Part shown: in pieces, positions 1 to 52,391 of the stretch
How positions within the stretch are numbered: position 1 is the first letter of the stretch
Layout: the number at the start of each line of letters is the position of its first letter
NCBI RefSeq assembly: GCF_009208075.1
Contig: NZ_WFKJ01000016.1
Span: 1 to 52,391, forward strand
DNA length: 52,391 nt
Reading direction: 5' to 3'
DNA from: Poseidonibacter ostreae
GTDB lineage: Bacteria > Campylobacterota > Campylobacteria > Campylobacterales > Arcobacteraceae
Position numbers and translations under genes: made by a program
Notes under the pieces: model-generated
What the model was told of the DNA's origin: nothing
The model's database searches: none
The model's input: only the letters and a program-made list of their open reading frames with translations

Positions 1-326
1 TACAGCTTATAGAACTTTTTACAGTCACTTGTAAATAACCCCTTCTTTACTATTGATATACTGAAGTTTTATGAATATTCAAGGAGTGCGAAATAGCCAA
101 TTAAATTTCTTAATTCAACATTAACATAAGGGGCTATTATGAGAATACATTCTTTCTTATAGTTTCTGTAAAATGAATGTTTAAACCTATTATTTTAAAT
201 AAGTTAATGTTTTAATTAAAAAATCAATTCTTTTTAGACACGACTTTTGGCATTGTTATAAACTATCATCCTCTAATAAAAAATTAGATACTATTATATT
301 AATAAATAGTAATGGAGTAGTATTTA
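1..326. other. Left-edge stretch without a gene; upstream region of the DUF262 gene
   Basis: No convincing reading frame is visible on either strand. The sequence is AT-rich and holds the ribosome-binding GGAG (314-317) that serves the DUF262 gene starting at 327. The island that interrupts comM must continue to the left of base 1, because the second half of comM is not in the window. Confidence 0.5.
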
Positions 327-1955
327 ATGGCATTATCATTAAAAGCTGATGAACAAACAATAAGTAAAGTATTTGGTGAAAGAAAACAATATATAATTCC
401 TCCCTATCAAAGACCATATTCTTGGAAAGAAGATCAATGTACTGAATTATTTTTTGATTTAAAAGAATCATTTGAAGACTTTACTAATCAAAATAAAGAT
501 GATGGGTATTTTCTAGGGAATATAGTTATTGCTTCAAGTAAAGAAGATAAAAATAAATTAGAGGTAATTGATGGTCAACAAAGATTAACTACATTAACAT
601 TATTAATGAGAGCATTAACTTTTTTTGACAAAACTAATAAAAAGTTGAGAAATGCAATATGGGAATTAGATGATAGAACTGATCAACCTAAAGAGCAAAG
701 ATTAGCAACAACTGTATTTGAAGATAAAGACTCTGTATTTTTACAAGAAGCTTTAACTCTTAATTTAGAAGATGAATCTATACAAATTAAGAAGAAAGAT
801 AATCAATATAAAAAAAATATTGTTTTCTTTTTTCAAGAATTGAAATGCTTTGATGAAGAATCTATTCAAGAATTTGTAGATTTTTTACTTTATGAAGTAT
901 CTTTATTACCTATTCAAACTGAGGGTGTAAGTAAAGATATTGCGAGAGAAAATGCACTAAGAATTTTTGAAACAATTAATGATAGAGGGTTACCTTTATC
1001 TGATTCAGATATATTTAAAGCAAAACTTTTTTCAATGGCTTTAGATGATAAAAAAGATGAACAATTTATTAAAGAATGGAAAGAATTAGATGAAGAATGT
1101 GAAAGTATAAAGTATTCAATTGATGAAGTTTTTAAAATTTATACACATATTATTAGAGGACAAGAAGAACGTACCAGTCCTGAGGTTAAATTAAGATATT
1201 TTTTTACTAGAGAAAGAATTTCTCCTTTTAATAAAAAAAAATATAGTGAAATATTAGAAGATATTTTTTTTATTATTGAATCAGTTAAGCTATTTAAAGA
1301 TGTAATTCAAAAACCTAATGAATATGGAGAATTAACTAAATGGTTTCAGTTAATAGATGAATACAGTAACCAGTACCCTACATTAGCATTATTTGTTTAT
1401 TTATATAATAATAGAGATTTAGAATATAAGAAAATAATAGATTTTTGTAAGAGTTTAGTTCGATATTCTTACTATCTTGGTTCAAGTAGCAAAATCCAGT
1501 TTTATATATATTCTTTAATTGTTAAAATCTCAAATGATGAATTAGTTCCTTATTACCCACCTGATGTTAAAGAAAGTGACTTTGATTATTTCGGTAGATT
1601 GAAAAATGGATATGCATTACTTTCTTTATATTTAGACGAAAAACAAAATGCAATTTTTCCTTATGTCTTTGATAAGATTATAAATTCAAGAGATGAAGTG
1701 AATTTAGATGAAAGTTGGAAAGACAAAGATTTTAGTAATTACACAAATACATTAGGAAATATTTTGGTTCTAGATATTCCAAAGAAACATAATATATTGT
1801 CAAAGAAGATAAAGTTTCTTGAAAAATCTAAGATTAATCAAATGAAAGAATTAACATTTAAATTAAATGAGTGGTCATATCTAGAGTTTGATATAAGAAA
1901 TAAAGAACTATTGAATAGAATTATTTCATTTTTTAAGAGACCTAATGAGAATTAA
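327..1955 (+). CDS. DUF262 (GmrS/ParB-like) domain protein, likely defence nuclease subunit
   Basis: 542 residues. The N-terminal DUF262 fold is clear: the YQRPYSW motif near residue 28, the DGQQR motif near residue 84 that marks this ParB-like nucleotide-hydrolysing domain, and INDRGLPLSDSD near residue 217. The C-terminus resembles DUF1524 (the GNILVL pattern near residue 481 followed by spaced Asn/Lys), but the His that normally opens that HNH-like nuclease motif is not visible, so the nuclease half may be inactive or diverged. GGAG lies 9 nt before the ATG. The gene overlaps the following ATPase gene by 11 bp, so the two are very likely translated together and form one complex. DUF262 proteins occur in GmrSD-type (type IV) restriction, SspE and similar anti-phage proteins; a defensive role is inferred. 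Confidence 0.8.
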   Translation: MALSLKADEQTISKVFGERKQYIIPPYQRPYSWKEDQCTELFFDLKESFEDFTNQNKDDGYFLGNIVIASSKEDKNKLEVIDGQQRLTTLTLLMRALTFFDKTNKKLRNAIWELDDRTDQPKEQRLATTVFEDKDSVFLQEALTLNLEDESIQIKKKDNQYKKNIVFFFQELKCFDEESIQEFVDFLLYEVSLLPIQTEGVSKDIARENALRIFETINDRGLPLSDSDIFKAKLFSMALDDKKDEQFIKEWKELDEECESIKYSIDEVFKIYTHIIRGQEERTSPEVKLRYFFTRERISPFNKKKYSEILEDIFFIIESVKLFKDVIQKPNEYGELTKWFQLIDEYSNQYPTLALFVYLYNNRDLEYKKIIDFCKSLVRYSYYLGSSSKIQFYIYSLIVKISNDELVPYYPPDVKESDFDYFGRLKNGYALLSLYLDEKQNAIFPYVFDKIINSRDEVNLDESWKDKDFSNYTNTLGNILVLDIPKKHNILSKKIKFLEKSKINQMKELTFKLNEWSYLEFDIRNKELLNRIISFFKRPNEN

Positions 1956-3459
1956 TCATTTAACTATTAAAAATATTAAATTTCATAAAAATCTTGATAT
2001 TAACTTTTCTAAGAATAACTGCTTGATTTATGGAGAAAATGGTACAGGAAAAAGTTCTATTTATTCTGCATTATATTCAATTTTTAAAATTTACTTTAGA
2101 AATGAAAACTTTAATTTTAGTAAATATAAAAATAATTCTACAGATGAAGATATTTATATAAAAGTTAATTTAGATAATGAAGAACTATTTTTACCAAATA
2201 GTAATTATAATCTACCTGATTCTATTGATAGAGATAATTATAAAACTATATATTTTGCTAATCAAGAGTTATTAGAATCAATTATTTCACATTCTGAAAA
2301 TTTTTATATTAATTTATATGATAATTTAAAAAAGTATTCTAGTGATTTAAGAAGCTATTGTGAAAAATTTGATGAAATTAACGATACTATAACTTCTGAA
2401 AACTATTCAACACATAATGAATTGAGGAAGGAAAATATTGAATCCTTTAAAGAATATTTAACTCACATAAAAAGTTTATCTAATAGTATTATAAAGGATA
2501 ATTTGAAAGAAAATTTTGAGATAGACTTTGAATATGAATGGGGTATTTCTGATACATTAAATGATTATAAATATCCAACACCAGAAGTAAAACTAAGAAT
2601 TGATAATATGGATAACTTAAAAACTAATTTTAATGAAGCAAAATTAAAACTTGTGTCTATATCAATTTATTTTGCAATAATTATGTTTCAAGAAGAGGAT
2701 AGTAACTCTATTAAATTACTAGTGTTAGATGATTTTTTGACAAGTTTAGATATGGCAAATAGAAAATATATTATGGAATATATATTTGAAAATTTTTCGA
2801 ATTACCAAAAAATTATATTAACTCATAACTTACAATTTTATAATTTAATTATTAGATCTTTAAAAAATAGAAAAGAATATGATACTGATTGGGAAATCAA
2901 AAATATATTTATAAGTAATTATTTGTCGCCTCTTGAAAGTAAAATAGTAAGTAAAGATGAAAACTATATTATTAAAGCAGAGGTGAAGCTTTTAGAGGGT
3001 GAATATCATATTTGTGGAAATTATCTAAGAAAAGAATTTGAGCGTATAACAAGTGAGTTTGAACAAAAGTTAGAACTTGGTAAAGCTTCAGAATTACAAG
3101 TTATAATTGATTCAATTAAATCAAGTGAGGATGGTTACTATTATATAAAACCATATGAATATTTTAAATGTTTAAAAAAACTTTTTAAAGACTTTAAAGA
3201 AGTTATAAATAATGGAGATAGTGATCCTATAAAAGTTAGTAAATGTCGAACTTTAATGGGAGGTTTTTCACAAACCCTAATTGACTATGAAAGAGAATTG
3301 GAAAAATTGAAAGAAGTTATAAATAAAATAGAATTTTACAAAAATATAGCTTTTAATCCATCTTCTCACAGTGATGAAGAAATAGAATTTTATAGAAAAG
3401 AGCTTGAAGATAGTAAAGCATTACTAATTTCATTAAATGAAATATTTGATTCAATTTAA
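1945..3459 (+). CDS. RecF/SMC-like AAA ATPase partnered with DUF262 protein
   Basis: 504 residues. The start is like RecF-type ATPases, with Walker A GENGTGKSS near residues 31-39. An ABC/SMC-like Walker B, LLVLDDFLTSLD, lies near residue 258 and is followed by an H-loop His (LTHNLQFYNL). The insert between Walker A and B is only about 215 residues, too short for a long SMC coiled coil. About 190 residues follow the ATPase core and are rich in Lys, Glu and Leu; no TOPRIM or HNH motif is visible there. The ATG sits inside the end of the DUF262 gene (11-bp overlap). The pair looks like a self-contained two-gene unit: an ATPase sensor or motor plus a DUF262 effector. Which known defence type it matches, if any, I cannot say. 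Confidence 0.8.
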   Translation: MRINHLTIKNIKFHKNLDINFSKNNCLIYGENGTGKSSIYSALYSIFKIYFRNENFNFSKYKNNSTDEDIYIKVNLDNEELFLPNSNYNLPDSIDRDNYKTIYFANQELLESIISHSENFYINLYDNLKKYSSDLRSYCEKFDEINDTITSENYSTHNELRKENIESFKEYLTHIKSLSNSIIKDNLKENFEIDFEYEWGISDTLNDYKYPTPEVKLRIDNMDNLKTNFNEAKLKLVSISIYFAIIMFQEEDSNSIKLLVLDDFLTSLDMANRKYIMEYIFENFSNYQKIILTHNLQFYNLIIRSLKNRKEYDTDWEIKNIFISNYLSPLESKIVSKDENYIIKAEVKLLEGEYHICGNYLRKEFERITSEFEQKLELGKASELQVIIDSIKSSEDGYYYIKPYEYFKCLKKLFKDFKEVINNGDSDPIKVSKCRTLMGGFSQTLIDYERELEKLKEVINKIEFYKNIAFNPSSHSDEEIEFYRKELEDSKALLISLNEIFDSI

Positions 3460-3621
3460 TATATAAAGTTTTAAAATCATTTTTTAATTTCAATAATTTT
3501 CTTTTGATTGATACTAGTCATCTTTTCTATAGCTTTAATATTTTATATATTATTAAAAATATCTTCTAAGTATAGATACTGTTTTTTTTTATTGATATTT
3601 TCATCTATTTTTTCTTTCATT

Positions 3622-3715
3622 TTATTTGTGAAACATATTATTAGTTTTTTCAAACCTTACAGGAGATAAATTTCCAAGATAACTATGCAATGTTTCTTAT
3701 AAACTAGAGAATTAC
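3622..3715 (-). pseudogene. IS3-family transposase (OrfB) C-terminal remnant
   Basis: On the minus strand the sequence reads TLHSYLGNLSPVRFEKTNN then MFHK and a stop (3622-3624). This is the characteristic end of IS3-family OrfB integrases. Just upstream the similarity continues in another frame (NSLVYKK), so the remnant is frameshifted. Nothing of the catalytic DDE core is left nearby. Confidence 0.75.
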
Positions 3716-3772
3716 TAATCAATCAACAATCTCTTATATTTAGAACATATTCAGCTATTACTAGTTTTCGGT

Positions 3773-3836
3773 GTTCCACAAAGTGTTCAAAAAGTAAAAA
3801 CTACAAAGTTCCACAAACTTTAAGAGATTATGGAAC
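3773..3836. repeat. 64-bp repeat, copy 1 (inverted partner at 47067-47130)
   Basis: The stretch begins GTTCCA and ends TGGAAC. It matches the reverse complement of 47067-47130 over the whole 64 bp without gaps, with roughly eight or nine differences. It contains AGTGTTCAAAA, which also occurs, inverted, in the terminal sequence near 4706-4716. It may therefore be the end of the degraded IS256-like element, or an independent short mobile repeat. Confidence 0.75.
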
Positions 3837-3855
3837 AAAAAATTAGTTTTTAAAT

Positions 3856-4667
3856 TCATATAATTAAAGCTTCCTCCCATTTCCCTTCAAAAAAGATGGC
3901 CAATTAGAAAGTGATTAACATCGATTAAAAATAGGCATTGATAACTTTTTACTTGCATCTTAATTTTTCCATTTTTTGTAAAGTAAGATAAGGATAGGTA
4001 GTGTAGTAGTAATTTGTTAAAGAGTAGGTGTTAATTTGTGTTATAGGGATATCATTCTAATTGGGTGTAGTATGGAAAAAAGATGTTGAAAGCACTTATA
4101 TTCATATTAGAAATAATACTAATAATAGTTAAAATTGCCTTACTCTTTGTAGATTAATCTATTAAGAGAAGGCTACTGTGATTCAAGATTATGTTTACGG
4201 TTGAGTATTGGTGACACAATACGCTAGTTGGGAAAGATTCCCTAGAAATATTCTTGCTTTTTTAATTTTAATCTTTTAATAATTCAATCTTGATTAAGTA
4301 GATATTAGGAATTTACATCTTTAATATAAAACCTACCTTACAGTATATTGAGTTCTAAGAGCTTTACATTTATATCTTCTAATACTTTTTCCTGATTTTG
4401 AAGTAGTATTAATACTACAACTGTATAGCTATTAGTACTGATACTACTACCCTAAATAGGACATAGAATAAAAAAGTCTTTGAAGATTTACTATTTTTAC
4501 GATTACTAATCTCTGTAGATAAATGAGATTCAAGTTCAGCTTCGAGAACTGCTTCCCTAAGTTGTTTAATCAGTGGAGCAAGTACTCCTTTTTGCCATCA
4601 ATTCCTTGCACCTTATTTTATGAGTTCAAGTGCCTCGTACATATTGAATTGTTGTTTGATAAGTCAT
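3856..4667 (-). pseudogene. Degraded IS256-family (mutator-type) transposase
   Basis: The minus strand reads KGVLAPLIKQLREAVLEAEL and on through ESHLSTEISNRK around 4490-4590, the hallmark N-terminal segment of IS256-family transposases. An ATG with AAAGGA before it sits at 4667, but the frame shifts soon after it, and two stops interrupt the segment ARN-stop-WQKG. The C-terminal signature LAIFFEGKWEEALI is found at about 3859-3910. An intact gene needs about 1.2 kb; only about 0.8 kb remains and the middle is unrecognisable, so the element is dead. Confidence 0.8.
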
Positions 4668-4692
4668 TCCTTTAGAATTTAATATTCTATCA

Positions 4693-4716
4693 GTTTGACA
4701 CAAAATTTTGAACACT
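4693..4716 (-). repeat. Probable terminal inverted repeat of the IS256-like remnant
   Basis: Read on the minus strand this is AGTGTTCAAAATTTTGTGTC followed by AAAC, lying just outside the transposase start. The first 11 bases (AGTGTTCAAAA) recur in opposite orientation at 3782-3792, beyond the transposase C-terminus. That arrangement fits the two ends of one insertion sequence. Confidence 0.55.
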
Positions 4717-4727
4717 CCCGAAACTAC

Positions 4728-4988
4728 TTATTTTATAATGATTTCTGTAAAGAACTCATTTAAATCAACCTCTAATACATTAGCAATTTTTACTAAATGC
4801 TCAATATTAAAATGTTTATTTTGAAGGCAAAGTTCAGAATTTGATATAACTCCTACTGCTTTATGACCAATTAACAATGCTAAACTTAACTGGCTTATTT
4901 TATTTTCTTCCCTAATTCTTTTTACATTTTTTCCTATTCTTTTATAAATTTCTTTCATTTGTTCATCTGATATTGTGCAATTTTCCAT
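4728..4988 (-). CDS. XRE-family helix-turn-helix regulator
   Basis: 86 residues from the ATG at 4988. A second ATG at 4997 has an AGG only 1 nt away, whereas the AGG is about 10 nt from 4988, so the shorter form is preferred. The body has the Cro/CI-type fold: IGKNVKRIREENKISQLSLA (first two helices), then LCLQNKHFNIEHLVKIANVL and a DLNEFF ending. It is a small DNA-binding regulator without a sensor domain. It is transcribed away from the 195-aa gene at 5069, and the 80-bp gap between them is the likely shared operator region, so it probably represses itself and that neighbour. Confidence 0.8.
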   Translation of the reverse strand: MENCTISDEQMKEIYKRIGKNVKRIREENKISQLSLALLIGHKAVGVISNSELCLQNKHFNIEHLVKIANVLEVDLNEFFTEIIIK

Positions 4989-5068
4989 TTTATACATACC
5001 TATCGTTAGTTTAATCTAAGTATATTTTTAATAGAATAACTTATCAACTATCTATGGTTAGGTGTAAA

Positions 5069-5656
5069 ATGCAAATTGAACGTTTAGAAGAAAGAAAAGA
5101 AACCTTAAAAGAGGTAAAAAGAAAATTAACTCAAGTAATTTTACCTCAAATAAAAAGTAATACTAAGGCTCATTTTGGAATTAGAAACTTTCGAAATGAA
5201 TTAACTAATGAAATATATACGCTTGAGTCAAATATAAAGATATTACTTAATCAACCAGATAAATATATGAATCTAAAAATTAGTAATAGTATAATGAAAA
5301 AGATAATTGATTTAAACAATACGATACCAAGTATGACTCTTCTAGTTTTTCTAGAATTTATTCTAGACTTATCTAAGGATTTATTATTTTCAGAATTGTT
5401 AACTGAAATTGCTAATATCGAAATAAATGAAAAAACTGAACTGCTTTTAAATCAAACAGATTTTTATGTTTGTAAAAAGAAAGATGAAAAAGAAGATAAA
5501 GTGATTGTTTATAAGATAGATGATTTAATTGTTTTTGAAGATGGAAAACATCTTAATTTAGAACATTTCGAACACTACAGCTTCAATAATTATAATTTTC
5601 TTTTTTCCTCTAAGTATACTTTACTAGATATAAAAAAATTTAAAAATATTTGGTAA
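5069..5656 (+). CDS. Hypothetical protein, divergent from the XRE regulator
   Basis: 195 residues from the ATG at 5069, which has an AGG 7 nt upstream; an in-frame ATG at 5054 has none. The N-terminal third is helical and charged (RLEERKETLKEVKRKLTQVI), the middle is hydrophobic (MTLLVFLEFILDLSKDLLF), and the end is a short beta-rich segment (VYKIDDLIVFEDGKHLNLEH). I do not recognise a family. A second, degraded copy of the last 48 residues follows at 5725-5868, which shows that the 3' end was duplicated. The place beside an XRE regulator inside a mobile island suggests a small cargo unit (toxin-antitoxin or defence), but nothing in the sequence proves it. Confidence 0.6.
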   Translation: MQIERLEERKETLKEVKRKLTQVILPQIKSNTKAHFGIRNFRNELTNEIYTLESNIKILLNQPDKYMNLKISNSIMKKIIDLNNTIPSMTLLVFLEFILDLSKDLLFSELLTEIANIEINEKTELLLNQTDFYVCKKKDEKEDKVIVYKIDDLIVFEDGKHLNLEHFEHYSFNNYNFLFSSKYTLLDIKKFKNIW

Positions 5657-5724
5657 CACTATTTTTAATTAAAGAATCATTAATATAGTTTCAAAATAAT
5701 ATCTTTACTATCTAATTTTCTCTA

Positions 5725-5868
5725 GTATATAAAATTGATGATTTAATTATTAAGAATGGAATAAAATATTTAGATTTAAGTAGATTTATTGATTATTCTT
5801 TTAATAATATAAATTGTATATTATCAGATAAATATACATTAAAAAAAATTTGGTACTTTAATTCATAA
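5725..5868 (+). pseudogene. Duplicated 3' fragment of the 195-aa hypothetical gene
   Basis: The frame reads VYKIDDLIIKNGIKYLDLSR and on to FIDYSFNNINCILSDKYTL before TAA. It lines up with the C-terminus of the neighbouring protein (VYKIDDLIVFEDGKHLNLEH, then YSFNN and SSKYTL). No start codon or ribosome site precedes it. It is best read as a diverged tandem copy of a 3' end, left by recombination between related cassettes. Confidence 0.75.
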
Positions 5869-5885
5869 ATATTTTGATTCCTTTA

Positions 5886-8800
5886 TTACTTCAGTAGTTT
5901 AATTACTTTTGATGATAATGTTGATTCATTTACATAAGTGATAAAAGTATTTATTATTTTTTCCTTATCCATTAGGTTATTGTAGAAAACATCTTTAGGA
6001 ATCTCATCTAATAAAATTAGTTCTAATATTTTTTTATAAACTTCCTCAATTGCAAATTTAGTGTCAAGATTTTTTTCATCATTTTTCTTTGAACTCTTAT
6101 ATATCTCCAATTGTGCATTATAAAATGGAATATGGTCATATTTGATTAGTGAGAAATTATTAATCGCAGGTAGGTTGTTATTCTTATGCTCATCCTCTTG
6201 TATATAACTATAAATTATATTATTAAATAATTCTATTATTCTAGTATATCCATAGTTTTGAGCTAATAGTAAGTTAAGCTCTTCCTCATATAGAACTGCT
6301 TCATTGTGATTTAAGTTCTCGTTGATTAAATTGTCTTCTATTATTCTATAATATTCGGTGATTCTTGTTGATAACTGCATTATCTTTGAATTAATTGAAT
6401 CAATAAAAATAGGACCTGTTATAAAATAAGGGCAAATAGAACAACAATTGATTAATGATTCTGGGCAGTTTAGTGCACTTGTGCATATTCCAGTAGTAAG
6501 GTCTTGCCAGAAAATCGGAGATAATGTCGTTGATAGTATATCTTTATTCTTTTCTACATATTTTTTATTTTTAGATAAAATATAAGGAGAAAAAAAGAGG
6601 TCCTTTTTTTCTAAGATTTTTATTATTTTATTTTTATCCTCTAGATGGTATTTCCTTAAATTCTTCATTATGTCTCTTGCTGTAGACCTTGTATTATCAT
6701 CTTTTTGTCCAAATTTCTCTAATATATTTGTTTCCATATCTTCTCTAATTGATAATTTTGAAAGAAAATTAAAATCAATATATACCTGAAGAACTGTAGA
6801 ATGTCCGGTGTGTCCACTCAGTTTTAATATAAATTCAAATACTTTTCCTTGTTTCACTAAATATGTAATATTAGTCTTTCTGAGAGAATGAGGACCATAA
6901 TGTTCTGAGGAGAAATATTTTTTAATATTACCCAATGTTAAATTATCAATACTTTTAAACTCAAATAAATTATTCTTAAAATATTCTTTTCCACTATCTG
7001 TTAATTGAAGATAATAATTTATTTCTTCATTTGAGTAACCTAATTCAAATAATGCTTTAAGTAATACTTTATAATAATATCCTGTATATATTTCTATTGT
7101 AATAAAACCGATTGCACTATTTCTACAAAGGATTGGTTCAATCTTCCCCCAATTTGTATTTTCTTTTCTTAATAAAGGTTTTAATGATGGAAAACTATTT
7201 TTCGAATGGTCTATTGTTTCATTAAGTAATTCCATAACATCAATAGAATCATACTTATCATCTTCAAAATAGAAAACATTATCAATAAATTCTCTTTCTA
7301 TTTGAAAATCATTATCTTGATTTTTATCAGTAGTAATTTGCCAAGCTATAATATTATTTTTTTCATCTTTAACTAAAAAATTATTTCTATCCATTGATAT
7401 AATGTGCTCAGTTCTCCATGGTAGACATAAATGAGTAAATAACATTATTGGTAACTGAGGTTCCACAGTATCAAAATGTTTCCAGATTTTATTTTTTTGT
7501 TCAAAATTTGTTTTAATATAGTAGTTATCACGGGGAGGATTATATAAACATATTTTTTTCATTTGATGAATAATCCTTTTATCGAATGCTAATCTTGCTA
7601 TAGCTCTTTTTTTGGGTTTAAAATCAAGTTTTACTAGATGACTTTTTGGATATGAGCCAGCATATTTATCAGAACTCTCAATTACTTGAAAAACTATTAA
7701 TTGTAATTTTTGTTGAACTGATTTCCCTGAATTTGAATTTTTAAGATATTTTAAAAAACCTGAGTTTATTTCATTTTCAAAATTACTTCTATCTATGATT
7801 GATGTAGCAAAAAAAAACCTTAACTTTTCAAATGTTATTTCCTTCATAGTATTAGTAAGATATTGTAGAAAAAGAACTATTAGTTTAGTAAGCTTTATTT
7901 CTTGAGGGGAACTCTTTTTATTTGAAAAATATTTTGCAAATAAATCAAGTAAATATTCATCAACCTCAGTTGTTTTTGATAAAATTTCTAATGGAGTCAA
8001 TTTTATTTCATTTGCAAGTCGTTTCGTCTCATATATATTTAATGCTCCCTGCCATGACAATATTTTTCTTATTGGGTTTTCATTATCTTCAGTCATCTTA
8101 TTTGATTTAGTTGAGTTCTTTAGATTCAAAAAAACTTTTGAAATATCTGCATTTGTAATATTAATTAATTCATCATTATTTCCATTAACTAGGTAAGAAA
8201 ATCTTAAATAGAATATATATTTTGCTTTATTATTACTTTTAAGTTCATTATCTATCAAATGGCTTTGTTTAGGTTTAGTTAAAAAGAAATGTGTCTTTTG
8301 AAAGAATTCTAAAATTTTTAAATTAGTAGCATTAAAAAAAAATGCATCAGTAGAATAAATATAAATAGAAGGAATTAAGGCATATCCCTTTCCTGCAAGA
8401 AAAAGAAAGAAACACAAATACAATTTTTTTTGTGAATTTTCCTTTTTTATACTTTCATCTTTTGTAGAGATTAGTTCCAATATTAAAGTATAATCAATTG
8501 TTGTATCATTTAATTTAAAATCACTTTCTTTCAAGTCATAAAATGCAACTGATGAGCCATAATATTCTTTTTTGAAACTTTTCCAATTAATTAAAGCATT
8601 GTTTTTTTCTTTATTTAAAATTAAAATTGTATTGCTATAAGTATTTAAGGGAGGTAATTTATCTACATAATCAATTCTAAAGTTTTGTTTTCGTCCAGTT
8701 AAAAATTTATGTTTAGGTTTAATGCTCTTTTCTGATAATTCTTCATTAAAACAATCTTCCCATAGTTCTTTCATTGATGTGTCTGTTAGAATATTTTTAT

Positions 8801-8915
8801 CAATGTCTTTTTCTTTCAAATATTCAATGAACAGTTTGTTTTTTTTACTGATAATTAAATCTGAATAACCTAAGTTAGTAAGTTCATCTAAAATATCTTT
8901 TTTTTTATAACCCAA
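5886..8915 (-). CDS. Large tyrosine recombinase (GmtZ/TnpB-like), last gene of recombinase operon
   Basis: 1009 residues. The start is TTG at 8915, 8 nt after a strong GGAGAAG; the nearby ATG at 8920 is in another frame. The C-terminal half holds tyrosine-recombinase residues in order: Arg in LPWRTEHIISM (near residue 494), HxxR in GPHSLRKTN (near 675), His in LSGHTGHS (near 700) and Tyr in VYIDF. A cysteine cluster follows (GICTSALNCPESLINCCSIC, near 794), like the Cys-rich tail of Tn554-type TnpB. Large recombinases of this kind work with a second recombinase and a small protein in Tn554 (TnpA/B/C) and Gamma-Mobile-Trio (GmtY/X/Z) elements. Residues about 28-59 carry a FxEY...W..CF motif also seen at the end of the preceding protein. 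It overlaps that gene by 11 bp. Confidence 0.8.
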   Translation of the reverse strand: MGYKKKDILDELTNLGYSDLIISKKNKLFIEYLKEKDIDKNILTDTSMKELWEDCFNEELSEKSIKPKHKFLTGRKQNFRIDYVDKLPPLNTYSNTILILNKEKNNALINWKSFKKEYYGSSVAFYDLKESDFKLNDTTIDYTLILELISTKDESIKKENSQKKLYLCFFLFLAGKGYALIPSIYIYSTDAFFFNATNLKILEFFQKTHFFLTKPKQSHLIDNELKSNNKAKYIFYLRFSYLVNGNNDELINITNADISKVFLNLKNSTKSNKMTEDNENPIRKILSWQGALNIYETKRLANEIKLTPLEILSKTTEVDEYLLDLFAKYFSNKKSSPQEIKLTKLIVLFLQYLTNTMKEITFEKLRFFFATSIIDRSNFENEINSGFLKYLKNSNSGKSVQQKLQLIVFQVIESSDKYAGSYPKSHLVKLDFKPKKRAIARLAFDKRIIHQMKKICLYNPPRDNYYIKTNFEQKNKIWKHFDTVEPQLPIMLFTHLCLPWRTEHIISMDRNNFLVKDEKNNIIAWQITTDKNQDNDFQIEREFIDNVFYFEDDKYDSIDVMELLNETIDHSKNSFPSLKPLLRKENTNWGKIEPILCRNSAIGFITIEIYTGYYYKVLLKALFELGYSNEEINYYLQLTDSGKEYFKNNLFEFKSIDNLTLGNIKKYFSSEHYGPHSLRKTNITYLVKQGKVFEFILKLSGHTGHSTVLQVYIDFNFLSKLSIREDMETNILEKFGQKDDNTRSTARDIMKNLRKYHLEDKNKIIKILEKKDLFFSPYILSKNKKYVEKNKDILSTTLSPIFWQDLTTGICTSALNCPESLINCCSICPYFITGPIFIDSINSKIMQLSTRITEYYRIIEDNLINENLNHNEAVLYEEELNLLLAQNYGYTRIIELFNNIIYSYIQEDEHKNNNLPAINNFSLIKYDHIPFYNAQLEIYKSSKKNDEKNLDTKFAIEEVYKKILELILLDEIPKDVFYNNLMDKEKIINTFITYVNESTLSSKVIKLLK

Positions 8916-10293
8916 AACATCTTCTCCATTGTAAATTTAAATCATCGATATCATAATCATTTAAAATATAAATTTTATTTTTCCTGCAATATTCTGCAAA
9001 TATTATAAGAAACTCTTTTCTTGAATTTATAGACAAATTATCAATATCTTTAAGTTTTGGAACTTTCAATGATTTATCATTAGTAATAAATATATCAGAA
9101 TAATATTTCTTCATATACTTAACAATTAATAAAGCGTTCCCTTCTTTAATCTTTTGCATATACAATATTTGATAAATTTCAATAACTTGATTCTTTGATA
9201 TATTACTATCATGGTTTAATGAAATAAAATTACTATTACAATATTCTCTTATTTCAAGATACGTATTTTCATTATCTCCTATTTTATTTGCATTAAAAAA
9301 TTTCGAAAAATTATTACGTAAATCAAGTAATATATTTTGAGTTTGGTTAATATTAAAATATTTCTGATTGAAAATTTTATTTAATATAAAAAGTAGTTGG
9401 GAAATAATAGAATTATCATTAAATAAGATATTATTATCTATAATAAAATTAATTAACTTTATTCTATCCTCATAATTTAAATTATCAATCTCTTTCATTG
9501 CTTCAAGATGTATTGATGCATCTGTACTTGTTATCTTCTCATTAAACAGTATATTCCAATGTTCTACAATATAGGAGATATTGATTTTTTTATTATTAAA
9601 AATATCTTTCATCTTTCTATAATAAACTAATGTTTCTATTCTTTGTTTTTCAATTTTCTTTTTTAAAAAAATGTATCTCTTCATAAATTTAGATAAATCA
9701 ACTTCTTTATTATGAGGGTAGGAATAATTATGTAAATGATAGGAAGGGCTAGGGTAATATGCACCCACATATTTTTTAAATAATAAGAACCAATGATGAA
9801 TAATTATCCGTTTTGAGGATATTAAGTTTTTCTCTAAATAAATATTATTTAAAGCACAAAAGTAAGCTATTCTCTCATATTCGAATTCACATATAGCCTC
9901 TTCCTTATACCAAATAGAATTTGATTTAATGATTTTCATATAGTAATTTGCTTTAGTCATAGTTATTTTTTCTTCAAAATAATAATACCAAGAATCAATA
10001 AAATCTTTTTCTCCTTGAATTGATTCACAATGAAACTTTATATCATAAAAGTTACAATACATAATAAAAATTTTTTGTTTTCTTCTAACCAAAGTAGAAT
10101 TACTTATAAAAAAACTAACCTTTTTTTTTTGTAAAGACTTTAATATTAGTTCTAATAGTTCATTATTAGGCTTATTGTTATAATAAATTTCCCAAAATAT
10201 GGAAATCTGTTTTCGAGCTAAAGGTAAAGGACTAAATAAAATTCCTTCATCTTTACAAAATTTGATGAATTTATATATCAAAGAGTTTTCCAT
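8905..10293 (-). CDS. Repeat-containing protein of the recombinase operon, unknown function
   Basis: 462 residues, ATG at 10293. No catalytic motif is visible. The protein appears to be built from about six degenerate units of the form hydrophobic-x-x-(Y/F)C-x4-I...W-x3-F: residues about 6-38 (FIKFCKDEGI...IFWEIYY), 73-105 (IMYCNFYDI...SWYYYF), 142-172 (AYFCALNNI...HHWFLLF), around 240, 347-378 (REYCNSNFI), and 430-462 (IFAEYCRKNKI...LQWRRCF). The same unit opens the next protein. The gene overlaps both neighbours (16 bp and 11 bp), so it is co-translated with the recombinases. A helical, possibly DNA- or partner-binding scaffold is my inference. In the trio systems I know of there is no clear fourth gene of this kind. 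Confidence 0.7.
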   Translation of the reverse strand: MENSLIYKFIKFCKDEGILFSPLPLARKQISIFWEIYYNNKPNNELLELILKSLQKKKVSFFISNSTLVRRKQKIFIMYCNFYDIKFHCESIQGEKDFIDSWYYYFEEKITMTKANYYMKIIKSNSIWYKEEAICEFEYERIAYFCALNNIYLEKNLISSKRIIIHHWFLLFKKYVGAYYPSPSYHLHNYSYPHNKEVDLSKFMKRYIFLKKKIEKQRIETLVYYRKMKDIFNNKKINISYIVEHWNILFNEKITSTDASIHLEAMKEIDNLNYEDRIKLINFIIDNNILFNDNSIISQLLFILNKIFNQKYFNINQTQNILLDLRNNFSKFFNANKIGDNENTYLEIREYCNSNFISLNHDSNISKNQVIEIYQILYMQKIKEGNALLIVKYMKKYYSDIFITNDKSLKVPKLKDIDNLSINSRKEFLIIFAEYCRKNKIYILNDYDIDDLNLQWRRCFGL

Positions 10294-10889
10294 TCTTTTT
10301 CTGTAAATTCAAATCTATCATCTTCTTTCTGTGAATAAGACTTGATAATGACATTTTTTTCATTTTTATTTATGATTAGGGGACCTTTTTCTAATAATAC
10401 ATTAATAATTCCAATGATTTCAATAGATTTTTCTAAATCCATTTTATTCTCATTATGGTTAATGTTTTTAGTTTTAAAAAGTTTTTCTAACCTCTGTATT
10501 TCAAGTTTATTATCTAAATATAATTTCTCAAAAAGTTTTTTCTCATCTAATAGTTCTAAATAATCTTGTGTTATCATGTCAAATTTATCACGAAGATTAA
10601 ATTGATTCATTTCTTCAATGTTTTTAGGAGCTATTGTTTTTTTTGTTTGTTCTTTTTTAAATGTATCAACTATTAGTTTATATTTAGAATTACGCATAAT
10701 TGATTGTTCATCTACTAAATATTTATTTTCGATTTTTCTTTTTTTTGCTATCTTTACTATTTTTTCTTTAATTTTTAATGCAGTAATATTTTCTTTTTTA
10801 TTTATTAATAATCTACATGCTTCAGTTATTAAGTCAATTACAATTAATGTTCTTTTTTCTTGAAACTTTTTTACACCATCATTAGCCAT
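10278..10889 (-). CDS. Small helical accessory protein (GmtX/TnpC-like) of recombinase operon
   Basis: 203 residues from the ATG at 10889, with AAAGGA upstream; an in-frame TTG at 10904 is possible. The N-terminal half is a basic helical DNA-binding-like segment (KIKEKIVKIAKKRKIENKYL). The middle has a coiled-coil stretch (LLDEKKLFEKLYLDNKLEIQ). By size, position and composition it corresponds to the small third partner of Tn554-type (TnpC) or Gamma-Mobile-Trio (GmtX) recombinase operons. Sequence identity to either cannot be judged by eye. It overlaps the stop of the first recombinase by 8 bp. Confidence 0.65.
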   Translation of the reverse strand: MANDGVKKFQEKRTLIVIDLITEACRLLINKKENITALKIKEKIVKIAKKRKIENKYLVDEQSIMRNSKYKLIVDTFKKEQTKKTIAPKNIEEMNQFNLRDKFDMITQDYLELLDEKKLFEKLYLDNKLEIQRLEKLFKTKNINHNENKMDLEKSIEIIGIINVLLEKGPLIINKNEKNVIIKSYSQKEDDRFEFTEKEWKTL

Positions 10890-12333
10890 TTCTTTTCCTT
10901 TCAAAATAATTATTTACAAGTGAAAGTGAATTTATAAAATATTCTTCTAAATTAATTGACTTACCATTTGTTATTTTCTCCATATATAGTAATCTAGATT
11001 TTTTCCGTAGAGTGAAATAAGATAATATAGCACTTTCACTACTATGTCCTAATCCAAATTGACATAAACTTCTTAATTCCATTAATGATATTTCTAAACT
11101 AGTTGTTGATAAATCAGCCCACATAATTGCATACATATGTCTTAAGCTATGAAGTCCTCTAACTTTTTCTAGTTGACTTATAAGGTAATTATATTCATTG
11201 TCAATTTTTTCTTTTTCTTCACTTAATTTATTTTCTCTTTTATTTTTCCAATCATTTTCAGTTTTTATTATTAATTTTTTTATTTTTGTTTTGAATATTC
11301 TATATGATTCATTTGTTGTCAGAACTTTTCCACTTTTTGTATTGAATACAAAAGGATGTTTATTATGATATGGATTGCCTTTTTTGACATCTTTTAAAAC
11401 ATGAAAAAAAACTTTTTTATATGAAGGATTAATCCATAAAAGTTCACTATATTGTAGAGGAATGGGATATTTTGATGCAAGTGATTGGTATGGTTCTTCT
11501 TCCATATTAATATCATATTTTTCTTTTAACAGTTTAAATCTACTTACAGTACCTAATGGCCCAGTTTCATCAGATAATGGGTCAACAATATAAACTTCTT
11601 TAGTTTCATAATTATAATCGTCTCTTGTTAATGATAATGCTTGACCTATTCTAGCTCCTGCACATCCACATAGCAAATAAATTGCTTGTTCCCTAGGAGA
11701 ACTTATTTCTAATAACTCTGAGAATAATTCAGGAGGAAAATACGTATCAAGCATACTAGAATCTCTATTACTTTTTATATTTTTTAAAATATTAACTTTT
11801 GCTCCTAAAAGTTGAGAAAGGATAGGATTCATCATTAATCCATACCCTCCACCTTTACCTTTTAATGAACGCATTTTTAATAATTTCCAATCAATTTCTT
11901 CCTTAAATAAAGATGGTATATCCTTAATATTTTGTTCTTTCAAATAGTTTAAATACCATTGTATAGCTCTCATGTAAATATTTATTGTATTGATTTTTAA
12001 TGGTTTTAACTTCATAACTACATAATCATCTTTAACTATATCAATCTTATCTAATTTAATAGTTCTCTTTGTTCTAATGATTAATCCTAATCTTAAATCT
12101 TCTCTAAATCTATCTAGATACTCATATAATGATTCTAAAATATTTTGTTTTACATATACATAATAATGTAAAAATATATCTAAAGCTCTTCCATATATTT
12201 CTCTAGAATTTTTTGTTGTATTACATCTTCTTTTTAAATAAATCATCCATTTTTGAACATATTTATCTACCCACCATTCCCCCTCAATATTTATAGCGAC
12301 TTGATAGATCCCTGTTTCAATTTCATATTTCAT
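10882..12333 (-). CDS. Tyrosine recombinase (GmtY/TnpA-like), first gene of recombinase operon in comM
   Basis: 483 residues, ATG at 12333. It has an N-terminal SAM-like core-binding domain (residues about 19-140), then the catalytic domain: Arg in GCAGARIGQALSLTRDD (near residue 227), HxxR in RGLHSLRHMYA (near 414) and a final GLGHSSE...YF with His and Tyr (near 440-455). It catalyses cutting and rejoining at the element ends. The gene begins about 65 bp from the comM break and reads away from it, as expected for the integrase of an element inserted there. It heads a four-gene operon with overlapping reading frames. Confidence 0.85.
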   Translation of the reverse strand: MKYEIETGIYQVAINIEGEWWVDKYVQKWMIYLKRRCNTTKNSREIYGRALDIFLHYYVYVKQNILESLYEYLDRFREDLRLGLIIRTKRTIKLDKIDIVKDDYVVMKLKPLKINTINIYMRAIQWYLNYLKEQNIKDIPSLFKEEIDWKLLKMRSLKGKGGGYGLMMNPILSQLLGAKVNILKNIKSNRDSSMLDTYFPPELFSELLEISSPREQAIYLLCGCAGARIGQALSLTRDDYNYETKEVYIVDPLSDETGPLGTVSRFKLLKEKYDINMEEEPYQSLASKYPIPLQYSELLWINPSYKKVFFHVLKDVKKGNPYHNKHPFVFNTKSGKVLTTNESYRIFKTKIKKLIIKTENDWKNKRENKLSEEKEKIDNEYNYLISQLEKVRGLHSLRHMYAIMWADLSTTSLEISLMELRSLCQFGLGHSSESAILSYFTLRKKSRLLYMEKITNGKSINLEEYFINSLSLVNNYFERKRNG

Positions 12334-12368
12334 TTATTACTCATATGCTTTTATTCTATCTTATAAAA

Positions 12369-12426
12369 AAGTAAATTAGTATTGTATTAAATACATATTT
12401 ACTTAATACAATATATATTATTACTT
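12369..12426. repeat. Inverted repeat at the comM/element junction (probable attachment core)
   Basis: Arms at 12369-12390 and 12403-12426 are inverted copies. The inner 11 bp (TATTGTATTAA at 12380-12390 against TTAATACAATA at 12403-12413) are perfect, and the outer parts share AAGTAA plus an AT run. The right arm lies in comM coding sequence and the left arm in the element. Two inverted half-sites around a 12-bp spacer are what a tyrosine-recombinase crossover site looks like. Confidence 0.65.
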
Positions 12427-13343
12427 AAGGCAATTTCTCCAATTTTAGCATTCGCACTTCCTCCACCAAAAATAGATGACTTAGTAGAACTATGATGTGG
12501 ATTTCTAAAAACTCTTAAAGCTGAAAATTCTATGTTTTTATAATCTAAAGATTGTAATTTTGCTTTTTCTAATATCTCATCTAAACTCATTGGAGGAAGT
12601 ATATATCTTATTCTTTTAGAAATCATGCTCTTGCCACATCCAGGACTTCCTTCAAACATAAGGTTGTGATTTCCAGCTGCACAAATTAGTGCTGCAAACT
12701 TCGCATTATCTTGACCTATTACATCAGAAAAGTCATCGAAATAAGTATTTTCATAATAATATATCTTACTCTTAATTTCAATTTTTTTTGCATTTAATTC
12801 TTTAGAATGATATCTATACTTATCCTTACTCTCGTTATCCTCTTTACTAAAAAATTCAATTGCTTCACTTATATTCTTTACAATATAAATTTCTACATTT
12901 GGTATATTTGAAATCTTTTGTGCACTATCTTCACATACTAAGATTTTCATTTTTTCACTATTTTTTGCTAAAGATAAAACTAAAGGGAAGATTGTACTTG
13001 TATCCTTTATACTTCCATCAAGTCCAAGCTCTCCAAAGACAAAAAAACCAGAGAATACATCTTTTTTTATATCATATAAGGCAATTTGCAAAGCAATAGC
13101 TAAATCAAAATGAGTACCTTTTTTTTTAATATCAGAAGGAGATAGATTTACAGTAATTTTTAGTGGTGGAAACTTATAGTCATTCATTAGCAATGCAGAC
13201 TTTACTCTATCTTTTGATTCTTGAATGCTTGTTGATATTAAACCAACAATTGTAAAAGATGGCAAGCCTTTTGTAAAAGTTGATTCTACATTTATGCTTA
13301 ATGCATCAATTCCATCTAATGAAGCAGAATTTATAATTTTCAA
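12399..13343 (-). pseudogene. comM: comM (YifB, Mg-chelatase-like AAA ATPase), 5' portion interrupted by island
   Basis: 314 residues remain of a protein that is usually about 500. The N-terminal Lon-protease-like fold is intact (KGLPSFTIVGL, VNLSPSDIKKKGTHFDLAIA), as is Walker A (FEGSPGCGKSM, near residue 230) and the conserved FRNPHHSST. After GEIALSNN, where the family continues into the Walker B segment (usually xGVLFLDE), the frame runs into foreign sequence (IYCIK) and stops. ComM is a hexameric helicase for branch migration during natural transformation, so the break should abolish that role. TTG start at 13343 with AAGGA 5 nt upstream. The 3' half is not in the window. Confidence 0.9.
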
Positions 13344-13542
13344 AGATATCCTTTTAAATAATATTTTAAATTATATCTAAATATTAGTTTTTTATAAATA
13401 GAATGATTATTTTTATAAAAATACTAAAATATATAGAAAATATGACATATTTTACAATTTAATAATAATCCAACTCTTATAAAATACAATATTAATAAAT
13501 TAAATAATACAATAAAGCTAATTTTAATAAAAGGGAAGTTTA

Positions 13543-15327
13543 ATGAACACTAATAAAAAATTATTCTTAAACATGTTATTAGCACAAATTGGATTTATAT
13601 TATTAATTGTTGTATCTTATTTTACAGCTACTACAAACATTAAAAATATAATGCAAAAAGATATAAATTCTATTGCCAACTCAATTGAGCAAATGGTTAA
13701 TCTTTTTGCAGAACAAAATCCTAAAGGTTACGAAGATAATGCATTTAAAAATGCAATTAAAGCTATTAGTATTGGTAAAACAGGCTATGTTTATATATTA
13801 GATGAAAATGCTACTTTAATAGTACACCCTAAAAAAGAGGGAAAAAGTTTAGCTGGTCAATCTTATGCAGATAAAATCCGAACTGACAAAAAAGGCGGAT
13901 TACTTTCATATACTTCAGTAACAACAGGACAAGAAAAAATTGTTGCATATAGATATATTCCTAAGTGGAATATGTGGATAGCTCCGGGAGTTAATAAAGC
14001 TGATTATTTAGATGATGTAAATAACGAGTTTTTCATATATATTATTGGATTAGGTCTGATTTTTATGATAATACAAGCAGTAATCTCATTTATTATAATA
14101 AAAAATATTTCTTCAGGAATAGCCTTATATAATAGTTATTTTAAAGAGTTCTTAAACTTTATTTCACTGAAACAAAATAAACTAGCAAAAGTTATACCAA
14201 AAGAAAATAATGAATTTGCAAAAATGATTAATCAAATCAATAATGTATCTGATGATTTTGACTGTAGGTATAAAAATGATATGAAAGTTATTGGAGAGAT
14301 AGTTTTAACACTTGATAAAGTTGAACAAGGGATTTTTAAATGTAGAGTAAAAGCAACAACTGAAAATCCAATGATTAGTACTCTTAGAAAAACTATCAAT
14401 GAAATGCTTGAAACTTTAGAAAATAATATGATTGAATTAGAAAAAGTAACAAATGCATATGCAAATGATGACTTTAAAGAGAAGATTACAATTTCACCTA
14501 GATTAAAAGCTAGATTATTATCAGTTATGCAAGGTGTAAATATATTAGGAGATTCATTAAGTAAAAGTGCAAAAATAAACTTATCAAATGGACAAACATT
14601 AGAAGCTAATGCATCAACAATGAAAAACTCTATGCATAACTTAGCTTCTAAAGCAAATGAACAAGCTGCATCTCTTGAAGAAACATCAGCTGCAGTTGAA
14701 GAGATTACATCAATCACTAGAAACAATGCACAAAATGCAAGTAAAATGGCTACTTTAGGACAAACAGTAACAACAGCTGTTACTGATGGTCAAAATCTTG
14801 CAACTAAAACAGCTGCTTCTATGGAAGAAATCAATACAAAAGTCACATCAATAAATGAAGCAATTACAGTAATTGATCAAATTGCATTTCAAACAAATAT
14901 TCTTTCATTAAATGCAGCAGTTGAAGCTGCTACTGCTGGTGAAGCAGGAAAAGGTTTTGCTGTTGTTGCTGCAGAAGTTAGAAACCTTGCAAGTAGATCT
15001 GCTGAAGCTGCTAAAGAAATTAAAGACTTAGTAGAAGATGCAAACTCAAAAGCAAATGAAGGTAAAAAAATCTCTGATGATATGATTAAAGGTTATGAAA
15101 ACTTAAATTTACAAATTCAAGAAACAATTCAAATTATCGAAGATGTAAGTAGTTCATCAAAAGAACAGATGACAGGAATTGAACAAATTAATGATGCAAT
15201 TACTATGTTAGATAGAGTAACTCAAGAAAATGCGAGTGAATCAACACAAATCACTAATATTTCAAGTGAAGTATCAAAAATGGCACATAATTTAGTTGCA
15301 GATGCACAAAGTAAACAATTTAATTAA
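13543..15327 (+). CDS. Methyl-accepting chemotaxis protein with single Cache domain
   Basis: 594 residues. Transmembrane helices lie near residues 9-28 and 164-187. The periplasmic part between them carries sCache signatures ([20 protein letters not shown] and a later [10 protein letters not shown]), so it probably binds a small organic ligand directly. A HAMP-like and helical region leads to the signalling hairpin, with the tip [20 protein letters not shown] near residue 450 and the flanking methylation helices. No CheR-tethering pentapeptide is seen at the C-terminus. The start has GGGAAG 7 nt upstream. The PAS gene follows after 15 bp in the same transcript, which recalls the two-part CetA/CetB energy-taxis receptors of Campylobacter; here the receptor also has its own sensor. 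Confidence 0.9.
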
Positions 15328-15342
15328 AAGAAAGGATTTAAC

Positions 15343-15738
15343 ATGGCAGCAGGACAAGAAACAGTTTTAGATGACTATTCATTTTTAGTAAGTGAAACTG
15401 ATGCAAAAGGAACAATCCTTTTTGCTAATAGTGATTTTTGTAAAATTGCAGGTTATACATTAGAAGAACTTATGGGTAGACCTCATAATATGGTAAGACA
15501 TAAGGATATGCCTAAAAAAGCATTTAAATCACTTTGGGAAACAGTTCAAAGTGGTAATATTTGGACAGGTTATGTAAAAAATGCAACAAAAGATGGTGGT
15601 TTTTATTGGGTTTTTGCAACAGTTTATCCTTTTGAATCTTGTGATGGAGGTAATGGCTTTTTATCATGTAGAAGAAAAGCTACTCCAGATGAAATTGCAG
15701 CTGCTGAAAAACTTTACAAGCAGTGGAATAATGAATAA
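15343..15738 (+). CDS. PAS-domain energy-taxis protein (CetB/Aer-like)
   Basis: 131 residues, almost entirely one PAS fold: FLVSETDAKGTILFANSDFC, then the Aer/CetB-type core MGRPHNMVRHKDMPKKAF, LWETVQSGNIWTGYVKN and GGFYWVFATVYPF. This subclass binds FAD in Aer and CetB, and the Trp/His pattern is kept. There is no output domain, so the protein must act through a partner, most likely the receptor encoded 15 bp upstream. AAAGGA lies 7 nt before the ATG. A strong terminator begins at the stop codon, closing a two-gene operon. Confidence 0.85.
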   Translation: MAAGQETVLDDYSFLVSETDAKGTILFANSDFCKIAGYTLEELMGRPHNMVRHKDMPKKAFKSLWETVQSGNIWTGYVKNATKDGGFYWVFATVYPFESCDGGNGFLSCRRKATPDEIAAAEKLYKQWNNE

Positions 15739-15768
15739 TAAGAGTAGTTAAAAGCTACTCTTATTTTA
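15737..15768 (+). terminator. Rho-independent terminator after the MCP-PAS operon
   Basis: Arms AATAAGAGTAG (15737-15747) and CTACTCTTATT (15755-15765) are perfectly complementary around a 7-nt loop and are followed by a short T-rich run. Confidence 0.85.
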
Positions 15769-15875
15769 TCTTCTTTAACTTTTTTACTTTCTTCTATGTT
15801 TTTAATATCAATACAATCTACAAAAAGGTATAAATATACTTTATAAATTCAATTTTAATTTACGGAGTATAATAT

Positions 15876-16253
15876 ATGAAATTAATTTCATGTCCAGAAT
15901 GTGAAAATCAAATACTAGAAAGAATGGGAACAATTTGTCCAAAATGTGGACATACCGTTGGATATTTTAATGAAAGTGAAAAAAGACCTAAGTATGGTAA
16001 ATTCTTTGCCTTAAGTGTATTTTTACCTTTTTTATCATTTTTAATTATAATTATCTCATCTATAAATAAGATATCTTTTATTTTTGGAGTAATCTTCTTT
16101 TTATATGTTGCATATAAATCTTGCCCATATTTACATAAAGAGTTATTTATTACAAAATTTGAAGGTATATTTTTTTGGGGAGTTTGGATATTAGTAAATT
16201 CTTTACTTTTATCAATGATATATAATGTGCTTAATAAGTTAGCACTAGTTTAA
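15876..16253 (+). CDS. Zinc-ribbon membrane protein, unknown role
   Basis: 125 residues. The N-terminus is a zinc ribbon with two CxxC knuckles (CPEC at residues 6-9 and CPKC at 21-24). It is followed by three likely membrane helices: about residues 44-62 (FALSVFLPFLSFLIIIIS), 65-80 and 99-118. GGAG precedes the ATG. It stands alone between two terminated units and reads toward def. The family is a common small membrane protein of unknown function. Confidence 0.7.
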   Translation: MKLISCPECENQILERMGTICPKCGHTVGYFNESEKRPKYGKFFALSVFLPFLSFLIIIISSINKISFIFGVIFFLYVAYKSCPYLHKELFITKFEGIFFWGVWILVNSLLLSMIYNVLNKLALV

Positions 16254-16273
16254 AAAGTAGAAAAAATATTAAT

Positions 16274-16792
16274 TTATTTTTTCTGCTCTTTTAGTCTTTT
16301 TTTCCACTCTTTTTCAAACTTTTTTCTTTTTAAAAAAGATAAATGTTCAATAAATAAATGACCAGCTAAATGTTCCATTTCATGTTGCCAAGCAACTGCT
16401 AGAAAATCTTCTGCTTCCATAGTTTGCTTTTCACCATTTCTGTTAAAGTATTCAACAACAATATGCTGAGCTCTTGTAACATCTTCAGTAAAACCTGGAA
16501 CACTTAAACATCCTTCAGTAAAGACTTGTTCTCCATCTTTATGTGTTACGACTGGATTAATAGCTTCTATTAAGTTATCTTTATTTTGAACATCTTCTTC
16601 ATCTGGCAAGCAAATGATTAAAATATTTAAAGGAATAGCAACTTGAATAGCAGCAAGACCAACGCCTGTTTGATTAATCATTGTTTCATACATATCATCT
16701 AAAAGAGTGTGGAGTTCTTCATCGAACTTCACAACATCTTCAGATTTAACACGAAGTAATTTATGTGGATAAGTTATAACTTCTCTAACCAT
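16274..16792 (-). CDS. def: Peptide deformylase
   Basis: 172 residues. It removes the formyl group from the N-terminal Met of nascent proteins, using a metal ion. All three family motifs are visible: GVGLAAIQV (residues 42-50), EGCLSVPG (near 93) with the metal-binding Cys, and WQHEMEHLAGHLF (near 134) with the two metal His and catalytic Glu; the second acid is Glu instead of the usual Asp (HEMEH). It is the last gene of the tig-clpP-def operon, 9 bp after clpP, an order also found in Campylobacter. Together the three act on new polypeptides: folding, degradation and maturation. Confidence 0.95.
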   Translation of the reverse strand: MVREVITYPHKLLRVKSEDVVKFDEELHTLLDDMYETMINQTGVGLAAIQVAIPLNILIICLPDEEDVQNKDNLIEAINPVVTHKDGEQVFTEGCLSVPGFTEDVTRAQHIVVEYFNRNGEKQTMEAEDFLAVAWQHEMEHLAGHLFIEHLSFLKRKKFEKEWKKRLKEQKK

Positions 16793-16801
16793 AGTTTTTT
16801 A

Positions 16802-17386
16802 CTACTTATGCTTTGCTATAACTTCATCAATAAGACCATAATCACAAGCTTCTTGTGCACTCATAAAGTTATCTCTATCTGTATCTTTTTCAACTTTTTC
16901 AATATCTTGACCAGTTTGTTCTGCAATCATTGCATTTAAACCATCTTTCATTCTTTGAATCTCTTTAGCTTGAATTTGAATATCAGTAGCTTGACCTTGA
17001 GCTCCACCTAAAGGTTGGTGAATCATGATTCTAGAGTTTGGAAGAGAATATCTCTTACCCTTAACTCCAGAAGATAATAAAAACGCACCCATAGATGCAG
17101 CTTGGCCTATACAAATAGTACAAACATCAGGTTTAATATAATTCATAGTGTCATATATAGACATTCCACTAGTAATTACTCCACCTGGAGAGTTTATATA
17201 AAGGTAGATATCTTTATCTGGATCTTCAGCTTCTAAGAAAAGTAATTGAGCAACAATTGTTGATGCTACTTGATCATTAACTTCTCCACTTAACATGATG
17301 ATTCTATCTTTTAGAAGTCTAGAGTAAATATCGTAAGATCTTTCTCCTCTTCCGCTTTTTTCAACTACATATGGTATATAACTCAT
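16802..17386 (-). CDS. clpP: ATP-dependent Clp protease proteolytic subunit
   Basis: 194 residues, the normal length. The catalytic triad is visible: Ser in [14 protein letters not shown] (near residue 98), His in MIHQPLGG (near 123) and Asp in [10 protein letters not shown] (near 172). It forms the tetradecameric barrel that degrades proteins fed by ClpX or ClpA. AGGAT precedes the ATG. It lies between tig (16 bp upstream) and def (9 bp downstream) in one operon. Confidence 0.97.
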
Positions 17387-17402
17387 TGTTTATCCTAAAG
17401 GT

Positions 17403-18704
17403 TTATTTTCCTAATTTTTCGTCTAATAATTTAGTAATAACTTTTTCTTCAATCATTGACATTTTAATTGCTGGTAAGTATCCTGCATCTTGATATTGTT
17501 TTAATACATCTTGAGGATTTTGTCCCATTTGCATTGCTTCATAATATAAAACTTGAGAAACTTCTTGATCACTTACATCAACGCTTTCAGCTTTTGCTAA
17601 TGCATCAACAATAAATGTAGCTTTAACAGAATTTTGTGCATCTTCTCTTAATTCTTCTCTCATTTCTTCAACTTTTGCAGCATCTTCTTGTAAAGCTTTA
17701 ATTTCGTCTTCACTTAATGATCTTACTTTATTATTTAAAGCTTGATTAATTTCTTGATCAACTACAGTTGCTGGTAATGCAAACTCAACTTTTTCAACTA
17801 AAGTTTCTAAATATGCAGGTTTTAATTCTTCTCTGTAATATTTATTTTTAGCTTCAGCTTTCATTTGCTCTTCAAGTTTTTCTTTTAACATTTCAAGAGT
17901 TGCGTTTTCTTCACCTTGTAACATTTTAGCAGCGAATTCATCATTTAATTCAGCAGCAGCTTTTTCTTGAATTTCATGTAAAGTTACTTTAAATACAGCT
18001 TCTTTACCAGCTAAATCTTTTGATTGGTACTCTTCTGGGAAAGTAACAGTAATATCTTTTTGCTCTTCATATTTCATACCAATGATTTGCTCTTCAAAAC
18101 CTGGGATAAATGAACCTGAACCTACATGTAAAGCGAATTTTTCAGCTTTTCCACCTTCAAATGCAACACCATCAACAAAACCTTCAAAATCAATTAAAGC
18201 GTGATCTTGATCTTTTACCATTCTTTTTCTAGCAATTTTAGTTAAAGGAGCAGATTGTTTAGCCATTTCTTCTAATTTTGCATCGATTTCTTTTGCATCA
18301 ACTGCTTTATCTTCAACTTCTGGTAATAATGATTTATAATCACCTAAGTCAACTGCTGGTTTACAAGCTACAGATACTTCAATATCAATTGAACCATCTT
18401 CTTTTTTATCAAATTTAGAAATTGAAGGCTCACCTACTAAATCTTCATTTGCAATGTTTAATTCTTTTAAACCATTTGCTAATACAGCTCTTAATGCTTC
18501 ACCTTCAGCATCTTCTGTTAATTTGTCAGCATATCTTGCTTTAACAACAGCAACAGGTACTTTACCTTTTCTAAAACCTTGAATATCCATAGTTTTAGCA
18601 GCTTGTTTAGCTACTTTGTCTAAGTTAGTTTCAATTGTCTCTTTTGCGATTGTTGCAGATATAACTGCATTTGCTTCGTCAACTTTTTTTGCGTTAAATT
18701 CCAT
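17403..18704 (-). CDS. tig: Trigger factor, ribosome-associated chaperone
   Basis: 433 residues. The domains appear in order: the N-terminal ribosome-binding domain with the signature GFRKGKVPVAVVKARY (near residue 43, a variant of GFRxGxxP), the FKBP-type prolyl isomerase domain (DQDHALIDFEGFVDGVAFEG, near 160), and the helical C-terminal cradle ending ITKLLDEKLGK. The ATG at 18704 lies 8 nt after GGAG; a TTG one codon earlier is too close to that site. First gene of tig-clpP-def. The next gene, on the other strand, starts only 90 bp away, so their promoters share that gap. Confidence 0.97.
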   Translation of the reverse strand: MEFNAKKVDEANAVISATIAKETIETNLDKVAKQAAKTMDIQGFRKGKVPVAVVKARYADKLTEDAEGEALRAVLANGLKELNIANEDLVGEPSISKFDKKEDGSIDIEVSVACKPAVDLGDYKSLLPEVEDKAVDAKEIDAKLEEMAKQSAPLTKIARKRMVKDQDHALIDFEGFVDGVAFEGGKAEKFALHVGSGSFIPGFEEQIIGMKYEEQKDITVTFPEEYQSKDLAGKEAVFKVTLHEIQEKAAAELNDEFAAKMLQGEENATLEMLKEKLEEQMKAEAKNKYYREELKPAYLETLVEKVEFALPATVVDQEINQALNNKVRSLSEDEIKALQEDAAKVEEMREELREDAQNSVKATFIVDALAKAESVDVSDQEVSQVLYYEAMQMGQNPQDVLKQYQDAGYLPAIKMSMIEEKVITKLLDEKLGK

Positions 18705-18794
18705 CAAATTTACTCCGATTGTTATAATTTTAATCGTGATTTTATCTAAAAATTAATAAAGCTTTAATAAAATACATTTCTAAGGAGTTTTCAA

Positions 18795-20501
18795 TTGCAA
18801 TTTTTATATATAAATGTTATTTATTTAATGCTACTACCTTCGATAATACTGATGATTTTAATCATCAAAAAAAAGAATTCTTTTGAAAAATATTTCTCAC
18901 AAGAAGTTTTAGAGAAATTAAGTGTTTCAAGTGACTACTTTTCAAATAAAGCAAGAAATATAACTTTATTTATTGCATTATTATTTATGATTATTGCATT
19001 AGCACGTCCTGTAACAAATGAAAAAGTACATGATACAAAACAGCAATTAAATGCAATTGTAATTGCTATTGATGTTTCTAAATCAATGATGGCAAATGAT
19101 ATCTATCCAAATAGATTAGAGTTTGCTAAGAAAAAGCTTTTAAGTTTACTTGAACAATCAAAAAATAATGCCTTAGGTGTAATTCTTTTTGCTAAATCTT
19201 CTTTTATACTTTCACCTATAACACAAGATTTTACTTCACTTAAAATCTTAATTGAAAACTTAGATACAGGAATAAATTTTGACAATGGCACAAATATTTA
19301 TTCAACTTTAGAAACAACAAATAAACTATTAAAAAACTATAAAAGTAAAAACCTTATTCTTTTAAGTGATGGGGCAGATAAAAAAGAGTTTAATGAAGAA
19401 ATAGAGTTTGCGAAGAAAAATAATATAAATATCTATGTAATTGCAACGGCAACAAAAAAAGGCTCAGCTATAAAGTTAAAAAATGGTAATTATTTAGTTG
19501 ATAAAAGAGGAAATATTGTTAATGTAGGGTTAAATGAAAATATCAAAAGTTTAAGTCTAGAAACAAATGGTGGATATATTAACTATTCACTTGATTCAAA
19601 TGATATTACACAAATTTTTAAAGAAATAAACTCAAAATCAAAAAAACAAGAGTTTAAAGAAGAAAGGTTTAAAACATATACTGAACTATTTATCTATCCT
19701 TTAGCAATAGGACTTATATTTCTACTTATTGCTTTTTCTTCATTACCATCATTTAAATTTAAAAATAAAAAGAATATATTGAGTATTTTTACAATACTTA
19801 CTTTTTTTAATGTAAATCAACTTCAAGCATCTGTTTTTGATTTTAAAACAATTGAAGAAGCTAATAGTGCATATAAAACAGAGAATTATAAAAATGCTAT
19901 AAAAAAGTATTCTTCACTTGAGCAAAAAGAACAGACAAAATATAATCTTGCTAATTCTTTATATAAGGATAAACAATATAAAGAAGCAATAAAAAAATAT
20001 AAAGAGATTCAAAGTGATGATAAAGATTTTAATTTTAAGAAATCACATAATCTTGGAAACTCATATGTAAATACAGGGAATCTAGAAAAAGCAAAAACTT
20101 CTTATGAAGAAGCATTAAAACTAAAAAATGACAAACAAACAAAAGAAAATTTAGAACTAGTTAAAAAAGAGCTTGAAAAGAGAAAAAAGCAGCAAGAAAA
20201 ACAAAAGAAACAAAAACAAGATAGTAATAAGAAAAAAGATTCAAAAAACAACAAAAAAGAGAGTAATAAAGAGAAGAAATCAGACAAAAAAAATGAAAAC
20301 AAAGAAGAAAGTAAAAAAGAGGATAAAAAGAAAAAACAAGATAAAAAAGATTCAAAAAAGGAAAAATCTTTTAATCAAAATGAAATATCAGACTTAGAAG
20401 AAGAAAAGTGGCTAAAACAGCTTGAAAATCAAAAAACAAACTCATTATTAAAGAAAATGGAAACACAAAAAAAAGAAAATGACATATTAAACCCTTGGTA
20501 A
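18795..20501 (+). CDS. Membrane vWA-TPR protein (BatA/BatB-like fusion)
   Basis: 568 residues. Start TTG at 18795 with AAGGAG 7 nt upstream; no better ATG exists. Two membrane helices near the N-terminus (about 6-24 and 52-68) precede a von Willebrand A domain with an intact metal site (IAIDVSKSMM, near residue 94, and LLSDGAD later). A third membrane helix lies near 303-322. After it come TPR-like units (about 345-470: ANSAYKTENYKNAIKKYSSL and KAKTSYEEALKLK), then a tail of almost pure Lys/Glu/Asp/Ser (about 470-530). In Bat operons the vWA and TPR parts are often separate proteins; here they are one chain. The role is probably envelope stress or assembly, uncertain. Confidence 0.85.
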   Translation: MQFLYINVIYLMLLPSIILMILIIKKKNSFEKYFSQEVLEKLSVSSDYFSNKARNITLFIALLFMIIALARPVTNEKVHDTKQQLNAIVIAIDVSKSMMANDIYPNRLEFAKKKLLSLLEQSKNNALGVILFAKSSFILSPITQDFTSLKILIENLDTGINFDNGTNIYSTLETTNKLLKNYKSKNLILLSDGADKKEFNEEIEFAKKNNINIYVIATATKKGSAIKLKNGNYLVDKRGNIVNVGLNENIKSLSLETNGGYINYSLDSNDITQIFKEINSKSKKQEFKEERFKTYTELFIYPLAIGLIFLLIAFSSLPSFKFKNKKNILSIFTILTFFNVNQLQASVFDFKTIEEANSAYKTENYKNAIKKYSSLEQKEQTKYNLANSLYKDKQYKEAIKKYKEIQSDDKDFNFKKSHNLGNSYVNTGNLEKAKTSYEEALKLKNDKQTKENLELVKKELEKRKKQQEKQKKQKQDSNKKKDSKNNKKESNKEKKSDKKNENKEESKKEDKKKKQDKKDSKKEKSFNQNEISDLEEEKWLKQLENQKTNSLLKKMETQKKENDILNPW

Positions 20502-20580
20502 TTACATAAAAGTTTCATAAAAAAGGTTTATTTAATACACTTTTTTATATTATTAATTACAATAAAAAAAAGGAGAAGAT

Positions 20581-21528
20581 ATGAAGAAAAGTGTATTAAG
20601 TTTAACATTAGTAGGTGCATTAAGTATTCCTGCCATGGCTGCTCAATTTATTACAATAGGTACAGGTGGAGTTACAGGAACGTATTATCCAACAGGTGGT
20701 GCAGTTTGTAGAATGGTAAACAAACTTAAAAAAGAAACAGGTATTAGATGTACTGTTGAATCAACTGGTGGTTCTGTTTATAATGTAAATACAATTAAAG
20801 CAGGTGAACTTGACTTTGGTATTTCTCAAAGTGATACAGCATTTCAAGCATATAATGGTCAAGGTAAATTCAAAGGTGCTGCACATAAAGATTTAAGATC
20901 TGTAATTGCAATTTATCCTGAATTACTTGCATTTGTTGCTAGAAAAGATAGTAATATCAACTCTATTGCAGATATGAAAGGTAAAAAAATCAATATTGAT
21001 GTACCTGGATCTGGTACTAGAATGACAACTGAAATCGTTATGGATGCTTTTGGTGTTAAAGATTCTTCATTAGATTTAAAAAGTGAGTTAAAGTCTACTG
21101 AGGGTCCTAATATGTTAAAAGATAAAAAGATTGATGGTTACTTTGGTATGTTTGGACACCCAACTGCAAATATCAAAGATGCATCAAACTCTGTAGATAT
21201 TAATATTGTACCAATTGATGGTGAGCAAATTGATAAATTAGTTAAAAAATACCCATATTATGCAAAAGGTTCTATTTCTGGAACTTTCTATAAAGGTGTA
21301 ACTACTGATGTACCAAGTATTGGAGTTAAAGCTGTATTAGTTTCTTCTACTGCATTAGATAGTAAAGCTGTTTATGTTGTAACAAAAGCAATTTTAGATA
21401 ATTTTGAAGCATTTAAAAAACTTCATCCAGCATATAAAACAATTACTAAAAAATCATTATTAGATGGTTTATCTGTTCCTCAACACGAAGGTGCTAAAAA
21501 AGCATTTAAAGAAGCAGGTCTTTTATAA
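20581..21528 (+). CDS. TAXI-family TRAP transporter solute-binding protein
   Basis: 315 residues. A signal peptide (MKKSVLSLTLVGALSIPAMA) is cut before AQFITIG. The family signature ITIGTGGVTGTYYPTGGAVC follows directly, and SGTRMTTEIV lies near residue 140. It is a periplasmic binding protein that hands substrate to the TRAP permease encoded 121 bp downstream. The substrate cannot be read from the sequence; relatives bind dicarboxylates or amino acids such as glutamate. AAGGAGAAG precedes the ATG. A hairpin between it and the permease gene probably lowers expression of the permease relative to the binding protein. Confidence 0.92.
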   Translation: MKKSVLSLTLVGALSIPAMAAQFITIGTGGVTGTYYPTGGAVCRMVNKLKKETGIRCTVESTGGSVYNVNTIKAGELDFGISQSDTAFQAYNGQGKFKGAAHKDLRSVIAIYPELLAFVARKDSNINSIADMKGKKINIDVPGSGTRMTTEIVMDAFGVKDSSLDLKSELKSTEGPNMLKDKKIDGYFGMFGHPTANIKDASNSVDINIVPIDGEQIDKLVKKYPYYAKGSISGTFYKGVTTDVPSIGVKAVLVSSTALDSKAVYVVTKAILDNFEAFKKLHPAYKTITKKSLLDGLSVPQHEGAKKAFKEAGLL

Positions 21529-21545
21529 AAAACCGTTTTTTGTTT

Positions 21546-21584
21546 AAAAGGTTAAAGGGATTTTCTCTTTAACCTTTTTTTTTA
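21546..21584 (+). terminator. Intra-operon terminator/attenuator between binding protein and permease
   Basis: AAAAGGTTAAAG (21546-21557) pairs with CTTTAACCTTTT (21667 minus 100, that is 21567-21578) around a 9-nt loop and is followed by an unbroken T run. It lies between two genes of one transporter, so partial read-through is expected. Confidence 0.85.
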
Positions 21585-21649
21585 AGATATTTAAAAAGAC
21601 TACCCTAATAAATAGTTTTTTTTAATATCTAATAACCAAAAGGATTTAT

Positions 21650-23800
21650 ATGGCACATGAAATTAGCTTAAGTCAAAGAGAAGAAGAACTTCTTCACAAT
21701 CTTGAAGACCAAGAGCATCGTAAACATATCCCCGAATCAGAAGAAGTACATGCTAATGAAGAAGAATTAATTGCAGATTTAGAAGGACAAAGATCTTTTG
21801 ATAAAACAAACTGGGAATTTTGGCTTATTGGAGTTGTTGCTTTTCTTTGGTCAGCGTATCAACTTTATGTTGCAGTAGTACCTACTAATGGTGCTTTTGT
21901 AAGGTCAGTTCACTTAACATTTGCACTTATATTGTGTTTTATGATGTATCCTATGTATAAATCAAGGATACTAAAATACAAAATACCATGGCATGCTTTT
22001 GCCTTTGCAATTATTGGAGCAGTTGGTTCTTTATATGTATATTATGATTATACTGGCTTATCAATGCGTGCAGGAGCATATCTAGGAAGAGATGTAGTTA
22101 TTGGACTTGTTACAATGGTGATTTTACTTGAAGCTGCACGTCGTGCTTTAGGTATGGCACTTTCTATTATTGCAATATGTTTTTTAATATATGACTATTT
22201 TGGTCAATATATGCCAGATTTAATTGCACATAAAGGTGCAAGTTTAACAAAACTTTCTGCTCAAATGTACTTAACAACTGAAGGTATTTTTGGAGTTCCA
22301 CTAGGAGTATCTGCTGGATTTGTATTTCTATTTGTACTTTTTGGAGCATTACTTGAACGTGCTGGTGCAGGAGATTATTTCATAAATATGGCATATGCTG
22401 CCTTAGGAAAATATAGAGGAGGACCAGCAAAAGCTTCAGTTGCTGCATCTGGACTAACTGGTATTATTTCTGGTTCTTCAATTGCAAATACTGTTACAAC
22501 AGGAACTTTTACAATTCCTTTAATGAAAAGATTAGGTTTCCCTGCACATAAAGCAGCTGCGGTTGAAGTTGCTGCATCTACAAATGGGCAATTAATGCCT
22601 CCAATTATGGGAGCTGCTGCTTTTATTATTGCAGAGTTTTTAGGACTTGCTTATACAGATGTTGTAATGGCAGCATTTATTCCTGCTTTTGTTTCTTACT
22701 TTGCTTTATTTTATATAGTTCATTTAGAATCGTTAAAATTAGGACTTGAAGGAGAAGATCCAAGTAAACTAGCTCGTGTTTGGGATATATTTAAACAAGG
22801 AATTCATTATATAATTCCTATTTTCTTCTTAATTTATACATTAATTGTATTAAAAGAATCAGCACAAAGTGCAGCACTTAGTGCAATTCAATTTATGATG
22901 TTAATCATGGTTACGCAAAAACCAATTGGTGCAATATTAAGAAAAGAGAAACTTACAAAAAGAATTTTATTAGAAGGTTTTGAAGATATTGCTATTGGTA
23001 TGGTAAATGGTGCTAAGAATATGGTTCCTATTGCAATTGCTACAGGTGTTGCCGGTATGGTCGTGGGTTCTGTAACTTTAACTGGAATTGGACAAGTTTT
23101 AATTGAAGTAATTGAAGAGCTTTCAGGTGGTTATATCTTAGCTATTTTATTATTTACAGGTATCATTTCACTAATCCTTGGAATGGGACTTCCTACAACT
23201 GCAAATTATATTATTATGGCTAGTTTAACTGCTCCTATTATTATATCTCTTGCAGGAGATAGTGGCTTTTTAATTCCAACAATTGCAGCTCACCTTTTTG
23301 TATTTTACTTTGGTATTCTAGCCGATGACACCCCACCTGTTGGGATTGCGGCATATGCCGCAGCTGGAATTGCAAAATCTGACCCAATTAAAACTGGTAT
23401 TCAAGGTTTTGCTTATGATATAAGAACGGCTATTTTACCTTTTGCATTCTTCTTTAATAATAAGCTATTACTTATTGATGGAGTTGACGCAAATGAACCA
23501 GATAATCCAGCTTTATGGCAATGGATTACAAACCCTGCTGAAATAGCTCTTATATTTGGTATGGCGGTAATTGGAATGTTTGCATTTTCTAGTGCAACAC
23601 AGAGTTATTTTATGATTAGAACAACTATAGTAGAAAGATTAGCTTTCTTTGCTATTGTACCTTTTATGTTAGTACCTAATATCGCTCAAGAGTGGCTAAA
23701 TCTACCACATGAGTATGTATCTTATATAATTGGAATAGGTATATATTTAGCTATTTATTTATCGCAAAAAGCTAGAATGAAAAATTTGAGTTTAGCTTAG
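21650..23800 (+). CDS. TRAP transporter fused permease (DctQ-DctM type)
   Basis: 716 residues with many membrane helices. In TAXI systems the small (DctQ) and large (DctM) subunits are commonly one chain, and the length fits that. DctM features are clear: GLTGIISGSSIANTVTTGTF (near residue 268), AASTNGQLMPPIMGAAAF and GLPTTANYIIMASLTAP (near 506), with ADDTPPVGIAAYAAAGIA near 560. The first 60 residues are soluble and strongly acidic (SQREEELLHNLEDQEHRKH), an extension before the first helix. It uses the sodium gradient to import the ligand of the preceding binding protein. AAAGGA precedes the ATG. Confidence 0.93.
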   Translation: MAHEISLSQREEELLHNLEDQEHRKHIPESEEVHANEEELIADLEGQRSFDKTNWEFWLIGVVAFLWSAYQLYVAVVPTNGAFVRSVHLTFALILCFMMYPMYKSRILKYKIPWHAFAFAIIGAVGSLYVYYDYTGLSMRAGAYLGRDVVIGLVTMVILLEAARRALGMALSIIAICFLIYDYFGQYMPDLIAHKGASLTKLSAQMYLTTEGIFGVPLGVSAGFVFLFVLFGALLERAGAGDYFINMAYAALGKYRGGPAKASVAASGLTGIISGSSIANTVTTGTFTIPLMKRLGFPAHKAAAVEVAASTNGQLMPPIMGAAAFIIAEFLGLAYTDVVMAAFIPAFVSYFALFYIVHLESLKLGLEGEDPSKLARVWDIFKQGIHYIIPIFFLIYTLIVLKESAQSAALSAIQFMMLIMVTQKPIGAILRKEKLTKRILLEGFEDIAIGMVNGAKNMVPIAIATGVAGMVVGSVTLTGIGQVLIEVIEELSGGYILAILLFTGIISLILGMGLPTTANYIIMASLTAPIIISLAGDSGFLIPTIAAHLFVFYFGILADDTPPVGIAAYAAAGIAKSDPIKTGIQGFAYDIRTAILPFAFFFNNKLLLIDGVDANEPDNPALWQWITNPAEIALIFGMAVIGMFAFSSATQSYFMIRTTIVERLAFFAIVPFMLVPNIAQEWLNLPHEYVSYIIGIGIYLAIYLSQKARMKNLSLA

Positions 23801-23810
23801 AAAAAGGAGT

Positions 23811-23841
23811 AAAATCTAAAAACTAATAGTTTTTAGATTTT
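23811..23841. terminator. Bidirectional terminator between TRAP permease and PPK2 gene
   Basis: AAAATCTAAAAACTA (23811-23825) and TAGTTTTTAGATTTT (23827-23841) form a perfect inverted repeat with A and T runs on both sides. It serves the two convergent genes and overlaps the end of the PPK2 gene. Confidence 0.85.
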
Positions 23842-24953
23842 CTCATTTGAAGTAGTTCTTTTTGAACTGAAATATTTACAGCTTCATTTGGTTCATAATC
23901 AAGTGAATAGTTTCTTCCATCATAATCAACAGAATTTAGTATTATTTTCATAGCTTCTAATCTAGCTTTATGTTTATCATCACTTCTTACAATATTCCAA
24001 GGTGCAGACCGTGAAGTAGTACGTCTTAGCATTTCATATTTTTTTTCAGAGAATTCATCCCATAAATCTTGTGCTTGCATATCAACTTCTGAAAATTTCC
24101 ATTGTCTTAGTGGATCTTCTATTCTTCTATCAAATCTTCTTTTTTGCTCTTCTTTTGAAACAGAGAAGTAAAGCTTAATTAAAATCATACCTTGTCTTAC
24201 TAAATCTTGCTCAAAATTTACAACATCTTCCATGAAAATTTCATGTTCTTCTTTTGTACAAAAACCAAAAATCGGTTCAACCATAGCTCTATTATACCAA
24301 GACCTATCAAATAATACTATTTCTCCACCTCTTGGGAAATGCTCAATATAACGCTGGAAGAACCACTGAGTTCTTTGAGTTTCAGTAGGCTTTCCAAGTG
24401 CAACAATTCTATAATGTTTATTATTCATATATCTAGTCATTCGTCTAATAGCACCACCTTTTCCAGAGGCATCTCTACCCTCAAAAAGGATAATCATTCT
24501 TTTACTATTTGATTCTAAATAATTCTGTAGTTTAATTAGCTCAATTTGATACTTTTTAAGCTCTTCTAAATCATATATCTTTTGAATACCCTCTTTTAAA
24601 ACATGCGGATTTAATTTTTTGTAATCCTTTAAAATTGATAATAATTCTTTATTTTCATTAATTAATTTATTAAGTTGGTCATTATTAACATTACTACTAT
24701 TTTCATTAACTACATTACTTCTTACTGGTTCTTCTATTTTTTCATTTATCACTATTGAATCTTTAAATTTTTGCATTAAATCTAATGCAGACTTTTTTGT
24801 TAAGTTATCTTTTCTTGTATAACCTAAAACTTTTACATATCTCTTTTTTTCATACTGAAATCTTGCTATATACTTTTTTCCAAAAGTTGGGTGTGCAGCT
24901 TTTGAAATATATAATCCACTATAGTTTGTTTTTTCAAAATCACTTAAATTCAT
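23823..24953 (-). CDS. Polyphosphate kinase 2 with an N-terminal integrase-arm-like domain
   Basis: 376 residues. The PPK2 core (about 110-355) has Walker A GRDASGKGG (near residue 158), the RTQWFFQRYIEHFP segment, the lid FDRSWYNRAMVEP and the RRIEDPLRQWKFS stretch. It moves phosphate between polyphosphate and nucleotides. Residues about 9-66 are unusual: GLYISKAAHPTFGKKYIARF followed by KKSALDLMQKF look like the three-strand-plus-helix arm-binding (AP2-like) domain of phage integrases, not something PPK2 needs. A Ser/Asn-rich linker (about 75-95) separates the parts. It directly follows a second, simpler PPK2 gene (2 bp apart), so the pair probably arose by duplication with later gain of the extra domain. 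Confidence 0.9.
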   Translation of the reverse strand: MNLSDFEKTNYSGLYISKAAHPTFGKKYIARFQYEKKRYVKVLGYTRKDNLTKKSALDLMQKFKDSIVINEKIEEPVRSNVVNENSSNVNNDQLNKLINENKELLSILKDYKKLNPHVLKEGIQKIYDLEELKKYQIELIKLQNYLESNSKRMIILFEGRDASGKGGAIRRMTRYMNNKHYRIVALGKPTETQRTQWFFQRYIEHFPRGGEIVLFDRSWYNRAMVEPIFGFCTKEEHEIFMEDVVNFEQDLVRQGMILIKLYFSVSKEEQKRRFDRRIEDPLRQWKFSEVDMQAQDLWDEFSEKKYEMLRRTTSRSAPWNIVRSDDKHKARLEAMKIILNSVDYDGRNYSLDYEPNEAVNISVQKELLQMRKSKNY

Positions 24954-24955
24954 AA

Positions 24956-25780
24956 CTAATGAGACCTTGCAAATTTATTTTCTTGTTCCATATTCTCAAT
25001 CTCTTGAGTTCCTGTAGTTAAAATACAATCATCAGTTTTAACTTCTTCAGAATCAATTTGATTCGGGTATTCAACATGAGATAAAATATATTTTATACAA
25101 TTTAATCTAGCTTGTTTTTTATCATCACTTTTAATAACAGTCCAAGGAGAGATGTCAGTATTTGATGCCATTAACATTGAAAACTTAGCGATTGTATATT
25201 TATCCCATAATTTTTGAGACTCTTTATCTACAGGTGAAAGCTTATACTGTTTTAATGGATCAACTTCTCTTTTCTTAAATCTTTTAGCTTGTTCTTTTTT
25301 AGATACAGAAAAATAAAACTTCATTAAAATAATTCCAGATTTTACAAGCATTTGCTCAAACTCTGGAACTTCTTTTAAGAATTCATGATGCTCATTCGTT
25401 GTACAAAACCCCATTACAGGTTCAACTCCAGCTCTGTTATACCAAGACCTATCAAATAAAACTATTTCACCTGCACTTGGTAAATATTGAGTATACCTTT
25501 GAAAATACCACTGAGAAGTTTCTCTATCACTTGGCTTTTCTAAAGCAACAACTCTAGCACCTCTTGGATTTAAATGCTCAGTAATTCTTTTGATAGTTCC
25601 ACCCTTACCTGCAGCATCTCTACCCTCAAAAATCATTAAAACTTTTAATCCCTTATCTTTTACATGATTTTGGAACTTTAATAACTCAATTTGCATTTTT
25701 TTTAGTTCTTTTTCGTATTCTAAAGTCTCTTTTTTAACCCAAACTTGAACTTTTTTTGCTTTTTTCTTATCTTTTCCCAT
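24956..25780 (-). CDS. Polyphosphate kinase 2
   Basis: 274 residues from ATG 25780 (AGGA about 10 nt upstream; a TTG two codons earlier is too close). Compact PPK2: Walker A GRDAAGKGG (near residue 53), ETSQWYFQRYTQYLP, lid FDRSWYNRAGVEPVMGFC, and KREVDPLKQYKLSPVD. The Asp-rich and basic residues needed for binding polyphosphate and nucleotide are all present. The C-terminal about 30 residues after HVEYPNQ are acidic and not conserved. It sits after nspC and before the longer PPK2 in a minus-strand run that begins with the polyamine genes; polyphosphate and polyamines are both polyionic stress compounds, though a functional link is only inferred. Confidence 0.93.
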   Translation of the reverse strand: MGKDKKKAKKVQVWVKKETLEYEKELKKMQIELLKFQNHVKDKGLKVLMIFEGRDAAGKGGTIKRITEHLNPRGARVVALEKPSDRETSQWYFQRYTQYLPSAGEIVLFDRSWYNRAGVEPVMGFCTTNEHHEFLKEVPEFEQMLVKSGIILMKFYFSVSKKEQAKRFKKREVDPLKQYKLSPVDKESQKLWDKYTIAKFSMLMASNTDISPWTVIKSDDKKQARLNCIKYILSHVEYPNQIDSEEVKTDDCILTTGTQEIENMEQENKFARSH

Positions 25781-25794
25781 TATCAATTAATCCT

Positions 25795-26952
25795 TTATGA
25801 AAGTCTGCTTATATACTCATTATATCCAAAGTTGTTTACAATTTCATAACAATCATCTGATACTTTTATTACAACTGATGGTAATTTTATTCCATTAAAT
25901 GTGGTAGTTTTTACCATTGTATAGTGAATCATATCTTCTAAAATGATTTTATCCCCTACTTCTAGAGGTTTATCAAAAGAGTAATCCCCAATAATATCTC
26001 CAGCTAAGCAAGTATTTCCACCTAATCTATAAGTATATTTCTTTTCATTTACATTTCCTGCATTTCTAATCTCTGCACGATATGGCATAGCAAGAGTATC
26101 TGGCATATGAGCTTCTGCTGAAGTATCTAAAATAGCTAAATTCATTCCATTTTTAATAACATCTAAAACTGTTGCTACTAAATATCCAGTCTGCCAACCT
26201 ACTGCTTCACCTGGTTCTAAAAATACTTTTAAATGAGGATATCTTTTCTTGAATTCTTTTAATAGTTTTATTAAGCCCTCAACATCATAATCACTTCTTG
26301 TAATATGATGTCCACCACCAAAATTTACCCATTTTAATTGTGAAAAATATTGAGAAAAGTTTTTTTCAAAAGCTTCTAAAGCTCCTTCTAGAGCATCAAC
26401 ATTTTGTTCGCAAAGAGCATGAAAATGTAAACCCTCAACACCTTCTAAATTATCTTCTTGAAAGTTCTCTTTTGTGATTCCAAGTCTTGAATTAATAGCA
26501 CAAGGATTATATAAATCAACCTCAACACTTGAGTATTCAGGATTTATTCTAAGACCAATTGAAGTTTTTCCAATCGCTTTACTCTTGAATTGATTCAGTT
26601 GATTAAAAGAGTTAAAAACTAAATGATTTGAAAGCTCAATGATTTCGTCAATCTCTTCATCTTTAAAAGCAGGTGAATAAGTATGAACTTCTCCACCAAA
26701 CTCTTCTCGTGCTAGTATTGCTTCATGAAGTCCTGAAGCACAACATCCTTTTAAGTATTTTTTACATAAATCAAATGTTGAATACAGGGCAAAACCTTTT
26801 AGAGCTAAAAGGATATTTACATCTGCTTCATCTTGTATCTTTTTTAATAATTTTAAGTTCTTTTCTAATAAGTCTTGTTCACATACAAAACTAGGACTTG
26901 GTAACTTATCAAAACTATTTACTGTCTCTTTAATCTTCTTCAAATGGCTCAA
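25795..26952 (-). CDS. nspC: Carboxynorspermidine (carboxyspermidine) decarboxylase
   Basis: 385 residues if TTG 26952 is used. PLP-dependent, alanine-racemase-fold decarboxylase. Visible: [13 protein letters not shown] with the PLP lysine (near residue 48), [36 protein letters not shown] (near 213) and [15 protein letters not shown] (near 245), then NTCLAGD, all close to the Campylobacter protein. It makes the final step to (nor)spermidine after the dehydrogenase two genes upstream. The start is uncertain: no ATG lies near. TTG 26952 is only 2-3 nt from GAGGA, and TTG 26943 is 11-12 nt away. Either way the gene overlaps the end of the rubredoxin gene. Confidence 0.93.
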
Positions 26953-27097
26953 AATCCTCTTTTGTTACACCGCAATCTGGGCATTCCCAATCATCTGGTA
27001 TGTTTTCAAATGCAGTTCCTGCTTCTATCCCAGAATCTGGATCACCTATTGCTGGATCATAAATATAATCACACACTGTACATATATATTTTTGCAT
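26930..27097 (-). CDS. Rubredoxin
   Basis: 55 residues. Two metal knuckles are visible, [12 protein letters not shown] (CxxC at residues 6-9) and [13 protein letters not shown] (CxxC at 39-42), with the usual [19 protein letters not shown] between them. It binds one iron and carries single electrons in the cytoplasm. GGAGT lies upstream of the ATG at 27097. Its last codons overlap the start of nspC by 14 to 23 bp, so the two are translationally coupled. The partner enzyme is not evident here. Confidence 0.93.
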
Positions 27098-27199
27098 TAT
27101 TAACTCCTAATATTTTATAAAATATTATACAAGTTTATTAATTGCAAAAGTACTTAATTAAAAAATTAGTTTTAGAATTTAAACTTATTTTATCTTTTC

Positions 27200-28408
27200 T
27201 TAATCAACTGGTAATTCTAATATCTTCCAAGGTAAACCTTGTGTCATTAATTCATCCATAAATGGCTTAGCATCAAACTCTTCAATATTAAATACACCTT
27301 TGCCATCCCAAATACCTTTATAAATCATCTTAGTACCAATCATTGCTGGAACTCCCGTAGTATAACTTACAGCTTGTGCTCCTGTTTCTTTGTAACACTC
27401 TTGATGATCACAAATATTATAGATATATACTTTCTTTTTCTTTCCATCTTTAATTCCAGTTATTATACAACCAATATTTGTCTTACCTACAGTTCGGGGA
27501 CCCAGTGAGGCAGGATCAGGTAAAAGGGTAGCTAAAAACTCAATAGGAATAATTTTTTGCCCTTTATGCTCAACTTCTTTAATACCTAACATACCAACAT
27601 TTTCTAAACATCTCATATGTTGAATATAAGAATCTCCAAAAGTCATAAAAAATCTAATTCTTTTTAAACCTTTAATATTTTTACATAAAGACTCTAACTC
27701 TTCGTGATATAAAAGGTAAGAAGGTTTTACACCAACTTCTGGATAATCATGGTCAACTTTTATTTCTAAAGGTTTAGTTTCAATCCATTTACCTTCTTCC
27801 CAATATCTACCATTTGCAGATACTTCTCTTAAGTTTATTTCAGGATTAAAGTTTGTAGCAAAAGGATATCCATGATCTCCTGCGTTACAATCCATAATAT
27901 CAATATAGTTTATTTCATCAAATAAATTTTGCTGAGCATATGCACAAAATACACCAGTAACTCCTGGATCAAATCCTGAACCTAAAAGAGCTTTAATACC
28001 AGCTTTTTCAAATTGCACTTGTTTTGCCCATTGTTCTTTGTATTCAAATTTTGCTTCATCTGGATGTTCATAATTTGCAGTATCAACATAATCAACACCT
28101 GCTTTTGTACAAGCATCCATAATTGTTAAATCTTGATAAGGTAATGCCACATTTAAAACAACTCTAGGGTTTACTTGCTGTATTAAAGCAACAAGTGCAG
28201 GAACATCATCTGCATCAACAGATGCAACATCAATGCTAACACCTTGATTCTTTAAAATATCATCTCTTATAGATTCACATTTTGAAATAGTTCTAGATGC
28301 TAACGTAATCTTTTCAAACGTATCGATATTCATCGCACACTTAACAGTAGCTACTCTACTAACCCCACCTGCACCTATTATTAAGATACCAGTATTTGAA
28401 TTTGCCAT
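27200..28408 (-). CDS. Carboxynorspermidine/carboxyspermidine dehydrogenase (saccharopine dehydrogenase family)
   Basis: 402 residues. The N-terminal Rossmann fold has ILIIGAGGVSRVATVKCAMN (residues 9-28). Further family landmarks are NPRVVLNVALPYQDLTIMDA (near 79), YVDTANYEHPDE, LGSGFDPGVTGVFCAYAQ (near 142) and TGVPAMIGTKMI (near 355). It condenses a diamine with aspartate semialdehyde and reduces the product with NADPH, the first committed step of the polyamine route used by Campylobacterota in place of SAM decarboxylase. NspC, encoded just downstream after the rubredoxin gene, completes the pathway. Whether the product is norspermidine or spermidine cannot be told from sequence. Confidence 0.92.
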   Translation of the reverse strand: MANSNTGILIIGAGGVSRVATVKCAMNIDTFEKITLASRTISKCESIRDDILKNQGVSIDVASVDADDVPALVALIQQVNPRVVLNVALPYQDLTIMDACTKAGVDYVDTANYEHPDEAKFEYKEQWAKQVQFEKAGIKALLGSGFDPGVTGVFCAYAQQNLFDEINYIDIMDCNAGDHGYPFATNFNPEINLREVSANGRYWEEGKWIETKPLEIKVDHDYPEVGVKPSYLLYHEELESLCKNIKGLKRIRFFMTFGDSYIQHMRCLENVGMLGIKEVEHKGQKIIPIEFLATLLPDPASLGPRTVGKTNIGCIITGIKDGKKKKVYIYNICDHQECYKETGAQAVSYTTGVPAMIGTKMIYKGIWDGKGVFNIEEFDAKPFMDELMTQGLPWKILELPVD

Positions 28409-28487
28409 TTTTGACCTCTTATATTTTATATTAAAAGGATTATATTATCTTTTAAGTAAATATTTGTTAAAGTTGCGAATATTATAT

Positions 28488-28877
28488 GGGGATGATTTGG
28501 CTTCGATTAGAGCATTGAAGTTCAGTTGCATGTCGGCCTGAACACGCCGTTACACGGTTCATTTTTTTTAAACGCAAATAATAACAATTATTCTCCAGCT
28601 TACGCAGCAGCGTAAGTTTTAATTTAGACTCCCCTTAAGTGGGTCGAGACTAGGAGGCTCATTCTACTGATGCTATATAGGTAGATCAAAATGGGCTCAC
28701 CCCAATAGCTTATCTTTAAAGAGTTGATTTAACTTTGAAGAGACATTCCAAATCTTATCTTTTATAAGCCTTGCAGGTTGAGCTTATAAAAAGTGAAATT
28801 AATCGACCTCTTCTAAACATGTAGACGCTGTGCGGATATGTTTTAAGACTCCGGTTCAATCCCGGACATCTCCACCA
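28488..28877 (+). ncRNA. ssrA: tmRNA (transfer-messenger RNA)
   Basis: 390 nt. The 5' end GGGGATG pairs with CATCTCC before the encoded ACCA at the 3' end, and the T-arm GGTTCAATCCC is present at 28854-28864. The tag frame starts GCA at 28574 and ends TAA at 28613-28615, giving ANNNNYSPAYAAA, close to other Campylobacterota tags. The RNA rescues stalled ribosomes and marks the unfinished protein for degradation, for example by the ClpP encoded in this window. Its 3' end is the integration site of the two islands to the right, and the gene is kept whole. Confidence 0.97.
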
Positions 28878-28879
28878 AT
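28864..28879 (+). other. attL of island 1 (ssrA 3' end)
   Basis: The 16 bases GGACATCTCCACCAAT recur exactly at 35151-35166. The copy here is the functional end of ssrA. The P4-type integrase gene begins 195 bp further on. Confidence 0.88.
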
Positions 28880-28986
28880 CCATTATTTTAATACATTCAA
28901 TACTATTCATTTAAAGCCTATCTTTAGGCATTTATAGAGCTTTAATCACTTCATAGCATACAATACTATTTAATACTAATCAATCT

Positions 28987-29033
28987 TTTATGATACTTTT
29001 AATGATACCCTGATATAATTTTTATGATACTTA
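28987..29033 (+). promoter_or_regulatory. Integrase arm-type repeats, left end of island 1
   Basis: TTTTATGATACTT occurs at 28987-28999 and again within 29019-29032, with a shorter AATGATAC between them. The same unit occurs twice at the other end of the island (35064-35090). Direct repeats of this kind next to an attachment core are typical arm sites bound by the integrase N-terminal domain. Confidence 0.7.
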
Positions 29034-29073
29034 ATAGTTTTAGAGTATCAAAGACTAAAAAAGGACTCAATTA

Positions 29074-30477
29074 ATGCCTAAGAAAATAATCCCCTTAACA
29101 GATACAAAAATAAAAGGTACAAAACCAAAAGATAAAGATTATGTTTTAGTTGATGGAAATGGATTAAGATTATTAGTAAAAAAGAATGGTTCTAAAATTT
29201 GGGAATTCATTTATTCAAGTCCAATACTTAAAGAAGAACGAAAAACACTAATTAAAGATGAAAATAATCAAGATGTATTAGATCAAGATGGAAGAAAAAC
29301 ATATAAAATAAGTATAGCCCCAAAAAGAAGGAAAAAAACTTTATCAAAATATGTTAGTGGGAGTGAGAAAAAAAAGATAGAGAAAATGACTGATTTAGAA
29401 ATCTCAAATATTACAATCGCAACTTTGTCAGAAGCAAGAAGTATTGTTAAAAGATACAATGAAATATTAGGTAATGGCTTTGATGTTATACAATATTTAG
29501 AAGAGTTGAAACAAAAAGAGACTGCTGAAGCTGATGGAATGTTTAAAAGTGTTATGGATAAATGGTTTGAAGGTCAAAAAGATAAGATACAAGACATTAC
29601 ATACAAAAAGAAATATCAAGTTTTTGTTAGTTCAGTATTACCATACTTTGAAAATAAGCATATTAAAGATATTACAAAACTTGAATTATTCCATGTATTA
29701 GAAGAAAAAGAAAAAACAGCAGCAGAAACAGCTTCACGACTATTTAATTATTTAATCGATTTATGGTCATATGCTGTTACTCACGAATATTGTAAATACA
29801 ACTATTTAGCAAATATAAAGAAAAAGCATGTACTTACAAAAAAAAGAACCCCTATGAACTACGAAAAAATTACAGATGAAAAAACATTTAAAGAGTTAAT
29901 TAATAGTATCTACTCATATAAAGGTATGCCTTCAATAAGAAACGCATTAAGACTGGTTATTCACATACCATTACGGGCGAGTAACTTATGTAACCTTAAA
30001 TGGGAACACATAGACTTTGAAAATAAAACACTTACAATACCAAGAGAACTAATGAAAGTTAAAAATCTTAATTTACCTGATTTTAGACTTCCTTTAACTG
30101 ATGAAGTAATAAATATACTTCAAGAACAAAAAGAACTTATGACTAAATATACAGAACTTAAAGAATATGTTTTTATTGGAGCAAATAATATAAAGCCTAT
30201 TGCAGAAGAAAGTCCAAATGCTGCATTAATAAGATTAGGATATACAGCAACTAAAAAGCATACTTTACATTCATTTAGGGGGTCATACCGAACCATCTTA
30301 GAAGAAAAACAGCAAGAGCATGACATAAGTGATAAAATATTAGAAAGTGTTCTTGACCATTACAAAAACTTGACTAAAGTAGAATTAGCATATTTAAATA
30401 CTGTAAGTTATTTGGAGCAACAAAAGCCATTAATGAAGTTTTGGAGTGATTATATTATGAGTTTATTAGAAAAATAA
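29074..30477 (+). CDS. P4-type tyrosine integrase of ssrA island 1
   Basis: 467 residues. The N-terminal arm-binding domain (DUF4102 type: DYVLVDGNGLRLLVKKNGSK near residue 22) is followed by a core-binding domain and the catalytic part: Arg in HIPLRASNLCNLKWEHID (near residue 300), HxxR in LHSFRGSYRT (near 398) and His...Tyr in VLDHYKNLTKVELAYLN (near 428). An insert of about 55 residues, rich in Lys (EERKTLIKDENNQ to KEKMTD), lies between arm and core domains. It inserts and excises the 6.3-kb island at ssrA. AAAGGA lies upstream of the ATG. Confidence 0.93.
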   Translation: MPKKIIPLTDTKIKGTKPKDKDYVLVDGNGLRLLVKKNGSKIWEFIYSSPILKEERKTLIKDENNQDVLDQDGRKTYKISIAPKRRKKTLSKYVSGSEKKKIEKMTDLEISNITIATLSEARSIVKRYNEILGNGFDVIQYLEELKQKETAEADGMFKSVMDKWFEGQKDKIQDITYKKKYQVFVSSVLPYFENKHIKDITKLELFHVLEEKEKTAAETASRLFNYLIDLWSYAVTHEYCKYNYLANIKKKHVLTKKRTPMNYEKITDEKTFKELINSIYSYKGMPSIRNALRLVIHIPLRASNLCNLKWEHIDFENKTLTIPRELMKVKNLNLPDFRLPLTDEVINILQEQKELMTKYTELKEYVFIGANNIKPIAEESPNAALIRLGYTATKKHTLHSFRGSYRTILEEKQQEHDISDKILESVLDHYKNLTKVELAYLNTVSYLEQQKPLMKFWSDYIMSLLEK

Positions 30478-30546
30478 GAATGAATAAAAAGAAATTTAGA
30501 AATTTAAATACTACTTAGAAAGCCTACTCTATCGAATTATTGACTT

Positions 30547-30604
30547 GTTACTTTATGTAACAAATATTTACATATGTTACTTTATGTAACTTCTATGCTA
30601 TAAT
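30547..30604 (+). promoter_or_regulatory. Paired operator and promoter of the island 1 control region
   Basis: GTTACTTTATGTAAC is present twice (30547-30561 and 30576-30590), each a palindrome with GTTAC/GTAAC arms, spaced 29 bp. The second copy overlaps the -35 position of a good -10 box, TATAAT, at 30599-30604. This looks like a repressor-controlled promoter of the mobile element. The binding protein may be one of the island's HTH proteins. Confidence 0.7.
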
Positions 30605-30610
30605 TTCAAT

Positions 30611-30693
30611 GTTTCATATAAACTAATGATGTTTATATCTAGTTAAAGGAGTTTGTTTTAATTGTTGGTAGCAATTGAAACAATCCTTTTTTT
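30611..30693 (+). ncRNA. Candidate short transcript ending in a strong terminator
   Basis: Transcription from the TATAAT at 30599 should start near 30611. A hairpin follows at 30647-30688 (TTGTTTTAATTG against CAATTGAAACAA with one G-U pair, plus AGGA/TCCT below a 2-nt bulge), then a run of seven T. A transcript of about 80 nt with no reading frame would result. It could be a regulatory RNA, or the leader of the downstream genes with an attenuator. The span 30694-30861 shows nothing further except the ribosome site of the next gene. Confidence 0.5.
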
Positions 30694-30861
30694 GTTGAGA
30701 GTTAAATTTTAACCCATTATATTTATAGTTGATTTATATTAGTATATTAGAAAGCATTCAGTCAAGACTTTATCTATAAAAAGAAAGAGAATTTACATAT
30801 TGCTACATAAGGGAACACTTTTAACACTTAGTTAGTCAAGCAATTTTCATAAAGGAAAAAT

Positions 30862-31053
30862 ATGCCAGAAGAGATTAGAAAAGCAAATATAAAGTTTTTA
30901 AGAATAAAAGGAATAGTTGAAAGATACAGTATTTCAAGAAGTTCAGTTTATAACTTTGTTAAAAGTGGAAAGATTAGAGCTATAAATGTATCAGAAGGAA
31001 TAACAGTTTATTCAGTAGATGAATTAGATGCCCTCTTCAATGGAGGGTTATAA
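30862..31053 (+). CDS. AlpA/excisionase-like MerR-type HTH protein
   Basis: 63 residues. The sequence FLRIKGIVERYSISRSSVYN then FVKSGKIRAINV is the winged helix-turn-helix of the AlpA/Xis group, with the YSVDELDALF ending usual there. These proteins regulate integrase activity or direct excision of P4-type islands. AAAGGA precedes the ATG. It is the first of three closely packed small genes (next ATG 2 bp after its stop). Confidence 0.85.
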   Translation: MPEEIRKANIKFLRIKGIVERYSISRSSVYNFVKSGKIRAINVSEGITVYSVDELDALFNGGL

Positions 31054-31054
31054 A

Positions 31055-31297
31055 ATGAAACTAATACTAATCAATTACTACTTACAAAGATTTGATAATG
31101 TAAGAATGAATCCTTTAGTAAATATTAATGAACTAGAAGAGCTACATCATGAGATTTACTCAATAATTGAAAGTTATACAAAGAAACATAAAATAGAAGA
31201 TGTATTCACAGATATTCTAAATCATATTGCACTTGATGTAAATTATGAAATAGAAAAAGCGTGTGAGCAATTAAATGTAAATAATGATGAGGTGTAA
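31055..31297 (+). CDS. Small hypothetical protein of island 1
   Basis: 80 residues from the ATG at 31055, which has GGAGGG 7 nt upstream; earlier in-frame ATGs at 31028 and 31040 lie inside the preceding gene. Helical and charged (INELEELHHEIYSIIESYTK), with no motif I recognise. The next gene overlaps its stop region, so it belongs to the alpA operon. Confidence 0.6.
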   Translation: MKLILINYYLQRFDNVRMNPLVNINELEELHHEIYSIIESYTKKHKIEDVFTDILNHIALDVNYEIEKACEQLNVNNDEV

Positions 31298-31298
31298 T

Positions 31299-31637
31299 AT
31301 GAAGTTTACACCTCTTGAAAAAAAAATACTAACTATGGCTTTAAATGATGATGATAGATTATGTAGTTATTATGCAAAAGAATTATTTGAGCATATAAAT
31401 TTGGCTGATGTGGTAAGAAAGCAAATAAGAATAAAATTAGCAGTTGCATTTAAATTTGAATATGACTATGTTAGAGATATTGTTTTTTTTACTGAAAAAA
31501 GAAATGTAATGAAACAAAACGGGAAAATTGCACCTATTGGAATTTATAGACTTGACAGTAATTTTAAATCAAAAGTAAAAGACTTAATGAGTGAAGAGAA
31601 ACTAACACCAATGGGAATACTAAACAACAGAAAATAA
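31299..31637 (+). CDS. Small hypothetical protein of island 1
   Basis: 112 residues from the ATG at 31299 (GAGG 6 nt upstream; the in-frame ATGs at 31284-31289 lie in the preceding gene). The start KFTPLEKKILTMALNDDDRL then CSYYAKELFEHI resembles the small phage proteins often found near replication or packaging genes, but I cannot name it. Third gene of the alpA operon. After it a 179-bp gap holds a stem-loop. Confidence 0.55.
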   Translation: MKFTPLEKKILTMALNDDDRLCSYYAKELFEHINLADVVRKQIRIKLAVAFKFEYDYVRDIVFFTEKRNVMKQNGKIAPIGIYRLDSNFKSKVKDLMSEEKLTPMGILNNRK

Positions 31638-31725
31638 AAGAATATTGGTACTTTAAGGATTAAAAAAACACCCCCCTTTATGTAGTACAATATCATACAA
31701 TTAAAAAAGAAGAATTAATCTAATA

Positions 31726-31762
31726 ATCAATGAAGCCCCACGAGTAAAAGGGCTTTGTTGAT
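31726..31762 (+). other. Stem-loop upstream of possible replication gene
   Basis: ATCAATGAAGCCC (31726-31738) pairs with GGGCTTTGTTGAT (31750-31762) as 13 RNA base pairs including two G-U, around an 11-nt loop. No long T run follows, so it is a weak terminator at best. Its position 55 bp before a possible replication initiator also fits an origin hairpin. Confidence 0.5.
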
Positions 31763-31816
31763 AGTTTAAAAATATGGCTTAAGAATTGAAGTTCTTAATA
31801 TAAAGGTAGAAACTCT

Positions 31817-32497
31817 ATGAACATACTAGCAGAAATACAAAATCTTATCAATGAATTTAATAAAACCAATGAAGAGAATTTAGAGATAGATAGTGTCAGA
31901 AGTAAATTCAACAAAAGGTATAAATTGCAGCAGTTGGAAAAGTTAGGCAAGTGGCAAAAGATTAATAAAAATGATCGAACTATAATGGATAAACTCAAAA
32001 AAAGATTAGATGCTGATGAGGTTACAAGTGCCTACCAATTAGAAAACTACAATGTCTACTATTACAACAGCAATAAAGATGCGCCAAAATACAGAACTGC
32101 TATCATGGTAATCTTTGGCCTAAGACAGTATCACAAAGACCCACCACCTCAACACATAGTTAGCAAGATAATATCTATCTTAAAGAATATTAGTAGTATT
32201 GATATTTGCAAGGATTTACCTATTAAACCTAATTTGCAACAGTTGCAGCAGCACTTTTATTTAAAAAGATATTTTGACAAAAGAATAAAAGCATATACAG
32301 ATACTTATTATATAAATGAAACTGATGTCTTAATGCTGGATAAAATCTGTATTTATAACAAAGCATTTAAAAATGGCTTAGATGGTATCTTGTTCAGAAT
32401 TGAAGGAACGTTCTCTATTCCTAATATAAAATATCTAGCATTGCCACTCTATGAATTTAAACAAATCACTAATTTAGCAAAGGTAAGTAATGACTAA
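31817..32497 (+). CDS. Possible phage/plasmid replication protein of island 1
   Basis: 226 residues. The middle (TAIMVIFGLRQYHKDPPPQH and SIDICKDLPIKPN) and end (ICIYNKAFKNGLDGILFRIE) recall replication proteins of filamentous phages and rolling-circle elements, in which a Y-x-K segment is followed by an R-x-E segment. No clear HUH motif is visible, so the match is partial and may be wrong. It follows a stem-loop and precedes small membrane proteins. GGTAG lies 8 nt before the ATG. Otherwise it is an unidentified protein. Confidence 0.45.
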   Translation: MNILAEIQNLINEFNKTNEENLEIDSVRSKFNKRYKLQQLEKLGKWQKINKNDRTIMDKLKKRLDADEVTSAYQLENYNVYYYNSNKDAPKYRTAIMVIFGLRQYHKDPPPQHIVSKIISILKNISSIDICKDLPIKPNLQQLQQHFYLKRYFDKRIKAYTDTYYINETDVLMLDKICIYNKAFKNGLDGILFRIEGTFSIPNIKYLALPLYEFKQITNLAKVSND

Positions 32498-32591
32498 AGA
32501 AGAATTTGAACAGAAGATAAAAGAGCTATTGCAAAAAGATAAAAGATTTGCAGATGTAACTATAAAGATTAAATATAAATATAAAAAATAA
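32490..32591 (+). CDS. Small ORF overlapping the preceding gene (33 aa)
   Basis: 33 residues (MTKEEFEQKIKELLQKDKRF then ADVTIKIKYKYKK). The ATG lies inside the last codons of the preceding gene (8-bp overlap), with AAGG 7 nt upstream, which suggests translational coupling. Acidic start and very basic end. It may be a real small protein. Confidence 0.45.
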   Translation: MTKEEFEQKIKELLQKDKRFADVTIKIKYKYKK

Positions 32592-32694
32592 AATTTTTAG
32601 ATTTATATAAAATAAAATAATTATTTTGGTAGTATTAAAAATGATGTGAGTGCATTAATAAAAACAACTTATAGGTTGTACCTGGAGAAAAAGA

Positions 32695-33327
32695 ATGAAA
32701 ATATTTGGGATTATATTAACAATAGTTTCTTTATTATTTGGCTTGTTTGCTTTTAATATGGATGTGTCTGTTTTAACAAGTATGGGAAGAAGAGTAGTAA
32801 ATATAAGTTTAATTAATCAACAACAAAATTACTTATATGTGAGTGGTTTAGGAATACTAATTGGGATTGTTTTATCAGTTTTTACAAAATCTTCTAAAAA
32901 GGATGAGAGTAATTCAGAAATAAACAATGAATATGAAGAAAAAAAGACAGAGAAAGGATTTAATTATAAGTTACCCGTAACAGAGAAAGTTACATTTTCT
33001 TTAATTAAAGAAAGAACTTTGGAATTTTATAAAGAAAATTCTTTTGTTGCAAAAACTGATAATGAAGACACTCTTTTTTTAAGTAATAAAATAGATAATT
33101 CATATGTTGAGATTAAAAATATGGAAACTTATGTAAAGCTTTCAGTATATAATGTGTCTGAACCTAAATTTATAAAAACTTTATATGTGAAAAATGAAAA
33201 TAACAAAATTGATAATATCAATAATAATACAGATAATTTAATTGCATTAGGAGAGATGTTTAAAAATGGACTTCTAACTAAAGAAGAATTTGAAGAACAA
33301 AAAGAATTATTGAAAAAGAAAAGTTAA
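32695..33327 (+). CDS. Two-helix membrane protein with C-terminal SHOCT motif
   Basis: 210 residues. Membrane helices at about 4-21 (FGIILTIVSLLFGLFAF) and 48-64. A charged linker follows, then a soluble domain, and the last 30 residues (LIALGEMFKNGLLTKEEFEE then QKELLKK) are a SHOCT motif, a short oligomerisation helix pair common in phage- and element-encoded proteins. GGAG precedes the ATG. Its function is unknown. Together with the next gene it gives the island a small membrane module. Confidence 0.65.
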   Translation: MKIFGIILTIVSLLFGLFAFNMDVSVLTSMGRRVVNISLINQQQNYLYVSGLGILIGIVLSVFTKSSKKDESNSEINNEYEEKKTEKGFNYKLPVTEKVTFSLIKERTLEFYKENSFVAKTDNEDTLFLSNKIDNSYVEIKNMETYVKLSVYNVSEPKFIKTLYVKNENNKIDNINNNTDNLIALGEMFKNGLLTKEEFEEQKELLKKKS

Positions 33328-33372
33328 GATAAAAGATTTACAAAAGATTATCTATGATCAAGGATAGAATAA

Positions 33373-33723
33373 ATGCAAGAAATTACAGAGGAATTACAAA
33401 CAAAGATAAACAACTATTTAAATAAATCAATTAGCAATGGGTGGAATCTTGTTAATCAAAATAAAGAAGGATTTGTTATTGAGTTGAAATCTCCTTTTTC
33501 TTTAGGTAGATATTTTGTAGCAGTAGGATTAACAACATTTATATTTGCTATTTTAAGCCTTTTATTAGGTTTTTTTATTAGTATTCTTGGGCTAATTATT
33601 AGCTCGATAGTTTATATTTTTGTGTTCAGGAGCAGAACAATTAGATTAAATGGTGTTATACAACATAATGAAAATAAAGTAGTTATTTTTAAAAACAATA
33701 GTAAATATAAAGAAATCGTATAA
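33373..33723 (+). CDS. Small two-helix membrane protein of island 1
   Basis: 116 residues. An N-terminal amphipathic helix is followed by two membrane helices (about 50-72 and 74-88; LGRYFVAVGLTTFIFAILSL) and a short basic beta segment (RTIRLNGVIQHNENKVVIFK). AAGGA precedes the ATG. No family recognised. It lies 45 bp after the SHOCT protein. Confidence 0.55.
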   Translation: MQEITEELQTKINNYLNKSISNGWNLVNQNKEGFVIELKSPFSLGRYFVAVGLTTFIFAILSLLLGFFISILGLIISSIVYIFVFRSRTIRLNGVIQHNENKVVIFKNNSKYKEIV

Positions 33724-33808
33724 TTACATAATCATAAAAGTAAGTAATACTAAATAGCTAATTTATAGTATAATATACAATTAATTTATACTATTAAGAG
33801 GCTATTTA

Positions 33809-34117
33809 ATGATTATATCAATAGATGTAGAACTATTCCAAAAGATTAAGCAAATAGTAAAAGGTAGAAATCTATCTATTTATGAAGAATTGGAAGCAAT
33901 CACTCCACTTGATGCAGTTGCAACAGTAACAGCAGATACAAGTCTAATGAAAGCTCGTGCGATTAAAACTCAAAGAATCAAACAATCTATCAAAGAAACA
34001 ATTAAAAGCCTACATCTTCAAGATATGAAGCCTACAAAGTACAAAATACATAAAAGAACTGGTATTGCTTATGTAACAATCAATAAATACTATGATGAGA
34101 TCAAGAATGAATGCTAA
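33809..34117 (+). CDS. Small DNA-binding-like protein of island 1
   Basis: 102 residues. The C-terminal half (KPTKYKIHKRTGIAYVTINK then YYDEIKN) looks like a helix-turn-helix, with a basic helix before it (KTQRIKQSIKETIKSLHL). GAGG precedes the ATG. A short promoter-like region lies upstream (TATAGTATAATATA near 33764-33777). The next gene overlaps its stop, so the two are coupled. Confidence 0.6.
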   Translation: MIISIDVELFQKIKQIVKGRNLSIYEELEAITPLDAVATVTADTSLMKARAIKTQRIKQSIKETIKSLHLQDMKPTKYKIHKRTGIAYVTINKYYDEIKNEC

Positions 34118-34523
34118 ACAAAAAGAATTTATAATATTACGAGCTGATGGAGTTACCTTTGATAAAATTGCTACTACATTAAAAACTTCAAAAAGTACCT
34201 TGATTAAATGGTCAAGGTTATATCAAAATGAAATAAATGATATACAGTTTGAATCTATGGTAAAGATCAAAGAAGAATTTGAATATACAAGAAAAAATAA
34301 ATATAAAATATTGCTGGAGCAGTTGCAAAAGGTAGATGATGCAATTTTACAAAAAGATTTAAAAGAAGCCTCACTTAAAGAACTATTTTTAATTAAATCA
34401 AATATTGATAATCAACTTAATAGATTAGAAGATAAAACTATTTTAAAAGATAGTGGGCTTCAATGCTTCAATGAATATACAAATCAAAATGAAATGATTA
34501 AAATAAAACTAAATGATGTCTGA
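34107..34523 (+). CDS. HTH protein, terminase-small-subunit/transposase-like
   Basis: 138 residues from the ATG at 34107 (in-frame ATGs at 34092 and 34095 lie deeper in the preceding gene). The N-terminus KQKEFIILRADGVTFDKIAT then TLKTSKSTLIKW is a homeodomain-like HTH of the type found in phage small terminases and transposases. The rest is a long helix (KILLEQLQKVDDAILQKDLK) suited to oligomerisation. A packaging or regulatory role would suit a phage satellite but is not shown. Confidence 0.6.
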   Translation: MNAKQKEFIILRADGVTFDKIATTLKTSKSTLIKWSRLYQNEINDIQFESMVKIKEEFEYTRKNKYKILLEQLQKVDDAILQKDLKEASLKELFLIKSNIDNQLNRLEDKTILKDSGLQCFNEYTNQNEMIKIKLNDV

Positions 34524-34569
34524 TACTAAATCACTACTAAAGACTACCAAGAAAGTAAAATTATAGATC

Positions 34570-34923
34570 ATGTTACAACTCATACCACTTGAAAAGATTG
34601 AAAGCTTAGAGAGCTTAGAAACTACATTAAAACCATTAAATGAAAGAGACAGAAGAAAGCATTATTCTAACTTAGAATTAATATGTAATTCTATGAATTT
34701 AATATACCAATCGCATTTAAAGTTAGAACTAATTGCACAAAAAAGAAATGAAGCAACACTAACAGCAGAAGAACATTTAAAATTAAGTATTGAAGCTAAT
34801 CAACAAACTAAAAAAGCTCATGAATATTTATCTACTTTGGAAAAAGATTGTATATACTGGAATGATGAAGATATTGAACATGAATTTAAATGTTGTATGT
34901 TACAAGATGTTAATGAATGTTAA
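34570..34923 (+). CDS. Small hypothetical protein of island 1
   Basis: 117 residues, predicted mostly helical (LTAEEHLKLSIEANQQTKKA), ending with a Cys pair (EFKCCMLQDVNEC). The ribosome site is weak (AAGAAAG). A tiny frame at 34513-34566 (17 residues) bridges the gap from the preceding gene and may only provide coupling. No family recognised. It is the last gene before the right attachment site. Confidence 0.5.
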   Translation: MLQLIPLEKIESLESLETTLKPLNERDRRKHYSNLELICNSMNLIYQSHLKLELIAQKRNEATLTAEEHLKLSIEANQQTKKAHEYLSTLEKDCIYWNDEDIEHEFKCCMLQDVNEC

Positions 34924-35150
34924 AAATTTTTAGTTTTTGTTGAAATGATGTTGAAGTGCTGCTATTCTATAAATTAATGATATTATGAATATAATCATAT
35001 TCTAGTTATTAAATACGGGATTGAACCCAAGTCTCACAATTGAGATTGAACTACACACTTATATTTTATGATACTCTTTATGATACTTTTTGAAACAACC
35101 TTTTATATAAAATCCTATTTAATGGGAACTAGCAGTATATGTTTGTAGGA
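34924..35150. promoter_or_regulatory. Right end of island 1 with arm-type repeats
   Basis: This gene-free stretch holds two direct copies of TTTATGATACT at 35065-35075 and 35078-35088, the same unit as at the left end of the island. It also holds CGGGATTGAACC at 35016-35027, the reverse complement of part of the ssrA T-arm, which may be chance or an old att fragment. Confidence 0.65.
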
Positions 35151-35166
35151 GGACATCTCCACCAAT
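35151..35166 (+). other. attR of island 1 / attL of island 2 (copy of ssrA 3' end)
   Basis: GGACATCTCCACCAAT is identical to 28864-28879. The rest of tmRNA is absent here, so this is an attachment remnant and not a second gene. Another integrase starts 186 bp to the right, so two elements share this junction. Confidence 0.88.
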
Positions 35167-35273
35167 ATACAATCTAAACAAATCTTATAAAGTCTATCCT
35201 GACACTAATATATAGGCTATTTAGCGACTTTATCAACCAACACAGTCTAACTAAATACCATCAAATCTAAAAC

Positions 35274-35338
35274 CTTTAGGGGCATATTTAGGGATACAAT
35301 GATAAAATACCCCTAAGCAAATAAAAAAGTACCCCTAA
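35274..35338. promoter_or_regulatory. Arm-type repeats upstream of the second integrase
   Basis: TACCCCTAA is present twice (35308-35316 and 35330-35338), and TTAGGG-type inverted copies occur at 35275-35281 and 35288-35293. They differ from the TATGATAC repeats of island 1, as expected for an integrase of different arm specificity. Confidence 0.6.
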
Positions 35339-35351
35339 AAGGAATCATCAA

Positions 35352-36581
35352 ATGGCAAGAAGTACCCTACCACTAACTGCAACACAAATTAAGACAACTA
35401 AAGCAAAAGAAAAAGATTATAAACTTTTTGATGGTGGAGGATTGTTTTTATTAGTAGCAAAAACTGGTGGTAAAAGATGGCGATTCAAATATAGGTTTAA
35501 TAATAAAGAAAAAATTATAGCATTAGGAACATATCCAAGTTTATCTCTAAAAGATGCAAGAGCAAAAAGAGAAGAGTATAAATCTTTAATAGCAAATGAT
35601 ATAGATCCAAATGAACAAAAGAAACAAAAAAAAGAAGAAGTACTAAAAGTTGAAAAGAAAAAAGAAAATACTTTTTATAAAGTTTCTCAAGAATGGCATG
35701 AAAACTATCAAACAGAAGTATCTGAAAACTATCATATAAAACTAGGTCGTGCATTAGAAAACTACGTATATAAATATATGAAAGATAAACCAATCGAAGA
35801 TGTAACAAGATTAGATTTAATTGAAATACTTAAAATACTAAAAGAAAGAAATTTACAAGATACTGCAAGTAGAGTTCTAATGATAATAAATAAAATATAT
35901 AAGTATGCAGTTACTTTAGAATATGTACCTCATAATATAGTTGCAGACATAGAACAAAAAAATATCTTAGGAAAAAGAGAAAAGAAACACTACCCTACTT
36001 TTGCCAAAGATAAAGATATAAAAGGCTTACTCTTAGCTATTGATGAATACTCAGGAGATTACACAACTAAGATGGCTTTAAAAATGCTTCCTTACGTATT
36101 TGTAAGAAGTTATAACATTAGATATTGTGAATGGTCTGAAATAGACTTAGTAAATAAAGTATGGATAATACCAGCTTCAAAAATGAAAACAAAAATAGAA
36201 TTTATACTTCCACTTCCAAATCAAGTAATAGAAATACTAGAAGAAGTAAAACAATTTACGGGAAATGGTACATATGTATTTCCAAGCTTTAGAGCAAAAG
36301 ATAAACCAATGAGTGATAATACTCTTATTGGAGCATTAAGAAGAATGGGATATACAAAAGAAGAATTTGTACCTCATAGTTTTAGAGCTATGTTTTCTAC
36401 TATTGCATATGAAAATATGGAAGAGCATGGATTCAGTGGAGAAGTTATTGAAGCACTACTTTCACATAAGGAATCTAATAAAGTGAAAGAAGCTTATAAT
36501 CGTGCATCTTACAAAAAGTCTATGAAAGGTTTAATTAATTGGTATAGTAATTACTTAGATAAAATTAAAACTACTAAATAA
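35352..36581 (+). CDS. P4-type tyrosine integrase of ssrA island 2
   Basis: 409 residues. It has the classic P4 arrangement: DUF4102 arm domain (DYKLFDGGGLFLLVAKTGGK near residue 22, IIALGTYPSLSLKDARAKRE near 56), a core-binding domain (about 110-195), and the catalytic domain with Arg in YVFVRSYNIRYCEWSEIDL (near 253), HxxR in PHSFRAMFSTIA (near 343) and His...Tyr in LLSHKESNKVKEAYNR (near 376). It is related to, but clearly different from, the integrase at 29074, which has a longer insert. It should act on the ssrA 3' end at 35151-35166. The right end of its island is not found within the window. Confidence 0.93.
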   Translation: MARSTLPLTATQIKTTKAKEKDYKLFDGGGLFLLVAKTGGKRWRFKYRFNNKEKIIALGTYPSLSLKDARAKREEYKSLIANDIDPNEQKKQKKEEVLKVEKKKENTFYKVSQEWHENYQTEVSENYHIKLGRALENYVYKYMKDKPIEDVTRLDLIEILKILKERNLQDTASRVLMIINKIYKYAVTLEYVPHNIVADIEQKNILGKREKKHYPTFAKDKDIKGLLLAIDEYSGDYTTKMALKMLPYVFVRSYNIRYCEWSEIDLVNKVWIIPASKMKTKIEFILPLPNQVIEILEEVKQFTGNGTYVFPSFRAKDKPMSDNTLIGALRRMGYTKEEFVPHSFRAMFSTIAYENMEEHGFSGEVIEALLSHKESNKVKEAYNRASYKKSMKGLINWYSNYLDKIKTTK

Positions 36582-36651
36582 TAATGTAAATAAATTGAGC
36601 TCTTGGATTTAAATATATTAATAATGTTTTATATCTAACTTCATATCTTTG

Positions 36652-36682
36652 AAAAGGAGAAATTTTTAATTCTCCTTTTTAA
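36652..36682. terminator. Terminator between integrase 2 and the restriction operon
   Basis: AAAAGGAGAA (36652-36661) pairs with TTCTCCTTTT (36670-36679), with A and T runs on the two sides. It can serve both convergent units. Confidence 0.8.
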
Positions 36683-36749
36683 TTTTGTAAAACTAATCTT
36701 ATGATTTCATATCACAGTTATAACTACTTATATTATTTTGTCTTTATAT

Positions 36750-37820
36750 TTAAATATAATTAAATAGGAAACTACCCAAGAATATATCATTGACTTCTTC
36801 ATTTATCGTAGTTCCTAAATATATAAATAATGCATATTGAAGTAATGTAGCTTCAATTGTTCTATCATTTATATCAATTACATTTTTTGCAACATCTAAT
36901 AAATATTTCTTAAATCCATTTATGCTTAATGGTCCTTGAGTAATAATATAACGTTTAACTTCCTCCTTAATCCATTTATCATAACGTTTAGATAATTCCC
37001 TTTTAATACGATCACCAATATTAAATACGTCATCAAAATCATGTAGTAAATTATAATCTAAATTTGAAAAAATACAAATATTAAACTTCCAGTTCATATT
37101 ATCTTGATCCATATTCCTAATCACTAATATAAATGGATTCGTAATACTATACGGATAAATAAACTTTCTTTTTATTCCAGAAGATGTTTTTAATAAATTA
37201 TCTGTATGTTTATAGTCTTGGTTACATTCAGTACACATAGGAATCAGATTATCAAGATTTAGTGATGAAAAAGGATAGTGCGTTTTATCTAAATAATGAT
37301 CAAAATCACCTCTTTTCTTTCCAAAAGGATTCTTATGAGTAAGAATTGAACAAAAAGGGCAGACATGACCATTTTTTAATATAAAGTCTTGGTAAAAACG
37401 TTTTGTTGGTTTTATTCGACAACCTGTTCTTTTAAAAATTGAAAGATCTAGTTTACTTGGATATGAAGTGTCAAAAAAGCTTTTTATTTCTTTTCCAAAA
37501 TCTATATCCCACTTTATATTATCTTCTAACGGTATAGTACCAAAACAAAGCTCTTCAATTTTATTATTATTAATAAACTGGTGATTAATTGTTTGTTTAA
37601 CAATGTTATTTTTAGAATTTATCTTTCTATTTAATTTTCTAAGATCTTTAATCAAAGTAGTATTACCATTAGCTGCTTGAAGTAAATGATGTTGTTTGGA
37701 TATTGACCAATTACCAGTAGATAATATATTTTGGAAAAAGATATTTAAAATACTCTGCATACCTATACAAGGATGATCATCAACTTTTTCAATAGTATAA
37801 AACATATTATTTATTACCAC
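36750..37820 (-). CDS. HNH endonuclease, last gene of the type I RM operon (PtuB/Septu-like)
   Basis: 356 residues from GTG 37820; ATG 37805 is an alternative, and neither has a strong ribosome site. The nuclease centre lies near residues 172-215: CPFC, then GDFDHYLDKTHYPFSSLNLD, then LIPMCTECNQDYKH, that is an HNH with two zinc CxxC pairs. The flanks are predicted helical. It overlaps or touches the ATPase gene before it. An ATPase followed by an HNH nuclease is the Septu (PtuA/PtuB) arrangement, also seen as the effector pair of Ec78-type retrons. Here it closes a restriction operon, so it may act as a second, back-up nuclease. Confidence 0.8.
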   Translation of the reverse strand: MVINNMFYTIEKVDDHPCIGMQSILNIFFQNILSTGNWSISKQHHLLQAANGNTTLIKDLRKLNRKINSKNNIVKQTINHQFINNNKIEELCFGTIPLEDNIKWDIDFGKEIKSFFDTSYPSKLDLSIFKRTGCRIKPTKRFYQDFILKNGHVCPFCSILTHKNPFGKKRGDFDHYLDKTHYPFSSLNLDNLIPMCTECNQDYKHTDNLLKTSSGIKRKFIYPYSITNPFILVIRNMDQDNMNWKFNICIFSNLDYNLLHDFDDVFNIGDRIKRELSKRYDKWIKEEVKRYIITQGPLSINGFKKYLLDVAKNVIDINDRTIEATLLQYALFIYLGTTINEEVNDIFLGSFLFNYI

Positions 37821-39309
37821 TTTTTCTTAATCTGAGAATTTCTTGATATAAGTATTGTTTTACAGAAGAATTAGCAATATTGGATATTGATTTTTCCATT
37901 TTTGACAAATCTTGTTCATTTATTAATTTTTCTATATACTTCTCTGAATAAGTTGAGATATGAGTGTTCACATCAAATAATTCAAGTAGTATCTCTTCAA
38001 ATGCAGCACCAAAAGTTTCCCTTGTGGGCTCTTTATAAGTAATAACTTCCTCTTCTCTAGTAAATTTTAATACATTTTCCTTTTTTGCTGCAGAAACAAC
38101 ATATGGAGAATGTGTAGATAAAATAAATTCAGAATTATTATGAGTAATAGTCTTACTTATTATATTTATAAATTGAGAACGCCACTGAGGGTTAAAATGA
38201 CTTTCAGGTTCGTCTAGTAGAAAAAGACAATTAGTCTGGTTAAACAGCATTATTGTTCCAATTATATGTATAAACTGATGCTCCCCATCACTTAATCCAG
38301 AATATCCAATATCTATAGCAGGAGAAGACAATTTCACTATTAATTCATCTATATTAAAAACTTTATTTTCTTTGGATACAACAGGAGGTTTTTCTCTTAA
38401 TAAAGATCCTTCTTTCAATTCTTTAATATAAAACTGTCTCTCGGGTTTAGTAAGCCTTATTGCGTTAAGTAAAGTTAGCTTATATAAAGATGTAAAAAAA
38501 TCAGATTCTGATTCAAAACAATCCTGTACAGCCTTTTGGGTTGTATGATTTAGTAGAAAATGGAGTTGCCAGTTTAATATTAAGTCACCTTCTTTATAAT
38601 TAGCAATATTCGTAAGCTTATGAATTATTTCGTATAATTCTGATGTTATTATTACTTTGTCTAAATTAATGTTAATTTGAAAACTAAAAGGTTGATCAAC
38701 TCTAATTAATTGCTTAAATGCACTTGTATCTTTTGAAAATAGATAATTTGTAATAAAAATTAATGAATTTACTTCATAATCCATAAATAGCGTACGTGTG
38801 TGAGCTACAGGTTCCTCTTTTTTAGCTTTAGCTGATTGAAGAACTTCTTCCGCATAAAAACCTTGATTTTTTAAATATGGGTAACTGATACTTTCATTAT
38901 GACCAGAGGAATAACCAATTATCAATGTAGGTAATAAGTCCTTAGAAATGTCGACTTCTGATACTTCATCAAACTCATCAATAGTCGAGAATTTAGGATA
39001 TTTCCCTTTTAAGCAACTTATTTTAACATGTATCTTACCACTAATAAATGTTAGTAAATATTCTATTTCAAATGAAAGTGGACTTTTTCTTGCCCACTGA
39101 GGAACTTTTTCATATTCTAATGTATATAAATCTAAGTAAGCAAAAATTTCGGATAATGCTTCTATTATATTTGATTTACCTGAACCATTCAAACCAACTA
39201 GACAAATTGGTTCAAATTCATTATATTCAGAGTTTGGAACTCTAAATGTGTAATCAAAATCATTTAAAGACTTATATTGTTGATTTATTTTTAGGGATAA
39301 TAACTTCAA
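37807..39309 (-). CDS. Restriction-associated AAA ATPase (PtuA-like)
   Basis: 500 residues. TTG start at 39309, 8 nt after GGAG, overlapping the hsdS stop by 4 bp. Walker A is GLNGSGKSNIIEA (near residue 39), Walker B CLFLLDEPESHFNPQWRSQF (near 350), then LSTHSPYVVSAAKK with the H-loop, and ETFGAAFEEIL near 430. This matches the group known as restriction-system-associated AAA ATPases, and more broadly the OLD/PtuA-type ATPases that lack a TOPRIM nuclease and need a partner enzyme. The partner is evidently the HNH protein encoded next. Its place inside the RM operon ties its expression to restriction. Confidence 0.88.
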   Translation of the reverse strand: MKLLSLKINQQYKSLNDFDYTFRVPNSEYNEFEPICLVGLNGSGKSNIIEALSEIFAYLDLYTLEYEKVPQWARKSPLSFEIEYLLTFISGKIHVKISCLKGKYPKFSTIDEFDEVSEVDISKDLLPTLIIGYSSGHNESISYPYLKNQGFYAEEVLQSAKAKKEEPVAHTRTLFMDYEVNSLIFITNYLFSKDTSAFKQLIRVDQPFSFQININLDKVIITSELYEIIHKLTNIANYKEGDLILNWQLHFLLNHTTQKAVQDCFESESDFFTSLYKLTLLNAIRLTKPERQFYIKELKEGSLLREKPPVVSKENKVFNIDELIVKLSSPAIDIGYSGLSDGEHQFIHIIGTIMLFNQTNCLFLLDEPESHFNPQWRSQFINIISKTITHNNSEFILSTHSPYVVSAAKKENVLKFTREEEVITYKEPTRETFGAAFEEILLELFDVNTHISTYSEKYIEKLINEQDLSKMEKSISNIANSSVKQYLYQEILRLRKSGNK

Positions 39310-40922
39310 TTTGCTTTCTCCTTAATCTGTATTATTTGTTGATCTTTTTTAAAACTACTTACTATTGAATAAACTTTATTTTTTAATACAAATTCTTTAG
39401 TACTTATTAATTGAAATATCAACTTAATTAATTTTTGTTTATCATCTTTCTTTTTTTCTATTACATTTTCTATTGTAAAATATTTATCTAGAAATTCTTT
39501 TACTAAAAAATCAGATAAATCTTCAATTGTATTAATCTTTATTTGTTGTATTATTGTTTTCTTTTTAGTGTTTTTTGCTTTTTTAGTCTTACTACTTTCT
39601 TGCTCAGATTTTATTCGTTTTAGTAGCTCTTCTGCAGGTTCATCGTTAGGGTCTTGTTGAACGAGTTCTCCTTTAAAAGCTTTGGTTAGAATACTTTGAG
39701 TAAGTTTATTTACCCGTTTGTTTGCAGCTTCAATTTTATCTTCTAAGGTATCAACTAGAGAGAATAAGTATTCTACTTGGGATACTATTTCTTTTTGTTC
39801 CTTTATAGATGGATGAGAAACTTTGTATTCTAAAATCATTGTTTTTGTAAGTGCTTCCCTAGTTCCTCCATAATTTTCAGACTGAATCCACTGTTGAGTT
39901 AAAGGCGATGATAAATATATATTTAAATACTCAGGCATTAATTTATCAATTATTGTTCGTATAATACTTACATGTTGATTTACACGAGCTCCAACTAAAT
40001 CTAAAGGAGCCAATGTAACACGACCAATTGAAGCACCAGTAATATTAAGAAGAACATCATCTTTTTCTATCATAACATTTTTCAATTTTTTTGCTTGTTC
40101 CTCATCTATAAAAGCTAAGTTTTTATATTTTATTCCAGAGAAGTGAATATTCATTGAACGGACTAGTGCTATTCCACTTTCTTTATAAGCACTTTTACCA
40201 CCTTTTGGTGTTGAACCTGAACCAACTTTAATTGTAACATCCTTAATTGCTGTATTCTTCCATTCAGAATCAACATTCCCCTTTCTCCATTCCTCTGTTA
40301 ATTCTCCAGATACAGCAGCAGTAAGAATAGATTGACGGAAACGTTCAATGATTTTTGATGTATTTTCAAGGCGAGTTTTAATGCTTAAAACACTAGAAAG
40401 TAGTTGATCTACTTTTTGAGCTATTCGTTTTTGTTCGTTGAAAGGAGGTAATGGTATCACAAGTACTTCTAGTTTTTTTCTTGCAATTCTTTTTCTGGTT
40501 GTTCCACTTGAGTTTAATTCAATATACTCTCTACTTTTAGGTGCATTAATAAAATGGTGTAACCATTTTGAATCAATATACTCTGCACTTGGCCTTAAGA
40601 TACATACATCTACAGAAGTTATACATTTATTTTCTAGTTTTGGAAAAATACAAGCTCTTCCCAATGGATCTGGTAAACGTGCTATTAAAATATCACCAGT
40701 TATTATTTCTTCACAATTTAATTTTTCAAAAGTTTCTTCATTTATATATCTATCAGATTTGTTTTTAAAAAAACCATCGCCTATATCTGCAAGCTGAATT
40801 AATCGTATTTTACCTTCTTGATCTTGATCTTTTTTCTCTATCCAATCACCATCTGACAGAAGACCTTTTGCAGAGATAAGATTTTTTAAACTTGTTTCAA
40901 TCCATCCTTTTTGCAAACTCAC
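39306..40922 (-). CDS. hsdS: Type I restriction-modification specificity subunit
   Basis: 538 residues. Two target-recognition domains are seen, each followed by a conserved helix: PLPPFNEQKRIAQKVDQLLS (near residue 160) and HPSIKEQKEIVSQVEYLFSL (near 370). The first recognition domain spans about 5-155, the second about 215-365 (GSGSTPKGGKSAYKESGIAL). The C-terminal 130 residues after KAFKGELVQQDPNDEPAEEL are a long Lys-rich tail (KKAKNTKKK) and a helical end, longer than in simple HsdS. The start is GTG 40922, using the last base of the hsdM stop TAG, so translation is coupled. The recognised DNA sequence cannot be predicted by eye. Confidence 0.93.
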   Translation of the reverse strand: MSLQKGWIETSLKNLISAKGLLSDGDWIEKKDQDQEGKIRLIQLADIGDGFFKNKSDRYINEETFEKLNCEEIITGDILIARLPDPLGRACIFPKLENKCITSVDVCILRPSAEYIDSKWLHHFINAPKSREYIELNSSGTTRKRIARKKLEVLVIPLPPFNEQKRIAQKVDQLLSSVLSIKTRLENTSKIIERFRQSILTAAVSGELTEEWRKGNVDSEWKNTAIKDVTIKVGSGSTPKGGKSAYKESGIALVRSMNIHFSGIKYKNLAFIDEEQAKKLKNVMIEKDDVLLNITGASIGRVTLAPLDLVGARVNQHVSIIRTIIDKLMPEYLNIYLSSPLTQQWIQSENYGGTREALTKTMILEYKVSHPSIKEQKEIVSQVEYLFSLVDTLEDKIEAANKRVNKLTQSILTKAFKGELVQQDPNDEPAEELLKRIKSEQESSKTKKAKNTKKKTIIQQIKINTIEDLSDFLVKEFLDKYFTIENVIEKKKDDKQKLIKLIFQLISTKEFVLKNKVYSIVSSFKKDQQIIQIKEKAN

Positions 40923-42343
40923 TACTCTACCTCTATTCCAAGTTGTGTCATCAACTCTTCGAGCTCACTAATAGCTGCAGAAAGCTCTTCCTTCGCTTCA
41001 GTAGCCAAAATATCAGGAGTAGGTAAATCTATTGAATTTTCTAAACTATCATCTTTCATCCATGAAATATCTAATGAGTCGTCATGTTCTGATATATATT
41101 TTCTTGAAAAACATCTGAAACGGCCAGTTACTCCCTCATCTATTCTTTTTTTAGATTCGTATGCTTTCTCAAACTCTGTAAAGTGCTTATCTGTAAGTGG
41201 CGTACGTTTTCCAAATTTTGGCATATTGGCTCGAAGGTCATAAACCCAAGTCTCTTTAGTGTTGTTGGTATCTAATTTACCTCTTTCAAAAAAGAGAACA
41301 TTTGTTTTTACACCTTGAGCATAAAAGATGCCTATAGGAAGTCTAAGAATAGTGTGTAAATTACATTTATTCATAAGGTCTTGACGTATCTGTTTACCAA
41401 TATTTCCTTCGAAAAGAACATTGTCAGGAAGTACAACTGCTGCTCTTCCACCTGCTTTTAAACCTCTGTAAATATGTTGTAAAAATGCTAACTGTTTATT
41501 TGAAGTTGGGTAAGTAAAGTCATCACGACTTGGCAGTCCACCACCTTTTTTCGTTCCAAAAGGAGGATTTGATAACATTAAGTCCACCTTAGGAAGTTTT
41601 TGACCTTCTGATGCTAGTGTATTTCCAAGACGAATAACACCATTTTCATCACCCTCTAAATCATGAAGCATAGTATTCATAAGAGCAAGTCTATGAGTAT
41701 CTGGAACTAGCTCCATACCTATATAAGCTTTATTTTTTTGAAAACTGATTTGCGCTTCCTCTAAATCAAAATAGTCAGATGTAGCTTTACGAATATAACT
41801 ATCTGCAGAGAGTAAAAAACCTGCTGTTCCTGCTGCTGGATCTTGGATAACTTCACCTACTTGAGGTTTCATCAGTTTCACTATAGAATTAATAAGAACT
41901 CTTGGTGTGAAGTATTGACCTGCACCAGACTTAGTTTCATTTGCATTTTTTTCTAATAATCCTTCATACATGTCACCAAGGTCATCTCTATCTAAAGCAT
42001 ACCATTCAAGTTTATTGATATCATCTATAAGTTGTGCTAGATATTTAGGTTCTCTAATATTTGTATGTGCTCCTTGGTAGATTGCAGATACAAGTTTATC
42101 ATCTGCAGATTCTAGTTCTACGAGCATTTTACGGTAGAAGTGGTGTTGTTCTATACCATCTAAAGAAGAAAGATCATCCCAACGATACCCATCAGGTAAA
42201 CGAGTATCTACTCCTGTCTCTTTTGCCATTTTTAAAAAGATTAAAAGTGTTAGTTCAGTTACGTACTGATGGTAAGTAATTCCATCATCTTTTAGGATGT
42301 TACATAATCCCCATAGTTTACTTACTATATCATTTGTATTCAA
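40922..42343 (-). CDS. hsdM: Type I restriction-modification DNA methyltransferase subunit
   Basis: 473 residues. Adenine-N6 methyltransferase: SAM-binding motif DPAAGTAGFLLSAD (near residue 167), catalytic NPPFGTKKGGG (near 258), and the lead-in SGAGQYFTPRVLINSIVKLM. The N-terminal helical HsdM_N domain is present (ITYHQYVTELTLLIFLKMAK). TTG start at 42343, 7 nt after AAGGA; no in-frame ATG is nearby. It lies 17 bp after hsdR and is fused in translation to hsdS. It methylates one adenine in each half-site to protect the host. Confidence 0.95.
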   Translation of the reverse strand: MNTNDIVSKLWGLCNILKDDGITYHQYVTELTLLIFLKMAKETGVDTRLPDGYRWDDLSSLDGIEQHHFYRKMLVELESADDKLVSAIYQGAHTNIREPKYLAQLIDDINKLEWYALDRDDLGDMYEGLLEKNANETKSGAGQYFTPRVLINSIVKLMKPQVGEVIQDPAAGTAGFLLSADSYIRKATSDYFDLEEAQISFQKNKAYIGMELVPDTHRLALMNTMLHDLEGDENGVIRLGNTLASEGQKLPKVDLMLSNPPFGTKKGGGLPSRDDFTYPTSNKQLAFLQHIYRGLKAGGRAAVVLPDNVLFEGNIGKQIRQDLMNKCNLHTILRLPIGIFYAQGVKTNVLFFERGKLDTNNTKETWVYDLRANMPKFGKRTPLTDKHFTEFEKAYESKKRIDEGVTGRFRCFSRKYISEHDDSLDISWMKDDSLENSIDLPTPDILATEAKEELSAAISELEELMTQLGIEVE

Positions 42344-42360
42344 AAATTATTCCTTATTGT

Positions 42361-45300
42361 TTATGCTGATTGTTCCCAAATATATGTATCAAAGTTATCT
42401 AGTATTTCATCTAGTTTATTATCAAAAAATCGTTCTAATTGTTTACGACCACCTTTTTCTTTAAAAGGTGTATTTTGAAGAGCTTCTTCATCAATAATTA
42501 TATTCTTTTTTATCTGTTTTGCTAGTAAATCTAACCATTTAAGTTGATTGTTATTCCAAGTCTGAGAAGTTTTTATTTTTGCTAATGCAGTTTCTACACG
42601 TTGAGAATAAGGTATTAGTGGTGAACCTAGTGCTGATGAACGGATATAACCTATGATTGTAGCCGCAATATCTTCATTTTTAGCCTTTTTCCATGCTTCA
42701 TGGAGATGTGTTTCATTAAAATTATGTTCGCTTAATATTAATCGTAATGATTTGAGATCTGCTCTTGTTAAATTTCTAGGTCGTGTTAATACAGCTTTAA
42801 TTGCAGCAATTTTATTTTTATTTTCATTAATAAATACATTAAAGCTTTCTAAATAATCCTCAGGTTTTTGAATTTCATTACCATCGGTATCTGTACCATA
42901 ACCACGATTTATTCCTAAAAGTTTATCTTCATGGTTTGAAATAACAATATCTGAATCACCAATTTTAAGTCCAGCTCTTAAATTAACCATAAATCCTAAT
43001 ATATCAGGGTTATTTTTAAAAAAGATACCTGTTTCTCTTGCTGTAAGTTCTTTTATCTTTTGAGGTAGTTCATTAAATTCACAAGAAAGTTCTCTTCTAG
43101 TTAATATATTTAATAAATCAAAAGCTTTTTTTGCTTCTGGAAATTCTTCTATTTTTTTCGTTCGTCTAGTAATACGTTGTAATTTTACGATTAATTGTTC
43201 ATGAACATCATCTGCATGAGTTTTTGAATATGTCTCTCCAAAAGTTTCTCCACTATACTGATATGAAGCCTCATTATTTAAATCATCAATAAGTTGCGTA
43301 ATAGGTACAGATACCTTTTGAACAATAGGTTTCATTGTATCTACCTTTTCTAAAACTTTATAAAGACTTACTGCATCAAAAATTCTAAAAATATCTTTAT
43401 TTATATCAGGACATAATCTTGTTGCACGTCCTTTCATCTGTTCATATAAAATTCGAGATCTAACTCGTCTTAAAAAGACAAGATTTACTATTTCAGGTAC
43501 ATCTATTCCTGTAGTTAAAAGGTCAACAGTTACAGCTATATTTGGCAATAATTCATTTTTGTATTCTCGTATAGCCCCTAAAGGATCACGAATTTTCCCT
43601 GTTATCTTCATAACTGCTTTATTTGGTTGATCCCCATGAAATTTGTCTAAAGCTTTTTTCATTTCCTCTACTACTAATTGCGCATGATTATCATTAACAC
43701 AAAATATAAGAGTTTTCTCATTATCAGTAGGATCTAAATAGTTTGCTGCCAAGGTTTCACAGATAACTCTATTAAATTCTGGACTTAGTACTTTACGATT
43801 AAAGTCTTCTATTTCAAAATCCATTTCATCTTCAAGTATTTCTGTACGAACTTCACCTACTTGATTAAATACTGTTACTTCATCTTCTTTTTCAAAATGA
43901 ATACCATGCTTACTAAGTTGAGTATCAAAGCTATAAGGTGGTTCTGAATCAATTAGATAACCATCTATTACTGCTTCTCTGTATGAATAAGTGTATACAG
44001 GTGCACCAAAAATATCTACAGTATGTGTTGCAGGTGTTGCTGTTAATCCAATACGTATTGCATCAAAATAATCTAAAACTTGTCTATAAGCAGATACATA
44101 TTCATTAAAGTCTCTAAGTTCAATCTCTCCCTCAGTCATTTCTTTATCAAGTGTATAACCTCTATGAGCTTCATCTACAATGATACAATCATATTGACCT
44201 ATCGGTACAACTTTATCTGAAGCTAAAACACGCTTTACCATTGATTGAACTGTAGCTACGTGAACTCTAGTTTTTGTATCTGGAGATTTGTCTTTTAATT
44301 CTTTAATATCATATATCTCATCAAATGTAAGTATCCCATCAGGTCTGATCTCTGCAAAAGTATCTTGTGTTTGTTTACCTAAAGCACCCCTATCTACTAA
44401 AAATAAAATTCTATTAAAATAACCTGCTTTTAAAAGACGATACATTAAAGCGATAACCGTTCTAGTTTTACCTGTACCTGTTGCCATAGCAATAAGAATT
44501 TGACGTTGTTTATTTAAAATGGCATCTTCTGTTTTATGAATGGCATCTTTTTGATAGTTACGAAGTTCAAGTGTTCCCCAATGATCTTCTTTTATTTTAT
44601 CAATAATAGCATTTTCATCTCTTAATAAAAGTTTTTTTATTTCATCTGGTGTTGGCCATCCTACAATGGCTCTCGGTTTATTAGTAATACCTCTTAAATC
44701 TCTAAACCATATACCACTCTTTGTTTCTATTTGCTTTTGATACTCTCTACCGTTAGTTGAGTAAGCTAAAGGAATAGTATATTTCTCATCTGAAGTTGAA
44801 GAAATAAGCCACTGATCAAGCTCTATATTTACACCTTCATTTTTTGAAATTTTGTCAATACTCTCTAGATTAATGTCTCGACTGTACTCTTCTGCTTGAC
44901 GTAAATCATCAGCCACATCATTTCCAAATTTCTTCGCCTCTATAACAGCAACAGGTTTAAGACCAATAAAAAAAACATAATCTGCACGTGTATTTTTCTT
45001 TGTATGAGGGTTATAACAAGGCCACTCTGCAATTGCTAAGTTTTTACCTATTTTAGGTCTTGTTCCTTTTGCATACGCTAGAGTATGTGTGTCGGCTATC
45101 CAACCCGCTTCATTTAATTTAATATCTATAATCTCTCTTGTTTCATCTTCAGTAAGATGAATCTTTGATGATGCAGATTTTACTTTTCTTTTTAGTGCCT
45201 GATTAAGTTCTTTTTCTTCTTTTTGATCTTTTTCTAATTTAGAAATAGCTTCCAGTTTTTCATCAAATGCCTTGCTTGTCGATTCTAATTCTTTTTCTTG

Positions 45301-45906
45301 TTCTTTTACTTTCTTTTTAAGCTCAAGTTTATCAGACTCCATTTTATTAAAAATATTGGAAAACTCATTTGATTCTTCTTCTTGAAGTTTAATAAGTTCT
45401 CTATTTTCATCTAAAGTTTGATTTGCTTCTAGGAGTTGAGTTTTGAGTTTTTCAGCCTCTTCTTGAATTTTTTGAAGTTGTTCTGTAGGATCAGAAGGAA
45501 GAATAAAAGGATCTTCTATAAAATTTGAATTATTTCCAAATGCACGATGATACCAAACAGCAAGTTTATGTCCTAAGCGAAGAACATCAATTGCTTGCTT
45601 ATGATTAGTATTGAATTCATGTACTGCTTTATTCCCTGCCTTACGAATAGTATGAAAAAGGTCTTTTACTACTGGATCCAAAGAAAGTTGTCTATCTATA
45701 GAATAAAGGAGTTCATTTTGATTTGAATATGTAAAGGGTGATATATTTAATTGCGAAGCTATTTCTTTTGAAAATGCTTCAGAAAGTTGACGTATCTTAA
45801 TCAGTGTTGTATTTGGGTCAGCTCTAAAAAACTGTTCTGCCATAGAAGCCAATTGAAAAAACACTGGATCATGTTGTTCAAGAAAAATAAAGTTAGATTC
45901 TGACAT
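42361..45906 (-). CDS. hsdR: Type I restriction endonuclease/translocase subunit
   Basis: 1181 residues. The N-terminal about 130 residues are a DUF4145-type helical domain (RKAGNKAVHEFNTNHKQAID), then a coiled coil (about 150-245). The PD-(D/E)xK nuclease site follows (RADYVFFIGLKPVAVIEAKK, near residue 308). The helicase core has Walker A AMATGTGKTR (near 474), DEAH (IIVDEAHRGY), GLTATPA, and the late motif VRSRILYEQMKGRATRLCPD (near 825). It pulls DNA through the complex and cuts at a distance. The ATG at 45906 has AGGAAG upstream. First gene of a five-gene operon hsdR-hsdM-hsdS-ATPase-HNH. Confidence 0.95.
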   Translation of the reverse strand: MSESNFIFLEQHDPVFFQLASMAEQFFRADPNTTLIKIRQLSEAFSKEIASQLNISPFTYSNQNELLYSIDRQLSLDPVVKDLFHTIRKAGNKAVHEFNTNHKQAIDVLRLGHKLAVWYHRAFGNNSNFIEDPFILPSDPTEQLQKIQEEAEKLKTQLLEANQTLDENRELIKLQEEESNEFSNIFNKMESDKLELKKKVKEQEKELESTSKAFDEKLEAISKLEKDQKEEKELNQALKRKVKSASSKIHLTEDETREIIDIKLNEAGWIADTHTLAYAKGTRPKIGKNLAIAEWPCYNPHTKKNTRADYVFFIGLKPVAVIEAKKFGNDVADDLRQAEEYSRDINLESIDKISKNEGVNIELDQWLISSTSDEKYTIPLAYSTNGREYQKQIETKSGIWFRDLRGITNKPRAIVGWPTPDEIKKLLLRDENAIIDKIKEDHWGTLELRNYQKDAIHKTEDAILNKQRQILIAMATGTGKTRTVIALMYRLLKAGYFNRILFLVDRGALGKQTQDTFAEIRPDGILTFDEIYDIKELKDKSPDTKTRVHVATVQSMVKRVLASDKVVPIGQYDCIIVDEAHRGYTLDKEMTEGEIELRDFNEYVSAYRQVLDYFDAIRIGLTATPATHTVDIFGAPVYTYSYREAVIDGYLIDSEPPYSFDTQLSKHGIHFEKEDEVTVFNQVGEVRTEILEDEMDFEIEDFNRKVLSPEFNRVICETLAANYLDPTDNEKTLIFCVNDNHAQLVVEEMKKALDKFHGDQPNKAVMKITGKIRDPLGAIREYKNELLPNIAVTVDLLTTGIDVPEIVNLVFLRRVRSRILYEQMKGRATRLCPDINKDIFRIFDAVSLYKVLEKVDTMKPIVQKVSVPITQLIDDLNNEASYQYSGETFGETYSKTHADDVHEQLIVKLQRITRRTKKIEEFPEAKKAFDLLNILTRRELSCEFNELPQKIKELTARETGIFFKNNPDILGFMVNLRAGLKIGDSDIVISNHEDKLLGINRGYGTDTDGNEIQKPEDYLESFNVFINENKNKIAAIKAVLTRPRNLTRADLKSLRLILSEHNFNETHLHEAWKKAKNEDIAATIIGYIRSSALGSPLIPYSQRVETALAKIKTSQTWNNNQLKWLDLLAKQIKKNIIIDEEALQNTPFKEKGGRKQLERFFDNKLDEILDNFDTYIWEQSA

Positions 45907-46430
45907 GCAACTTCCTAGATTAAATATTTTTTATTATTATAATTAAAATAACTTAATAATACTAAAAAAATCAATATATCAATTAAAAAATATATTATAT
46001 ATTTTTTTAACCTCTTATTATCCAATATATAAATATCAAATACCAGTGTATGGGGAATTACCCCAGGTGTCTAATTCTTAGATTTAAAAACCGAAGTCTA
46101 TTTAACTTTGGTTTCTTCTTTTAATTTTCTACTATTAATATAATCATGTATTGGAGAGGTAACCTAAATTAATACTCAGAATTTAACAGTTCTGAGTTAA
46201 AATAAATGAGTTTTCTGCAATGAAAATTTGAATGATTCTTTATTTTCTATTCTCTTTAAGTGATATATAATATAGTTAATATCCCAAGTTAAAATACTTA
46301 ATATAAAACATCTGTTTTTCGACACCCTCTTGAAAAATCTATAAATATTTAAAAAAACACCTAAATAATATACGATAAATACTATCGGATTGTGATACAA
46401 TACGAATACTATAATAAAGGGGTTTTTCGT
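45907..46430. promoter_or_regulatory. Divergent intergenic region between hsdR and the serine recombinase
   Basis: No gene is supported here. Three structures stand out: a TGGGG/CCCCA hairpin at 46052-46066; a terminator-like stem AAACCGAAGT/ACTTTGGTTT near 46088-46114 followed by T-rich sequence; and ACTCAGAA/TTCTGAGT at 46174-46181 and 46190-46197. Just before the recombinase gene the short elements ATACGATAAATACTATCG and ATACGAATACTATAAT resemble each other and flank its promoter (TATAAT at 46410-46415); they may be recombinase binding sites. Confidence 0.5.
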
Positions 46431-46985
46431 ATGCTAGTAGGATATAAAAGAGTCTCAACAGATGATCAGAATTTGAATTTACAAAAAGATGCACTAATTA
46501 AATATGGTGTTGATGAAAGAAATATATTTTCTGATAAAACATCTGGATCAAAAGATAAAAGAGTTGGTCTAGATAAAGCAATTGAATTTTTAAAAGAAGG
46601 AGATACTTTAGTTGTCTGGAAATTAGATCGATTAGGTAGAAGCTTAGCTCATCTAATTAGTGTAATCACTTCTTTAAAAAATAGAAATATATCATTTGCA
46701 TCAATTACTGAAGGGATGGACACAACAACAGCATCAGGAGAACTGTTTTTCCACATATTTGGAGCACTAGCTCAATTTGAACGATCTTTAATACAAGAAC
46801 GAGTTAAAGCTGGATTAGAAGCTGCTAAAAAAAGAGGAGTAAGAGGTGGAAGACCAAGAGCAATAGATGATGAAAAATTAATTGCAATAAAAAAAGCTTT
46901 AGATGGTGGAATGAGTAAAGCTGCAATATGTAGAACATTTAATGTAAAAAGAAGTACTTTGATTGATAGTTTAAATAGAAGCTAA
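46431..46985 (+). CDS. Serine recombinase (resolvase/invertase family)
   Basis: 184 residues from the ATG at 46431, with AAAGGGG 8 nt upstream (an in-frame GTG at 46392 lies upstream of the promoter). The catalytic domain starts LVGYKRVSTDDQNLNLQKDA with the active Ser at residue 9-10. It continues with LVVWKLDRLGRSLAHLI (near residue 60), TEGMDTTTASGELFFHIFGA and the E-helix FERSLIQERVKAGLEAAKKR. The C-terminal helix-turn-helix is complete (MSKAAICRTFNVKRSTLIDS). Size and layout match Tn3-type resolvases and Hin/Gin invertases. No transposase accompanies it, so it may be a stranded resolvase or a DNA invertase acting on nearby repeats. Confidence 0.9.
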   Translation: MLVGYKRVSTDDQNLNLQKDALIKYGVDERNIFSDKTSGSKDKRVGLDKAIEFLKEGDTLVVWKLDRLGRSLAHLISVITSLKNRNISFASITEGMDTTTASGELFFHIFGALAQFERSLIQERVKAGLEAAKKRGVRGGRPRAIDDEKLIAIKKALDGGMSKAAICRTFNVKRSTLIDSLNRS

Positions 46986-47288
46986 ACTCTTGTGTACTTT
47001 AAAAAATAAGTTAACATAAAATATAAAAGTACATCATTTGGATAGAAATATATGCTTGTAATTTTTGTTCCATATCTTCTTAAGCTTTGTGGAACTTTAC
47101 AGTTTTTATTTTTTGAACACTTTATGGAACATGTAAAGCATGTAACAACTGACTTTGTACCAAATGTAAGAGATTGAGAGATAAATTACTTAGAAGTTTC
47201 TGACCTATTTCTTGTTCCCAGATCATATCTTTGAAAGTTAATATATTAATACAGAAATAAATTCCACTCAAATATAGTTAAATTTAAT
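46986..47288. other. Gap between recombinase and TIR gene
   Basis: It carries the second copy of the 64-bp repeat (47067-47130, separate entry). Nothing else is recognised in it: no frame, no strong terminator. Confidence 0.5.
47067..47130. repeat. 64-bp repeat, copy 2 (inverted partner of 3773-3836)
   Basis: The reverse complement begins GTTCCATAAAGTGTTCAAAA and ends TATGGAAC, aligning without gaps to 3773-3836. No transposase remnant lies beside this copy. The flanking bases beyond the 64 bp and a short A run do not match. Confidence 0.75.
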
Positions 47289-48401
47289 TTATATTTTAAA
47301 TCTCTTCATCCAGTTTGATATTGTCTTAGGTACTTTCTCTTCATTTTTATTTTCTGTCGTAAAATAATACATTTCAGGTGTATCAAAATATGCTCCCCAG
47401 ATTTCTTTATTTTTACCTATCATCAATATTGCCGCATAATCACTATAAAAACCTGGCAATGCAGATTCAATAATATTAGCATCAAAATCATCTAAATTTT
47501 CACAACCAAAAGAAGAACTAAAGCACTTTAAAAAATCATTCCATTTTGAATCTACATGCTCTATAAATAACTTATTATTGTTATTTACTAGTGAATATAA
47601 TTTTGATAATATTTCATCATCAATAATATCTTCATGGTAAGTAAAAAAATCTTTTTTAAATTTGTATGTACCATCAAAATAGGCTCTCATACCATGAAAT
47701 TGATGGCAATTTTCGGGTGTTAATTGAATTTGATCTTTTACCTTTAAGAAATGAATTCTACTTATTTCATTATCAAATTCATTTGTATATTCAAATAAAG
47801 CTTCATTATATGAATTAAATTTTGCATATTCATTTTCTAAATGTCCCAAATGAGCACCATTTTGAACTAATAAATCAAAGTAGAAACCTTTTTCACTTAC
47901 TTCTCTAATAAATAAATCTCCATTATTGCTTAAAACAGTGTTGTCTCTTTCCCATTGACCCCACCATCTTTTGTTAGCTTCGAAGCCAATCTTTTTTACA
48001 AAAACTTTTGCAATGTCAATTGGATTATATTCGTTAGCATCTAAATATCCTACTGTAGAATTGATACCAGGTATTTCAGTATTGTCAAATTTTACTGGTA
48101 ATATATATTCTCGAGACTCTTCAAACGCTCTTGCTTGTGCAGATTGTCGTTCATGAGTAGTCCAGTTTTTCTTTTTATAATGTTCTGAAATAAATAAGAT
48201 AGAATACTTTGCTTTATCTTTGTAAATTTCTTGCAAATGATCATACAAATTTTTACCCCACAAACTGTCTGCTTCAAATTTATCATAAAATACTTTTATT
48301 CCTATATCTTTAAGAAAAATTGCTACATCTTCTACATACTCTCTATCTTCTCCTGCGAAAGATAATGCTACATCATATTTATATTTTGTTTCCTCTTTCA
48401 T
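47289..48401 (-). CDS. TIR-domain protein with unknown C-terminal domain (Thoeris-associated)
   Basis: 370 residues from ATG 48401 (8 nt after the stop of the preceding gene; a TTG at 48422 overlaps that gene). Residues about 8-150 are a TIR domain: YDVALSFAGEDREYVEDVAI, KVFYDKFEADSLWGKNLYDH, YSILFISEHYKKKNWTTHER with the likely catalytic Glu in THER, and YILPVKFDNTEIPGI. The remaining about 220 residues (from RWWGQWERDN) match nothing I know. The region is aromatic-rich and acidic with no membrane helix, and may sense a phage product or a cyclic nucleotide. It is the last gene of the Thoeris cluster and pairs with the ThsB-like gene directly upstream. Confidence 0.85.
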   Translation of the reverse strand: MKEETKYKYDVALSFAGEDREYVEDVAIFLKDIGIKVFYDKFEADSLWGKNLYDHLQEIYKDKAKYSILFISEHYKKKNWTTHERQSAQARAFEESREYILPVKFDNTEIPGINSTVGYLDANEYNPIDIAKVFVKKIGFEANKRWWGQWERDNTVLSNNGDLFIREVSEKGFYFDLLVQNGAHLGHLENEYAKFNSYNEALFEYTNEFDNEISRIHFLKVKDQIQLTPENCHQFHGMRAYFDGTYKFKKDFFTYHEDIIDDEILSKLYSLVNNNNKLFIEHVDSKWNDFLKCFSSSFGCENLDDFDANIIESALPGFYSDYAAILMIGKNKEIWGAYFDTPEMYYFTTENKNEEKVPKTISNWMKRFKI

Positions 48402-48409
48402 GATAATTT

Positions 48410-48997
48410 TTAATTTACCCAATTAGAGAAATTATTATATCCATCATCATCTTTCCAATCATAAGTTGAATAAAAATGACTCAAGCTAAAACCTTCTCCC
48501 TTTCTATCATCATTTATATTGTAAGGATTATCAAAAGTTGATTTATTTTCAATTTTAGTAAACTCAACCCATTCAGTATTTATCTTTTCCCATAAAGTAA
48601 CCTTTTTACCATCCTCTGAAAAAGTCACACCCACATCTAAAAAAGGATTTCTTCCTAATGTTTTTGTATGCTGATCTTTTCCTTTTATTGAATTTATATG
48701 AACTCCAAAAATATGATTTTTCTTCAAAAAACTTTTTAATATTTCATATCTTACCCAAGGTCTAGAATAAGTATCTGTTCCAATTAATACGCATGTGTTG
48801 GAAGTATTCTTTAAACCTGTATTAATTAATCGTTTAAGTGCTAATTCACTTTCTTTTTTTGCTTTCTCCCACATTGAGCTATCGTAATAGCCTGCATCTT
48901 GTTTAGATAATTTAAAACTACCATGATTTCTTACTACATTAGCTCTAAAGTCAATTACATCCTGGTAGTGAAAACTAAAAAATACTTTTTTTGCCAT
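48410..48997 (-). CDS. thsB: ThsB-like TIR protein (DUF1863/MTH538 type), second copy
   Basis: 195 residues. ThsB fold: MAKKVFFSFHYQDVIDFRAN at the start, then DSSMWEKAKKESELALKRLI, LKNTSNTCVLIGTDTYSRPW and VRYEILKSFLKK with the likely catalytic Glu. In Thoeris this TIR enzyme detects infection and makes a cyclic ADP-ribose isomer that activates ThsA. Compared with the shorter copy at 50393 it has about 50 extra residues at the C-terminus (from FDNPYNINDDRKGEGFSLSH). AAAGGATAATAA precedes the ATG. Confidence 0.88.
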   Translation of the reverse strand: MAKKVFFSFHYQDVIDFRANVVRNHGSFKLSKQDAGYYDSSMWEKAKKESELALKRLINTGLKNTSNTCVLIGTDTYSRPWVRYEILKSFLKKNHIFGVHINSIKGKDQHTKTLGRNPFLDVGVTFSEDGKKVTLWEKINTEWVEFTKIENKSTFDNPYNINDDRKGEGFSLSHFYSTYDWKDDDGYNNFSNWVN

Positions 48998-49007
48998 TTA
49001 TTATCCT

Positions 49008-49196
49008 TTATTTATAATTTTCTAAAATTTTTAATATTAAATCTATAATTTCTCTAGGTTCCTTACTTTTATCTCCTAATTTTTTATAAATCTCATTTCC
49101 TATGTACGCATTTTTTATTATCTCTTCAAAACTATTGATACGACGTGAATTAAATGATAGAATGAAATTCTTTTTAAATATTCTTAATCTTTATCA
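49008..49196 (-). pseudogene. Remnant of an unknown gene between the two ThsB/TIR pairs
   Basis: The minus strand has an open frame ending NAYIGNEIYKKLGDKSKEPR then EIIDLILKILENYK and a stop at 49008-49010. It has no start codon: reading back it meets stops near 49200. It looks like the 3' end of a lost gene, left between two cassettes. Not recognised. Confidence 0.5.
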
Positions 49197-49251
49197 TTTT
49201 GTTTTTTAATATTAAAGTAACATACAGTCACTATTAAATTTCTACTATTTA

Positions 49252-50283
49252 TTAGGTAAGTAACTTTATTCGTTCCATAATAAAATTAGCAACGTTTTTT
49301 GGTGTAAATATGTTAGCATCGATATAGCCATCAATATCAAATAGACCATCAATTTGTGCATCATCAAATTTGACAAACATAACTTGTTCGTCTCTTTTTG
49401 ACTTTATTATATCCCTTATAGCTCTCCATTCAAGTCCACACCACTCTTTCTGTACATACTCTTTTGAAAGAAAGACGACAATTAGCTTTGCATTATTTCT
49501 GTAAATATTTTGAAGTAATATATCTATATTTGGGCGAGCGAGTTGTGATTGATAATCGAAGTCATAAAACAAAGAATCATCCTCAAGATTTTCTCTTAAT
49601 ATAGTTGCCACTTCTGATACATAGTCTCTTTTTTCGCCAGGGAAAGACAAGGCGACATCAAAATTAATATCATCCACTTTTGATAAAGATTTATCTACTT
49701 TTTTAATAGTAGGTTCAGTTAGAAGTTGTTCTAAAGCTAGTAGAGATAATGAAAAAGGATCAATATCTATAACTCTAATTCCTTCTTGTTTGTGTGAGGT
49801 CATAGATAAATAATATAAAAGGTAATTTAGCCAAATAGCCAATGAATTACTATTTGTAGTAACGATTGTTTTAGAAGCTTCATCTGATTCACTTTCTCGT
49901 ATTTCATAAACAACTTTTGAACTAATAATATCAGCTTCTTTTTTACTAAAAAGATGAGCAGCTCTTCTTGCCATTTTTAAAAACAATTCACATGTATCAC
50001 CTTCAATTAAGCCAAATGCAGAGATTTTTGCACCACGAATTCCCCATTGAGGGTCACTTTCTTTAAAGTTTTCTATGAAATCTTCAGATGTATGATTTTC
50101 ATTGATTTTCCCATAGTATTGCCAAAGATTAATTGCATGATTAGGACTTTTGAATCTCATGTTGCTAGGAGAAGATTGAGTAATAGTATATGTACTAAAT
50201 GTAATATCATGAAATTTTTTTGATTCAGATTCAAAAGCATCAATAAGTCTCTTTATCTCAGTGCTTTTTTTTCTTAATGACAT
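49252..50283 (-). CDS. TIR protein with N-terminal unknown domain (Thoeris-associated)
   Basis: 343 residues. The TIR domain is C-terminal (about 207-340): NFDVALSFPGEKRDYVSEVA, LIVVFLSKEYVQKEWCGLEW with the likely catalytic Glu in GLEW, VMFVKFDDAQIDGLFDIDGY and the NFIMERIKLL end. The first 200 residues (SPNHAINLWQYYGKINENHT, CELFLKMARRAAHLFSKKEA) are soluble, mixed helix and strand, and unknown to me. The architecture is the reverse of the 370-aa TIR protein downstream, where the unknown part follows the TIR. GGAG precedes the ATG. It lies 109 bp after the first ThsB gene. Confidence 0.85.
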   Translation of the reverse strand: MSLRKKSTEIKRLIDAFESESKKFHDITFSTYTITQSSPSNMRFKSPNHAINLWQYYGKINENHTSEDFIENFKESDPQWGIRGAKISAFGLIEGDTCELFLKMARRAAHLFSKKEADIISSKVVYEIRESESDEASKTIVTTNSNSLAIWLNYLLYYLSMTSHKQEGIRVIDIDPFSLSLLALEQLLTEPTIKKVDKSLSKVDDINFDVALSFPGEKRDYVSEVATILRENLEDDSLFYDFDYQSQLARPNIDILLQNIYRNNAKLIVVFLSKEYVQKEWCGLEWRAIRDIIKSKRDEQVMFVKFDDAQIDGLFDIDGYIDANIFTPKNVANFIMERIKLLT

Positions 50284-50312
50284 TAATCTCCTTTTTGTAT
50301 TAGAATTACGCC

Positions 50313-50381
50313 TTGATAAATGGAAAATAGCAATTGGCTATAATTACAGAACGATGTTAACTGTCATTTTCCACTTATCAA
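50313..50381. repeat. Long inverted repeat between ThsB and TIR genes
   Basis: TTGATAAATGGAAAAT (50313-50328) and ATTTTCCACTTATCAA (50366-50381) are inverted with one mismatch, around 37 bp. There is no T run, so it is not an ordinary terminator. It may be an RNA-processing structure, or a scar of cassette insertion. Confidence 0.6.
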
Positions 50382-50392
50382 CTTGTTAAGTA

Positions 50393-50836
50393 CTATTTAC
50401 CTGCTAATGTAGCAGCTTCTTCAATCCATCTTGCCAAGTCTTCTTTATTAGTATATTTATATGATTTAAAGCCATTAGCTTCAATTTTTGATGGTATTGC
50501 ACCTGGTGAACCTGTTTGACTATTTGAATCTTTCAAGTGATGAATTTGCACTGCTACAAGTCCATTACCTCTAGCTAAAGATTGGTCAATTTCGTAATTA
50601 ATATAATCACGATTAGCTGTACCATATGTAATACAAACAACAGTAACAGATGTATTCTTTAACCCTTCATCAATTAGATTTTTGATTGCCTTGTCACTCT
50701 TTTTCTTAGATTCTTCCCAAAGTGAAGCATCTTGAAATCCTGCAGCTGCAGTACCAGTTATATTAGGCATATTCCTAATTTGATTGACTTTCCATACATA
50801 CTGATAGTGAAAACTGAAAAATACTCGTCTTGCCAT
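50393..50836 (-). CDS. thsB: Thoeris TIR sensor/cyclase ThsB, first copy
   Basis: 147 residues. MARRVFFSFHYQYVWKVNQI at the start, DASLWEESKKKSDKAIKNLI, LKNTSVTVVCITYGTANRDY and INYEIDQSLARG with the likely catalytic Glu, then LVAVQIHHLKD. This is the compact ThsB form. It lies 3 bp after the thsA stop with its own AAAGGAG site. The protein should produce the NAD-derived signal for ThsA when a phage infects. Confidence 0.92.
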   Translation of the reverse strand: MARRVFFSFHYQYVWKVNQIRNMPNITGTAAAGFQDASLWEESKKKSDKAIKNLIDEGLKNTSVTVVCITYGTANRDYINYEIDQSLARGNGLVAVQIHHLKDSNSQTGSPGAIPSKIEANGFKSYKYTNKEDLARWIEEAATLAGK

Positions 50837-50839
50837 TTT

Positions 50840-52273
50840 TTACTCCTTTGACATTATGTCAATTACGTTGATAATTTTTGATATTAATTGTTCTGGTTTT
50901 TCTACATCTTCACCAAGCTCATTGATTGATTGAATCAATGCTTCATTAGATTCATCATAGAATTTTGTAACATTACCCATAACTTCTTGCCAGAGTTCTT
51001 TTGCTATAGAACCACTACACCCAACAGGTATCAGTGCCAAACCTAATTCATGTGCTATCTCAAACTCTTTTCTAACACCATCTGCTAATACAGTACTACC
51101 GTTAACTATTTTATTACCCATGAAGAATATTGCGATACCTGCATCACCTATAACTTCATATCTATATTTTTCCCAAGTATCATCTCGTATTTTTTTATCT
51201 TCTATATATTGTGGAAATGGTCTCATATTTAAATAGTCATTTATATATCCATTATGGTGAGTATAAACACCTTGAATAGCACCTGTTATAAAAGCATTTC
51301 CTATTCCTAGTCCAATTCCTGATGATATTTTACAGTTTCTTTCGATTAAAACTTTTCCTAATTGACAAAGGAATGATTCAACATCTGATTGATTGAATGG
51401 AGAGAATTCATGTGCACTACCTGATAGGAAAACAGTTTTTCTTCTATAAGCTCTATCAATCCTGTGTAAAATTTCTGTGATATCAGAGTAGTTCTCTACT
51501 AGGATTGTTTTTATTTGAAACCTAGCTAGGTCTTTTATGAGCAATGCTTGTTTTATCTTCGCATTTTCATAATTTTCAGGATTCTCAAACTCATGTTCAT
51601 TACATTGCTTAAAAATACAATAATGTTGTCTTTGGTGTTCTTCAAAATATGCTTTAACACGGCTCATTATGTAATCTAAGTTAGGATCAGTAAAACTAAA
51701 GCCTATAAATAAAAATGTCTTAGAAACTAAATCTCCAGAAAGTGCAGTTATGTACGGCTTCATTTTTAATGGATATTTTTCATAATCATCTTTAGTTAAA
51801 ACTGCGGTGTCAGGATGATCTATATCACCATGCATTTTATAAACAATCGCATCTCTTTTTTTCTTGGTAACAGCTAAATGATTGTTAGTGTATTTTACAT
51901 CAACGATTTTACCTGCATCTTCCAATGACTTTTCTACTAACTTGTCATAGTTTGTTGTCCAATATGTTTTTATCGGAAGTCGTGACAATATTTGATGATT
52001 TGTAGTTGGTTGTTTTGCAGTCGCAATTTCATCCATTAGTTGCTGACTTATGCGGTTACGGCCATTCTCATTTAAGTAATATTGTGCAATCCCAACTAAG
52101 TCTTGCTCCTCGTCTATATCCAAACTTAACCCTTCAGCTAAGGGGCGTAATAACTCTTTCCAATTTACATACCCAGCAGAAGATGACAATCCAGCTCCAG
52201 CAAATATTGCAACATTATCTTCTTCAAGTTCACTTAAAAAGCGCTGGATAAATAATTCTTGTTCTTTTGTCAT
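50840..52273 (-). CDS. thsA: Thoeris effector ThsA (Sir2 NADase fused to SLOG sensor)
   Basis: 477 residues from ATG 52273, which has AGGAAG 6 nt upstream; an in-frame ATG at 52297 has none. This is close to the usual 476 residues of ThsA. The Sir2 domain (about 1-280) shows NVAIFAGAGLSSSAGYVNWK, TTNYDKLVEK, KMHGDIDHPDTAVL with the catalytic His, and FLFIGFSFTDPNLDYIM. The C-terminal SLOG/STALD domain (about 285-475) has KTVFLSGSAHEFSPFNQSDV and SSGIGLGIGNAFITGAIQGV for binding the cyclic ADP-ribose signal, and YEVIGDAGIAIFFMGNK. Binding of the signal switches on NAD destruction and stops the infected cell. Confidence 0.93.
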   Translation of the reverse strand: MTKEQELFIQRFLSELEEDNVAIFAGAGLSSSAGYVNWKELLRPLAEGLSLDIDEEQDLVGIAQYYLNENGRNRISQQLMDEIATAKQPTTNHQILSRLPIKTYWTTNYDKLVEKSLEDAGKIVDVKYTNNHLAVTKKKRDAIVYKMHGDIDHPDTAVLTKDDYEKYPLKMKPYITALSGDLVSKTFLFIGFSFTDPNLDYIMSRVKAYFEEHQRQHYCIFKQCNEHEFENPENYENAKIKQALLIKDLARFQIKTILVENYSDITEILHRIDRAYRRKTVFLSGSAHEFSPFNQSDVESFLCQLGKVLIERNCKISSGIGLGIGNAFITGAIQGVYTHHNGYINDYLNMRPFPQYIEDKKIRDDTWEKYRYEVIGDAGIAIFFMGNKIVNGSTVLADGVRKEFEIAHELGLALIPVGCSGSIAKELWQEVMGNVTKFYDESNEALIQSINELGEDVEKPEQLISKIINVIDIMSKE

Positions 52274-52391
52274 TAAAAACTTCCTAACGAGATACATTTA
52301 TAATTAATATGTATATATTATATATAAATATAGTTAATAATTATATAAATTGCTTTTTATTTTTTAAATAAATGTTGACTCTGGTATATGC
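52274..52391 (-). promoter_or_regulatory. Upstream region of the Thoeris operon
   Basis: An AT-rich leader with several TATATA-type boxes (around 52300-52325) is the probable promoter region for thsA. No distinct operator is visible. The window ends here. Confidence 0.4.

Follow-up and report, generated by a model that had tools for sequence, protein, structure and literature searches.

Judged from both junctions, the comM gene of Poseidonibacter ostreae is interrupted by an integrated mobile genomic island whose length is 19,092 bp or more. The favored reading of this island (with a probability of roughly 0.75) is that it encodes a Gamma-Mobile-Trio (GMT)-type machinery of three genes, Y, X, and Z, leaves a 6-bp footprint like that of strand-biased circularizing integrative (SE) elements, and carries in ORF 3 the detached N-terminal array of Z, with no independent fourth component. 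The window, i.e., the whole stretch of DNA analyzed here (52,391 nucleotides), is one entire contig (C65 of genome G000), and its features are collected in Table 1.

Table 1. Features of the island and its comM target in the window (positions of the forward strand).
Feature	Coordinates	Strand	Basis
Mobile island, portion in window; leaves contig edge and resumes on contig C80 of the same genome (G000) at 1-6676, gap length unknown	1..12416		comM halves, junctions
Cargo DUF262/GmrSD_N protein, top PADLOC match HEC-06, candidate defence	327..1955	+	Pfam, PADLOC
Cargo SMC/RecF-like ATPase, overlapping the DUF262 gene, candidate defence partner	1945..3459	+	Pfam, PADLOC
HTH_3 (Cro/C1-type) regulator, in island	4728..4997	-	Pfam HTH_3
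Z (ORF 4), large tyrosine recombinase, GmtZ-like, 1009 aa	5886..8915	-	Profile, catalytic columns
ORF 3, 462 aa, tandem ~70-aa three-helix modules (about seven)	8905..10293	-	Inferred separately encoded N-terminal array of Z
X (ORF 2), small helical/coiled accessory protein, 208 aa, GmtX-like in size	10278..10904	-	X profile
Y (ORF 1), tyrosine recombinase, GmtY-like, 483 aa	10882..12333	-	Catalytic columns, tree, relatives matching NF040693
Terminal imperfect inverted repeat of the left (Y-proximal) end, TATATTGTATTAAGTAAATATGTATTTAATACAATA; its partner lies on C80, immediately inside 6676	12380..12415	-	Local alignment of both ends
attL 6-bp spacer AATAAT, comM's own bases	12417..12422	-	Intact comM of 8 genus relatives, empty-site reconstruction
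ORF containing the 5' portion of the disrupted comM/yifB; last comM codons ...SNN, at 12417	12399..13343	-	Pfam ChlI/Mg_chelatase, TIGR00368 2-296

The placement of the recombinase operon in comM, already proposed in the original prediction, is confirmed by the two halves of the gene. TIGR00368 positions 2-296 are encoded at 12417-13331 of the window and positions 295-499 at 6677-7267 of contig C80, and the island therefore consists of C65:1-12416, C80:1-6676, and a gap of unknown length between them. In eight genus relatives, comM runs uninterrupted across the insertion site, where the sequence reads ..AGT AAT AAT GG. AT.. or nearly so. At the Y-side junction of the window, comM passes through AATAAT into the island, and at the far junction it resumes with GGCATT after ACTCCT, a spacer located at C80 6677-6682 (register +/-1 nt) that is foreign to comM. 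The ends of the island are imperfect inverted repeats of approximately 36 nt.

The four ORFs of the operon were found where they had been placed, on the minus strand and with overlapping frames, and the two proteins described as tyrosine recombinases with readable catalytic residues do carry full R...HxxR...H...Y sets. In Y, these residues are R228, H395-S-L-R398, H430, and Y439, in columns that are invariant across nine homologues; in Z, they are R501, H676-S-L-R679, H702, and Y712, in columns invariant across 9-10 homologues, and a conserved cysteine cluster (C811/C817/C825/C828) is also invariant among the homologues of Z. The start codon of Z is TTG, with GGAG 8 nt upstream, and its first ~75 aa form an N-terminal extension that includes one further repeat-like module. 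The Shine-Dalgarno sequence before the TTG, together with the overlap of the frames, has the look of separate, translationally coupled genes. For X, the likely start codon is the ATG at 10889, which gives 203 aa and is preceded by a good Shine-Dalgarno site. Scanned by themselves against Pfam, NCBIfam, and PADLOC, the four proteins of the window gave nothing specific beyond a weak Phage_integrase match, obtained for Y and Z only and not for ORF 3 or X.

The junctions of the island and its relatives obey a 6-bp spacer rule: when the flanks are joined so as to retain the left 6 bp and omit the right 6 bp, a gap-free comM is restored in 4/4 islands for which the empty site was reconstructed (those of the window, G263 copy a, G276, and G318). 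The genome G263 contains two copies of a 13,739-bp relative. The 12.3 kb of them that were aligned first are 99.98% identical, and the last 1.45 kb are 100% identical. Copy a resides in comM, with an attL of ..TCT[GATATC]TTCTAAGG and an attR of ..CTTAGAA[TTTGTG]AAAAAAAACGGT, and copy b resides elsewhere, with an attL of ..CTGA[ACTTCA]TTCTAAGG and an attR of ..CTTAGAA[GATATC]AAGACC (single brackets mark the spacers). At the attL of copy a, GATATC is comM's own sequence; at the attR of copy b it is foreign to the target, and an intact homologue of that target (in G105) aligns gap-free at the junction once GATATC is dropped. The hexamer accounts for ~0.1% of the 6-mers in these sequences. Because the attR spacer of copy b is identical to the attL spacer of copy a, the 6 bp of comM beside the Y-side end must have travelled to the opposite, far end of copy b. 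The persistence of both copies agrees with copy-out transposition, short of proving it.

Comparable behavior has been described for SE elements, in which the 6-bp spacer is kept at the IntA-side junction and the donor spacer is left at the far junction, a rule that has been noted for Tn554 as well (PMC10214605, PMC9345347). Read from its junction sequences, the present island is likewise an SE/Tn554-like element in its junction-level behavior. In the proposed mechanism, Y and Z, helped by X, would join the two ends of the island, and the 6 bp beside the Y-side end would enter the circular intermediate. Upon insertion, the Y-side junction would retain the target's own 6 bp, and the 6 bp brought along (ACTCCT in the window) would be deposited at the far junction as a footprint of the preceding donor site. 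A conventional phage-type integrase recombining identical core repeats was also considered and is rejected, since the two junction spacers differ.

Searches with Z and Y retrieved divergent relatives with E values of ~1e-24 to 1e-52, indicating homology and not chance. With P0004 as the query, such relatives (23-31% identity) were present in 9/397 sampled genomes of the phylum and in 5/104 genomes of the family Arcobacteraceae, with the window's own genome included in both counts. The element was not found in the genus relatives searched, so there is no closer copy for comparison. When GTDB genomes were scanned with the Y alignment, 11 loci in Campylobacterota emerged, along with 11 distant ones that are mainly from Proteobacteria. 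Within Campylobacterota, the gene order is always Y-X-Z where all of the genes are readable, and X and Z are adjacent or overlapping, with nothing between them, in 14 distinct loci. Y can be set apart from its partners, for example by an IS21 copy between Y and X on a Sulfurospirillum plasmid, or by cargo that separates Y from X-Z in G233. In a bona fide GMT (G583, L125; all three genes score over the cut-off), by contrast, the order is Y-Z-X, and the same order is seen in Proteobacteria loci with a ~1,100-aa Z where X is recognized.

The profile comparison with GmtX, GmtY, and GmtZ that had been suggested as a check depends on which sequences are used. Alone, Y and Z of the window match none of the NCBIfam GMT models. 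Family profiles built from the window and its Campylobacterota relatives match all three proteins of this bona fide GMT, with E values of 2.4e-18 for GmtZ, 2.3e-6 for GmtY, and a weak 7.6e-4 for GmtX, bearing out the expectation that GMT-type machinery occurs outside Gammaproteobacteria. As for the NCBIfam models themselves, NF040693 (GmtY; cut-off 340 bits) is matched by 6/9 Y homologues, with a best E value of 9.7e-13 and the one that was scored in full lying below the cut-off, and NF047926 (GmtZ; cut-off 600 bits) is matched by 5/10 Z homologues, with a best of 4.1e-15 and those fully scored again lying below it. The GmtX model, NF040692, found no match at the element in the window's own genome, in four relatives, or among 10 X proteins. 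Although the genes are nearest to GMT, the GmtX model and the gene order both fail, and the element is thus a GMT-type relative and not GMT by current models. By these profile and gene-order comparisons, ORFs 1, 2, and 4 are taken to be a divergent, differently ordered Campylobacterota branch of GMT-type machinery. The earlier likening of the first, second, and fourth genes to a Gmt trio survives in type and not in arrangement, as the order GmtY-GmtZ-GmtX is replaced by Y-X-Z in the window and its relatives.

The original prediction went further and proposed that ORF 3 could define a separate four-component branch, an idea that was to fall if the 462-aa protein were absent from the element's relatives. 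It is absent from them, both at the 14 loci in which X and Z adjoin and across the 397 phylum genomes, and a four-component branch is not supported; a survey of Campylobacterota for the same four genes in the same order recovered relatives with Y-X-Z, none of which has ORF 3. No homologue of ORF 3 was detected in 60 relatives, the 397 phylum genomes (where the search yielded only noise with E > 0.002, mostly stop-interrupted), phages, plasmids, viral contigs, or the PDB, and the protein matches no family in Pfam, NCBIfam, or PADLOC. Its description as a repeat protein fared better in structure than in sequence. Internal repeats are weak at the sequence level (a best off-diagonal score of 71 versus shuffled maxima with a mean of 52.7 and an SD of 6.2, one of 40 reaching 72), but the units, pooled in an alignment, are confidently predicted to fold as a three-helix domain (pLDDT 82); a single-sequence prediction of the whole protein reached a pLDDT of 34. 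Matches of the module to the PDB are weak and mixed, including the ResT C-terminal domain (the best, Z 4.3), homeodomains (Z 3.0-3.4), and acyl carrier proteins, and no function was therefore read from them.

What ORF 3 may represent is suggested by the sister elements, in which exactly its position is occupied by an N-terminal extension of Z. This extension measures 0-15 aa in 10 loci. In the window's clade, which is recovered in both trees (support 99/99 for Y and 97 for Z, the latter being a quick tree with long branches), it measures ~75 (window), 76, 287, 295, and 515 aa, and one member has none. Since long extensions are found only in this subclade, the most likely identity of ORF 3 is that of a separately encoded N-terminal array of Z. 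The Z extension of G233 includes six tandem, strongly alike 63-aa repeats, and that of Sulfurovum L055 contains internal repeats too. A profile of the ORF 3 units, whose borders were chosen by eye and whose scores are weak, gave the N-terminus of Z the top domain score of 495 native segments, with 17/1000 shuffles reaching its whole score. ORF 3 and the Z extension also add up to 537 aa, near the 515 aa of the extension in G233. Sequence similarity between ORF 3 and the other Z N-extensions was not detected by hhalign, and the equivalence hence draws on position, module size, clade, and the single additional module present in Z.

Two other readings of ORF 3 bear on this assignment. It is unlikely that ORF 3 is a true fourth subunit, namely a free tandem-module DNA-binding protein that would cooperate with X and Z, for instance in the choice of targets: the protein is missing from every relative of the element, comparable module arrays are fused to Z in sister elements, and the N-terminus of Z seems to contain an additional copy of this module. 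These observations weigh against an ORF that nonetheless has its own ATG and stop, overlaps X and Z in the manner of an ordinary coupled operon, resembles the other three genes in base composition and third-position GC over its 462 codons, and lacks detectable homology to other Z extensions. Rather improbable, though less so, is that ORF 3 and Z form a single gene, disrupted by a recent frameshift or by an error of assembly, i.e., a pseudogene or a draft-assembly artefact. The two frames meet in an 11-nt stop/start overlap with a frame change, within the homopolymer-rich stretch TGTTTTGGGTTATAAAAAAAAAG, and the summed length of ORF 3 and the Z extension (462 + 75 = 537 aa) is close to the 515-aa extension of G233; the GGAG at ideal spacing from the TTG fits a working start, however, and Y, X, and Z are otherwise intact, with no other frame break in the operon. 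Taken by itself, the break may reflect split genes, a programmed frameshift, or a frame error, being compatible with all three alike. Under the favored assignment to Z, ORF 3 would be a putative N-terminal array of three-helix, probably DNA-binding, modules that was detached from Z by the frame change and is translated either through coupling (GGAG, 8 nt, TTG) or through frameshifting.

GMT islands reportedly carry anti-phage and antibacterial genes in Gammaproteobacteria. The present island, situated in comM, shares the trait of a mobile island with defence cargo, including the HEC-06-like DUF262 protein and the SMC-like ATPase in the window and, on C80, a 1510-aa Tmn-type (YobI ATPase) protein that is accompanied by an SNase. 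By similarity, these cargo genes are candidate or likely anti-phage genes.

Twelve genomes were picked because they carry the machinery. Nine of them have a split comM, and in eight the machinery itself lies at this recurrent target: G000, G263, G276, G318, G397, G233, G330 (where a fragment of comM and a degenerate Z are on one contig), and Sulfuricurvum G471. The insertion sites within the gene differ, falling at TIGR00368 positions 69 (three genomes), ~100, ~210 (two), and 296-300 (two). ComM is a helicase that helps transforming DNA to recombine when that DNA is heterologous, and it has been proposed that mobile elements protect themselves by disrupting comM (PMC4774983, PMC11472951). Insertion of the present island into comM would probably lower transformation with heterologous DNA and so shield the island from removal, and the preference for comM fits a picture in which mobile elements disarm natural transformation against their own loss. 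A bolder proposal, and quite an unlikely one, is that the large recombinase of this branch picks its sites, many of them in comM, by means of variable arrays of three-helix DNA-binding modules (approximately 1, 4, and 6-7), with the array of the window acting as a separate, trans-acting targeting subunit. It is tempting to speculate that the Z module arrays, if they are true DNA readers, constitute a new modular targeting device.

Taken together, a GMT-related, differently ordered machinery is spread thinly through Campylobacterota and enters comM repeatedly. In the two-copy genome G263, a jump has left its own natural trace, six bases from the donor site being preserved at the new site, and this trace ties GMT-type machinery to the SE/Tn554 transposition rule and renders the mechanism directly testable.

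Several known systems resemble the island in part. The likeness to GMT lies in the homologous Y and Z recombinases, a similar small X, and an island with candidate defence cargo; the differences lie in the Y-X-Z order of the window, scores far under the NCBIfam cut-offs, a longer Z, the N-terminal module arrays of the window's clade, and Campylobacterota hosts. Tn554-related transposons (TnpA/TnpB/TnpC), which were compared by description only, differ in that Tn554 has three genes and is reported mainly from Staphylococcus and Enterococcus. With SE elements, the island shares the 6-bp target spacer at the IntA/Y-side junction, the donor spacer at the far junction, imperfect inverted repeats, and the use of few selected target sites. 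SE elements are composed of IntA-Tfp-IntB-Srap, however, and here no Tfp or Srap is detectable and only IntA is recognizably related to Y. Specifically, hhalign against SE-6283 and SE-6945 (pSEA1) gave clear homology for the IntA-Y pair only (92.7%), with no Tfp or convincing Srap similarity in ORF 3, X, Y, or Z and an equally unconvincing IntB. Set directly against the two pSEA1 elements, the island lacks the tfp-srap block, and SE membership therefore fails.

GInts (GinABCD; PMC5385486) and RIT elements also encode several tyrosine-recombinase-type proteins in one operon, with a known or presumed role in moving islands; by description, they have three recombinase-like proteins, compared with the two seen here (Y and Z, the only ones to match Phage_integrase). 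That the element nevertheless belongs to the SE or GInt class is highly improbable: its spacer behavior, inverted-repeat ends, four-gene size class, and large second recombinase would all suit such a class, but the gene order differs and ORF 3 is unlike Tfp. Finally, insertion inactivates comM in the case of other comM-targeting elements as well, including AbaR in Acinetobacter and various integrase elements (PMC4774983; for comM inactivation, PMC11472951). AbaR is Tn7-like, whereas the element described here uses a GMT-type trio, enters comM at several different positions, and is found in Campylobacterota.

At its far end, on a second contig of the host genome (C80), the window's island carries a Tmn-type YobI-ATPase gene, by its sequence a candidate anti-phage determinant, with an SNase gene adjoining it. 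Within the window's part of the island, a stretch of about 1.3 kb lacks any ORF of at least 90 aa, and perhaps represents a decayed insertion sequence.

Related machineries in Campylobacterota comprise a GmtY-like recombinase (Y), a small GmtX-like protein (X), and a large GmtZ-like recombinase (Z). In genome G233, Y and X-Z are held apart by cargo genes, among them one of the NACHT/Cap4-like kind (1928 aa), and Z bears six 63-aa tandem repeats at the N-terminus. On the Sulfurospirillum plasmid pSulSP, an IS21 copy separates Y from X. Genome G263 possesses two near-identical copies of a GMT-type element, and the footprint of copy b is GATATC, the comM-derived spacer of copy a. In genome G312, comM is split by a different element of about 15 kb, and the Y-X-Z element is located elsewhere.

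Coordinates of the features described
Feature	Source	Locus	Position
ORF-poor stretch	window		3460-4727
YobI-ATPase gene	C80	L004	122-4654
Z repeats and cargo	G233	L033; L116	5888-10501; 4022-15891
IS21 between Y and X	pSulSP	L036	3824-6141
GMT-type element, two copies	G263	L029, L030, L070, L071	C1:1353311-1367049; C1:2185523-2199261
Element in comM	G312	L115	C1:1410310-1425437

Finally, operons of Proteobacteria and Geomonas (L057-L065) are ordered Y-Z-X and encode a Z of ~1,090-1,150 aa. In the three scanned (L058, L059, and L065), Z did not match the GmtZ model, and these operons may possibly constitute a further, unnamed branch.
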